NCBI GenBank assembly: GCA_003211535.1
Contig: QCSJ01000010.1
Location: 1 to 35,433 of the forward strand
Reading direction: 5' to 3'
Origin: Synechococcus sp. AG-670-A05
GTDB lineage: Bacteria; Cyanobacteriota; Cyanobacteriia; PCC-6307; Cyanobiaceae
Length of the DNA stretch: 35,433 nucleotides
Part shown: in pieces, positions 1 to 35,433 of the stretch
How the letters are laid out: each line of letters begins with the position of its first letter
How positions within the stretch are numbered: position 1 is the first letter of the stretch
The notes under the pieces: generated by a model
Databases searched by the model: none
What the model was told of the DNA's origin: nothing
The model's input: the letters and a program-made list of their open reading frames with translations, nothing else
Program-made: the position numbers and the translations under genes

Positions 1-60
1 GAGGCCATCGTTGCGCTCTCGGCGATCGCCGCGATGGTGGAGGCGCTGCGCACTCCCTGA
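1..60 (+). CDS. 3' end of an unidentified gene (partial)
   Basis: The frame starting at base 1 stays open for 19 codons and stops with TGA at 58-60, one base before the ATG of the next gene. The visible tail is rich in Ala, Ile, Val and Leu, ends in Leu-Arg-Thr-Pro, and matches no motif I recognise. The one-base gap to the nucleotide-sugar gene suggests it is the upstream member of the same operon, so a sugar or glycan role is plausible. That is inference from position only. Confidence 0.5.
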
Positions 61-61
61 G

Positions 62-1012
62 ATGCGGATCCATCTTGTCACCGGCGGAGCCGGCTTTCTG
101 GGCTCCCATCTGATCGATCGCCTGATGGAGGCCGGCGAAGAGGTGATCTGTCTGGACAACTACTTCACCGGGCGCAAGGCAAACATCGCCAGTTGGATCG
201 GCCATCCCCGCTTCGAGCTTATCCGCCATGACGTCACCGAGCCGATCAAGCTGGAGGTCGATCGGATCTGGCACCTGGCCTGTCCGGCATCGCCGATTCA
301 CTACCAGTTCAATCCGGTCAAGACCGCCAAGACCAGCTTCATGGGCACTTACAACATGCTGGGGCTGGCGCGCCGGGTTGGCGCTCGGCTGCTGCTGGCC
401 AGCACTAGTGAGGTCTACGGCGATCCGGAGGTGCACCCGCAGCCGGAGAGCTATCGCGGCTGTGTGAATCCGATCGGGATACGCAGCTGCTACGACGAGG
501 GCAAGCGCATCGCCGAGACCCTTTGCTTTGACTACCAGCGCATGAATGGTGTGGAGGTGCGGGTGGCGCGGATCTTCAACACCTTCGGGCCGCGCATGCT
601 GATCGATGACGGTCGGGTGGTGAGCAATTTCATCGTCCAGGCCCTGCGGGGTGAGGCCTTGACGCTGTACGGCGATGGGTCACAGACCCGCTCGTTCTGT
701 TACGTCAGTGATCTGATCGAGGGTCTGATCCGCCTGATGAATGGCGACCACACCGGCCCGATCAACCTCGGCAATCCCGATCAATTCACGATCCGCCAAC
801 TGGCGGAGCTGGTGCGCAATCGGGTGAACCCGCAGCTGGCGTTGATAGAGAAACCCCTGCCACAGGATGACCCACAGCAACGTCAGCCCCGAATCGACCT
901 GGCGCGGCAGCAGCTGGGCTGGGAGCCGACTGTGTCACTGGAGCAGGGACTGGACCCTACGATCGAGTCTTTCCGTAGTGTCCTCGCAACTGGTTGGTGT
1001 TCCGAGGCGTGA
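62..1012 (+). CDS. UDP-glucuronate decarboxylase (UDP-xylose synthase), SDR family
   Basis: This 316-residue extended short-chain dehydrogenase is predicted to convert UDP-glucuronate to UDP-xylose in the cytosol. The NAD-binding glycine motif GGAGFLG lies at residues 8-14 and the catalytic Tyr-xxx-Lys is Y144/K148. The stretches LDNYFTGRK near residue 31 and [12 protein letters not shown] near 71, and the SEVYGDP segment, are typical of UDP-xylose synthases rather than of dTDP-glucose dehydratases. I chose the ATG at 62 because it begins directly at the Rossmann fold; the open frame extends upstream to base 11 but overlaps the previous gene. The stop overlaps the next gene's GTG by 4 bases, which fits translational coupling. 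Other SDR epimerases are the main alternative call. Confidence 0.88.
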
Positions 1013-2415
1013 CGATTCAACGGATCTGCTGCATCGGAGCGGGATATGTGGGTGGCCCAACGATGGCGGTGATCGCCGATCGCTGCCCGGAGATCCAGGT
1101 GGCGGTGGTTGACATCAACCAAGCGCGGATCGACGCCTGGAACGATGCCGACCTCAGCCGTTTGCCGGTCTACGAGCCTGGGCTGGATGTGGTGGTCGGT
1201 CGTGTCCGAGGCCGCAACCTGCACTTCTCAACGTCAGTGGAGGAGCAGATCGCTCTGGCCGACATGGTGTTCATTTCGGTGAACACTCCCACCAAGAGCA
1301 AGGGACTTGGGGCTGGCCAGGCCAGTGATCTGCGTTGGGTTGAGGCCTGCGCTCGCACCGTGGCCCAGGCGGCGGCCGGCCACACGATCGTGGTGGAAAA
1401 GAGCACCCTGCCGGTGCGCACCGCAGCAGCGATCAAGACGATCCTTGAGGCAGCGCAGCAGCAGGACGGGCAGCAGCGTACTTTCTCGGTGCTGTCCAAT
1501 CCGGAATTTCTTGCGGAGGGTACGGCAATTAGGGATCTGGAGGAGCCGGACAGGGTCTTGATCGGGGGGGACGATGCTGCTGCCACCGAGGCCCTCGCCA
1601 GGATCTACGGCCACTGGGTGGATGCAGCGAAAATTTTGCGCACCAACCTGTGGAGCAGCGAGCTCTCCAAGCTCGCGGCGAATGCGTTCCTGGCGCAGCG
1701 GATCAGCTCGATCAATTCGATTGCCGCGTTCTGCGAAGCCAGCGGTGCCGATGTGCGAGAAGTTGCTCGGGCGATCGGCACCGACAGTCGGATCGGACCG
1801 AAGTTTCTCAATGCCGGCCCGGGGTTCGGGGGCAGCTGCTTCCAGAAGGACATCCTCAATCTGGTGTATTTATGTCGCCATTTCGCCCTGCCGGAGGTGG
1901 CGGACTACTGGGAGAGCGTGGTTACGCTCAACACCTGGCAGCAGCACCGGATTGCGCAGCTGGTGGTGCAAAAGCTCTTCGGCACTGTGACCGGTAAACG
2001 CTTGGCGGTGCTTGGCTTCGCCTTCAAGGCCGACACCAACGACACCCGCGAGGCACCGGCGATTCGCATCTGTGGTGATCTGCTGGAGGAGGGGGCGCAG
2101 CTGGCGATTCACGATCCCAAGGTGGTGCCGGCTCAGATGGCCCGGGACCTGAAGCAGGAGGCGGCCGAGGCGGCAGATGCCCTCAACGGCACCGGCAGCT
2201 GGGCGCTGGCTCAGTCCGTTGAAGAGGCGGTGGCCGGTGCCGATGCAGTGCTGATCCTGACGGAATGGCGTCAGTACCAACAGCTGAACTGGCAGGAGCT
2301 AGCGGCCCGGATGCGACGCCCGGCCTGGGTGTTTGATGCACGGGCCGTCGTGAATCCCGAAGCGGTGCGGGCGGCTGGCTTGACCTTGTGGCGGGTCGGG
2401 GACGGCGAGGGCTGA
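1009..2415 (+). CDS. ugd: UDP-glucose 6-dehydrogenase
   Basis: This 468-residue enzyme oxidises UDP-glucose to UDP-glucuronate with two NAD+. The N-terminal NAD-binding motif GAGYVG is at residues 10-15. The catalytic cysteine is Cys277 within [10 protein letters not shown]. The C-terminal segment with the [14 protein letters not shown] motif is the UDP-binding domain of this family. I chose the GTG at 1009 because its GTGA overlaps the stop of the preceding gene; TTG and GTG codons at 994 and 997 are in frame but add no conserved sequence. The product feeds both neighbours: the upstream decarboxylase gives UDP-xylose and the downstream epimerase gives UDP-galacturonate. Confidence 0.93.
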
Positions 2416-3437
2416 TGACCCGCACGGTTCTGGTTACAGGCGCCGCCGGCTTCATCGGTGCAGCCCTGGCTCAGCGGCTGCTGCAGCGGGGTGATCGGGT
2501 TGTCGGCATCGACTGCCTCAACGACTACTACGACCCGACCCTCAAGCAGTCCCGACTGAGTCAGATCGAGGCCTTCGCTCCAGCCGGTGCCTGGCAGTTC
2601 CATCGCTGTGCGCTTGAGGACAGCGACTCCCTGATGTCCCTGTTCGCTGATGAACGGCCACGGGTTGTGGTGAACCTGGCGGCCCAGGCTGGCGTGCGGT
2701 ATTCGCTTGAGAAACCTGCGGCTTACATCCAGAGCAATCTGGTGGGGTTCGGCAACATACTTGAGGGATGCCGTCACCACGGCACCGAGAATCTGGTGTA
2801 CTCCTCCAGCAGCTCGGTCTATGGCGGCAACCGAAACCTGCCGTTCCATGAACGGCAGCCGGTTAATCATCCGGTGAGCCTGTATGCCGCCAGCAAGAAG
2901 GCCAATGAGCTGATGGCGCACACCTACAGCCATCTCTACGACCTTCCGGCCACGGGCCTGCGCTTTTTCACGGTGTATGGCCCCTGGGGTAGGCCGGATA
3001 TGGCTCCGATGCTGTTCGCCCGGGCGATCCTGGCCGGCGAGCCGATCAAGGTGTTCAACCACGGCAGGATGCAGCGCGATTTCACCTACATCGACGACAT
3101 TGTTGAAGGAGTGCTGCGCTGCTGCGACAAGCCGGCTACAGCCAACCCCGATTTCGATCCTCTTCAGCCCGATCCTGCGACGGCCGCGGCACCGCATCGG
3201 GTGTTCAACATCGGCAACAGTCAGCCCACGGAACTCTTGCGGTTCATCGAGGTGATGGAGCAGGCCCTTGGCCGTGAAGCCATCAAAAATTTTCAGCCGA
3301 TGCAACCGGGTGATGTGGTGGCAACGGCCGCCGAGACCAAGGCACTTGAGGATTGGGTGGGATTTAGGCCATCAACGCCGATTGAAGTGGGTGTCGGCCA
3401 GTTCGCCCGTTGGTATCGGGACTTCTACGGGGTCTGA
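2415..3437 (+). CDS. UDP-glucuronate 4-epimerase, SDR family
   Basis: This 340-residue SDR protein probably interconverts UDP-glucuronate and UDP-galacturonate. It has the glycine motif GAAGFIG at residues 9-15 and Tyr157-xxx-Lys161. The segment GIDCLNDYYDPTLKQSRL after the second beta strand is typical of the UDP-glucuronate 4-epimerase/CapI group, which separates it from UDP-glucose 4-epimerases. The ATG shares its A with the TGA of ugd, so the two genes are coupled. It ends the operon, facing psbJ on the opposite strand, with a hairpin terminator between them. Confidence 0.88.
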   Translation: MTRTVLVTGAAGFIGAALAQRLLQRGDRVVGIDCLNDYYDPTLKQSRLSQIEAFAPAGAWQFHRCALEDSDSLMSLFADERPRVVVNLAAQAGVRYSLEKPAAYIQSNLVGFGNILEGCRHHGTENLVYSSSSSVYGGNRNLPFHERQPVNHPVSLYAASKKANELMAHTYSHLYDLPATGLRFFTVYGPWGRPDMAPMLFARAILAGEPIKVFNHGRMQRDFTYIDDIVEGVLRCCDKPATANPDFDPLQPDPATAAAPHRVFNIGNSQPTELLRFIEVMEQALGREAIKNFQPMQPGDVVATAAETKALEDWVGFRPSTPIEVGVGQFARWYRDFYGV

Positions 3438-3446
3438 CGCACAGCA

Positions 3447-3474
3447 TTCATAAAACCGGCCCGATGGGCCGGTT
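3447..3474 (-). terminator. Rho-independent terminator of psbEFLJ
   Basis: A perfect 9-bp stem (AACCGGCCC, 3454-3462, with GGGCCGGTT, 3466-3474) closes a 3-base loop. Read on the minus strand, the stem runs into TTTTA, giving a U tract after the hairpin, so it suits the psb operon. On the plus strand the stem is followed only by AAGGGA, so it would terminate the epimerase transcript poorly unless by the stem alone. Confidence 0.8.
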
Positions 3475-3502
3475 AAGGGAAGACGTAAAAGTCTGGTTGT
3501 TA

Positions 3503-3703
3503 TCAGGCGGAACCGACGCCGGTGTAGGAACCGTAGAAGAACAGGCCGACAACGAACAGAACGGCCATACCACCAGCTGTGGCAACAAGCCACAAGGGCA
3601 GAACGCCCTCTGTCCAGCGGGACCTCCAGGGCACAGCGGGACGACCATCAGGAAGTCGGTCGGGAATTCGACCATCGGGGAAAGGAGATTTCTTGCCACT
3701 CAT
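3503..3703 (-). CDS. psbJ: Photosystem II protein J
   Basis: This 66-residue single-span thylakoid protein is a small subunit of photosystem II near cytochrome b559. The C-terminal half carries the membrane helix ([20 protein letters not shown]) and ends with the typical [10 protein letters not shown]. The basic, proline-rich N-terminal part, including [16 protein letters not shown], is the form seen in marine picocyanobacteria and is longer than plastid PsbJ (about 40 residues). It follows psbL by 10 bases and is the last gene of psbE-F-L-J, just ahead of the terminator. Confidence 0.95.
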
Positions 3704-3713
3704 GGGTCGAACC

Positions 3714-3833
3714 TCAATTGAAGAAGTAGCTGGACATCAATACGCCGGTAACAAACACGAATAGCAGACCCAGGTAGAGACTGGTGCGGTTGAGTTCAAC
3801 TGGAAGATTGTTGGGATTGGGATTGCGTTGCAT
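3714..3833 (-). CDS. psbL: Photosystem II protein L
   Basis: This 39-residue single-span photosystem II subunit matches the very conserved PsbL pattern: an N-terminal [19 protein letters not shown] segment and a membrane helix ending in SSYFFN. The open frame continues upstream, but the ATG at 3831-3833 gives the standard PsbL length. PsbL helps stabilise the acceptor side of PSII. It lies 8 bases after psbF and 10 bases before psbJ. Confidence 0.97.
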
Positions 3834-3841
3834 GGTGCTAA

Positions 3842-3979
3842 TCAGCGACGGATGAACTGCATCGCGGCGAGAGCGCCGAGGAAAAACACGGTCGGTACTC
3901 CGAGTGTGTGGAGGGCAAGCCAACGCACCGTGAAAATCGGGTAGTTGCGTGGAGTGGTGGCGACAGGGGTCTGTGACAT
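3842..3979 (-). CDS. psbF: Cytochrome b559 beta subunit
   Basis: This 45-residue photosystem II protein supplies one axial histidine of the cytochrome b559 haem. Translation gives a short polar N-terminus, [13 protein letters not shown] with the haem ligand at His24, and a helix ending in MQFIRR. It starts 3 bases after the psbE stop, so the two haem-sharing subunits are presumably made together. The start at 3977-3979 (ATG) gives the normal family length. Confidence 0.97.
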
Positions 3980-3982
3980 GGG

Positions 3983-4231
3983 TTATTTCAGGCGGACGTC
4001 GAGTTCGGATTTGCCCTCGTAACGCTGGCTCACCACAGGAGCTTTGCTTTCGGATGCTTGAAAGTACGCATCCGGACGGGGAGTGCCAAAGGCGTCGTAG
4101 GCCAGACCGGTGGACACGAACAGGAACCCAGCGAGGAATATCGACGGAAGTGTTACGAAGTGGATCACCCAGTAGCGGATGCTTGTGATGATTTCGAAGA
4201 ACGGACGTTCCCCTGTAGAGCCTGCAGCCAT
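3983..4231 (-). CDS. psbE: Cytochrome b559 alpha subunit
   Basis: This 82-residue photosystem II subunit binds the cytochrome b559 haem with PsbF. The haem ligand is His24 in [15 protein letters not shown] single membrane helix follows, then a lumenal tail with [10 protein letters not shown]. The open frame extends upstream to 4441, but the ATG at 4231 gives the conserved [11 protein letters not shown] start and usual length. It is the first psb gene of the cluster and lies 70 bases downstream of ycf48 on the same strand. Confidence 0.97.
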
Positions 4232-4301
4232 AGCTCGGGCGTGACAGCTTCGGAATCTTAGGGGGTGACGCCGGGTGGCTGAGTGAAGCCTGAGTCCTTG
4301 G

Positions 4302-5303
4302 TTACACAGCGTTGCCCACCCAGCGCAACAGGTTGCCACGTTCACCGAGAACGAAGGCGTGCTCCCGGTCGAACACCATGCGCGTGAAGTTGCTGGGCTG
4401 GCGATCGCCAACGGGATCGATCTCCCAGCTGTCGGCTCCATCGCGGCTTACCAGCAGGGTGCCGTTACCGCCCCCGGCCCAGATGGCGCCATCGTCATCC
4501 CAGGCCATGTCCATATACCCGTAACCATTGGTGATCGGGATGATCGCCTTGGTCCAGCTTTCGAGGTTCCCCGGTTCGTCATTTAGGCGGATCTGAGCCC
4601 CTCGGGCCACCATCCAAAGATTGCCATCGGGTTGATAGCCAATGCTCTGCAGTCGCTGGCTGCTAACTCGCTGGTGCACTTGCCAGACGGCATCCCCTGG
4701 CTGCCAGGTGGCATAGAAATTTCCAAGGCTACTGACGCTGACGTAACTACCGTCCTCACCGCGTCGTAGGTCTCGAACGGCACCAGCGGCATCAGTGACA
4801 AGAGCTTCCCAGCTGCCGCCGTCGTCGTGGGTCTCATAAACGGCGCCAACGTTGGTGGCCATCTCGGCGGAGTGGCGTCCCAGTGCCGTGATCAGATAGG
4901 GCTCGCCCGGGAGTTTGGTGTCGAGGAACAGTCGGGTCCAGTTCTGGCCACCATCACTGGTGTGCATCAGCAGTCCGGGCTGTCCTGCGATCCAGCCCTC
5001 GTCGCCGTTGAAGTCGATGCTGATCAGACGGAAGTTCTCCTCCTCGGGGAGATCGAGGCTGCGTTCATTCCAGGTGGCCCCTCCATCGTTGGTCTCGCGG
5101 ATCATCCGGTTGCTGCCCACGAGGTAGCCGTGGCGCGGATCCGTGAAGGCCACGTCGAGGGGGTTGGCTTCGGTGTCGAGGTTGAGGGCTTGCCAGGGGG
5201 TGGTAATGGCCGTTGGCAGGCGTGTGGTGACGCAGCCACTGAGGCTGACCCCCAGCACGAGCACCAGCAGCAGATTGATCGCAGAAGAGAAGAGACGCGT
5301 CAT
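4302..5303 (-). CDS. ycf48: Photosystem II assembly factor Ycf48 (HCF136), lipoprotein
   Basis: This 333-residue protein is a photosystem II assembly factor that helps bring precursor D1 into early reaction-centre complexes on the lumenal side. The N-terminus is a lipoprotein signal: a hydrophobic run at residues 8-20 and the lipobox LSGC with Cys24. The rest is a repeated beta-propeller pattern, with recurring NDGGATW, SDGGQNW, DDGGSWE and RDGADSWE blade motifs typical of the family. It sits between rubA (11-base gap) and psbE, a gene order conserved in cyanobacteria and consistent with a shared assembly role. Confidence 0.95.
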
Positions 5304-5314
5304 GGCGGAGGCGT

Positions 5315-5731
5315 TTAGCGGAGCGAGTAAAGGGAGAGGAAGAAAGCGAAAGCCAGAGCAAGGCCGCCGAAGATCAATACATTTTTTTGGCCAGGGGTCA
5401 TCCGATTGACTCCGATGCCGAATTTGAGGTTTTCCTCAAAACCACTGGCTTTGGCCCGGGGGCCGATGTCGCGGAAGGCGGGCTTCCGGCTGCGGCAGAC
5501 CGGACAGCGAAAGCCAGCGGGGTCGAGATCTTCAAAGGCTGTTCCGGCTTTGATCCCCACCTTTTTCACCCCTTCGTCAGGGTCATAGACGTATCCACAG
5601 CTGCGGCACTCGAAACGGTGTGTGCGTGGATCGCTCGCAGGAGCATTTTCCACGGCGGCCGCCTGTCTTTCAGCAGCTTGCGGCTGTTCTGTTGCCGGCG
5701 GCTGTTCGGCCGGCTGAAGCTCGTCGCTCAC
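5315..5731 (-). CDS. rubA: Membrane-anchored rubredoxin RubA
   Basis: This 138-residue rubredoxin carries one iron held by Cys42-x-x-Cys45 and Cys76-x-x-Cys79 (CRSCGYVYD and CPVC). A Gln/Ala/Pro-rich N-terminal arm precedes the domain and a C-terminal membrane helix (about residues 117-135, LIFGGLALAFAFFLSLY) anchors it. In other cyanobacteria membrane rubredoxin is needed for photosystem assembly, which fits its place before ycf48 and psbE. I prefer the GTG at 5731, giving an N-terminus of MSDELQPAEQ; an in-frame GTG at 5797 would extend it into the divergent promoter region. Confidence 0.92.
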   Translation of the reverse strand: MSDELQPAEQPPATEQPQAAERQAAAVENAPASDPRTHRFECRSCGYVYDPDEGVKKVGIKAGTAFEDLDPAGFRCPVCRSRKPAFRDIGPRAKASGFEENLKFGIGVNRMTPGQKNVLIFGGLALAFAFFLSLYSLR

Positions 5732-5772
5732 CGCTCTGATGCTGTGCGGAATGACTCTATCCGCGTCAACTC

Positions 5773-5789
5773 TTGGCAGTGAATGCCAA
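5773..5789. promoter_or_regulatory. Inverted repeat between rubA and ndhC, possible operator
   Basis: A perfect inverted repeat TTGGCA-N5-TGCCAA occupies the 83-base gap between the divergent rubA and ndhC starts, 26 bases before the ndhC ATG. Its size and short spacer resemble a dimeric regulator site, for example of the LysR type. No good -10/-35 pair could be assigned with confidence. The regulator is unknown. Confidence 0.35.
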
Positions 5790-5814
5790 ACTGACACTGT
5801 CTACAGGGACGTTC

Positions 5815-6177
5815 ATGTTTGCCCTGCCCGGTTACGACGCCTTCCTCGGGTTTCTGCTGATTGCTGCGGCCGTTCCAGCCCTGGCCCTGATCACCAACAA
5901 ACTCCTGGCGCCCAAGAGTCGCGCCGGTGAGCGCCAGCTCACCTATGAATCCGGCATGGAGCCCATCGGTGGTGCCTGGATTCAGTTCAATATTCGCTAT
6001 TACATGTTTGCGCTGGTTTTCGTCATTTTTGACGTGGAGACAGTTTTTCTCTATCCCTGGGCGGTGGCCTTTCACCGCCTAGGGGTTCTGGCGTTCATTG
6101 AAGCGCTCATTTTCATTACCATCCTACTGGTTGCCTTGGCCTACGCCTGGCGCAAGGGTGCCCTCGAGTGGAGCTAG
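5815..6177 (+). CDS. ndhC: NAD(P)H-quinone oxidoreductase subunit 3
   Basis: This 120-residue protein is a membrane subunit of the cyanobacterial NDH-1 complex, which passes electrons from ferredoxin to plastoquinone in respiration and cyclic flow around PSI. Three hydrophobic helices are visible. The loop [20 protein letters not shown] after helix 1 is the highly conserved quinone-site loop of the subunit 3 family, and [15 protein letters not shown] is also diagnostic. I chose the ATG at 5815 ([10 protein letters not shown]), the usual family start, over an upstream in-frame GTG near 5773. It is first of ndhC-K-J with a 2-base gap to ndhK. Confidence 0.96.
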
Positions 6178-6179
6178 CC

Positions 6180-6920
6180 ATGTCAGATCTCACCTCTCCT
6201 TCCATTACAGCTGTCCGCGATCTGCGGGAAGCCAGCTGCGGTCCGATCGGTGGCCCTTCTGTCACCAGCGACCTGAGCGAGAACGTCATCCTCACCAGCC
6301 TGGATGACCTGCACAATTGGGCCAGGCTCAGCAGCCTCTGGCCTCTGCTCTACGGCACCGCCTGCTGCTTCATCGAATTTGCTGCACTGCTGGGATCGCG
6401 CTTCGATTTCGACCGCTTCGGTCTTGTACCGCGCAGTTCACCCCGTCAGGCCGATCTGCTAATCGTTGCTGGCACGGTGACCATGAAAATGGCGCCTGCC
6501 CTGGTGCGGCTATACGAGCAGATGCCTGAGCCGAAGTACGTTATCGCCATGGGGGCCTGCACTATCACCGGCGGCATGTTCAGTGCCGATTCAACCACAG
6601 CTGTGCGTGGTGTGGACAAGCTGATTCCCGTTGATCTCTACATGCCGGGTTGTCCACCACGGCCGGAAGCCATCTTTGATGCGGTGATCAAGCTCCGCAA
6701 AAAGGTCGGAGATGAATCCCTCGCCGAGCGTCGTAAGCATGCTCAAACCCATAGATACTTCACGGTTCCCCACCAGATGAAGCGCGTGGAGGCTCACGTG
6801 ACGGGCTCCTATCTCCGGGCTGAGACACAGAAAGCTGCCCTCGCCGCTGCGCCGGCCGGTCAGACCCTCGCCACAGATGCTGCCGTTCTTATCCCCGCTG
6901 CTGAACCTCTTGAGTCATGA
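6180..6920 (+). CDS. ndhK: NAD(P)H-quinone oxidoreductase subunit K
   Basis: This 246-residue peripheral NDH-1 subunit holds the last 4Fe-4S cluster (N2) before plastoquinone. The cluster ligands are visible as Cys62-Cys63 (GTACCFIEF), Cys127 (GACTITGG) and Cys158 (MPGCPPRPE). The Ala/Pro-rich C-terminal tail after about residue 205 is less conserved. I chose the ATG at 6180 over an in-frame GTG at 6168 that lies inside ndhC. The stop overlaps the ndhJ start (ATGA), so the genes are translationally coupled. Confidence 0.96.
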
Positions 6921-7483
6921 GCGAAACTTCGGCCAATACTTCTGCGAGTAACGAGAGGACCGCAGCAGTCGTGGCCCCAACGGCGGGGCCTGTGAGCCAA
7001 TGGCTGCAGCATCAGGGCTTTGAACATGAGGTGCTCGAGCCCGACCACGTCGGCATTGAACAGATCGGTGTTGATGCTGCTGTGTTGCCGATCATTGCTG
7101 CAGCACTGAAGAGCAACGGCTTTGACTACCTTCAATGCCACGGGGGATATGACGAAGGCCCCGGCCAACGTCTTGTCTGCTTCTATCACTTACTTGCCAT
7201 GGCCGAGCAACTGGAGGCCATGGCATCAGACCCTTCTGCTTCATTGAGGGAAGTGCGTCTGAAGGTCTTCCTCAGCCGTGAGGGGAAACCTGTTCTCCCC
7301 TCTATTTACGGTCTGTTCCGCGGTGCGGACTGGCAGGAGCGGGAGACATTTGACATGTACGGCATTCAGTTCGAAGGCCACCCCCATCCCAAACGTCTCC
7401 TGATGCCGGAGGACTGGAAGGGCTGGCCGCTGCGCAAGGACTATGTGCAGCCGGACTTCTACGAAATGCAGGACGCCTACTGA
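6917..7483 (+). CDS. ndhJ: NAD(P)H-quinone oxidoreductase subunit J
   Basis: This 188-residue hydrophilic subunit belongs to the connecting arm of NDH-1 and matches the 30-kDa/NuoC family. The family signature is visible near the C-terminus as [16 protein letters not shown], followed by [13 protein letters not shown] and PLRKDY. The first 35 residues are a low-complexity Ser/Thr/Ala-rich extension. Its ATG overlaps the ndhK stop by 4 bases. The 3' end overlaps the convergent yvcK-like gene by 7 bases, with no terminator between them. Confidence 0.95.
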
Positions 7484-8802
7484 TCTCTATCCCTGCGATG
7501 GCTTCGGTAGAAGCGCATCACCGCCAGGGCGAGACTGCGGGAATCATGCCGAAGGGTCGCAGTCGGCCTGGCTCCCTGCAGTGGCGCCTGGGTGACGTCG
7601 TAACCATCCCGGCGAAGGTTTTCGGCATTACATGCCACAGGCTCTGCTCCGCGGGATCGGTAATGCTCCACCAGGGGCGATGCTTCAAGGTCATCCTGGG
7701 CCAGAACAGCCGAGAACAGCCGCTGGTCGATGCCAAGGCTGGCCAGCTGTGCTTCGATCGCACGCAGATGACCTCGCACATCCAGTTCATCCGTTTCGCC
7801 TGGCTGGGTCATCAGGTTGCAGATGTAGAGCCGAGGCGCTCGGCTTCGACCGATGGCGCTGACCAGTTCCGGCACCAGCAAGTTTGGTAGCAACGAGGTG
7901 TAGAGGCTGCCGGGGCCCAGCAGGATCAGATCCGCACTGGCGATGGCTTCCAGGGCACGGGGCAACGCCGGGGGTCGTTCCGGCAGGCAGCCCAGCCGTA
8001 CGATCGGGCTTCGGGCATGGCCGATGTTGCTTTCACCCTCAATCCGGTCACCGTTCTCGAGTTCCGCCCAGAGCCGCACATCCACATTGGTGGCAGGCAC
8101 CACTTGCCCCTGCACCGCCAGCACACGACTGGAGGCCGTGATGGCGGTTTCCAGGTTGCCGGTTATGGCCGTCAGGGCCGAGAGGAACAAGTTGCCGAAG
8201 CTGTGACCCTCCAGACCGCTGCCGGCGGTGAAGCGGTACTGGAAAAGGCGGGTGAGCAGGGGTTCTTCGGTGGAGAGAGCCGCAAGGCAGTTGCGGATGT
8301 CTCCGGGGGGTAGCACCCCCAGCTCCCGCCGCAGCCGCCCGCTGCTGCCGCCGTCGTCGGCAACGGTCACGATGGCGGTGATGTGGCTGCTGTAGCGCTT
8401 GAGCCCACTCAACAGGGTTGCCAGACCGGTTCCACCGCCGATGGCCACGATGTTGGGACCACGGTTGAGCCGACTCTGGGTGCGAAGGGCATCCACCAGA
8501 ACCGTGTCCTTGTCCGGTGCAAGAGCCTGCTGGATCGCCCCGAAACTGCGGCTCTGCCCCCAGAGCACGAGGCCGGTGCCGATGATCAGCACCAGGGGAC
8601 CGGTGATTTCCCGGGGCAGCACGGTGGTGATTGTGCCGAGAAACCAGCTGAGGGTTTCCAGAATCCAGTAAATCGGTTTGAGGTCTGCCCAGACCGCTGC
8701 CCCCAGCAGAGCCATCATTAGGCCGAGCCCCGAGGTCAACACCCAACGTTTGACCACTAGGCCCGGTTGCAGCCAGCGCACGGCGCGCTGTGAGCGGGTC
8801 AT
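7477..8802 (-). CDS. YvcK/CofD-like protein (gluconeogenesis factor family), membrane-anchored
   Basis: This 441-residue protein joins an N-terminal membrane region to a cytosolic YvcK/CofD-like domain. Two hydrophobic segments are visible ([20 protein letters not shown] and [15 protein letters not shown]). The nucleotide-binding signature [14 protein letters not shown] and the VADDGGSSG motif follow; [19 protein letters not shown] is typical of this family. In Bacillus, YvcK binds UDP-sugars and influences carbon metabolism and cell-wall synthesis; the role here is not established. I chose the ATG at 8802, which has GGGA upstream. An in-frame TTG at 8874 would add 24 basic residues and has no visible ribosome-binding site. 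Confidence 0.88.
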
Positions 8803-8956
8803 TAGGTCCCGCCGCCGGTGGGCCCGCAGCACCCTGGCTTGACGACGTTTGCTTTGTGGTGTGACGAGCGGCAAGGGCCGGAGAGTCCGGTCGTTTCAGG
8901 AACTGTACGGAGCCCGTTGGGGCACGCCAGGATGTTGGGGATTTCCGTCCCAACGC

Positions 8957-9742
8957 GTGTCCCAGTCACAGCAGCCGGTGGTGGAGATGCGGGATCTGAC
9001 GATGCAGTGGGGTATGCAGCCGGTGCTCGATCGCGTCAATTTGGTGATGCAGCCGGGGGAGCGCCTGGCGGTGGTGGGCCCTTCCGGCGCGGGGAAATCC
9101 ACGGTGTTGCGCCTGCTGGCGGGTCTTCAGCTACCGAGCAGCGGAGAACTGCGCCTATTTGACAAGCCCCAGACCTATCTGCGGCTGGACCAGACCGATC
9201 CACCCGATGTACGCCTGGTATTCCAGAACCCCGCTCTGTTGGCGTCACTGACGGTTGAGCAGAATGTCGGCTTTCTGTTGCGCAAGAAGCGGCAGCTTTC
9301 GCGGGCTGAGATCCGTGAGCAAGTGGAGGCTTGCCTGGAGGCGGTTGGGTTGTTCGATATTGCCCACCTTTACCCAGGCGAGTTGAGCGGTGGCATGCAG
9401 AAACGCGTGAGCTTCGCCCGGGCGATGATTGATAACCCGCAACGGGGGGACGACGCCATGCCCCTGATGCTCTACGACGAGCCCACGGCCGGGTTGGATC
9501 CGATGGCCTGCACACGGATCGAAGATCTGATTGTGAAGACAACCACCGTGGCCGAGGGTTGTTCGGTGGTGGTAAGCCATGTGCGCAGCACGATCGAGCG
9601 GTCCGCCGAGCGGGTGGTGATGCTCTATGGGGGACACTTTCAGTGGTCCGGATCGGTGGAGGAGTTCCGCAGGACGGACAATCCTTATGTCGAGCAGTTC
9701 AGGACAGGTAGCCTGCGCGGACCGATGCAGCCCTCGCACTGA
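8957..9742 (+). CDS. ABC transporter ATPase, MlaF/TGD3-like (lipid transport)
   Basis: This 261-residue ATPase has Walker A GPSGAGKST (residues 41-49), a Q loop in VFQNPALLASLTV, the signature LSGGMQKRV starting at residue 143, Walker B with LMLYDEPTAGLDP, and the H-loop VVSHV. LSGGMQKRV and TAGLDP are typical of the MlaF/TGD3 group, which drives MCE-type lipid transport at the inner membrane. The GTG at 8957 starts just before the conserved domain; the frame is open further upstream but overlaps the divergent gene. It lies 5 bases before an MCE protein gene. The matching permease (MlaE/TGD1-like) is not in this window. Confidence 0.88.
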   Translation: MSQSQQPVVEMRDLTMQWGMQPVLDRVNLVMQPGERLAVVGPSGAGKSTVLRLLAGLQLPSSGELRLFDKPQTYLRLDQTDPPDVRLVFQNPALLASLTVEQNVGFLLRKKRQLSRAEIREQVEACLEAVGLFDIAHLYPGELSGGMQKRVSFARAMIDNPQRGDDAMPLMLYDEPTAGLDPMACTRIEDLIVKTTTVAEGCSVVVSHVRSTIERSAERVVMLYGGHFQWSGSVEEFRRTDNPYVEQFRTGSLRGPMQPSH

Positions 9743-9747
9743 TTCCC

Positions 9748-10629
9748 ATGCGTCGCAGTGTTCGAGACGCGATTGTTGGCTTCACCGTGATCGGTGGAAT
9801 CGTCGGCTTTGTCGCTACAGCTATGTGGATGCGAGGCATCCGTCTAGGGTCCGGTCACTGGACGGTGACGGCATCGTTCAGCGATGCCGGAGGTCTGGCG
9901 GAACGCTCGCCGGTGACCTATCGGGGCATACTTGTGGGCTCGGTGCGGTCTGTGAAGGTCACCCCTGAAGCGGTGGTTGCCGAACTGGAGATTGACAAGA
10001 GTGATTTGCGCCTGGCCTTGCCGGTCACGGCCACGGTGGCGTCCGGCTCGCTGATTGGGGGGGATGCTCAGGTGGCGCTGGTGAGTCGCGGAACACCATT
10101 GCCGGAAGATGCGCCACGACCGAAGGACGGAGATTGCGTGACCAGCCGTCAGCTCTGTGATGGTGTTGCTATCCGTGGTCAGGAAGCACCGAGCCTCGCC
10201 ACGGTGACGGAGAGCGTGCAGCAGCTGCTCTCACAGGCGATGGACGCCAAGCTCGTGCCCAATCTGGCCCGCTCCACGCAGCAATTCCAACTGACCGCGC
10301 AGGAAATCGAAGCGGTAGTGAAACAGCTTCAGGTGGTGATAGCTAGGGCGCAGCCAATGATCGAGAACTTCAATGCCGCGACGGCTAATGCGCTGCAGGC
10401 TTCAGCTCACGTGAACAACATCGTGGCGGCTCTCGACAATCCCAAGACCATCAAAGAATTACGCCAGACGGCCGCCAACGCAGCGCAGCTCAGCGCCAAA
10501 ATCGACGCGGTGGGCGGCGATGTGGCCAAGCTCACCGCAGATCCGGCATTCATGGATGGTTTGCGCAAAGTGACCATCGGTCTGGGTGCGCTGTTTGCTG
10601 AGATTTATCCGACTGAGGCCGCCAAGTAG
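9748..10629 (+). CDS. MCE-domain substrate-binding protein, MlaD/TGD2-like
   Basis: This 293-residue protein has one N-terminal membrane anchor (about residues 8-27) and an MCE domain at about 38-120, including a GGLAERSPVTYRGILVG segment typical of the family. A coiled, Gln/Ala-rich C-terminal half follows (SVQQLLSQAMDAKLVPNLA through NAAQLSAKIDAVGG). Such proteins form hexameric lipid-handling rings in the periplasm, and in chloroplasts the TGD2 relative moves phospholipid across the envelope. It is probably co-transcribed with the ATPase gene upstream. Confidence 0.88.
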   Translation: MRRSVRDAIVGFTVIGGIVGFVATAMWMRGIRLGSGHWTVTASFSDAGGLAERSPVTYRGILVGSVRSVKVTPEAVVAELEIDKSDLRLALPVTATVASGSLIGGDAQVALVSRGTPLPEDAPRPKDGDCVTSRQLCDGVAIRGQEAPSLATVTESVQQLLSQAMDAKLVPNLARSTQQFQLTAQEIEAVVKQLQVVIARAQPMIENFNAATANALQASAHVNNIVAALDNPKTIKELRQTAANAAQLSAKIDAVGGDVAKLTADPAFMDGLRKVTIGLGALFAEIYPTEAAK

Positions 10630-10644
10630 GTACGATTTGTTGGT

Positions 10645-10672
10645 GATATCAATGTGATTTCGTATTGATATC
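10645..10672. terminator. AT-rich hairpin between convergent MCE and chlD genes
   Basis: A perfect 9-bp inverted repeat (GATATCAAT at 10645-10653, ATTGATATC at 10664-10672) with a 10-base loop lies in the 47-base gap between the two convergent stops. It has no long T tract on either strand, so it may be a weak bidirectional terminator, an mRNA 3'-end stabiliser or a protein site. Confidence 0.4.
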
Positions 10673-10676
10673 GTGC

Positions 10677-12779
10677 TTACCCTGAGATGTCGCTAATGGC
10701 GTCCATCGCCACAGCTGCGATCGTCTGATCGCTGGCCTTGGGCAGCTGAACGTACTTGCCGCCGGCTGCTTCGGCGAGGTCTTTGCCCATTCCGCTGCCG
10801 ATGAACTTGCGCTCGGTGTCGATCACCAGCAGCTTGATGCCCAGCATCCGGTAGCGGGAGGCGACACCCAGCACTTCCCCCTTCAGGTCAGGTTTTTCCT
10901 CGCCATCCAGTTCCGGTTGGCCCAGCGACGTGCTAAGTGGCACGTTTCCGCGACCGTCGGTGATCGCCACCACCACCACCTGGCCGAGATCGCCTGTGGC
11001 CAGCGCATTGGCGCCGACGCGAGCGGCTTGGGTGAGGCCGTGGGCCAGCGGTGAACCACCCCCGCAGGGCATCGATTCCAGCCGGCGGCGGGCTGCAGTG
11101 ATCGAGCGGGTGGGGGGCAGCAGTACTTCGGCCTGGTCGCCGCGGAAGGGGATCAGAGCCACCTCGTCGCGGTTTTCGTAGGCCTCGGTAAGCAGCCGGA
11201 TCACGGCGCCCTTGGCGCTCTGCATCCGGTTTAGGGCCATTGAGCCGCTGGCATCCACCAGGAACACCACCAGGGCCCCAGCCTTGCGCTGCAGCAATTT
11301 GGCCCGCAGATCGCCCTCCTCCACGATCACCGTGCGGTTCGGTTCCCGTTCACGGCGGATCTTCTGGTACGGCGCTGCCGCCCGCAGGGTGGCGTCCACA
11401 GCGATGCGGCGCACCGGGCCGCGGGGAAGCATCGGTTTCACGTAGCGACCGCGGCTGTCGCTGAACACCACCGAGCGGCTGCCGCTGTTGCCGCTCTTGG
11501 CCTTGGCGGCGTTGAACAGCAGCAGATCGGGATCCACCGCGATCGCCTCGGGGTCGAGCATGAACTCTTCGGGCACGGCGGGAGGGGCCTGGTCCTCCTC
11601 GCCGTCGCCATCGTTGTCGTCGTTGTTGTCCTCCGGCGGATCGTTCTCCTCCTCCTCGCCGGAACCCTCCGGCGGTGGCGGCGGGTTGTCCTGCTGCTGA
11701 TCGCCCTGGTCCTGGGGCGGTGGCGGTGGCTCCTGGTCCGTCGGTGGCGGCGGCTCCATCTGCTGATCCGGCGGTGGCATCTGCGATGCCCGCGGGGCGA
11801 TCACCAGGGCCACTGCCACCTGCAGGTCGTCGGCTTCCACCTGATCACGGCCGCTGAGGGCTGCATGGGCCTTGGCCACCCGCACGGCATAGAGCTCCGA
11901 GCGGTGACCTTCCACGCCGCCGCGGATCGCTTCTGTTACCAGGTATTCAATCTGCTCGCGGCTGATCTGCACATCCGGCAGCCACTGGCGGGCCAGCAGC
12001 AGTTGGGTGGACAGGGCATCGGTCTCCTCTCCCCACTTCTCAGCGAAGCTGCGGCTGCACTGGCCGTGACTGATCACTGCGTTGGTGATCTCAACCCGCT
12101 GTTCGGTGCTCACCAGTTGATCGGCGGAGAGCGCGATGGCGAAGCGATCCAGCAGGTGATCGCGAACGGTGCCCTCCTCCGGGTTGTAGGTAGCGATCAG
12201 CAGCGGCCTGCAGGGGTGGCTGAGGCTGAGGCCTTCGCGTTCCACCCGGTTTTCACCGCTGCCCACGGCCGCCAGCATCAGGTTGACGATGCCGTCGTCC
12301 AGCAGATTCAGCTCGTCGACATAGAGCACGCCGCGGTGGGCATCCGCCAGCAGGCCGGGCTGGAACACGGCACTGCCGCTGGATAGCGATGCCGCTACAT
12401 CGACGGCGCCTACCAGGCGGTCTTCGGTGATGCCGAGGGGGATCTGAACGAAGGGGGCAGGAATCACCTTCGTAGGAGGTTTGCCCGTGATCTTTGAGCG
12501 GGTGGCGTCGTCCCATTCCTCAGGGTTCTGCGGATCAAGGTTGCGGCCCACCCCGGCTTCGCTTTCTAGGATGATTATTGGTGGCAGCAGGGCATGCAGG
12601 CCTCGTGCCAGCACCGACTTCCCAGTGCCACGTCCACCGGCGATCACCACGCCCCCCAGGCCGGGATCAACCGCCGCCAGCAGCAGGGCCAGCTTGAGGG
12701 TCCCGTGGCCGGTGATCGCCGCCAGCGGAAAGGCACGGGTGGCCTGGTCGTCCTTCACCGCTACACCGCTTGCCACCAT
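10677..12779 (-). CDS. chlD: Magnesium chelatase subunit D
   Basis: This 700-residue protein is the D subunit of magnesium chelatase, which inserts Mg2+ into protoporphyrin IX as the first committed step of chlorophyll synthesis. Domains in order are: an AAA+ ATPase-like domain ([14 protein letters not shown] near residue 50); a Pro/Gln-rich then very acidic linker at about 336-406; and a C-terminal integrin-I/vWA domain with the metal site DASGSMALN near residue 512 and [15 protein letters not shown]-like family sequence further on. Length fits ChlD (about 670-710). The ATG at 12779 is 38 bases from the divergent folK start, so both promoters must be packed into that gap or into coding sequence. 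Confidence 0.96.
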
Positions 12780-12817
12780 GGACGCGTTCAGCCCGTTCGT
12801 GCGCGCCAGTCTCGCTG

Positions 12818-13303
12818 ATGCCCCCGATCGATGACACTTCCCTGGCGGTGGCCCTGGGGGCCAACCGTCCCAGTGCGGTCGGATCGCCCCGCACCACTTT
12901 GCTGGCGGTGCAATCTCGGTTGGAGGCGCTGCTCAAGGCCTGGTCCGATCAGGAGTTGGTTTGCCGCTGGTCATCCCTGTACGACACGGTCCCCGTCGGT
13001 GGCCCCCCCGATCAGCCCGCTTATTGCAACGCGGTACTGCTGGTGGCTGGGCTGAAGGCCCCGCCGAGCGAGGCTGCTGCCCTGCAACTGCTGGATGCCC
13101 TTCAGGGGTTGGAACAGCAGTTCGGCCGCGACCGATCGCGGGAACAGCGTTGGGGTCCGCGCAGCCTCGACCTGGACCTGTTGTTCTGGGGGGAGCTGCG
13201 GCTGGAGCACCCGCGACTGCTGTTGCCTCACCCCCGCCTGCACCTCAGGACTTTTGTGCTGGCGCCGTTGCTGGAAGCAATGCATGGGTCGGCTTCAAGG
13301 TGA
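12818..13303 (+). CDS. folK: 2-amino-4-hydroxy-6-hydroxymethyldihydropteridine pyrophosphokinase (HPPK)
   Basis: This 161-residue enzyme transfers pyrophosphate from ATP to 6-hydroxymethyl-dihydropterin in folate synthesis. Family motifs are visible in order: VALGANRP near the N-terminus, the [15 protein letters not shown] signature with the metal-binding Asp pair, and [16 protein letters not shown] near the C-terminus. I chose the ATG at 12818 over an earlier in-frame ATG at 12770, which lies inside the divergent chlD. Its 3' end overlaps the convergent ABC exporter gene by 59 bases, so the last 18 or so codons are read on both strands. Confidence 0.93.
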
Positions 13304-14963
13304 TCACCTGATCAGCCTGGGCCAACAGCTCTGGGTCGTGACTGCTGATCAGCATCAGCCGTTGCTGGGCGCGTTCGCGAATCACGGCACGGACCTGTTT
13401 AGCGGCCTTGGCATCCAGAAAAGCCGTCGGTTCATCGAGCACCTCGAGCGGCTTGTCGCGCAACCAGGCCCGCAGCAGTCCCAGACGATGAATCTCACCG
13501 CCGGAGAAGGGATCCTGCGCCAGGGCCAGCGGTGCATCCAGTCCGTCAGGGCGTTCCAGCAGGTGGGTCAGCCCCAGCCGCTGCAGCCAGGTTTCGATCG
13601 CGTCCTGGTGGTGATCGCCCCCCAGCAGCAGGTTCTCGCGCAGGCTCGCTTCAAACAGTACGGCGTTCTGGGGGGCGTAGGCGATCAGCTGGTGCATCTG
13701 CCGCGCCCCGGCCAGCCCGCTCAGTCGCCAGGTGTCTCCCGCGCAGTCCAGTTGCCAGTGACTGTTTTCCTCGTTGAGCAGTCCACAGACGCTATCGATC
13801 AACGTTGTTTTGCCGCTGCCGGAGGGGCCGGTGATCGCGACCAATCCGTTGGCGCTCAGGTCAAGCGACGTCAGGCCTGTGGAGGCGTCAACGCTGCTAC
13901 TCCAGTGCAGCTGACTCCAGCGCGCTGTGGAGAGCGTCGTCAGGCTGGCATCAGCAATCTTGCGGTCGCTGGCGTCGCCCTGGCGTGGAATCAGCTGGCC
14001 GCGCCGCTGACGCAGCGCCTCATAGCCCGGCAGGTTGCCCAGGCAGAGCCGCCGAGCCTGCACCACCGTGCTGAGGGAGGCGCTGGCGCGGTAGGCCAGC
14101 ACCAGGGTGGTGGTGAGCGCTTCGGCGGTCAGGGCCCCTCCCTGAATCAGCATCCACAGGCCGGCGACGGCCACCACCAGCGTGTCGCGCCAGGCGTTGT
14201 AGATGGACCGGCGCCGCACCCGTTCCCGCAGCAACCAGCGCCCCTCGGCCGTGTCCTTGGCGAAGCGCTGCAGCAGCCATCCCTCCGCCGTTGCGGCGCG
14301 CAGGGCTTTCAGGCCATGCAGCCCATCTCCGACCGTTCGCTGCAGAGCTGCATTCAGCCGGCTCTGGATGCGGCCCATGCCCCAGCTTCCGGAGCGCTGC
14401 AGCAGGGCGGCGGCTGTGGTGGCCAGCAGGGCGAGCAACAGCGGCCAGGCGGCGGCTTGGCCGACTAGCACCACGCTGGCGAGGTAAATGCCCATGGCCA
14501 GCAGCGATTGCCCCATCCGCACCGCCTGATCCAGGCTCAGTGCTGTCCGGTTGATGTCGGCCATCAACAGGGCTAGCAGTTCGCCGCGCCCCAGCCGGTC
14601 CAGTTGGGCCGAAGAGGCTTCGAACACCTGGTGCAGCAGCTGTTGCCGCAACCGGTCGGTGAAGCCGGAGCGCAACCGCTCCCGCTGGATGTCCACCCGG
14701 GTCTGGATCAGGCCGCGCAGCAGGATCAGGCTCACCAGGATCCCCAGACTTCCCGCTACCGGAAGACCCTTAATCAGCACGGGTGAACCGTTGCCCAGCA
14801 GCAGCGTCACGGCGAGTCCCAGGCCGGCGATGTCGAGCAGGCTGTTGAGGCTGCTGAGCCCGCTCAGCCAGGCCAGGTGCCGCCAACCGGCTTCTAGGGC
14901 CAGGGCTTTGAGCAGTTGGATTTGCCGCAGGCGGGCCAGCGGTGTTGGACCTGATGGGTTCAA
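13245..14963 (-). CDS. ABC exporter, fused permease and ATPase
   Basis: This 572-residue half-transporter has an N-terminal membrane domain with several hydrophobic helices and a C-terminal ATPase. Walker A is GPSGSGKTT at about residues 375-383, Walker B is LEVLDEPTAFLD, and the H-loop is ISSHDPEL. The signature reads FSGGE instead of the usual LSGGQ. The substrate cannot be told from sequence. The start is a TTG at 14963: a stop lies in frame eight codons upstream and no ATG or GTG fits, so translation may be weak. The end overlaps folK by 59 bases. Confidence 0.85.
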   Translation of the reverse strand: MNPSGPTPLARLRQIQLLKALALEAGWRHLAWLSGLSSLNSLLDIAGLGLAVTLLLGNGSPVLIKGLPVAGSLGILVSLILLRGLIQTRVDIQRERLRSGFTDRLRQQLLHQVFEASSAQLDRLGRGELLALLMADINRTALSLDQAVRMGQSLLAMGIYLASVVLVGQAAAWPLLLALLATTAAALLQRSGSWGMGRIQSRLNAALQRTVGDGLHGLKALRAATAEGWLLQRFAKDTAEGRWLLRERVRRRSIYNAWRDTLVVAVAGLWMLIQGGALTAEALTTTLVLAYRASASLSTVVQARRLCLGNLPGYEALRQRRGQLIPRQGDASDRKIADASLTTLSTARWSQLHWSSSVDASTGLTSLDLSANGLVAITGPSGSGKTTLIDSVCGLLNEENSHWQLDCAGDTWRLSGLAGARQMHQLIAYAPQNAVLFEASLRENLLLGGDHHQDAIETWLQRLGLTHLLERPDGLDAPLALAQDPFSGGEIHRLGLLRAWLRDKPLEVLDEPTAFLDAKAAKQVRAVIRERAQQRLMLISSHDPELLAQADQVITLKPTHALLPATAPAQKS

Positions 14964-15025
14964 GGCGGGCGACGCGGGTGGCTGGGTTCAACCGCCATGC
15001 TGGGCACCAGCAATGCCCATGATCC

Positions 15026-15589
15026 ATGGCGCCCCTGCCGTCGCCGGAACCGTTTGAACTGTTGGAAACGGTGGAAGCCGTCGACGCTCGCAAGATCCGC
15101 TTCGAGCGAAACCGGATCAAGCTGCCGATGGGGGTGGAGGCCACCTTCGGGATGATCCGCCACCCCGGCGCCTCCCTGGCGGTGCCGATCACCGATGACG
15201 GCAATGTAGTGCTGCTGCGGCAATACCGCTTCGCGGTGCAGGCGCGTCTGCTGGAGTTCCCCGCCGGAACCCTGGAGGAGGGAGAGGATCCGCTGGAATC
15301 GATGCAGCGGGAACTGGGCGAGGAGGCGGGCTACAGCGCGGCGCGTTGGGATGCCCTGGGTCCGATGCTGCCCTGCCCGGGCTACTCCGATGAGGTGATC
15401 CAATGCTTCCTGGCCCGTGAGCTCACCCCTTTGGAGAACCCACCTGCGGGCGATGACGATGAAGACCTGGAGGTGGTATTTATGACCCCTAAGGATCTCG
15501 ATGCCCGGCTTGGATCCGGTGATGAATGGCTGGATGGCAAGAGCGTCACCGCCTGGTATCGCGCCAAACAGCTCCTGGGGCTGGGATGA
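15026..15589 (+). CDS. Nudix hydrolase, ADP-ribose pyrophosphatase type
   Basis: This 187-residue protein has a complete Nudix box: Gly81-x5-Glu87-x7-Arg95-Glu96-Leu97-x-Glu99-Glu100-x-Gly102. The residues before it (VVLLRQYRFAVQARLLEFPAG) are typical of ADP-ribose/ADP-sugar pyrophosphatases, which split nucleotide-diphosphate sugars. An acidic patch, DDDEDLE, lies near residue 150. The stop overlaps the photolyase start (ATGA), so the two are coupled, which hints at housekeeping of damaged or signalling nucleotides alongside DNA repair. The exact substrate is inferred from the family. Confidence 0.9.
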   Translation: MAPLPSPEPFELLETVEAVDARKIRFERNRIKLPMGVEATFGMIRHPGASLAVPITDDGNVVLLRQYRFAVQARLLEFPAGTLEEGEDPLESMQRELGEEAGYSAARWDALGPMLPCPGYSDEVIQCFLARELTPLENPPAGDDDEDLEVVFMTPKDLDARLGSGDEWLDGKSVTAWYRAKQLLGLG

Positions 15590-17019
15590 CGACCACACGC
15601 GTTCTGTTCTGGCACCGCCGCGACCTGCGTCTGGCGGACAACCTCGGTCTGGCGGCCGCGGCGGAGATCAGCCCGGCGGTCACCGGGGTCTACGTGCTCG
15701 ATCCGCAGCTGCTTCATCCGCCGGAGCATCTGCCGCCGATGGCACCGGCACGGCTGTGGTTTCTAATTGAGAGCCTGCTGGAACTGCAGCAGCGCTGGCG
15801 CGAGGCCGGCAGTCGCCTGCTCGTGCTAGAGGGCGATCCCGTGGCGCTGCTGCCGCAGCTGGCTGATCGGATCGGTGCGGAAGCGGTGGTCTGGAACAAG
15901 GATGTGGAGCCCTATGCCCGCGAGCGGGATCGGCAGGTGGCCCGTCAGCTGCAGGCCGATGGCCGCAAGTTGGTGGTGGATTGGGACCAGCTGCTGATCG
16001 CCCCTGAGCTGCTCAAGACCGGTGGTGGCGATCCCTATCGGGTTTACGGCCCTTTCCTGCGCAACTGGCGCGGTCAGGTGCAGGCGAAGCAGCCCAGCGC
16101 CGTTGCCGCTCCCACTGGGTTGGTGGATCTGGCCCCGGAGCTCGTCCCACAGGGGAACGCACTGGAGGCCCTGCGGGACAGCCATGGGTTCAAGGGCACC
16201 GAGATCTGTCCCTGTCGCCCCGGCGAGGCGGCGGCCCTGGAGCAACTCATCACCTTCTGTGATGGCGCCCTATTCGGCTACGAGCCCGACCGCAACTTCC
16301 CCGGCACCGCCGGCACCTCCTATCTGAGTGCGGCCCTGAGTATGGGCACCCTCAGCCCCCGCCAGGCCTGGTGTGCCGCTCAGGAGGCCCGCGAGCAGGC
16401 CCGCAGCGAGGAGCAGCTGCAGGCCATCACCATCTGGGAGCAGGAGTTGTGCTGGCGCGAGTTCTACCAGCAGGCCCTGTTCAATTTTCCGGAACTGACG
16501 GATGGCCCTTACCGCGAGCAGTGGCGCCGCTTCCCCTGGGAGAACAACGAAGACTGGTTTGACTTCTGGAAGGAGGGCCAGACTGGCATGCCGATCATCG
16601 ATGCGGCGATGCGTCAGCTCAACCAGACCGGCTGGATGCACAATCGCTGCCGCATGATAGTGGCGTCGTATCTGGTGAAGGATCTGATCTGCGACTGGCG
16701 CTGGGGTGAGCGCGCCTTCATGGGACTGGAGGTGGATGGCGATCTGGCGGCCAACAACGGCGGCTGGCAGTGGAGCGCCAGCAGCGGCATGGATCCCAAG
16801 CCCCTGCGCATTTTCAACCCTGCCACCCAGGCCTCCAAGTTCGATTCAGCCGGCGACTACATCCGCCAGTGGGTGCCGGAACTGCGCCATGTGAACACCA
16901 AGGATCTGCTCAGTGGTGAGATCGGACATCTCGACCGTAGGAATTATCCGGAGCCTCTTGTGAATCACAAAACCCAGCAGGCCAGGTTCAAGGCGCTTTA
17001 CGCGACCATCCGCTCATGA
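15586..17019 (+). CDS. phrA: DNA photolyase (class I CPD type, full length)
   Basis: This 477-residue photolyase should repair cyclobutane pyrimidine dimers with blue light. The N-terminal antenna domain begins VLFWHRRDLRLADN. The C-terminal FAD domain shows GTAGTSYLSAALSMGTLSPRQ, the ELCWREFY motif, TGMPIIDAAMRQL, TGWMHNRCRMIVASYL and GDLAANNGGWQWSASSG followed by DPKPLRIFNP. Length and motifs match the well-studied Synechococcus elongatus enzyme with a deazaflavin antenna, though the antenna type is inferred. I chose the ATG at 15586 because it overlaps the Nudix stop. The 3' end overlaps the DegT-family gene by 22 bases. Confidence 0.94.
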   Translation: MTTTRVLFWHRRDLRLADNLGLAAAAEISPAVTGVYVLDPQLLHPPEHLPPMAPARLWFLIESLLELQQRWREAGSRLLVLEGDPVALLPQLADRIGAEAVVWNKDVEPYARERDRQVARQLQADGRKLVVDWDQLLIAPELLKTGGGDPYRVYGPFLRNWRGQVQAKQPSAVAAPTGLVDLAPELVPQGNALEALRDSHGFKGTEICPCRPGEAAALEQLITFCDGALFGYEPDRNFPGTAGTSYLSAALSMGTLSPRQAWCAAQEAREQARSEEQLQAITIWEQELCWREFYQQALFNFPELTDGPYREQWRRFPWENNEDWFDFWKEGQTGMPIIDAAMRQLNQTGWMHNRCRMIVASYLVKDLICDWRWGERAFMGLEVDGDLAANNGGWQWSASSGMDPKPLRIFNPATQASKFDSAGDYIRQWVPELRHVNTKDLLSGEIGHLDRRNYPEPLVNHKTQQARFKALYATIRS

Positions 17020-18230
17020 TCGTCTTGGCGAAACGCGGCCGGTGCGTTGGAGGTCAGAACCTGGCGCAGGGTGTCGATCACAACCTGCTGCTGGTCTTGT
17101 CGGATTTCTGGGAAGATCGGCAGGCTGAGCACCTGGCTGCAGAGCTGCTCTGTGATCGGTAAGGAGCCCTGATCCAGACCCAGATGGGCGTAGGCAGGCT
17201 GGCGGTGAATCGGGATGGGGTAGTAGATGATCGTGCTCACACCACGGTTCTGCAGGGTCTGTTTGAGCCAGTCGCGGCAGCAGCTCTCCGGGATCCCATG
17301 GCGCGCACTGGTGCTAGAGGGGCTGCAGTTGGCGTTGCAGAGCGGCTGGCCGGTGGGGCAACTGCCGATGGCTACCACGAACTGGTTCCAGCTGTGGCCG
17401 CTCTCGGCAGTCGGCAGGGTGAGTCCACGGAGATCTCCCAGCGCTTCCCGGTATCGGGCTGCAATCTCAGCGCGTTGGCTGATCCAGGACTCCAGCTTGG
17501 GCAGCTTCACGTTCAAAACCGCTGCCTGAATGGCATCCAACCGGCTGTTGTAACCAAGGCTGGTGTGCAGGTAGCGCTCGGGCATCCCATGCACCGCCAG
17601 CTCCCTCATGGCCTGGGCCAGTCCGTCGTCGTTGGTGGTGGCGGCACCGCCGTCTCCCGCCGCGCCGAGGTTCTTCGTAGGGAAGAAGCTGAAGCAGCCC
17701 ACATCGCCGAAGCTGCCGACGGCCTGGCCGTTCCAGCGGGCTCCGGTGGCCTGGGCGCAATCCTCAACCACCTTGAGCTGGTGGAGTTCGGCGATCGCCA
17801 TCAGCCGGTTCATGTCGACGGCCCGTCCGAACAGATGCACGGGCATCAGCGCCTTCGTCGCCGGCGTGATCGCCGCTTCGATCTGATCGAGATCGATCAG
17901 ATAGGTGTCTCTATCGACATCAACGAACACCGGTGTGGCACCAACGGCGCTGATGGCTTCAGCGGTGGCGAAAAAACTGAAGGAACAGGTGATCACCTCA
18001 TCACCAGCGCCAACGCCGAGGGCCCGCAGGGCAAGAATCAGGGCGTCGGTGCCGCTGTTGCAGCCCACGGCATGGCTGCAGCCGACGCTGACCGCGAAGG
18101 ACTCCTCAAACTGTTTGATCTGCGGTCCGCCGATGTACTGGCCACCGCGCAACACGTTCAGCACCGCCTCTTCGAGGTCCTGGCCCAGATCAGTGATCTG
18201 CTGGCTGAGGCTGAAGGGAGGAACCCGCAT
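16998..18230 (-). CDS. DegT/DnrJ/EryC1 family PLP aminotransferase with Cys-rich insert
   Basis: This 410-residue PLP enzyme belongs to the sugar aminotransferase family used in making amino sugars for surface glycans. The PLP lysine is Lys186 in SFFPTKNLGAAGDGGA, and CNSGTDALILALRALG and VEDCAQATGA are also typical. Between NQFVV (about residue 285) and DWLKQTL (about 320) it has an extra loop with five cysteines at 291, 298, 302, 317 and 318, not found in the classic family members I know. I chose the ATG at 18230; a TTG two codons earlier is also in frame. It follows the redoxin gene by 10 bases, so the two are probably co-transcribed. Confidence 0.88.
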   Translation of the reverse strand: MRVPPFSLSQQITDLGQDLEEAVLNVLRGGQYIGGPQIKQFEESFAVSVGCSHAVGCNSGTDALILALRALGVGAGDEVITCSFSFFATAEAISAVGATPVFVDVDRDTYLIDLDQIEAAITPATKALMPVHLFGRAVDMNRLMAIAELHQLKVVEDCAQATGARWNGQAVGSFGDVGCFSFFPTKNLGAAGDGGAATTNDDGLAQAMRELAVHGMPERYLHTSLGYNSRLDAIQAAVLNVKLPKLESWISQRAEIAARYREALGDLRGLTLPTAESGHSWNQFVVAIGSCPTGQPLCNANCSPSSTSARHGIPESCCRDWLKQTLQNRGVSTIIYYPIPIHRQPAYAHLGLDQGSLPITEQLCSQVLSLPIFPEIRQDQQQVVIDTLRQVLTSNAPAAFRQDDHERMVA

Positions 18231-18240
18231 AAACAAAATC

Positions 18241-18834
18241 TTAAGCGGATCTGCCGAACCACTCCGGCTCCTGTCCGGGGTTCCATTTCACGTTGCAGCC
18301 CACCGAGGCGGTCTGGTCGGGGTTGACGGGATCTCCCTTCAGCACCGCATCCAGGGCGGCCCGCAGGTCAATGCCGTTGAGGGGCACTTCATTGCTGGGG
18401 CGGCTGCCATCCAGCTGGCCGCGATAGCGCAGGCTCTGCACGCCTTCGCCATCGGGTGAGAACAGGTAGAACTCCGGCGTGCAGGCAGCTCTGAGAGCTC
18501 GGGCCAGGGTTTGCTGCTCATCCAGCAGGTAGGGAAAGCTCCAGCCGTGGCGCCGGGCCTGATCCGCCAGCTGCTCCGGGCCGTCCTGGGGATGGGTGAT
18601 CAGGCTGTTGCTGCTAACGCCGAACAGTTGCACCCGATCGCCGAAGTCGTCGTCCAGCCGGGTGAGTTCCGGCTCAATGTGCTTCACGAACGGGCAGTGG
18701 GCACATATCACCATCAGCAGCACTGGCTGTTCATTCAGGTCAGCGTTGCTGATGCTGCTCCCCGCGACCGCCGGTAGTGAGAACGGCGGCAGGTGGGTCT
18801 CCAGAGCCAGCATCGTGGACGGTGTGAGGGCCAT
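18241..18834 (-). CDS. Thioredoxin-fold redoxin (AhpC/TSA-like)
   Basis: This 197-residue protein has a thioredoxin fold, with the redox site Cys44-Ala-His-Cys47 in MVICAHCPFVKHIEPEL. Homologous redoxins usually read N/C-H-C at this place. A third conserved cysteine, Cys180, lies in the C-terminal GCNVKWNPGQEPEW motif that marks this subgroup. There is no signal peptide, so it is cytosolic. Its partner is unknown. It is upstream of the DegT-type gene with a 10-base gap, and the latter's cysteine-rich loop makes a redox link worth considering, but that is speculation. Confidence 0.87.
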   Translation of the reverse strand: MALTPSTMLALETHLPPFSLPAVAGSSISNADLNEQPVLLMVICAHCPFVKHIEPELTRLDDDFGDRVQLFGVSSNSLITHPQDGPEQLADQARRHGWSFPYLLDEQQTLARALRAACTPEFYLFSPDGEGVQSLRYRGQLDGSRPSNEVPLNGIDLRAALDAVLKGDPVNPDQTASVGCNVKWNPGQEPEWFGRSA

Positions 18835-18881
18835 GGCGATTCCTGCAGGTCCGTCGGGTTGCCATCAGGATGGCCGCCTGT

Positions 18882-18890
18882 CGAGGAAAG
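18882..18890 (+). promoter_or_regulatory. Ribosome-binding site deciding the lipoprotein start
   Basis: The purine-rich CGAGGAAAG lies just before the ATG at 18893. It supports that ATG over the longer open frame that reaches back to 18596 on top of the opposite-strand redoxin gene. Confidence 0.6.
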
Positions 18891-18892
18891 CG

Positions 18893-19393
18893 ATGCGGCG
18901 CGGGCTGGCCATGGCAGGGGTGATGCTGCTGCTCAGTTGTTCGGCGCCGGCGGAACCCCCCAGCTGGCGCGTGATGCCATTGCAGCGGTACTCCCCCAAT
19001 GACGGGTTGGCGGTCGTCAACCAGCCCGATGGCTACGGACTTCACATCTTTCTGGAGACGGACACCAGCGATCCAGCGATATGCAGACCCCGTTGGCTGC
19101 CGGATCCAGCGCGTCTGTTCAACGGCAATGGCACCACCCCGTTCAGTTCCGGTCTGGCGACCCGTGCTGAGTTCTTTGCGGCGGTGGCCCGTAAGGACGT
19201 GACGCTGGCCCTGCAGCGGGAGTTGGAAGCCCTCTGTCAGCAGCGTTCGCCGGATGCCCGATGGGTCTGGAGCGAGCCACCGCGATCGGAGGCGGAGGTG
19301 GTTCCGGTACGCCTGCCAGCTCTGGAGCAAGGGGATCTGCTCACCAATCCCCTCGATGAGCTGGAGCGGGTGGAAGCCTTGCTCGGCAATTAG
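18893..19393 (+). CDS. Small predicted lipoprotein of unknown function
   Basis: This 166-residue protein starts with a basic MRRGLAM, a hydrophobic run, and a lipobox LLSC ending at Cys16, so it is probably lipid-anchored. The mature part is not a family I recognise. It has LQRYSPNDGLAVVNQPDGYG and a C-terminal acidic, Glu/Leu-rich stretch. No catalytic motif is visible. The ribosome-binding site at 18882-18890 supports the start. It is divergent from the redoxin gene and convergent with the antenna-domain gene, with which it shares the four bases TTAG. Confidence 0.75.
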   Translation: MRRGLAMAGVMLLLSCSAPAEPPSWRVMPLQRYSPNDGLAVVNQPDGYGLHIFLETDTSDPAICRPRWLPDPARLFNGNGTTPFSSGLATRAEFFAAVARKDVTLALQRELEALCQQRSPDARWVWSEPPRSEAEVVPVRLPALEQGDLLTNPLDELERVEALLGN

Positions 19394-19830
19394 CCGGCTG
19401 CTGAGTAGCCCTCCCAGACCACAGGCTCCGCTTCGCGCCAGTAGCGGCTGAAGCGCCCCAGCCGTGGTGGCCGTGGCAGCTCCACGAAGGCATCGGGTTC
19501 CAGTTCCTGCAGAGGCAGCTCCGCTTCGATGGCATTGGCGATACGTTGCAGGCGGGGATCCACGGCGGTGCTGGTCACCACGCCATCAGCGTCATGGCGC
19601 TGCGCGAAGGCGATCACTTCAGAGGCGACCTCGCCCTTGCGCAGGGTTAGCGGAAGCTCTAGTGCGTTTTCGTAAAGAAAACCAAGCCGCTTGCGGCTGA
19701 TGCGTTGTTGCTGGATCCAGAGCGTGTCAAACACGAACAGCGCTGATGCCTCAGGCCAGGCCCGCAGGGCTGGGTTGGCGGGGCCAAGAGCTTCCTCGTG
19801 CACCCAGAGAATCGGTCGTTGCAGGTTCAT
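19390..19830 (-). CDS. Photolyase/cryptochrome N-terminal alpha/beta (antenna) domain as a separate protein
   Basis: This 146-residue protein resembles only the N-terminal Rossmann-like domain of photolyases. It opens with PILWVHEEALGPANPAL, in the place of the classic WFRRDLRLxDNPAL. It continues with SALFVFDTLW, then LGFLYENALELPLTL, and the segment EVIAFAQRHDADGVVTS, which matches the usual helix-strand order. It ends where the FAD domain would normally begin. The partner FAD domain is encoded by the gene immediately upstream in transcription (stop at 19848, 17-base gap), so the two halves are separate and in reversed order. Function as a two-part light-driven enzyme or sensor is inferred. 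Confidence 0.78.
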   Translation of the reverse strand: MNLQRPILWVHEEALGPANPALRAWPEASALFVFDTLWIQQQRISRKRLGFLYENALELPLTLRKGEVASEVIAFAQRHDADGVVTSTAVDPRLQRIANAIEAELPLQELEPDAFVELPRPPRLGRFSRYWREAEPVVWEGYSAAG

Positions 19831-19847
19831 CGGTCTTTTGGAATAAG

Positions 19848-20768
19848 TCAGCGCTTAGGGCGGGCCAGGGCCGCGTTTCCACCCCCCTTGCTTTGCTGGC
19901 GGTTGTTCGCCCGCCGGTCTCGGCGGTTGCGATCGTTGCCCTTGTCCCGGATCGACGGCATCGGCGCGAACAGCTGGTTCTCCAGCTGTTCGTAGCTCCC
20001 TTCAAACGGGCACTGGGCTGCGCTGGGGCAGCCATCGCAGTAGCGGCCCTCGCTGTAGCGCTCCAGGTTGCTGCGGTTGAAGAAGTAGGGCTTGTGGCTG
20101 AAGGTGCTGGCCACCCACTGCCAGCTCAGGTGGTTGCTGGCCGGATCGCCATCCAGCAGGTGCTCCAGGAACCAGTCGGCACCGGCCTTCCAATGCACAC
20201 GGCGCCAATGCACCAACCATGCGGCCATCCACATCCGGGCATGGTTGTGCAGCCAGCCGGTGCTCACCAGTTGGTCGCGGAAGCCATCCATGCAGGCCAG
20301 CCCTGTGGTGCCATCCCGCACATCAGCAGGCAGCTCCCGGACATAAGCGCCGCTGTCGTGGCCGGTTTTGAAATCCTCCTGGTCGTCATGGATGCCGTCG
20401 CCCAGATCGAGCCACATCCGCTGCCAGAAGTCGCGCCAGCCCAGCTCGTTGATCAGTTTCGCGCCATCGTCCCGCTTGCGGATCCGCTGAAACACGGCAT
20501 TACGCACCTGCGCCAGCGTCAGAACCCCATGGCGGATGTAAGGCGAGAGGCCGGTGACGGCACCGTCGAGGTGATTGCGACTCTTGGCGTAACGGCCCGG
20601 CTGAACGCGGGCGAGCTGGTCGTCAGCAGCCTCTCGCCCCCCGCGGATCGGGCTGAGGGGTCCCTCGGCCTGAGGGAACGCATCCGCCAGCAGTTGTTCC
20701 AGGGCCTCCCGGGAGGAAAAGTCACGTGGCAGATCACCGCTGATCGGGGGTGAAGGGGCTCTGGACAC
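19848..20768 (-). CDS. Photolyase/cryptochrome FAD-binding domain as a separate protein, with possible Fe-S cysteines
   Basis: This 306-residue protein corresponds to the C-terminal FAD half of photolyases. Visible motifs are TGLSPYIRHG (72-81), ELGWRDFW (108-115), TGWLHNHARMW (170-180), DGDPASNHLSWQWVAST (206-222) and KPYFFNRSNLERYS (226-239). Cys159 (TGLACMDGF) and Cys244-x-x-Cys247 with Cys253 (YCDGCPSAAQCPF) match in spacing and context, as I remember them, the four 4Fe-4S ligands of FeS-type bacterial photolyases such as PhrB. A Lys/Arg-rich tail follows. The start is a GTG at 20768, since no ATG fits. The antenna half is the next gene downstream. Cluster binding is a prediction. Confidence 0.82.
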   Translation of the reverse strand: MSRAPSPPISGDLPRDFSSREALEQLLADAFPQAEGPLSPIRGGREAADDQLARVQPGRYAKSRNHLDGAVTGLSPYIRHGVLTLAQVRNAVFQRIRKRDDGAKLINELGWRDFWQRMWLDLGDGIHDDQEDFKTGHDSGAYVRELPADVRDGTTGLACMDGFRDQLVSTGWLHNHARMWMAAWLVHWRRVHWKAGADWFLEHLLDGDPASNHLSWQWVASTFSHKPYFFNRSNLERYSEGRYCDGCPSAAQCPFEGSYEQLENQLFAPMPSIRDKGNDRNRRDRRANNRQQSKGGGNAALARPKR

Positions 20769-20813
20769 CGATTCTGACGCTTGTAAACCGAGATCCTGGC
20801 GAGGGATGGGGGA

Positions 20814-20827
20814 GAATCGCGCGATTC
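20814..20827. promoter_or_regulatory. 14-bp palindrome upstream of fabI, possible operator
   Basis: GAATCGCGCGATTC is a perfect palindrome with no spacer, 22 bases upstream of the fabI ATG in the 81-base gap shared with the divergent split-photolyase operon. It may be a regulator site, but no known consensus is matched and no clear promoter hexamers were found. Confidence 0.3.
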
Positions 20828-20849
20828 CAACCTTTCCCGATCTGTTCCG

Positions 20850-21632
20850 ATGCTGCTTGATCTCACCGGCAAGAAGATCCTCGTCACCGGCATCGCCAAC
20901 AACCGTTCGATCGCCTGGGGCATTGCCCAGCAGCTGAAGGCAGCAGGTGCTGAGCTGGGCATCACCTACCTGCCGGATGAGAGGGGCCGCTTTGAGACCA
21001 AGGTGCGTGAACTCACCGCACCGCTGGAGCCCACCTTGTTTCTGCCCCTGAATGTTCAGGACGCTGACCAGATGGCCGGGGTCTTTGCCGAGATCAAGGA
21101 GAAATGGGGGGTGCTCGATGGTCTAGTCCACTGCCTAGCCTTTGCCGGCAAGGAAGAGCTGATCGGCGACTACAGCGCCACCACCGCTGAAGGCTTCGCC
21201 CAATCCCTCGACATCAGCGCTTACTCCCTGGCGCCCCTCTGTGCCCACGCCAAGCCCCTGTTCAGCGAGAAGGCCGGCGTGATCACCCTGTCGTACCTCG
21301 GCGCTGAGCGGGCCATCCCCAACTACAACGTGATGGGCGTGGCCAAGGCTGCCCTTGAGGCCTCCGTTCGTTACCTGGCCGCTGAGCTGGGTCCGGAAAA
21401 GCAGGTGCGCGTCAACGCCATCAGCGCCGGCCCGATCCGCACTCTGGCCAGCTCCGCGATCGGCGGCATCCTCGATATGATCCACAACGTGGAGGAGAAG
21501 GCTCCCCTGCGCCGCACCGTCACCCAGATGGAAGTCGGTGGAACGGCCGCCTTCCTGCTCAGTGATCTGGCCAGCGGCATCTCCGGTCAGACCATCTACG
21601 TCGATGCGGGCTACTGCGTCACCGGCATGTGA
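20850..21632 (+). CDS. fabI: Enoyl-[acyl-carrier-protein] reductase (NADH)
   Basis: This 260-residue SDR enzyme carries out the last reduction of each fatty-acid elongation cycle. The FabI signature is clear: [16 protein letters not shown] at residues 14-29, and the active-site pair Tyr159-x6-Lys166 in YNVMGVAK, with [14 protein letters not shown] after it. The ATG at 20850 gives the usual length of about 260. It is followed by hisB with a 29-base gap. Confidence 0.96.
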
Positions 21633-21649
21633 GGCACGATGTGGGCAGA

Positions 21650-21654
21650 GGAGG
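21650..21654 (+). promoter_or_regulatory. Shine-Dalgarno site of hisB
   Basis: GGAGG ends 7 bases before the ATG at 21662 and so fixes that start over the longer frame that reaches into fabI. Confidence 0.7.
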
Positions 21655-21661
21655 CGAAGTG

Positions 21662-22270
21662 ATGGCACGTCAAGGAGACATTCATCGGGTCACCGGTGAA
21701 ACCGACGTGAAGGTGCGTCTGGATCTGGACGGCTCAGGCCAGTGCCAGGCAAGCACCGGTGTGCCGTTCCTCGACCACATGCTCCATCAGATCAGTAGCC
21801 ACAGCCTGATCGACCTGGAGATCAATGCGGCGGGCGATACCCATATCGACGATCACCACACCAATGAAGACTTGGGGATAGCGGTGGGTCAGGCCCTGGC
21901 CCAGGCCCTGGGGGATCGACGCGGCATTCACCGCTTCGGTCACTTCGTGGCACCGCTGGACGAGGCCCTAGTGCAGGTGGTTCTGGATTGTTCCGGTCGC
22001 CCCCACCTCAGCTACAGCCTTGCGATTCCCAGCCAGAAGATCGGCACCTACGACACCGAATTGGTGAAGGAGTTCTTCGTGGCTGTAGTCAACAACAGCG
22101 GCCTCACCCTGCACATCCGTCAGCTGGATGGCGCCAACTCCCATCACATCGTGGAGGCCTGCTTCAAGGCTTTTGCCCGGGCCCTGCGCATGGCCACTGA
22201 GGTGGATCCACGCCGGGCCGGCGCCATCCCCAGTAGCAAAGGTGTGCTTGAGCAGGCCGGCGCCAACTGA
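21662..22270 (+). CDS. hisB: Imidazoleglycerol-phosphate dehydratase
   Basis: This 202-residue enzyme dehydrates imidazole-glycerol phosphate in histidine synthesis. The metal-binding histidine motifs appear in order: [11 protein letters not shown] near the N-terminus, then [10 protein letters not shown], and near the C-terminus [16 protein letters not shown]. It is the single-function form, without the HAD phosphatase domain of the E. coli fusion. I chose the ATG at 21662; GGAGG at 21650-21654 lies 7 bases before it. In-frame codons upstream overlap the end of fabI. Confidence 0.96.
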
Positions 22271-22330
22271 GGCTGGTCCCGCGCTTCACAGTCCGTTACG
22301 AGAAGATGGGCGGACATTGAACGCGCGCCC

Positions 22331-23800
22331 GTGACCGTTGCCCCCGCCCGCAGCTACGACCGCAGCGACTGGGCCAGCGCCTTCGTCAACGTCGAGGAGG
22401 AACTCACCGATGTGGCGCTGACACCGGTGCGCGGAACGGTGCCGGAGGAGCTCAAAGGCACTTTTTATCGCAATGGCCCCGGGCGTCTGGAGCGGGATGG
22501 GCATCGGGTGCATCACCCCTTCGATGGCGATGGCATGATCGCGGCGATGCGCTTTGAGAACGGCAGCGTCTCTCTGAGCAACCGCTTCGTGCGCACAGAG
22601 GGCTGGTTGGCGGAGGAGAAGGCCGGCAAAGTCCTTTATAGGGGCGTTTTCGGCAGCCAGAAGCCCGGCGGTCGTCTGGCCAATGCCTTTGATCTGCGGC
22701 TGAAGAACATCGCCAACACCAACGTGGTGCGTCTGGGTGATCAGCTGCTGGCCCTCTGGGAGGCCGCGGAACCCCATGCCCTCGATCCTCGCAGTCTCGA
22801 GACCCGTGGCCTCTCCCGCCTCGATGGTGTGCTGAAGAAGGGTGAGGCCTTCAGTGCCCACCCCCGCTTCGACCCCGGCCATAAAGGCCGGCCCTGCATG
22901 GTCACCTTCGGTGTGAAGACCGGACCCCGCAGCACGATCCGTTTGATGGAGTTCGCCACCGATGGTCCGGAGGCCGGCGCTCTGCTGCACGACCGTTCCG
23001 ACAGCTTCTCCGGCTTCGCCTTCCTCCACGATTTCGCCATCACCCCCAATTGGGCGGTGTTCCTTCAGAACGCCATCGCCTTCAATCCCTTGCCTTTTGT
23101 CACTGGTGAAAAGGGAGCGGCCCAATGCCTGGCCTCACAGCCCGGCGGCAAGGGGCGTTTCTGGTTGATCCCCCGTGATTCCGGTCGCTTTGCTGGTCAG
23201 AAGCCGCGCATCCTGAAAGCCCCAGACGGTTTCGTCTTCCACCACCTCAATGCCTTTGAAGACGGTGATCACGTGTTGGTGGAGAGCATCGTCTACGACG
23301 ATTTCCCCTCCATCGGACCCGACGAGGATTTCACTGAGGTGGATTTCGACACGGTGCCGGAGGGAATCCTGCACCGTTGCCGCCTCGACCTCAGCCGCGA
23401 ATCGGTGCAGACCGAGCGGATCATTGAGCGCACCTGCGAGTTCGCCATGGTGAATCCCGAGCGTCAGGGCCTCAGCGCCCGCTACGCCTGGATGGCTGTG
23501 GCCGAACGGGAGACGGGCAACGATCCGTTGCAGGCCATTCAGAAGCTTGATCTGCACTCCGGTGCTACCCACACCTGGAGTGCGGCGCCTCGGGGCTTTG
23601 TAAGTGAGCCGTTGATGGTGGGTCGCCCCGGCACTAAAGCCGAGGACGACGGCTGGGTGCTCGACCTGTTGTGGAACGGAGCGCGAGCTGCATCCGATCT
23701 GGTGATCCTCAACGCCCGTGATCTTTCGGAGGCGGCGGTCCTTGAGCTGCCGTTGGCGGTTCCCCATGGCTTGCATGGCTGTTGGGCGCCTATCAGCTGA
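22331..23800 (+). CDS. Carotenoid (apocarotenoid) oxygenase
   Basis: This 489-residue protein belongs to the carotenoid cleavage oxygenase family, non-haem iron enzymes that split double bonds of carotenoids or apocarotenoids. The four iron histidines are visible as His177 (SAHPRFDP), His233 (FLHDFAITPNW), His304 or 305 (FHHLNAFEDG) and His482 in HGLHGCWAP. FYRNGPGRLERDGHRVHHPFDGDGM near the N-terminus is also typical. The length fits the cyanobacterial apocarotenoid-15,15'-oxygenase that makes retinal, but the substrate is not fixed by sequence. It starts with GTG at 22331 and overlaps the convergent BCCT gene by 8 bases. Confidence 0.92.
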   Translation: MTVAPARSYDRSDWASAFVNVEEELTDVALTPVRGTVPEELKGTFYRNGPGRLERDGHRVHHPFDGDGMIAAMRFENGSVSLSNRFVRTEGWLAEEKAGKVLYRGVFGSQKPGGRLANAFDLRLKNIANTNVVRLGDQLLALWEAAEPHALDPRSLETRGLSRLDGVLKKGEAFSAHPRFDPGHKGRPCMVTFGVKTGPRSTIRLMEFATDGPEAGALLHDRSDSFSGFAFLHDFAITPNWAVFLQNAIAFNPLPFVTGEKGAAQCLASQPGGKGRFWLIPRDSGRFAGQKPRILKAPDGFVFHHLNAFEDGDHVLVESIVYDDFPSIGPDEDFTEVDFDTVPEGILHRCRLDLSRESVQTERIIERTCEFAMVNPERQGLSARYAWMAVAERETGNDPLQAIQKLDLHSGATHTWSAAPRGFVSEPLMVGRPGTKAEDDGWVLDLLWNGARAASDLVILNARDLSEAAVLELPLAVPHGLHGCWAPIS

Positions 23801-25340
23801 TCCCTTCCCGTTTTGCTTCCTTCCAGGCCAGTCGTGGTCCACTCCAGAGGGTGGACAGCACCAGGGGCGTCACCGGCACAGCAGTAATCACGATGAATGC
23901 CTGGAGGGCATCGATCGAGGTGCTGTCCCCCAGGTCTGTGCCAATGCGGAGCAGCACCAGGGTGAGGCTGCCGATCATCAAGGCCCAGAAAAGACGCAGG
24001 AGAGCAGGAGGTTCGTTGCGGCCGCTTACCACCATGGCGGCGGCGTAGCTCATCGAATCGGCACTGGTGCACATGAACAGCACCACCAGCACCAGCCCGA
24101 TCGGAATCAGCAAGCCCGCCAGCGGCAGCTGACTGAGAATCGTCAGCAGGGCTGCGGCGGCACCGTTCTGGGCCAGGGCTTCACTGATGCCTCCCCCGGC
24201 CAGTTCCAGGTGCAGGCCCGTGCCACCGAGCAGGGTGAACCAGATGTTGGTTACGAAAGGGCACAGAATCGCGACGGCCAGCACCAGTTCTCGGATGCTG
24301 CGGCCGCGGCTCACCCCAGCGGTAAACAGCCCCATCAGGGGGGCATAGCCCAGGAACCAGCCCCAATAGAACACCGTCCAGCTGTTTACCCAGTTGCCCG
24401 GGATCGCATTGGGGGTGAGGGCCATCTGCGGCAGATGAACCAGATACGTGAAAAAGCCGCTGAAGAAATGCTGGATCAGCCACATTCCTGGGCCCAGTAG
24501 CAGCAGCCCGGCCGCCATTGTGAGGGTCAACCACACGTTGAGCTCCGACAGCCACTTGATCCCCTTCTGGATTCCACTGACCGTGGAGGTGGCGAACACA
24601 GCCGTGAGCAGAATTACAACCAGGGACTGCAGACCTGCGCTGTCGCTCAGCCAGGGCAGCTGACCGGCGGCGTTGCTCAGCTGCAGGGACAGAAAGCCCA
24701 GAGGACCAACGGTGCCGGCGATCGCGGCCACCACTGACAGGCCGTCAGCCAAGTCACCGAGTGGACCATCAACCCAGCTGCGTGGCGCAACGTTCACCAG
24801 CAGGGTGCGGGGACGCAGCGGTTCACCTCGTCGCTCCAGGATCGAAAAGGTGATGGTGGTGGTGGTGGCTACCAGGGCCCAGGCCAGAAACCCCCAGTGC
24901 AGAAAGCTCACCGCCAGTGCCGGATCCACCGCGGCTGCGGTGCTGGCCTCGATCTCGCCGAACACTGGTGAGGGTGTTTGGAAGTGATACAGAGGCTCAG
25001 CGGCCGACCAGAACACCCCTCCTCCGGCCAGCAGGGTGCAGATCAGCACTGCACACCAGTCGAAAAATTTGAGGCTCGGCTTGGTCTCTGCGCCCCCAAG
25101 CCGAAGCTTGCCGACGGGACTGATGGCCAGCACTAGAGCAATCAGGAACAGCATCACCACCATCCATTGCCAGACCCCGCCCAGGGCGTTGCTCACCACA
25201 GCTTTGCCGCTTTCGGTGAACTGCTTGGCCAGGGCCAGGTCGAGGGCTGAGATCAGCAGGAAGATCAAAAGGGGTGCAGCGCCGACCCAGAGGGGGGGCT
25301 GCCGCCACCAGGAGCGTGGGCTCGCGGGAATCTCAGACAT
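23793..25340 (-). CDS. BCCT-family transporter (betaine/choline/carnitine type)
   Basis: This 515-residue membrane protein has about twelve hydrophobic helices and belongs to the BCCT transporters, which import betaine-type compounds with Na+ or H+. The family motif is seen as WTVFYWGWFLGYAPLMGLFTAGVSRGRSIRE, in place of the usual W-(T)-xFYW.. stretch. A Trp-rich helix and a FWSAAEPLYHFQTPSP segment near residue 105 also match. It lies 17 bases after the flavin oxidase gene and ends the four-gene set. The substrate is probably a quaternary or methylated amine, but which one is unknown. Confidence 0.9.
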   Translation of the reverse strand: MSEIPASPRSWWRQPPLWVGAAPLLIFLLISALDLALAKQFTESGKAVVSNALGGVWQWMVVMLFLIALVLAISPVGKLRLGGAETKPSLKFFDWCAVLICTLLAGGGVFWSAAEPLYHFQTPSPVFGEIEASTAAAVDPALAVSFLHWGFLAWALVATTTTITFSILERRGEPLRPRTLLVNVAPRSWVDGPLGDLADGLSVVAAIAGTVGPLGFLSLQLSNAAGQLPWLSDSAGLQSLVVILLTAVFATSTVSGIQKGIKWLSELNVWLTLTMAAGLLLLGPGMWLIQHFFSGFFTYLVHLPQMALTPNAIPGNWVNSWTVFYWGWFLGYAPLMGLFTAGVSRGRSIRELVLAVAILCPFVTNIWFTLLGGTGLHLELAGGGISEALAQNGAAAALLTILSQLPLAGLLIPIGLVLVVLFMCTSADSMSYAAAMVVSGRNEPPALLRLFWALMIGSLTLVLLRIGTDLGDSTSIDALQAFIVITAVPVTPLVLSTLWSGPRLAWKEAKREGIS

Positions 25341-25357
25341 CGGAGGTTGAAAGAGGG

Positions 25358-26548
25358 TCAGGAGCGGACCGCGTCGCGTTTGTGGCTCCAGCAGGAGAGG
25401 TCGACGCTGGGTTGGCTGTCGCTGGCCAGCTGGGCGAGGGAGTCCCCGATCAGAGGGGCAAACTTGAAGGCCTGGCCGGAGCCTCCGGCGAAAAGGCTGA
25501 GCTTTGGGGTGAGCCGGTCCAGCACGAAGTTCACATCGCTGGCCATGGAGTAAGGACTGATCACGGTCTCCACCCGTTCCTGAACTCCTTCGAGTTCGTT
25601 GAACAGGAAGGTGTCGAGCAGCTCCACCAGGCGAGCAGGTGGTTCGCTGACCATGGCGTTGGGGTCGGTCACCCGCAGCTCAGGGGGAGCCCAGTCGATG
25701 CCGGCTTTGATCCGGGGGCGTCCGTCACTTGTGTAACTGAGGACAGGGAAGCCGTAGTACAGGCCGCCATCATCGCCACGCTCCTGCTGGAAGCAGAACC
25801 ACTGGGGGTAGCGGTCGGCCAGGGCGGGGTTGACTGTGTAATGCGCCCAGAGCATCGGCCACACCCCCAGCTTGGGGGCCAGGCTCAGAGGTTCCAGCAG
25901 CAGCTGGCTCCAGATGCCACAGGCCACCACCAGCTGGCCAGCGGCGATGTGCTGCCCGTTCTCAAGGGTCACGCCACCGCCATCGGGATCGATGCCCGCC
26001 ACGGGGCAGTGTTCGATCAGCTGATGACCGGCCTTGCGGGCGGTGCGGATCCAGTGCGCCACTACCTTGTCGCTGCGCACGGCCCCGGCGGTGGGTTCGA
26101 ATAGGCCGGTGAAATCCGCTTTGGGCTTCAACGGGAAGCGGGAAGCGATCTGCGCTGCATCGAGTGCTTCATAAGGGATCCCCTGGTCGTCCATGACGCG
26201 ACGGGCTCCGGGAATCGACCCCTCGATCGTCTCCTCGTCCCAGCTCTCGCCGTAGAACAGCAGGCCATGGGTTTCCCGCAGCTGTTTGCCGGCGTGGGTC
26301 TCCTCCTCCCGCCAGAGGCGATTGGCCTCCTGTGCGAGCCGGCAGAGCACGGGGTCGGAGTACATCTCCCGGAACATTCGGGTTTCGCCGTAGCTGCTGG
26401 CCTTGGCGTGGGCCAGGGTGTTGGCTTCAAGCAGCACTACATCGGTGATGCCTTTGCGGACCAGGGACGCCGCGCAGCTGAGGCCGGCCATGCCCCCACC
26501 AACGATGACGACCGCCGCGCTGCTGGGTAAGGAGGAGGGGCTGGTCAT
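25358..26548 (-). CDS. FAD-dependent amine oxidase, monomeric sarcosine oxidase/SolA-like
   Basis: This 396-residue flavoprotein resembles monomeric sarcosine and N-methyltryptophan oxidases. The FAD motif VVIVGGGMAGLSCA is at the N-terminus and ASSYGETRMFRE matches the family's SSHGDTR motif. The active-site lysine is kept (Lys281 in RIKAGIDW), but the following His of the family appears to be Asp285. The cysteine that covalently holds FAD in the family seems to be Ser331 (ISPYSMAS). The start ATG overlaps the dehydrogenase stop (ATGA). Its likely substrate is a secondary or tertiary amino acid, unproven. Confidence 0.86.
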   Translation of the reverse strand: MTSPSSLPSSAAVVIVGGGMAGLSCAASLVRKGITDVVLLEANTLAHAKASSYGETRMFREMYSDPVLCRLAQEANRLWREEETHAGKQLRETHGLLFYGESWDEETIEGSIPGARRVMDDQGIPYEALDAAQIASRFPLKPKADFTGLFEPTAGAVRSDKVVAHWIRTARKAGHQLIEHCPVAGIDPDGGGVTLENGQHIAAGQLVVACGIWSQLLLEPLSLAPKLGVWPMLWAHYTVNPALADRYPQWFCFQQERGDDGGLYYGFPVLSYTSDGRPRIKAGIDWAPPELRVTDPNAMVSEPPARLVELLDTFLFNELEGVQERVETVISPYSMASDVNFVLDRLTPKLSLFAGGSGQAFKFAPLIGDSLAQLASDSQPSVDLSCWSHKRDAVRS

Positions 26549-27600
26549 GCGTTCTCTCCGAAACTGAGGCCGATGGGCTCGGTGGAGGGTGTCGCGGCTA
26601 CTTCCTCCAGGGCAGCGCCGACCGAGAGACCCTGGTCGCGCTGGTTGAGGTAGTCGCTGGCCCGCTGCCGCACTTCCTCGCGCACAAAGGCGTAGACGTC
26701 TTTGGCGCCAGCGTCCTTCCAGGCGTCGGGGGAGAAGCGCTCGATCGAATCGGCGATCACGGCTCCGGCATTGACCAGAGGATCCGGCAGCACCCGAACG
26801 CCGCGGCGACGCAGGTCATCCGCCAGCTGGGGTTGCTGGAAGGGAGCATTGGCCGCAGGCACGATGGCGGGAGTCCTAAGGGCTGTCGCCATCTCGGGAT
26901 TGATCAATCCCGAGATTGAGCAGGGCAGGAGGAGGTCCAGCTTCAGCTCCCACCAGGGACATCCCTGGGGAAGCGGTGTGGCCCCGCAGAAGCCGGCTCG
27001 TTCGCGGTGCAGATCCACGGTGAAGATGGTCCAGCCGTGCTCCAAAAGACAGCGCGCCACAGTTCCACCGACGGCACCGCATCCGTGCACCAGGGCTCTG
27101 CCCGGTGTGGCGTTCTTGAGGTCTGATTCCAGCACTGCTTCCACGGCGCCAAGGGTGCCGTGGGCCGTGGCGGCACTGGCGTCAACCGGACTGCCGACGG
27201 CAGCGAGCACATGGGGCGTGAGCTCCGTGAGCCGCTCCATGTCCTCAAGGCTGGTGTTGAGATCACAGCCGGTGATCATCGCGCCGTCGAGGGATTGCAG
27301 CAGTACCGCGGTGACGTTGATCAGCTCATCCTTCACGGCGGCGGGTTCCTTTGCTCGCGCCACGATCTTGCCGCCCGCAAAACCGGTGCCGTAGAGATCG
27401 TGCTTGTGGGTCATCAGCCCGGCCAGTCGCTCACCGTCGGCGATGCAGGCTTCGTCGTTCGGGTAATTGAGCAGGCGCAGACCACCATTGGCCGGCCGTT
27501 TGGCATCGGTGTTTTCCGCCACTACAAAAACCGACAAGTGTTCGGAGACGTGTTCCGCCAGCACCGAAACATTCGGACGGGGTTGGGTTGTCGTTGTCAT
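26545..27600 (-). CDS. Leucine/valine dehydrogenase-like enzyme
   Basis: This 351-residue protein belongs to the Glu/Leu/Phe/Val dehydrogenase family, which reversibly deaminates an amino acid to its keto acid with NAD. The substrate and catalytic lysines are Lys66 and Lys78 in MTHKHDLYGTGFAGGK, the LRLLNYPNDEA motif precedes them, and the dinucleotide motif is GCGAVG at 173-178. The end of the domain has LVNAGAVIADSIERF. I chose the ATG at 27600, which overlaps the methyltransferase stop. A 26-bp perfect palindrome lies inside the gene at 26891-26916. Substrate specificity is not known. Confidence 0.86.
   Translation of the reverse strand: MTTTTQPRPNVSVLAEHVSEHLSVFVVAENTDAKRPANGGLRLLNYPNDEACIADGERLAGLMTHKHDLYGTGFAGGKIVARAKEPAAVKDELINVTAVLLQSLDGAMITGCDLNTSLEDMERLTELTPHVLAAVGSPVDASAATAHGTLGAVEAVLESDLKNATPGRALVHGCGAVGGTVARCLLEHGWTIFTVDLHRERAGFCGATPLPQGCPWWELKLDLLLPCSISGLINPEMATALRTPAIVPAANAPFQQPQLADDLRRRGVRVLPDPLVNAGAVIADSIERFSPDAWKDAGAKDVYAFVREEVRQRASDYLNQRDQGLSVGAALEEVAATPSTEPIGLSFGENA
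26891..26916. repeat. 26-bp perfect palindrome inside the dehydrogenase gene
   Basis: Bases 26891-26916 equal their own reverse complement with no spacer (half site ATCTCGGGATTGA). On the minus strand this encodes SISGLINPEM of the leucine-dehydrogenase-like protein. A chance perfect palindrome of this length is rare in 35 kb. Confidence 0.9.
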
Positions 27601-28637
27601 CTGGCCACCTTCTCCATCATCTGGTGATGCTCGACGTAGTCGAGACTCCACTCACTCGGAGCTTCGGCGATGCCCTGCTGCAGGCGCTCGTAGACCGTGT
27701 CGGCTGCGGCATCACCGGCAACGCTGGCGAAGCTGTGGCGGCTCCAGCTGCGAATGGTGCCCATCAGGCCGGCTGCGAAGGCAGCGGTGTCACCGTTCTC
27801 GTTCCAGCGGCGTCGGTAAGGGCACTTCACGTAGACCGTGCGCTCGTCCACGAGGCGCAGGCCGTTGCGGTATGGGGCTGAAGCGGTGTCCTTCAACGGC
27901 GCCATGAATTCCTCAGGCGACTTGTAGAAGTTCAGGACCGTGCCCCGCTTGTACTGCTCCTCGCTGATCAGACCTTCATCCGCCATCCCGCGCCAGATCT
28001 GGTGCAGCTGGTCGTGCACGTTGCGGGTCTCACCACCGTTGTGCCCGAGGTAGCGGCCCTCTTCGTCGCGGGAGAGGTTCACGGTCAGCAGTCGGCCGCC
28101 CACCTTCAGCTCGCGACTGCGCAGCTCGAGGATGTGGGTCCAGTCCTTCATTGCCTGAGCTGTGAACCGCTGCAGAGCCTCGCTGTCGCTGGAGGCCAGC
28201 ACGTGGGTGTGGGTGTCCAGATGACCTGGCGACTCACTAAGCCAGTGCATGGCGGTGGCGGAGAAGCCGAAGCTCAAGCTGTTTGGTGCCACCGAGGACT
28301 CATAAAAACTGCGGGCGCTCACCAGCACCGTCGGTTTCGGTGTCCGGGGAATCTGCAGGGCCAGGTTCTCGGCCAGAGCGAGGTTGTCGTTGCTCGGCAG
28401 GTCGTTGCCGATCAGCGTCAGATGGGCAGCAGGCTGGTTGGCATGTAGGCGATCCAGTACCTGATTCCAGAGGCCGACTGCGGTGCCACCGTCGGCAGCT
28501 CCGTAATCAATCAGGACATGGCTGTCAGCGACAGCCAGTTGGTCCACACAAGTCAAGGCCCAGTCCGAGGCGGCTTCGATGCAGAGGAAAGCGCCTTCGG
28601 TCTGCGCGCTGTAACCCGTGGTCATGGCGATGGCCAT
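27597..28637 (-). CDS. SABATH-like (Methyltransf_7 type) SAM-dependent methyltransferase
   Basis: This 346-residue protein looks like the SABATH family of carboxyl methyltransferases best known from plants. The SAM motif is VLIDYGAADGGTAV at about residues 41-54. FSATAMHWLSESPGHL at 125-140 occupies the place of the family's S-x-x-WLS substrate loop. The segment LKVGGRLLTVNL (near 190) is also typical. It could methylate the carboxyl group of an amino or keto acid, but other methyl acceptors are possible. An in-frame ATG at 28625 is an alternative start. It begins the four-gene set and overlaps the next gene by 3 bases. Confidence 0.8.
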   Translation of the reverse strand: MAIAMTTGYSAQTEGAFLCIEAASDWALTCVDQLAVADSHVLIDYGAADGGTAVGLWNQVLDRLHANQPAAHLTLIGNDLPSNDNLALAENLALQIPRTPKPTVLVSARSFYESSVAPNSLSFGFSATAMHWLSESPGHLDTHTHVLASSDSEALQRFTAQAMKDWTHILELRSRELKVGGRLLTVNLSRDEEGRYLGHNGGETRNVHDQLHQIWRGMADEGLISEEQYKRGTVLNFYKSPEEFMAPLKDTASAPYRNGLRLVDERTVYVKCPYRRRWNENGDTAAFAAGLMGTIRSWSRHSFASVAGDAAADTVYERLQQGIAEAPSEWSLDYVEHHQMMEKVAR

Positions 28638-28710
28638 GGACCTCGTCAGCGGCAGGTCTTACCGTAACCAAGCCGAGAACCGGCCGGTGATGGGAAGTAG
28701 GACGGGTGCT

Positions 28711-29292
28711 TCAATTCGCTGCAAGCAGTTGCCGCAGCTGTGGTTCCAGCGTGGTGAAGGCCCGGCCGCGGTGGCCGTGCCGTTTCTTCTCGACCAATGG
28801 CATCTCAGCGAAGGTGCGGTCGGTTCCGGCAACTTCGAAGATCGGGTCGTACCCGAAGCCCTGATCACCCCGTGGTGCATGGGTGATCAGACCGTCGCAG
28901 CGACCTTCCACCTCGAGTAGCACCCGTCCGCCGGGTGCGGCGATGCAGAGCGCCGCACAGAAGTGGGCCTCACGCTGTTCGGACCCGTTCAAGGCGGTGA
29001 GCAGCCGGGCGATCCGCTCGGGATCGCTTGGGGCGTAGCGCGCTGAATGAACACCAGGTGCGCCATCGAGGGCATCAACGCTGAGGCCGGAGTCATCAGC
29101 CAGAGCCCATTCGCCGGTGGCTTCCGCGACAGTAATGGCTTTGAGACGGGCGTTAGCGACGAAGGTGGATCCGGTTTCCTCGACCTCCAATCCATCCGGT
29201 TGGGCCCTCAGAGACAAAGGGAAGTCGTTCAGTAGACCTTGAAATTCGCAAATTTTTCCGGCGTTGCCGCTGGCGATCACAAGGGTCTTCAT
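28711..29292 (-). CDS. rdgB: Non-canonical purine NTP pyrophosphatase (RdgB/HAM1)
   Basis: This 193-residue enzyme removes ITP, dITP and XTP from the nucleotide pool, which keeps damaged purines out of DNA. The family start LVIASGNAGKICEFQGLL and the motifs ADDSGLSVDALDGAPGVHSARY and GFGYDPIFE are all present. The ATG overlaps the stop of pgm (ATGA), so the genes are coupled. A 73-base gap separates it from the methyltransferase gene downstream. Confidence 0.94.
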   Translation of the reverse strand: MKTLVIASGNAGKICEFQGLLNDFPLSLRAQPDGLEVEETGSTFVANARLKAITVAEATGEWALADDSGLSVDALDGAPGVHSARYAPSDPERIARLLTALNGSEQREAHFCAALCIAAPGGRVLLEVEGRCDGLITHAPRGDQGFGYDPIFEVAGTDRTFAEMPLVEKKRHGHRGRAFTTLEPQLRQLLAAN

Positions 29293-30752
29293 GCGGCTTC
29301 AGCGTAACGCTTCGCCCAGGCCAGCACAGCATGGACCCGATCGGGATCAGGGGCTTCGCAATATAGGCGCAGCAAGGGTTCAGTTCCGGAGAAGCGCAGC
29401 ATCAGCCAATGGCTGGCGCCCATGCGCAGCTTGATGCCGTCTGTCGTGTCTACGTCAGTCACCGTGGCACCGGCCACCTCCTTCGGTGTGGAGCTCGCTA
29501 AGAGGGCCTCCAGACGCCGGCGGGCCTCCATGTCCTGCAGCCGCAGATCCAACCGGTCGTAGTGGCTGGCACCACCATGCTGGCGCTGCAGAGCGTCGAG
29601 GCGGTTGCCGAGGGTTTGGCCGCCTTCCACCAGGGCTTCCAGCACCAGCATCGCGGCGAACAGGGCGTCCCGTTCCGGAAGGTGCATACCGAACCCCACC
29701 CCTCCGGACTCCTCCCCGCCGATCAACACTTCACCCGTCAGCATCTCGCTGGCGATGTATTTGAACCCGACGGCCAGCTCCAGGACGTCACGGCCCTGGG
29801 CCTCTGCCACCAGTCGCATCAGATCGGAACCGCTCACGGTCTTCACCACTGTTCCAGGCAGCTGGCGGGCGCGGGCCAGATGGTCGATCAGCAGGGGCAT
29901 CAGCAGCTGGGTGCTGCAGAAGCGGCCGTTTTCATCCACGGCGGCGATGCGATCACCATCGCCATCGAATACAAGGCCCACAGCCGGTGTGCCTGCGGCG
30001 GCTGAGGCCTTCACCGCCGTGATCAGTTCTCCGAGGTAGGGCGCCAGCGGTTCCGGTGGATGGCCGCCGAACAGGGGATCGCGGTTGGTGCGGATCTCAT
30101 CGACCAGTTCCGTGGCCTCATGGCCGAGCAGATCACTGACACAGCCCGCTGCTGAACCGTGCATCGGGTCGACGATCACCCTCAAGTTCATCGCCTTGAG
30201 ACCCATCACCAAAGCGGTGAGGTCCAATTGGCGACGCAAGCCTTCCAGATGCTCACCACGTCCATTAAATCGGCTGGTGGTTGCTGCGATGGGTGCGGTA
30301 ATGCCGCCAGCAGCCAGTCGCCGCTCCACCGCCGCGGTGAAGTCTCCTTCCACCGAACCGCCAAAAGGACCTTTGATCTTCAAGCCCAGCCATTCGGGAG
30401 GGTTGTGGCTGGCGGTGATCACCAGTGCTCCCAGGGCGTTTCGCTCCACCACGGCCCAGCTGCAGGCCGGTGTCGGCACCGCCGTTTCTGTGAGCAGTGG
30501 CTCGAGGTTGCAGCCACGTACGGCGCTGGCAATGGCTTCCGCCAGTTCCGGCGCCAGGAAGCGACGATCGAAGCCGATGATCACCGTTCGGCTGTTCAGG
30601 GCCTCCGGTGCGCGATGGGCCAGTTCCTGGGCAGCGGCAGCTGCGACGGGAAGCAACCGTTCCACGGTGATGTCCACGCCAAGGACGCCGCGCCAGCCGT
30701 CGGTGCCGAATTTGATCGGCGCAGGACTGAGGCGGAGAGGTGATGACGGCAT
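29289..30752 (-). CDS. pgm: Phosphoglucomutase/phosphomannomutase family protein
   Basis: This 487-residue alpha-D-phosphohexomutase should interconvert glucose 1- and 6-phosphate, linking glycolysis, glycogen and nucleotide-sugar synthesis (and so the UDP-sugar genes). The phosphoserine loop TASHNPPEW (Ser115), the metal loop VFDGDGDR, the sugar-binding GGEESGGVGFG and the phosphate-binding RFSGTEPLLRLY are in order. I chose the ATG at 30752; an in-frame GTG at 30773 would add 7 residues, and neither start shows a clear ribosome-binding site. It is divergent from the nuclease gene. Confidence 0.93.
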   Translation of the reverse strand: MPSSPLRLSPAPIKFGTDGWRGVLGVDITVERLLPVAAAAAQELAHRAPEALNSRTVIIGFDRRFLAPELAEAIASAVRGCNLEPLLTETAVPTPACSWAVVERNALGALVITASHNPPEWLGLKIKGPFGGSVEGDFTAAVERRLAAGGITAPIAATTSRFNGRGEHLEGLRRQLDLTALVMGLKAMNLRVIVDPMHGSAAGCVSDLLGHEATELVDEIRTNRDPLFGGHPPEPLAPYLGELITAVKASAAAGTPAVGLVFDGDGDRIAAVDENGRFCSTQLLMPLLIDHLARARQLPGTVVKTVSGSDLMRLVAEAQGRDVLELAVGFKYIASEMLTGEVLIGGEESGGVGFGMHLPERDALFAAMLVLEALVEGGQTLGNRLDALQRQHGGASHYDRLDLRLQDMEARRRLEALLASSTPKEVAGATVTDVDTTDGIKLRMGASHWLMLRFSGTEPLLRLYCEAPDPDRVHAVLAWAKRYAEAA

Positions 30753-30805
30753 GGGCGAGCGGTCAATGGTCACGATCTAGCAGCTGGCAGCCGTAAGGTC
30801 GGCTC

Positions 30806-32266
30806 ATGGGTGCCACCCCGCTTGCCGACAACGTTCTCACTGACCGGCTGCTGCGCAGTTGGTTGCGTTGCCGTCGCAAGGCCTGGCTGGACCGTTATGG
30901 TGATTCGTTCCAGCGGCAGTGGACGGCACACAGGAATCTGATGCTGGATGACCAGCAACGCAGCTTCGTGGCGCTGCTGCCCAGGAAACCCGCTCGCGGA
31001 GAAGCGGCCTGTGCAGATGGAGCGGATGGTGTTGTGGGGCTGAGATTGAAAGGGAAGGGTCCTGGAGGACAAGCTCTGGAGGCGCACCCCCCGTTGCTGC
31101 TGCGGGTGAGAGGAACGAGCCGCTGGGGAGACTTCTCTTATCAGCCGGTTCTGGCCCGTCAGGGGCGTCGTACGACGCGGGAACATCAGCTTCCCCTGGC
31201 GCTGATGGCCTTGCTGCTGGAGCAGGAGCAGCAGGCGCCGGTGACGGAGATGCTTGTGGTGGGTGGCGGTGGCCGCAGACTGGAGCGGGATCGGGTTGGT
31301 CTTTCCGCTGGCTTGCGCAACCAACTGGCTGATGCCTTGCGCAAGCTGTGGCAGGATCTGCAACGGCTCCAGCCGCCTGATCTTGCGGCGGATCGCCGCA
31401 AGTGCACTCTTTGCAGCTGGCGGCAGGTCTGCAATGACGTTGCTGCCAGCGAAGGTCACCTCAGCGAGGTGAGCGGCATCGGAGCCAAACGTCGGGAGAT
31501 GCTCCAGGGGCTCAATATCCATGGTCTTGCTGATCTGGCTGCTGCAGATCCGGAACAGTTGGCCACTGCCATGGAACGCTTCGGGGAACAGCACGGCGAG
31601 GTCGCCCGCACCCTGGTGGCCCAGGCTCGATGTCAGCTAAATGGAGATCCGGAACGGCTCAGCAGCATCCCGGCTCTGCCGGAACTGAACGCTGCGCCTG
31701 GGGTGTTGTTGTACGACATCGAGTCAGATCCGGACGCCCGCCACGATTTCCTGCATGGGTTCTGGTGCCTGCCACGCGGCAGCGATGGAGGCTGGGATCC
31801 AGCAGCAGCGCGGTATCAGCCGCTGTTGGTGTTGGCGGAACACGGTGAGCCGCGCTGTTGGCAGCGGATAGCTCGCTATATCAACCATTACGAGAATTGG
31901 CCGCTCCTCCACTACGGCGAAACCGAATCTCTGGCTCTGTTGCGCATGGCGCAACGGCAAGGGGTCTCAGAGCCGCAGCGGGCTCGGTTGCGTCGGCGCC
32001 TGGTGGATGTCCATGCCCGAATTCGCCACCATTGGCGACTTCCTCTTAGCAGCTATGGCCTGAAGTCGGTGGCGTCCTGGCAAGGTTTCCAGTGGAGCCA
32101 GAGCGGAGTGGATGGGGCCCATGCCTTGCTCTGGTGGCGCCATTGGCAGGGGGAAGGACCTGAGCGTCGCGGCAGTTCCCATGCTCTGCGTTGGATTTTT
32201 GAGTACAACCACGATGATTGCCGTGCCACCTGGGCGGTCGCTGACTGGCTTCGTCGTCAGGATTAG
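30806..32266 (+). CDS. TM0106-family RecB-like nuclease with RNase H-like domain
   Basis: This 486-residue protein fits the TM0106 RecB-like nuclease family. Cys22, Cys200, Cys203 and Cys209 could hold a 4Fe-4S cluster as in Cas4 and AddB. A helix-hairpin-helix segment follows (EVSGIGAKRREMLQGLNIHG). The C-terminal part is an RNase H-like exonuclease: YDIESDP near residue 296, LLHYGETES, LKSVASW and EYNHDDCRATW carry the acidic and histidine motifs. In the N-terminal half I cannot find the catalytic Lys expected of RecB nucleases (YQPVLARQGRR), so that half may be inactive. The substrate is unknown. It overlaps ygfZ by four bases (TTAG). Confidence 0.82.
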   Translation: MGATPLADNVLTDRLLRSWLRCRRKAWLDRYGDSFQRQWTAHRNLMLDDQQRSFVALLPRKPARGEAACADGADGVVGLRLKGKGPGGQALEAHPPLLLRVRGTSRWGDFSYQPVLARQGRRTTREHQLPLALMALLLEQEQQAPVTEMLVVGGGGRRLERDRVGLSAGLRNQLADALRKLWQDLQRLQPPDLAADRRKCTLCSWRQVCNDVAASEGHLSEVSGIGAKRREMLQGLNIHGLADLAAADPEQLATAMERFGEQHGEVARTLVAQARCQLNGDPERLSSIPALPELNAAPGVLLYDIESDPDARHDFLHGFWCLPRGSDGGWDPAAARYQPLLVLAEHGEPRCWQRIARYINHYENWPLLHYGETESLALLRMAQRQGVSEPQRARLRRRLVDVHARIRHHWRLPLSSYGLKSVASWQGFQWSQSGVDGAHALLWWRHWQGEGPERRGSSHALRWIFEYNHDDCRATWAVADWLRRQD

Positions 32267-33063
32267 GCTTGTAAAACCTGGAAAGCTGCTGGTTGCGACA
32301 GCTGAACGCTCTGGCCGGCGGGCCCAGCCACACAAGGGAAATCCAGAAACTGGCGGCGCACCAGTGCGAGCCCAAAAGTGCCCTCGGTGGAATTGCAGAG
32401 GGCGCTGGTGATAGTGCCGGCTCGATCCGTTCCAACCTTGAGTTGATCGCCGGGATGCAGGGGCTGATCGCTGCTCCAGCAACGTAGTTGTTGCTTCACA
32501 CCAGCTTTGCTGGCGAGTTTCGCCATGGTCTCCTGTCCCAGATAACAACCTTTGTCGAGGCTGATCCGCCCTGACAAACCCAGTTCGAGGGGGTTGGTCT
32601 CGCCGTTCATTTCAGAGGGACCGGGTGGGAAGCCCTGCTGCAGCCGATGGCGTTCCAGCGCATCGCTCTCCAGACACTTCGAGCCCACCAGCTCATCGGG
32701 TAACGGCTCGTCTTCCCCAAGCCACAACTCCGAGCAGACGGGATCGAGGCCCTGAACGCGTCGTTGACGACCTGATGAGACCAGCCGAACCCGATCGGCG
32801 GGGAATATCACCTGATCGAAGCCGCGGCTGACGGCCTGAGCATCCCCGGCTAGTACGAGAACATCGGCACCCGTGGCATCAAACCGGAGCTCCAGCAGGG
32901 CCCGAAGCCGGCCCGTCGCCGTGAGCCAGCAGCTCTGCCGCAGCTCTCCATCAGCAACCTTGGATAGATCAGCTGTGGTCTGCCCTTGCAGGAAATGTCT
33001 GGCGCCCACGCCTTCCAATCGAAGGAGAGGAAAGGCCTCATCCCAGCGAATGGTGGCCGTCAT
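32263..33063 (-). CDS. ygfZ: YgfZ/GcvT-like folate-binding protein
   Basis: This 266-residue protein belongs to the YgfZ family, which uses tetrahydrofolate to help Fe-S enzymes keep their clusters, particularly under oxidative stress. The family signature KGCYLGQE is at residues 171-178 with the essential Cys173. It starts with ATG sharing one base with the pyrE stop (TGATG), so it is coupled to pyrE. It ends by overlapping the nuclease gene, whose product probably also holds an Fe-S cluster, though this could be chance. Confidence 0.92.
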   Translation of the reverse strand: MTATIRWDEAFPLLRLEGVGARHFLQGQTTADLSKVADGELRQSCWLTATGRLRALLELRFDATGADVLVLAGDAQAVSRGFDQVIFPADRVRLVSSGRQRRVQGLDPVCSELWLGEDEPLPDELVGSKCLESDALERHRLQQGFPPGPSEMNGETNPLELGLSGRISLDKGCYLGQETMAKLASKAGVKQQLRCWSSDQPLHPGDQLKVGTDRAGTITSALCNSTEGTFGLALVRRQFLDFPCVAGPAGQSVQLSQPAAFQVLQA

Positions 33064-33644
33064 CAGCTGAGCTCCTCGGCGCAGCTGGACACCTCCGACA
33101 GTCGGAACAGACTCACCAGTTCGAGGCCTGCTGCAGCCATGGCTGTGGTGCCTCCTTCCTCACGGTCCACGAGCGTGATTACCCGATTGACGACAAAGCC
33201 AGCCTCCCGCAGTTGATGCACGGCTTTCAGAGACGACGCCCCGGTGGTGACCACGTCCTCCAGCACGGTGATCAAGGCGCCTTTCTGCGGAAGTGGTCCT
33301 TCCAGCCAGGCACCTGTGCCATGGCTTTTGGCCTGCTTCCTCACGATCAGGGCATCCAGTGATCGATCGACCAGAGCCGCCGCCATTGCGACACCGCTGA
33401 CGAGGGGATCCGCACCCAGGGTCAGCCCCGCCACGGCAACCGCCTGGTCGTCAACATGATTAAGTATGCCGCTGCTGATCAGGGCCAGACCGGATCCGCT
33501 CAAGCTGACTGGTTTGCAATTCACGTAGTGCTCGCTCTCCCGTCCGGAGGCCAGCGTGAACTGACCACGGCGGTAAGCCTCCCGTGAAAGCCGTTCCAAC
33601 AGAGTGCGTCGGGCGTCGCCGTCGAAACGGAAAGCAGAGGGCAT
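33063..33644 (-). CDS. pyrE: Orotate phosphoribosyltransferase
   Basis: This 193-residue enzyme adds ribose phosphate from PRPP to orotate in pyrimidine synthesis. The PRPP loop [11 protein letters not shown] is at residues 127-137. [17 protein letters not shown] near residue 29 is typical of the family, and [11 protein letters not shown] is the flexible loop. The ATG at 33644 gives the normal length. It is the first gene of a pyrE-ygfZ unit. Confidence 0.95.
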
Positions 33645-33727
33645 GGGCTGGCCGCGCGCACGAACAGTCCTTAGTTTGCGCTTAACGGGGTTGAGCTCTT
33701 GGGATACACAACACTATTGTCTCCGCG
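33645..33727. other. Divergent spacer before pyrE and the frameshifted gene
   Basis: This 83-base gap must hold the pyrE promoter on the minus strand and any promoter of the plus-strand unknown gene. A weak plus-strand pair is TTGAGC (33691-33696) and TATTGT (33715-33720) with 18 bases between. I cannot support it further. Confidence 0.2.
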
Positions 33728-34176
33728 TTGACTGCCAAGCCTCTCCTGGCTTGCGTTTCCACTGGCTTGGGTCGCGTTGCGGCAGGTCCCTTGATTTGCG
33801 CGAAAACGCTTGGGGAACCTGACCTGTCGTCGGCGGTCGCTCAGCTCGTGGAGGTCATCACCTGCGCTCCGGTGGAGACCACCCGAGAGCTTGTAGAGCG
33901 TCGCCTCTACACCTGGACCTCCTGCTACATACGGGGCGTTGATCTGGTGCATCAGACACTGATCTGTTCGGGATCGCCGTCGCTGGCGAAGGTGACACCG
34001 AATTGATGGGGCTGGGATTTCCTGAGCAAACCATGACCTGGGATGCCGCTGTGATCAGTTCCACCATCCTGGCGCTGATGGAGGAGCAGAGCCCAGCACT
34101 TCCCTTGAGAACTCAAAATGGCCAATGGCTTCGACAGCAACCTTGCTGTGGAGAACATCAATTAAGAGCTGACTAG
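33728..34176 (+). pseudogene. Frameshifted gene of unknown function
   Basis: One frame from a TTG at 33728 reads TAKPLLACVSTGLGRVAAG on to RRLYTWTSCYIRGVDLVHQ and then breaks down, stopping at 34006. From about 33958 the frame one base back reads TDLFGIAVAGEGDTELMG, continues through TWDAAVISSTILALMEEQS and stops at 34174-34176. Joined, the two make about 150 protein-like residues, as if one base were missing near 33958. That stretch has no obvious slippery heptamer. It could be a true pseudogene or a sequence error. I do not recognise the family. Confidence 0.5.
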
Positions 34177-34250
34177 GCAACCCAAACCAGAATTTGTGAA
34201 GTCCGACATCGCTCCGTTTCAGCCGCTGTGGTAACAATCGTCTCGTACCG

Positions 34251-34323
34251 GGGGGTCTAGCAATCTGGTGAATGCAGCGAACTCATAATTCGCCTAAGGC
34301 GAGTTCGATCCTCGCGACCCCCA
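34251..34323 (+). tRNA. tRNA-Met (anticodon CAT)
   Basis: The sequence folds as a 73-base tRNA. The acceptor stem is GGGGGTC (34251-34257) paired with GACCCCC, followed by a discriminator A. The anticodon stem is GCGAA/TTCGC around loop CTCATAA with anticodon CAT. The T arm is GCGAG/CTCGC around TTCGATC. The 3' CCA is not encoded (the next bases are CTA). CAT fits elongator Met; tRNA-Ile with modified CAT is the alternative. It is 13 bases before the next gene on the same strand. Confidence 0.9.
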
Positions 34324-34336
34324 CTATCTCTGATTG

Positions 34337-35433
34337 ATGCGGCTGCCACTGCTGGCTCTGCTTCTGCTGTTGCCGGCCTTCTTTGCCGCTGCGGAAGTCT
34401 CTCTTTTACGACTGCGACCTAGTCGCGTCGATGTCCTTGTGGAGGAGGGCAAGGCCGGTGCAGCCTCGATCCATCGGCTGCAGCGAAGGTTGCGCCGTGC
34501 CCTAATGCTGTCTCAGTTCGGAGCGACGTTGGCTCTTGTAGCCCTGGGATGGGCGGGTCGCGGTCTTGGCCAGCGTCTCTGGTCGGATGGCACAGCAGGG
34601 GTGGTCTGGCTGGACCTCGCTCTGTTCCTGGGGCTGGTGTTGTTAGCGACTCTGCTGGCTGGATTGCTGCCAAAGGCCTGGGTTCTCAGTCGGCCGGAAC
34701 CCGCTGCTCTGCGCCTGGCACCACTGCTTGAGATGGCGATGCGATGCCTGTCGCCGCTGCTCAACCTGCTCGAGGGCATCGCCGCCGCTCTGCTGCGGCT
34801 GGTGGGCCTGACGCCGCAGTGGGATGAACTGGTGCCGGCACTCTCCGCCGGCGAGCTGGAAACCCTGGTGGAATCCGGTCGCGTCACCGGACTGTTCCCG
34901 GATGAACGCAACATCCTCGAGGGGGTGTTCGCCCTGCGCGACACCCAGGTCCGGGAAGTGATGGTTCCCAGGTCCGGGATGGTGACGCTTTCTGTGGATG
35001 TCCGCTTTGCTGAGATGATGGAGGCGGTGCATCACACTCGCCACGCCCGATTCCCTGTGATCGGCCAGTCTCTGGATGACGTGCGCGGTGTGCTGGATCT
35101 ACGGAGGATGGCCGAACCGATCGCAAGAGGAGAGCTGCAGGCGGACTCTCCACTTGAGCCTTACCTCCAGCCTGCAGTGCGGGTTCTGGAGACCAGCACC
35201 CTGGCGGAACTGCTGCCGATAATCCGTAGCGACCAGCCAATTTTGTTGGTGGTGGACGAACATGGCGGTACTGAGGGCTTGGTGACGGCTGCTGATCTGA
35301 CTGGAGAGATCGTTGGGGATGAGCTGCAGGAAGACACCAAGGAGCCTGATTTGCAGCAGGACGAGGATCAACCTGGGACCTGGTTAGCGGCTGGTGATCT
35401 GGAAATCTTTGAATTGAACCGGCAGCTGGAACT
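34337..35433 (+). CDS. HlyC/CorC-type membrane protein with CBS domains (partial, cut at window end)
   Basis: The frame from the ATG at 34337 is open to the end of the window (365 residues, no stop). The N-terminal third holds hydrophobic helices with the CNNM/DUF21-like start LPAFFAAAEVSLLRLRPSR. Later come TQVREVMVPRSGMVTLSV and RHARFPVIGQ, which open the paired CBS domains, and then LLVVDEHGGTEGLVT. This layout is that of the HlyC/CorC (CNNM) group, suggested to move Mg2+ or other divalent ions. The C-terminal transporter-associated domain appears to begin near the cut (GTWLAAGDLEIFELN). Confidence 0.88.
   Translation, partial: MRLPLLALLLLLPAFFAAAEVSLLRLRPSRVDVLVEEGKAGAASIHRLQRRLRRALMLSQFGATLALVALGWAGRGLGQRLWSDGTAGVVWLDLALFLGLVLLATLLAGLLPKAWVLSRPEPAALRLAPLLEMAMRCLSPLLNLLEGIAAALLRLVGLTPQWDELVPALSAGELETLVESGRVTGLFPDERNILEGVFALRDTQVREVMVPRSGMVTLSVDVRFAEMMEAVHHTRHARFPVIGQSLDDVRGVLDLRRMAEPIARGELQADSPLEPYLQPAVRVLETSTLAELLPIIRSDQPILLVVDEHGGTEGLVTAADLTGEIVGDELQEDTKEPDLQQDEDQPGTWLAAGDLEIFELNRQLE

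Follow-up and report, generated by a model that had tools for sequence, protein, structure and literature searches.

The window analysed here is a stretch of 35,433 nucleotides from Synechococcus sp. AG-670-A05 (contig QCSJ01000010.1). On its reverse strand, two adjacent genes encode the two parts of a photolyase-like protein. The gene phr4 (19848..20768, reverse strand) begins with a GTG start codon and encodes a protein of 306 amino acids, the putative catalytic subunit, which corresponds to the FAD domain. It is followed by phr5 (19390..19830, reverse strand), which begins with ATG and encodes a subunit of 146 amino acids, assigned by profile and structure comparison as an antenna-type domain with an alpha/beta (Rossmann-like) fold. 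The TGA stop codon of phr4 is separated from the ATG of phr5 by a gap of 17 nt (19831..19847, reverse strand) with a frame offset of 2. The gap does not consist of G and C only, as A and T are present. These ORF coordinates agree with the first-pass annotation, which had described a 306-residue FAD half and, 17 bases further on the same strand, a 146-residue antenna half. Its second point, that the halves are split and reversed in order compared to normal photolyases, is borne out by the ORFs together with the Pfam and profile matches: instead of one chain with an N-terminal antenna domain there are two ORFs, and the FAD half comes first. At its 3' end, phr5 meets an ORF of the forward strand (18596-19393) tail to tail, with an overlap of 4 nt.

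The assignment of Phr4 is straightforward, as the protein matches the Pfam family FAD_binding_7 (PF03441) with an E-value of 3.4e-22 and 79.3 bits at a cut-off of 27. It also contains four putative Fe-S cysteines, namely C159, C244, C247, and C253. As a single sequence, Phr5 matches the Pfam family DNA_photolyase (PF00875) with E 2.6e-4 and 21.4 bits, below the cut-off of 26.6 bits, and no photolyase was found when the single sequence was searched against the PDB up to an E-value of 10. A profile built from 137 relatives of Phr5 was compared by hhalign with 30 canonical cyanobacterial antenna domains, a set that includes the one from the complete photolyase of AG-670-A05 itself. This comparison gave a probability of 97.7 and an E-value of 1.6e-12 over 130 columns, while the best of 20 column shuffles reached E 0.059 and the reversed alignment E 0.32, and it places the 146-residue protein inside the photolyase family. 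The AlphaFold2 model of Phr5 has a mean pLDDT of 91.9. In a Foldseek search with this model, photolyases come out on top with a probability of 1.00 and E 5.5e-5, and universal stress proteins, a group with the same fold, appear from about rank 11.

The pair is already known and matches phr4 and phr5 of Haney et al. 2022 (PMC9426592). The ORFs are the same, the domain order is reversed, a fused form exists, and phr3 lies several genes away. The Fe-S cysteines reported for strain RS9916 (C169, C254, C257, and C263) have the same spacing as those of AG-670-A05. According to these authors, phr4 and phr5 are present in all marine Synechococcus examined and in half of six Cyanobium strains, and Nostoc punctiforme carries this gene complement as well. 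Two Cyanobium strains carry the fused phr6. Whether one frameshifted protein or two paired proteins are produced is left undecided by these authors. Beyond Haney et al., no other description of the pair was found in the literature searched, nor any report of a complex, a chromophore, or a repair assay. New here are the variable spacing and frames, the co-occurrence including unlinked genes, the members in Deinococcus and a planctomycete, and the grouping of Phr4 with NewPHL-like proteins together with its mostly retained CPD-type residues; unlinked copies, the number of fusions, and members outside cyanobacteria are not mentioned in the accessible text of Haney et al.

The two-gene arrangement recurs elsewhere. 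A sample of 200 genomes of the taxonomic order, with one genome per species, was searched with Phr4 of AG-670-A05, and some match at E 0.001 was obtained in 186 of them. Strong matches, defined by an E-value of 6.5e-77 or better (next best 8.7e-29), were found at 89 loci. Each of them has the antenna half downstream of the FAD half on one strand; 69 loci are split and 20 are single-chain fusions. The FAD domain thus comes first throughout, including all 20 fused proteins. As order and strand are kept in 89 of 89 strong loci, the arrangement is not due to chance.

Across the phylum, 292 genomes were searched, and at most 13 (Phr5) or 8 (Phr4) candidates per genome were scored. Strong Phr5 matches occur in 58 genomes, strong Phr4 matches in 59, both in 58, and Phr5 alone in none, these counts being drawn from related genomes and not from independent events. 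The strong matches are clearly set apart by score. For Phr5 they reach at least 70.5 bits, with the next match at 26.4; for Phr4 they reach at least 229 bits, with the next at 119.8 if a truncated second copy at 181.7 bits is set aside. The sole genome with Phr4 only (G225) encodes a single-chain Phr4-like protein that has its own C-terminal extension and is devoid of the four cysteines. In the 58 genomes with both genes, 33 pairs are adjacent and 7 are separated by 316-1868 nt. The remaining 18 are unlinked: 10 lie on one contig at a distance of 0.48-4.9 Mb, measured along the contig, so that a shorter arc is possible if the chromosome is circular, and 8 lie on different contigs of draft genomes. 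No Phr4 was found within at least 1.5 kb on either side of the 18 unlinked Phr5 genes. A Fitch count on the smallest clade that contains every cyanobacterial Phr4 (135 tips, including three fused Deinococcus proteins and one from a planctomycete) gives at least five changes between fused and split and at least seven between linked and unlinked genes, based on one FastTree run in which several nodes are weak. The near-constant co-occurrence, combined with a free gene location and occasional fusion, is best explained if the two proteins are subunits of one complex.

At L142 (G418), the Phr4 match falls into two pieces in separate open frames, covering profile positions 12-235 and 230-278, with a phr5 match downstream; this broken Phr4 is possibly a frameshift or a decayed copy. 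L143 (G450:C1:290500-296500) is a second, truncated pair (Phr4 185-284, Phr5 1-116) in a genome that also carries a full-length pair.

In our reading, the products of phr4 and phr5 are probably two subunits, translated separately, of one putative light-driven Fe-S photolyase, in which the antenna-type Phr5 docks on Phr4. What the sequences contribute to this reading are the two domains and their homology, the co-occurrence, the fusions, the unlinked copies, and the lack of a conserved spacing or frame; a physical complex, an Fe-S cluster, light-driven repair, and a chromophore are inferred. Phr4 would be the catalytic subunit, binding FAD and, judging by the four cysteines, an Fe-S cluster. 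Phr5 would act as a free-standing antenna-type domain that docks on Phr4 and forms a lid over the FAD site, possibly carrying a light-harvesting chromophore. The two subunits together would use light to repair UV lesions. An indirect check of the interface between the halves is offered by a natural fusion (L073, 450 amino acids), whose structure was predicted from an alignment of 20 fused sequences and 45 separate ones. The model has a mean pLDDT of 91.1 and a pTM of 0.90, and this pTM suggests that the two domains are confidently placed relative to each other.

None of the residues tested marks Phr5 as a chromophore binder. With respect to the chromophore 8-HDF, the genome of AG-670-A05, which is 83% complete, yielded neither the FO synthase subunit CofG nor a match to CofH. 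In the three other listed genomes of the genus (G013, G014, and G021), CofH has weak matches with E-values of 7e-4 to 8e-4. As FO synthase was not found and CofH is weak where listed, 8-HDF is considered unlikely as the chromophore of Phr5 in this genus. Within the family, CofH is strong (E 1.5e-97 or better) in 12 of 101 genomes and weak or absent in the others, 34 of which have no match. The supply of 8-HDF in picocyanobacteria is therefore worth checking, also for phr3, classified as "8-HDF type".

As for lesion specificity, Haney et al. predicted a (6-4) photolyase, relying on the Fe-S cysteines together with the phenotype under UV-C. In their experiments, survival of the RS9916 phr4 mutant after UV-C was 20-30 times lower than that of the control, and it was equal after UV-B at the doses used (PMC9426592). 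All four cysteines are present in each of the 89 loci of the order, AG-670-A05 included, in 22 of the 24 linked copies and all 18 unlinked copies of other cyanobacteria, and in four of four Deinococcus members. They are absent from the planctomycete pair, from all 22 NewPHL-like rows, and from all 30 rows of canonical photolyases, of which 29 are distinct, since the photolyase of AG-670-A05 was entered twice. In the PDB, the Phr4 profile also reaches the Fe-S (6-4) photolyase PhrB, albeit weakly (4dja, E 8e-5). The class I CPD enzyme 1owl is far nearer by E-value (1.2e-25), so that the closest affinity of Phr4 is not with PhrB-type enzymes, and in the tree Phr4 groups with NewPHL-like proteins. 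The residues E, W, N, and M at four active-site columns, which we take to mark CPD enzymes, are found together in 84 of the 89 loci of the order and in 37 of 42 other cyanobacterial members, as they are in 27 of the 30 canonical rows and in all 22 NewPHL-like ones. The columns D206, D208, N212, and W216 of Phr4 are likewise mostly as in canonical photolyases. Furthermore, an Fe-S cluster does not imply (6-4) activity, because SPLs are described as CPD photolyases whose ancestral form had an FeS cluster (PMC9649867, citing Xu 2021). NewPHLs/SPLs are reported to repair CPDs in single-stranded DNA (PMC13274461). We consider a (6-4) photolyase rather unlikely and lean, not strongly, towards CPD repair, a weaker suggestion that draws on the active-site residues and on the position of Phr4 beside the NewPHL/SPL proteins.

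The window contains a further photolyase gene, which is not part of the pair. Its ORF opens at 15526, and the coding region extends from the ATG at 15586 to 17019 on the forward strand (15586..17019). The product is a complete canonical photolyase of class I / 8-HDF type, similar to phr3, with Pfam matches to the antenna domain (E 3.5e-46) and the FAD domain (E 5.2e-74). Against the NCBIfam model TIGR03556 it scores 647.7 bits, under the cut-off of 884.6. The first-pass annotation had placed a complete photolyase less than 3 kb from the pair; the gene is real and the distance amounts to 2.4 kb. The suggestion drawn there, that the pair is probably not the main CPD repair enzyme, fits the UV-B data of Haney et al., in which effects were seen in the phr2 and phr3 mutants and not in the phr4 mutant (PMC9426592). 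Upstream, a protein that resembles a Nudix hydrolase by eye is encoded at 15026-15589 on the forward strand, overlapping the likely start of the complete photolyase gene by 4 nt. The title of a paper on UV-hyper-resistance in Prochlorococcus MED4 (PMC2955971) mentions a nudix-photolyase operon.

The annotation had further considered that the halves act as a two-subunit light sensor or repair enzyme. The repair enzyme is the best-supported part of this proposal, given the co-occurrence, the fusions, and the unlinked copies. The sensor part, according to which the pair is a cryptochrome or a regulatory protein and not a repair enzyme, did not hold up equally well. In E. coli carrying the phr4/phr5 region, survival of UV-C increased about equally in light and in dark (PMC9426592), which argues against simple photolyase action. 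Apart from the complete photolyase close by, this light-independent rescue is the only positive point for a sensor. The active-site residues are kept in most members, and the phenotype of the phr4 mutant is sensitivity to UV-C (PMC9426592), both of which speak against it. A sensory or regulatory role is thus regarded as improbable.

Another possibility, raised by Haney et al., is that phr4 and phr5 are expressed as one chain resembling Phr6 through programmed frameshifting or readthrough. The single-gene fusions in 20 of 89 loci would suit such a mechanism, as would the identical relative frame in 16 of the 69 split loci. In addition, Haney et al. describe "seven G-C base pairs" between the ORFs and report that the spacing is precisely maintained among their strains (PMC9426592). 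The gap in AG-670-A05 differs from this description, as its 17 nt include A and T and the seven G-C pairs are absent, and a gap of 7 nt occurs in only 3 of 69 split loci. We therefore take the "seven G-C base pairs" to be an over-generalised description and not a defining feature. In the 69 split loci, the distance from the phr4 stop to the phr5 start ranges from -7 to +30 nt, and the frame of phr5 relative to phr4 is 0, 1, or 2 in 16, 9, and 44 loci, respectively. With one genome per species, this amounts to 17 classes of spacing and frame, and all three frames occur. Due to this variation, no single recoding event can join phr4 and phr5. Of the 69 split phr5 starts, 25 have a motif similar to a Shine-Dalgarno (SD) sequence upstream; among internal ATG/GTG codons of the phr4 frame, this holds for 102 of 838. 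The motif is missing before the other 44 starts, and phr5 of AG-670-A05 shows no clear one. Spacing, frame, and SD data fit a separate, perhaps coupled, initiation and do not fit one conserved recoding site. Since the genes are also unlinked in 18 of 58 genomes, programmed frameshifting or readthrough was rejected as a general mechanism, and we regard it as very improbable. As far as sequence can tell, the new evidence speaks for two obligate subunits rather than for one chain made by frameshifting. Finally, that Phr5 is an unrelated small Rossmann protein, for example one similar to universal stress proteins, and a mere neighbour of phr4 is scarcely credible.

The unlinked copies and variable frames make two subunits the likely answer to the question left by Haney et al., and species in which the genes are distant are suited to a clean test. 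A photolyase with a separate antenna subunit would offer a natural model for the attachment, exchange, and evolution of antenna domains. Two published inferences deserve a check, namely the conserved seven-base spacing and the (6-4) specificity derived from the Fe-S cysteines.

Relatives of phr4 and phr5 are also found outside cyanobacteria. Four Deinococcus plasmids carry them. The genes are fused in D. psychrotolerans (457 amino acids), D. wulumuqiensis (472 amino acids), and D. sp. AJ005, and the plasmid of D. sp. QL22 has a split pair with an overlap of 4 nt. The planctomycete Botrimarina hoheduenensis (L187) contains a split pair, too. Its Phr4-like protein does not have the four cysteines, which suggests that the pairing is independent of the Fe-S cluster. 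Viral carriage was also considered and rejected: two scans of viral contigs revealed no Phr4 or Phr5 relatives, and ten records of a phage collection gave partial Phr4 matches with 26-33% identity, none covering 80% of Phr4.

In the FastTree phylogeny, 158 rows comprising Phr4, the Deinococcus and planctomycete members, and the NewPHL-like proteins are set apart from the 30 canonical rows with a support of 0.716, and an inner node with the G225/Comamonadaceae type has a support of 0.924. This tree is a single run with several weak nodes, and one canonical locus of 30 (L227) was left out. NewPHL/SPL proteins are described as having the FAD domain first, no N-terminal antenna domain, and an inverted topology (PMC13274461). 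S. elongatus is also reported to carry an SPL gene. Phr4 shares the N-terminal FAD domain with these proteins, which include Phr7 of Prochlorococcus; we infer from the description by Haney et al. that L175-L184 represent this Phr7. A further likeness is the FeS cluster ascribed to the ancestral SPL, matched in Phr4 by the four putative Fe-S cysteines. Unlike Phr4/Phr5, the 22 NewPHL-like rows are single chains; they have a C-terminal extension and lack the four cysteines.

This extension was compared with Phr5. The alphaproteobacterial set gives E 8.8e-5 with a probability of 59.8 over 44 columns, with shuffles at 0.022 or worse. The values are lower in significance for the Comamonadaceae/G225 set (E 0.0069), the Bacteroidota set (E 0.024), and the pooled sets (E 0.0085; shuffles 0.1 or worse), and for the Prochlorococcus-like (Phr7) extension homology to Phr5 was not detectable (E 0.25). 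Phr5 and the C-terminal extension of NewPHL-like proteins may thus be one and the same domain, which is a lead to follow. If so, Phr4/Phr5 would be a NewPHL-type enzyme cut in two.

Compared to canonical class I photolyases (1owl from Anacystis nidulans, and the phr3-like enzyme of the window), Phr4/Phr5 has both domains, the FAD columns, and the active-site columns in common. The canonical enzymes are distinguished by their single chain, the antenna domain in first position, and the lack of the four cysteines. FeS-BCP enzymes, exemplified by PhrB, share the four cluster cysteines with Phr4, in which the cluster itself is putative; they differ in being single chains with weak sequence similarity to Phr4. 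Phr4/Phr5 can tentatively be viewed as the type of a widespread, obligate two-subunit class, in which the antenna is free and can be encoded anywhere and a stage before or outside the canonical fusion has been preserved or re-created, although we would not yet expect this wider proposal to hold. Were it true, antenna and catalytic parts would be exchangeable as subunits, and the same domain would have been joined at opposite ends in different lineages.

Some of the NewPHL-like genes have recurrent neighbours. On all three Asticcacaulis plasmids examined (L194, L195, and L196), the gene is located between a gene for an NAD(P)-binding or FAD-dependent oxidoreductase and a DUF3429 gene. On a Novosphingobium plasmid (L192), the NewPHL-like gene has a DUF3429 neighbour on the opposite strand.
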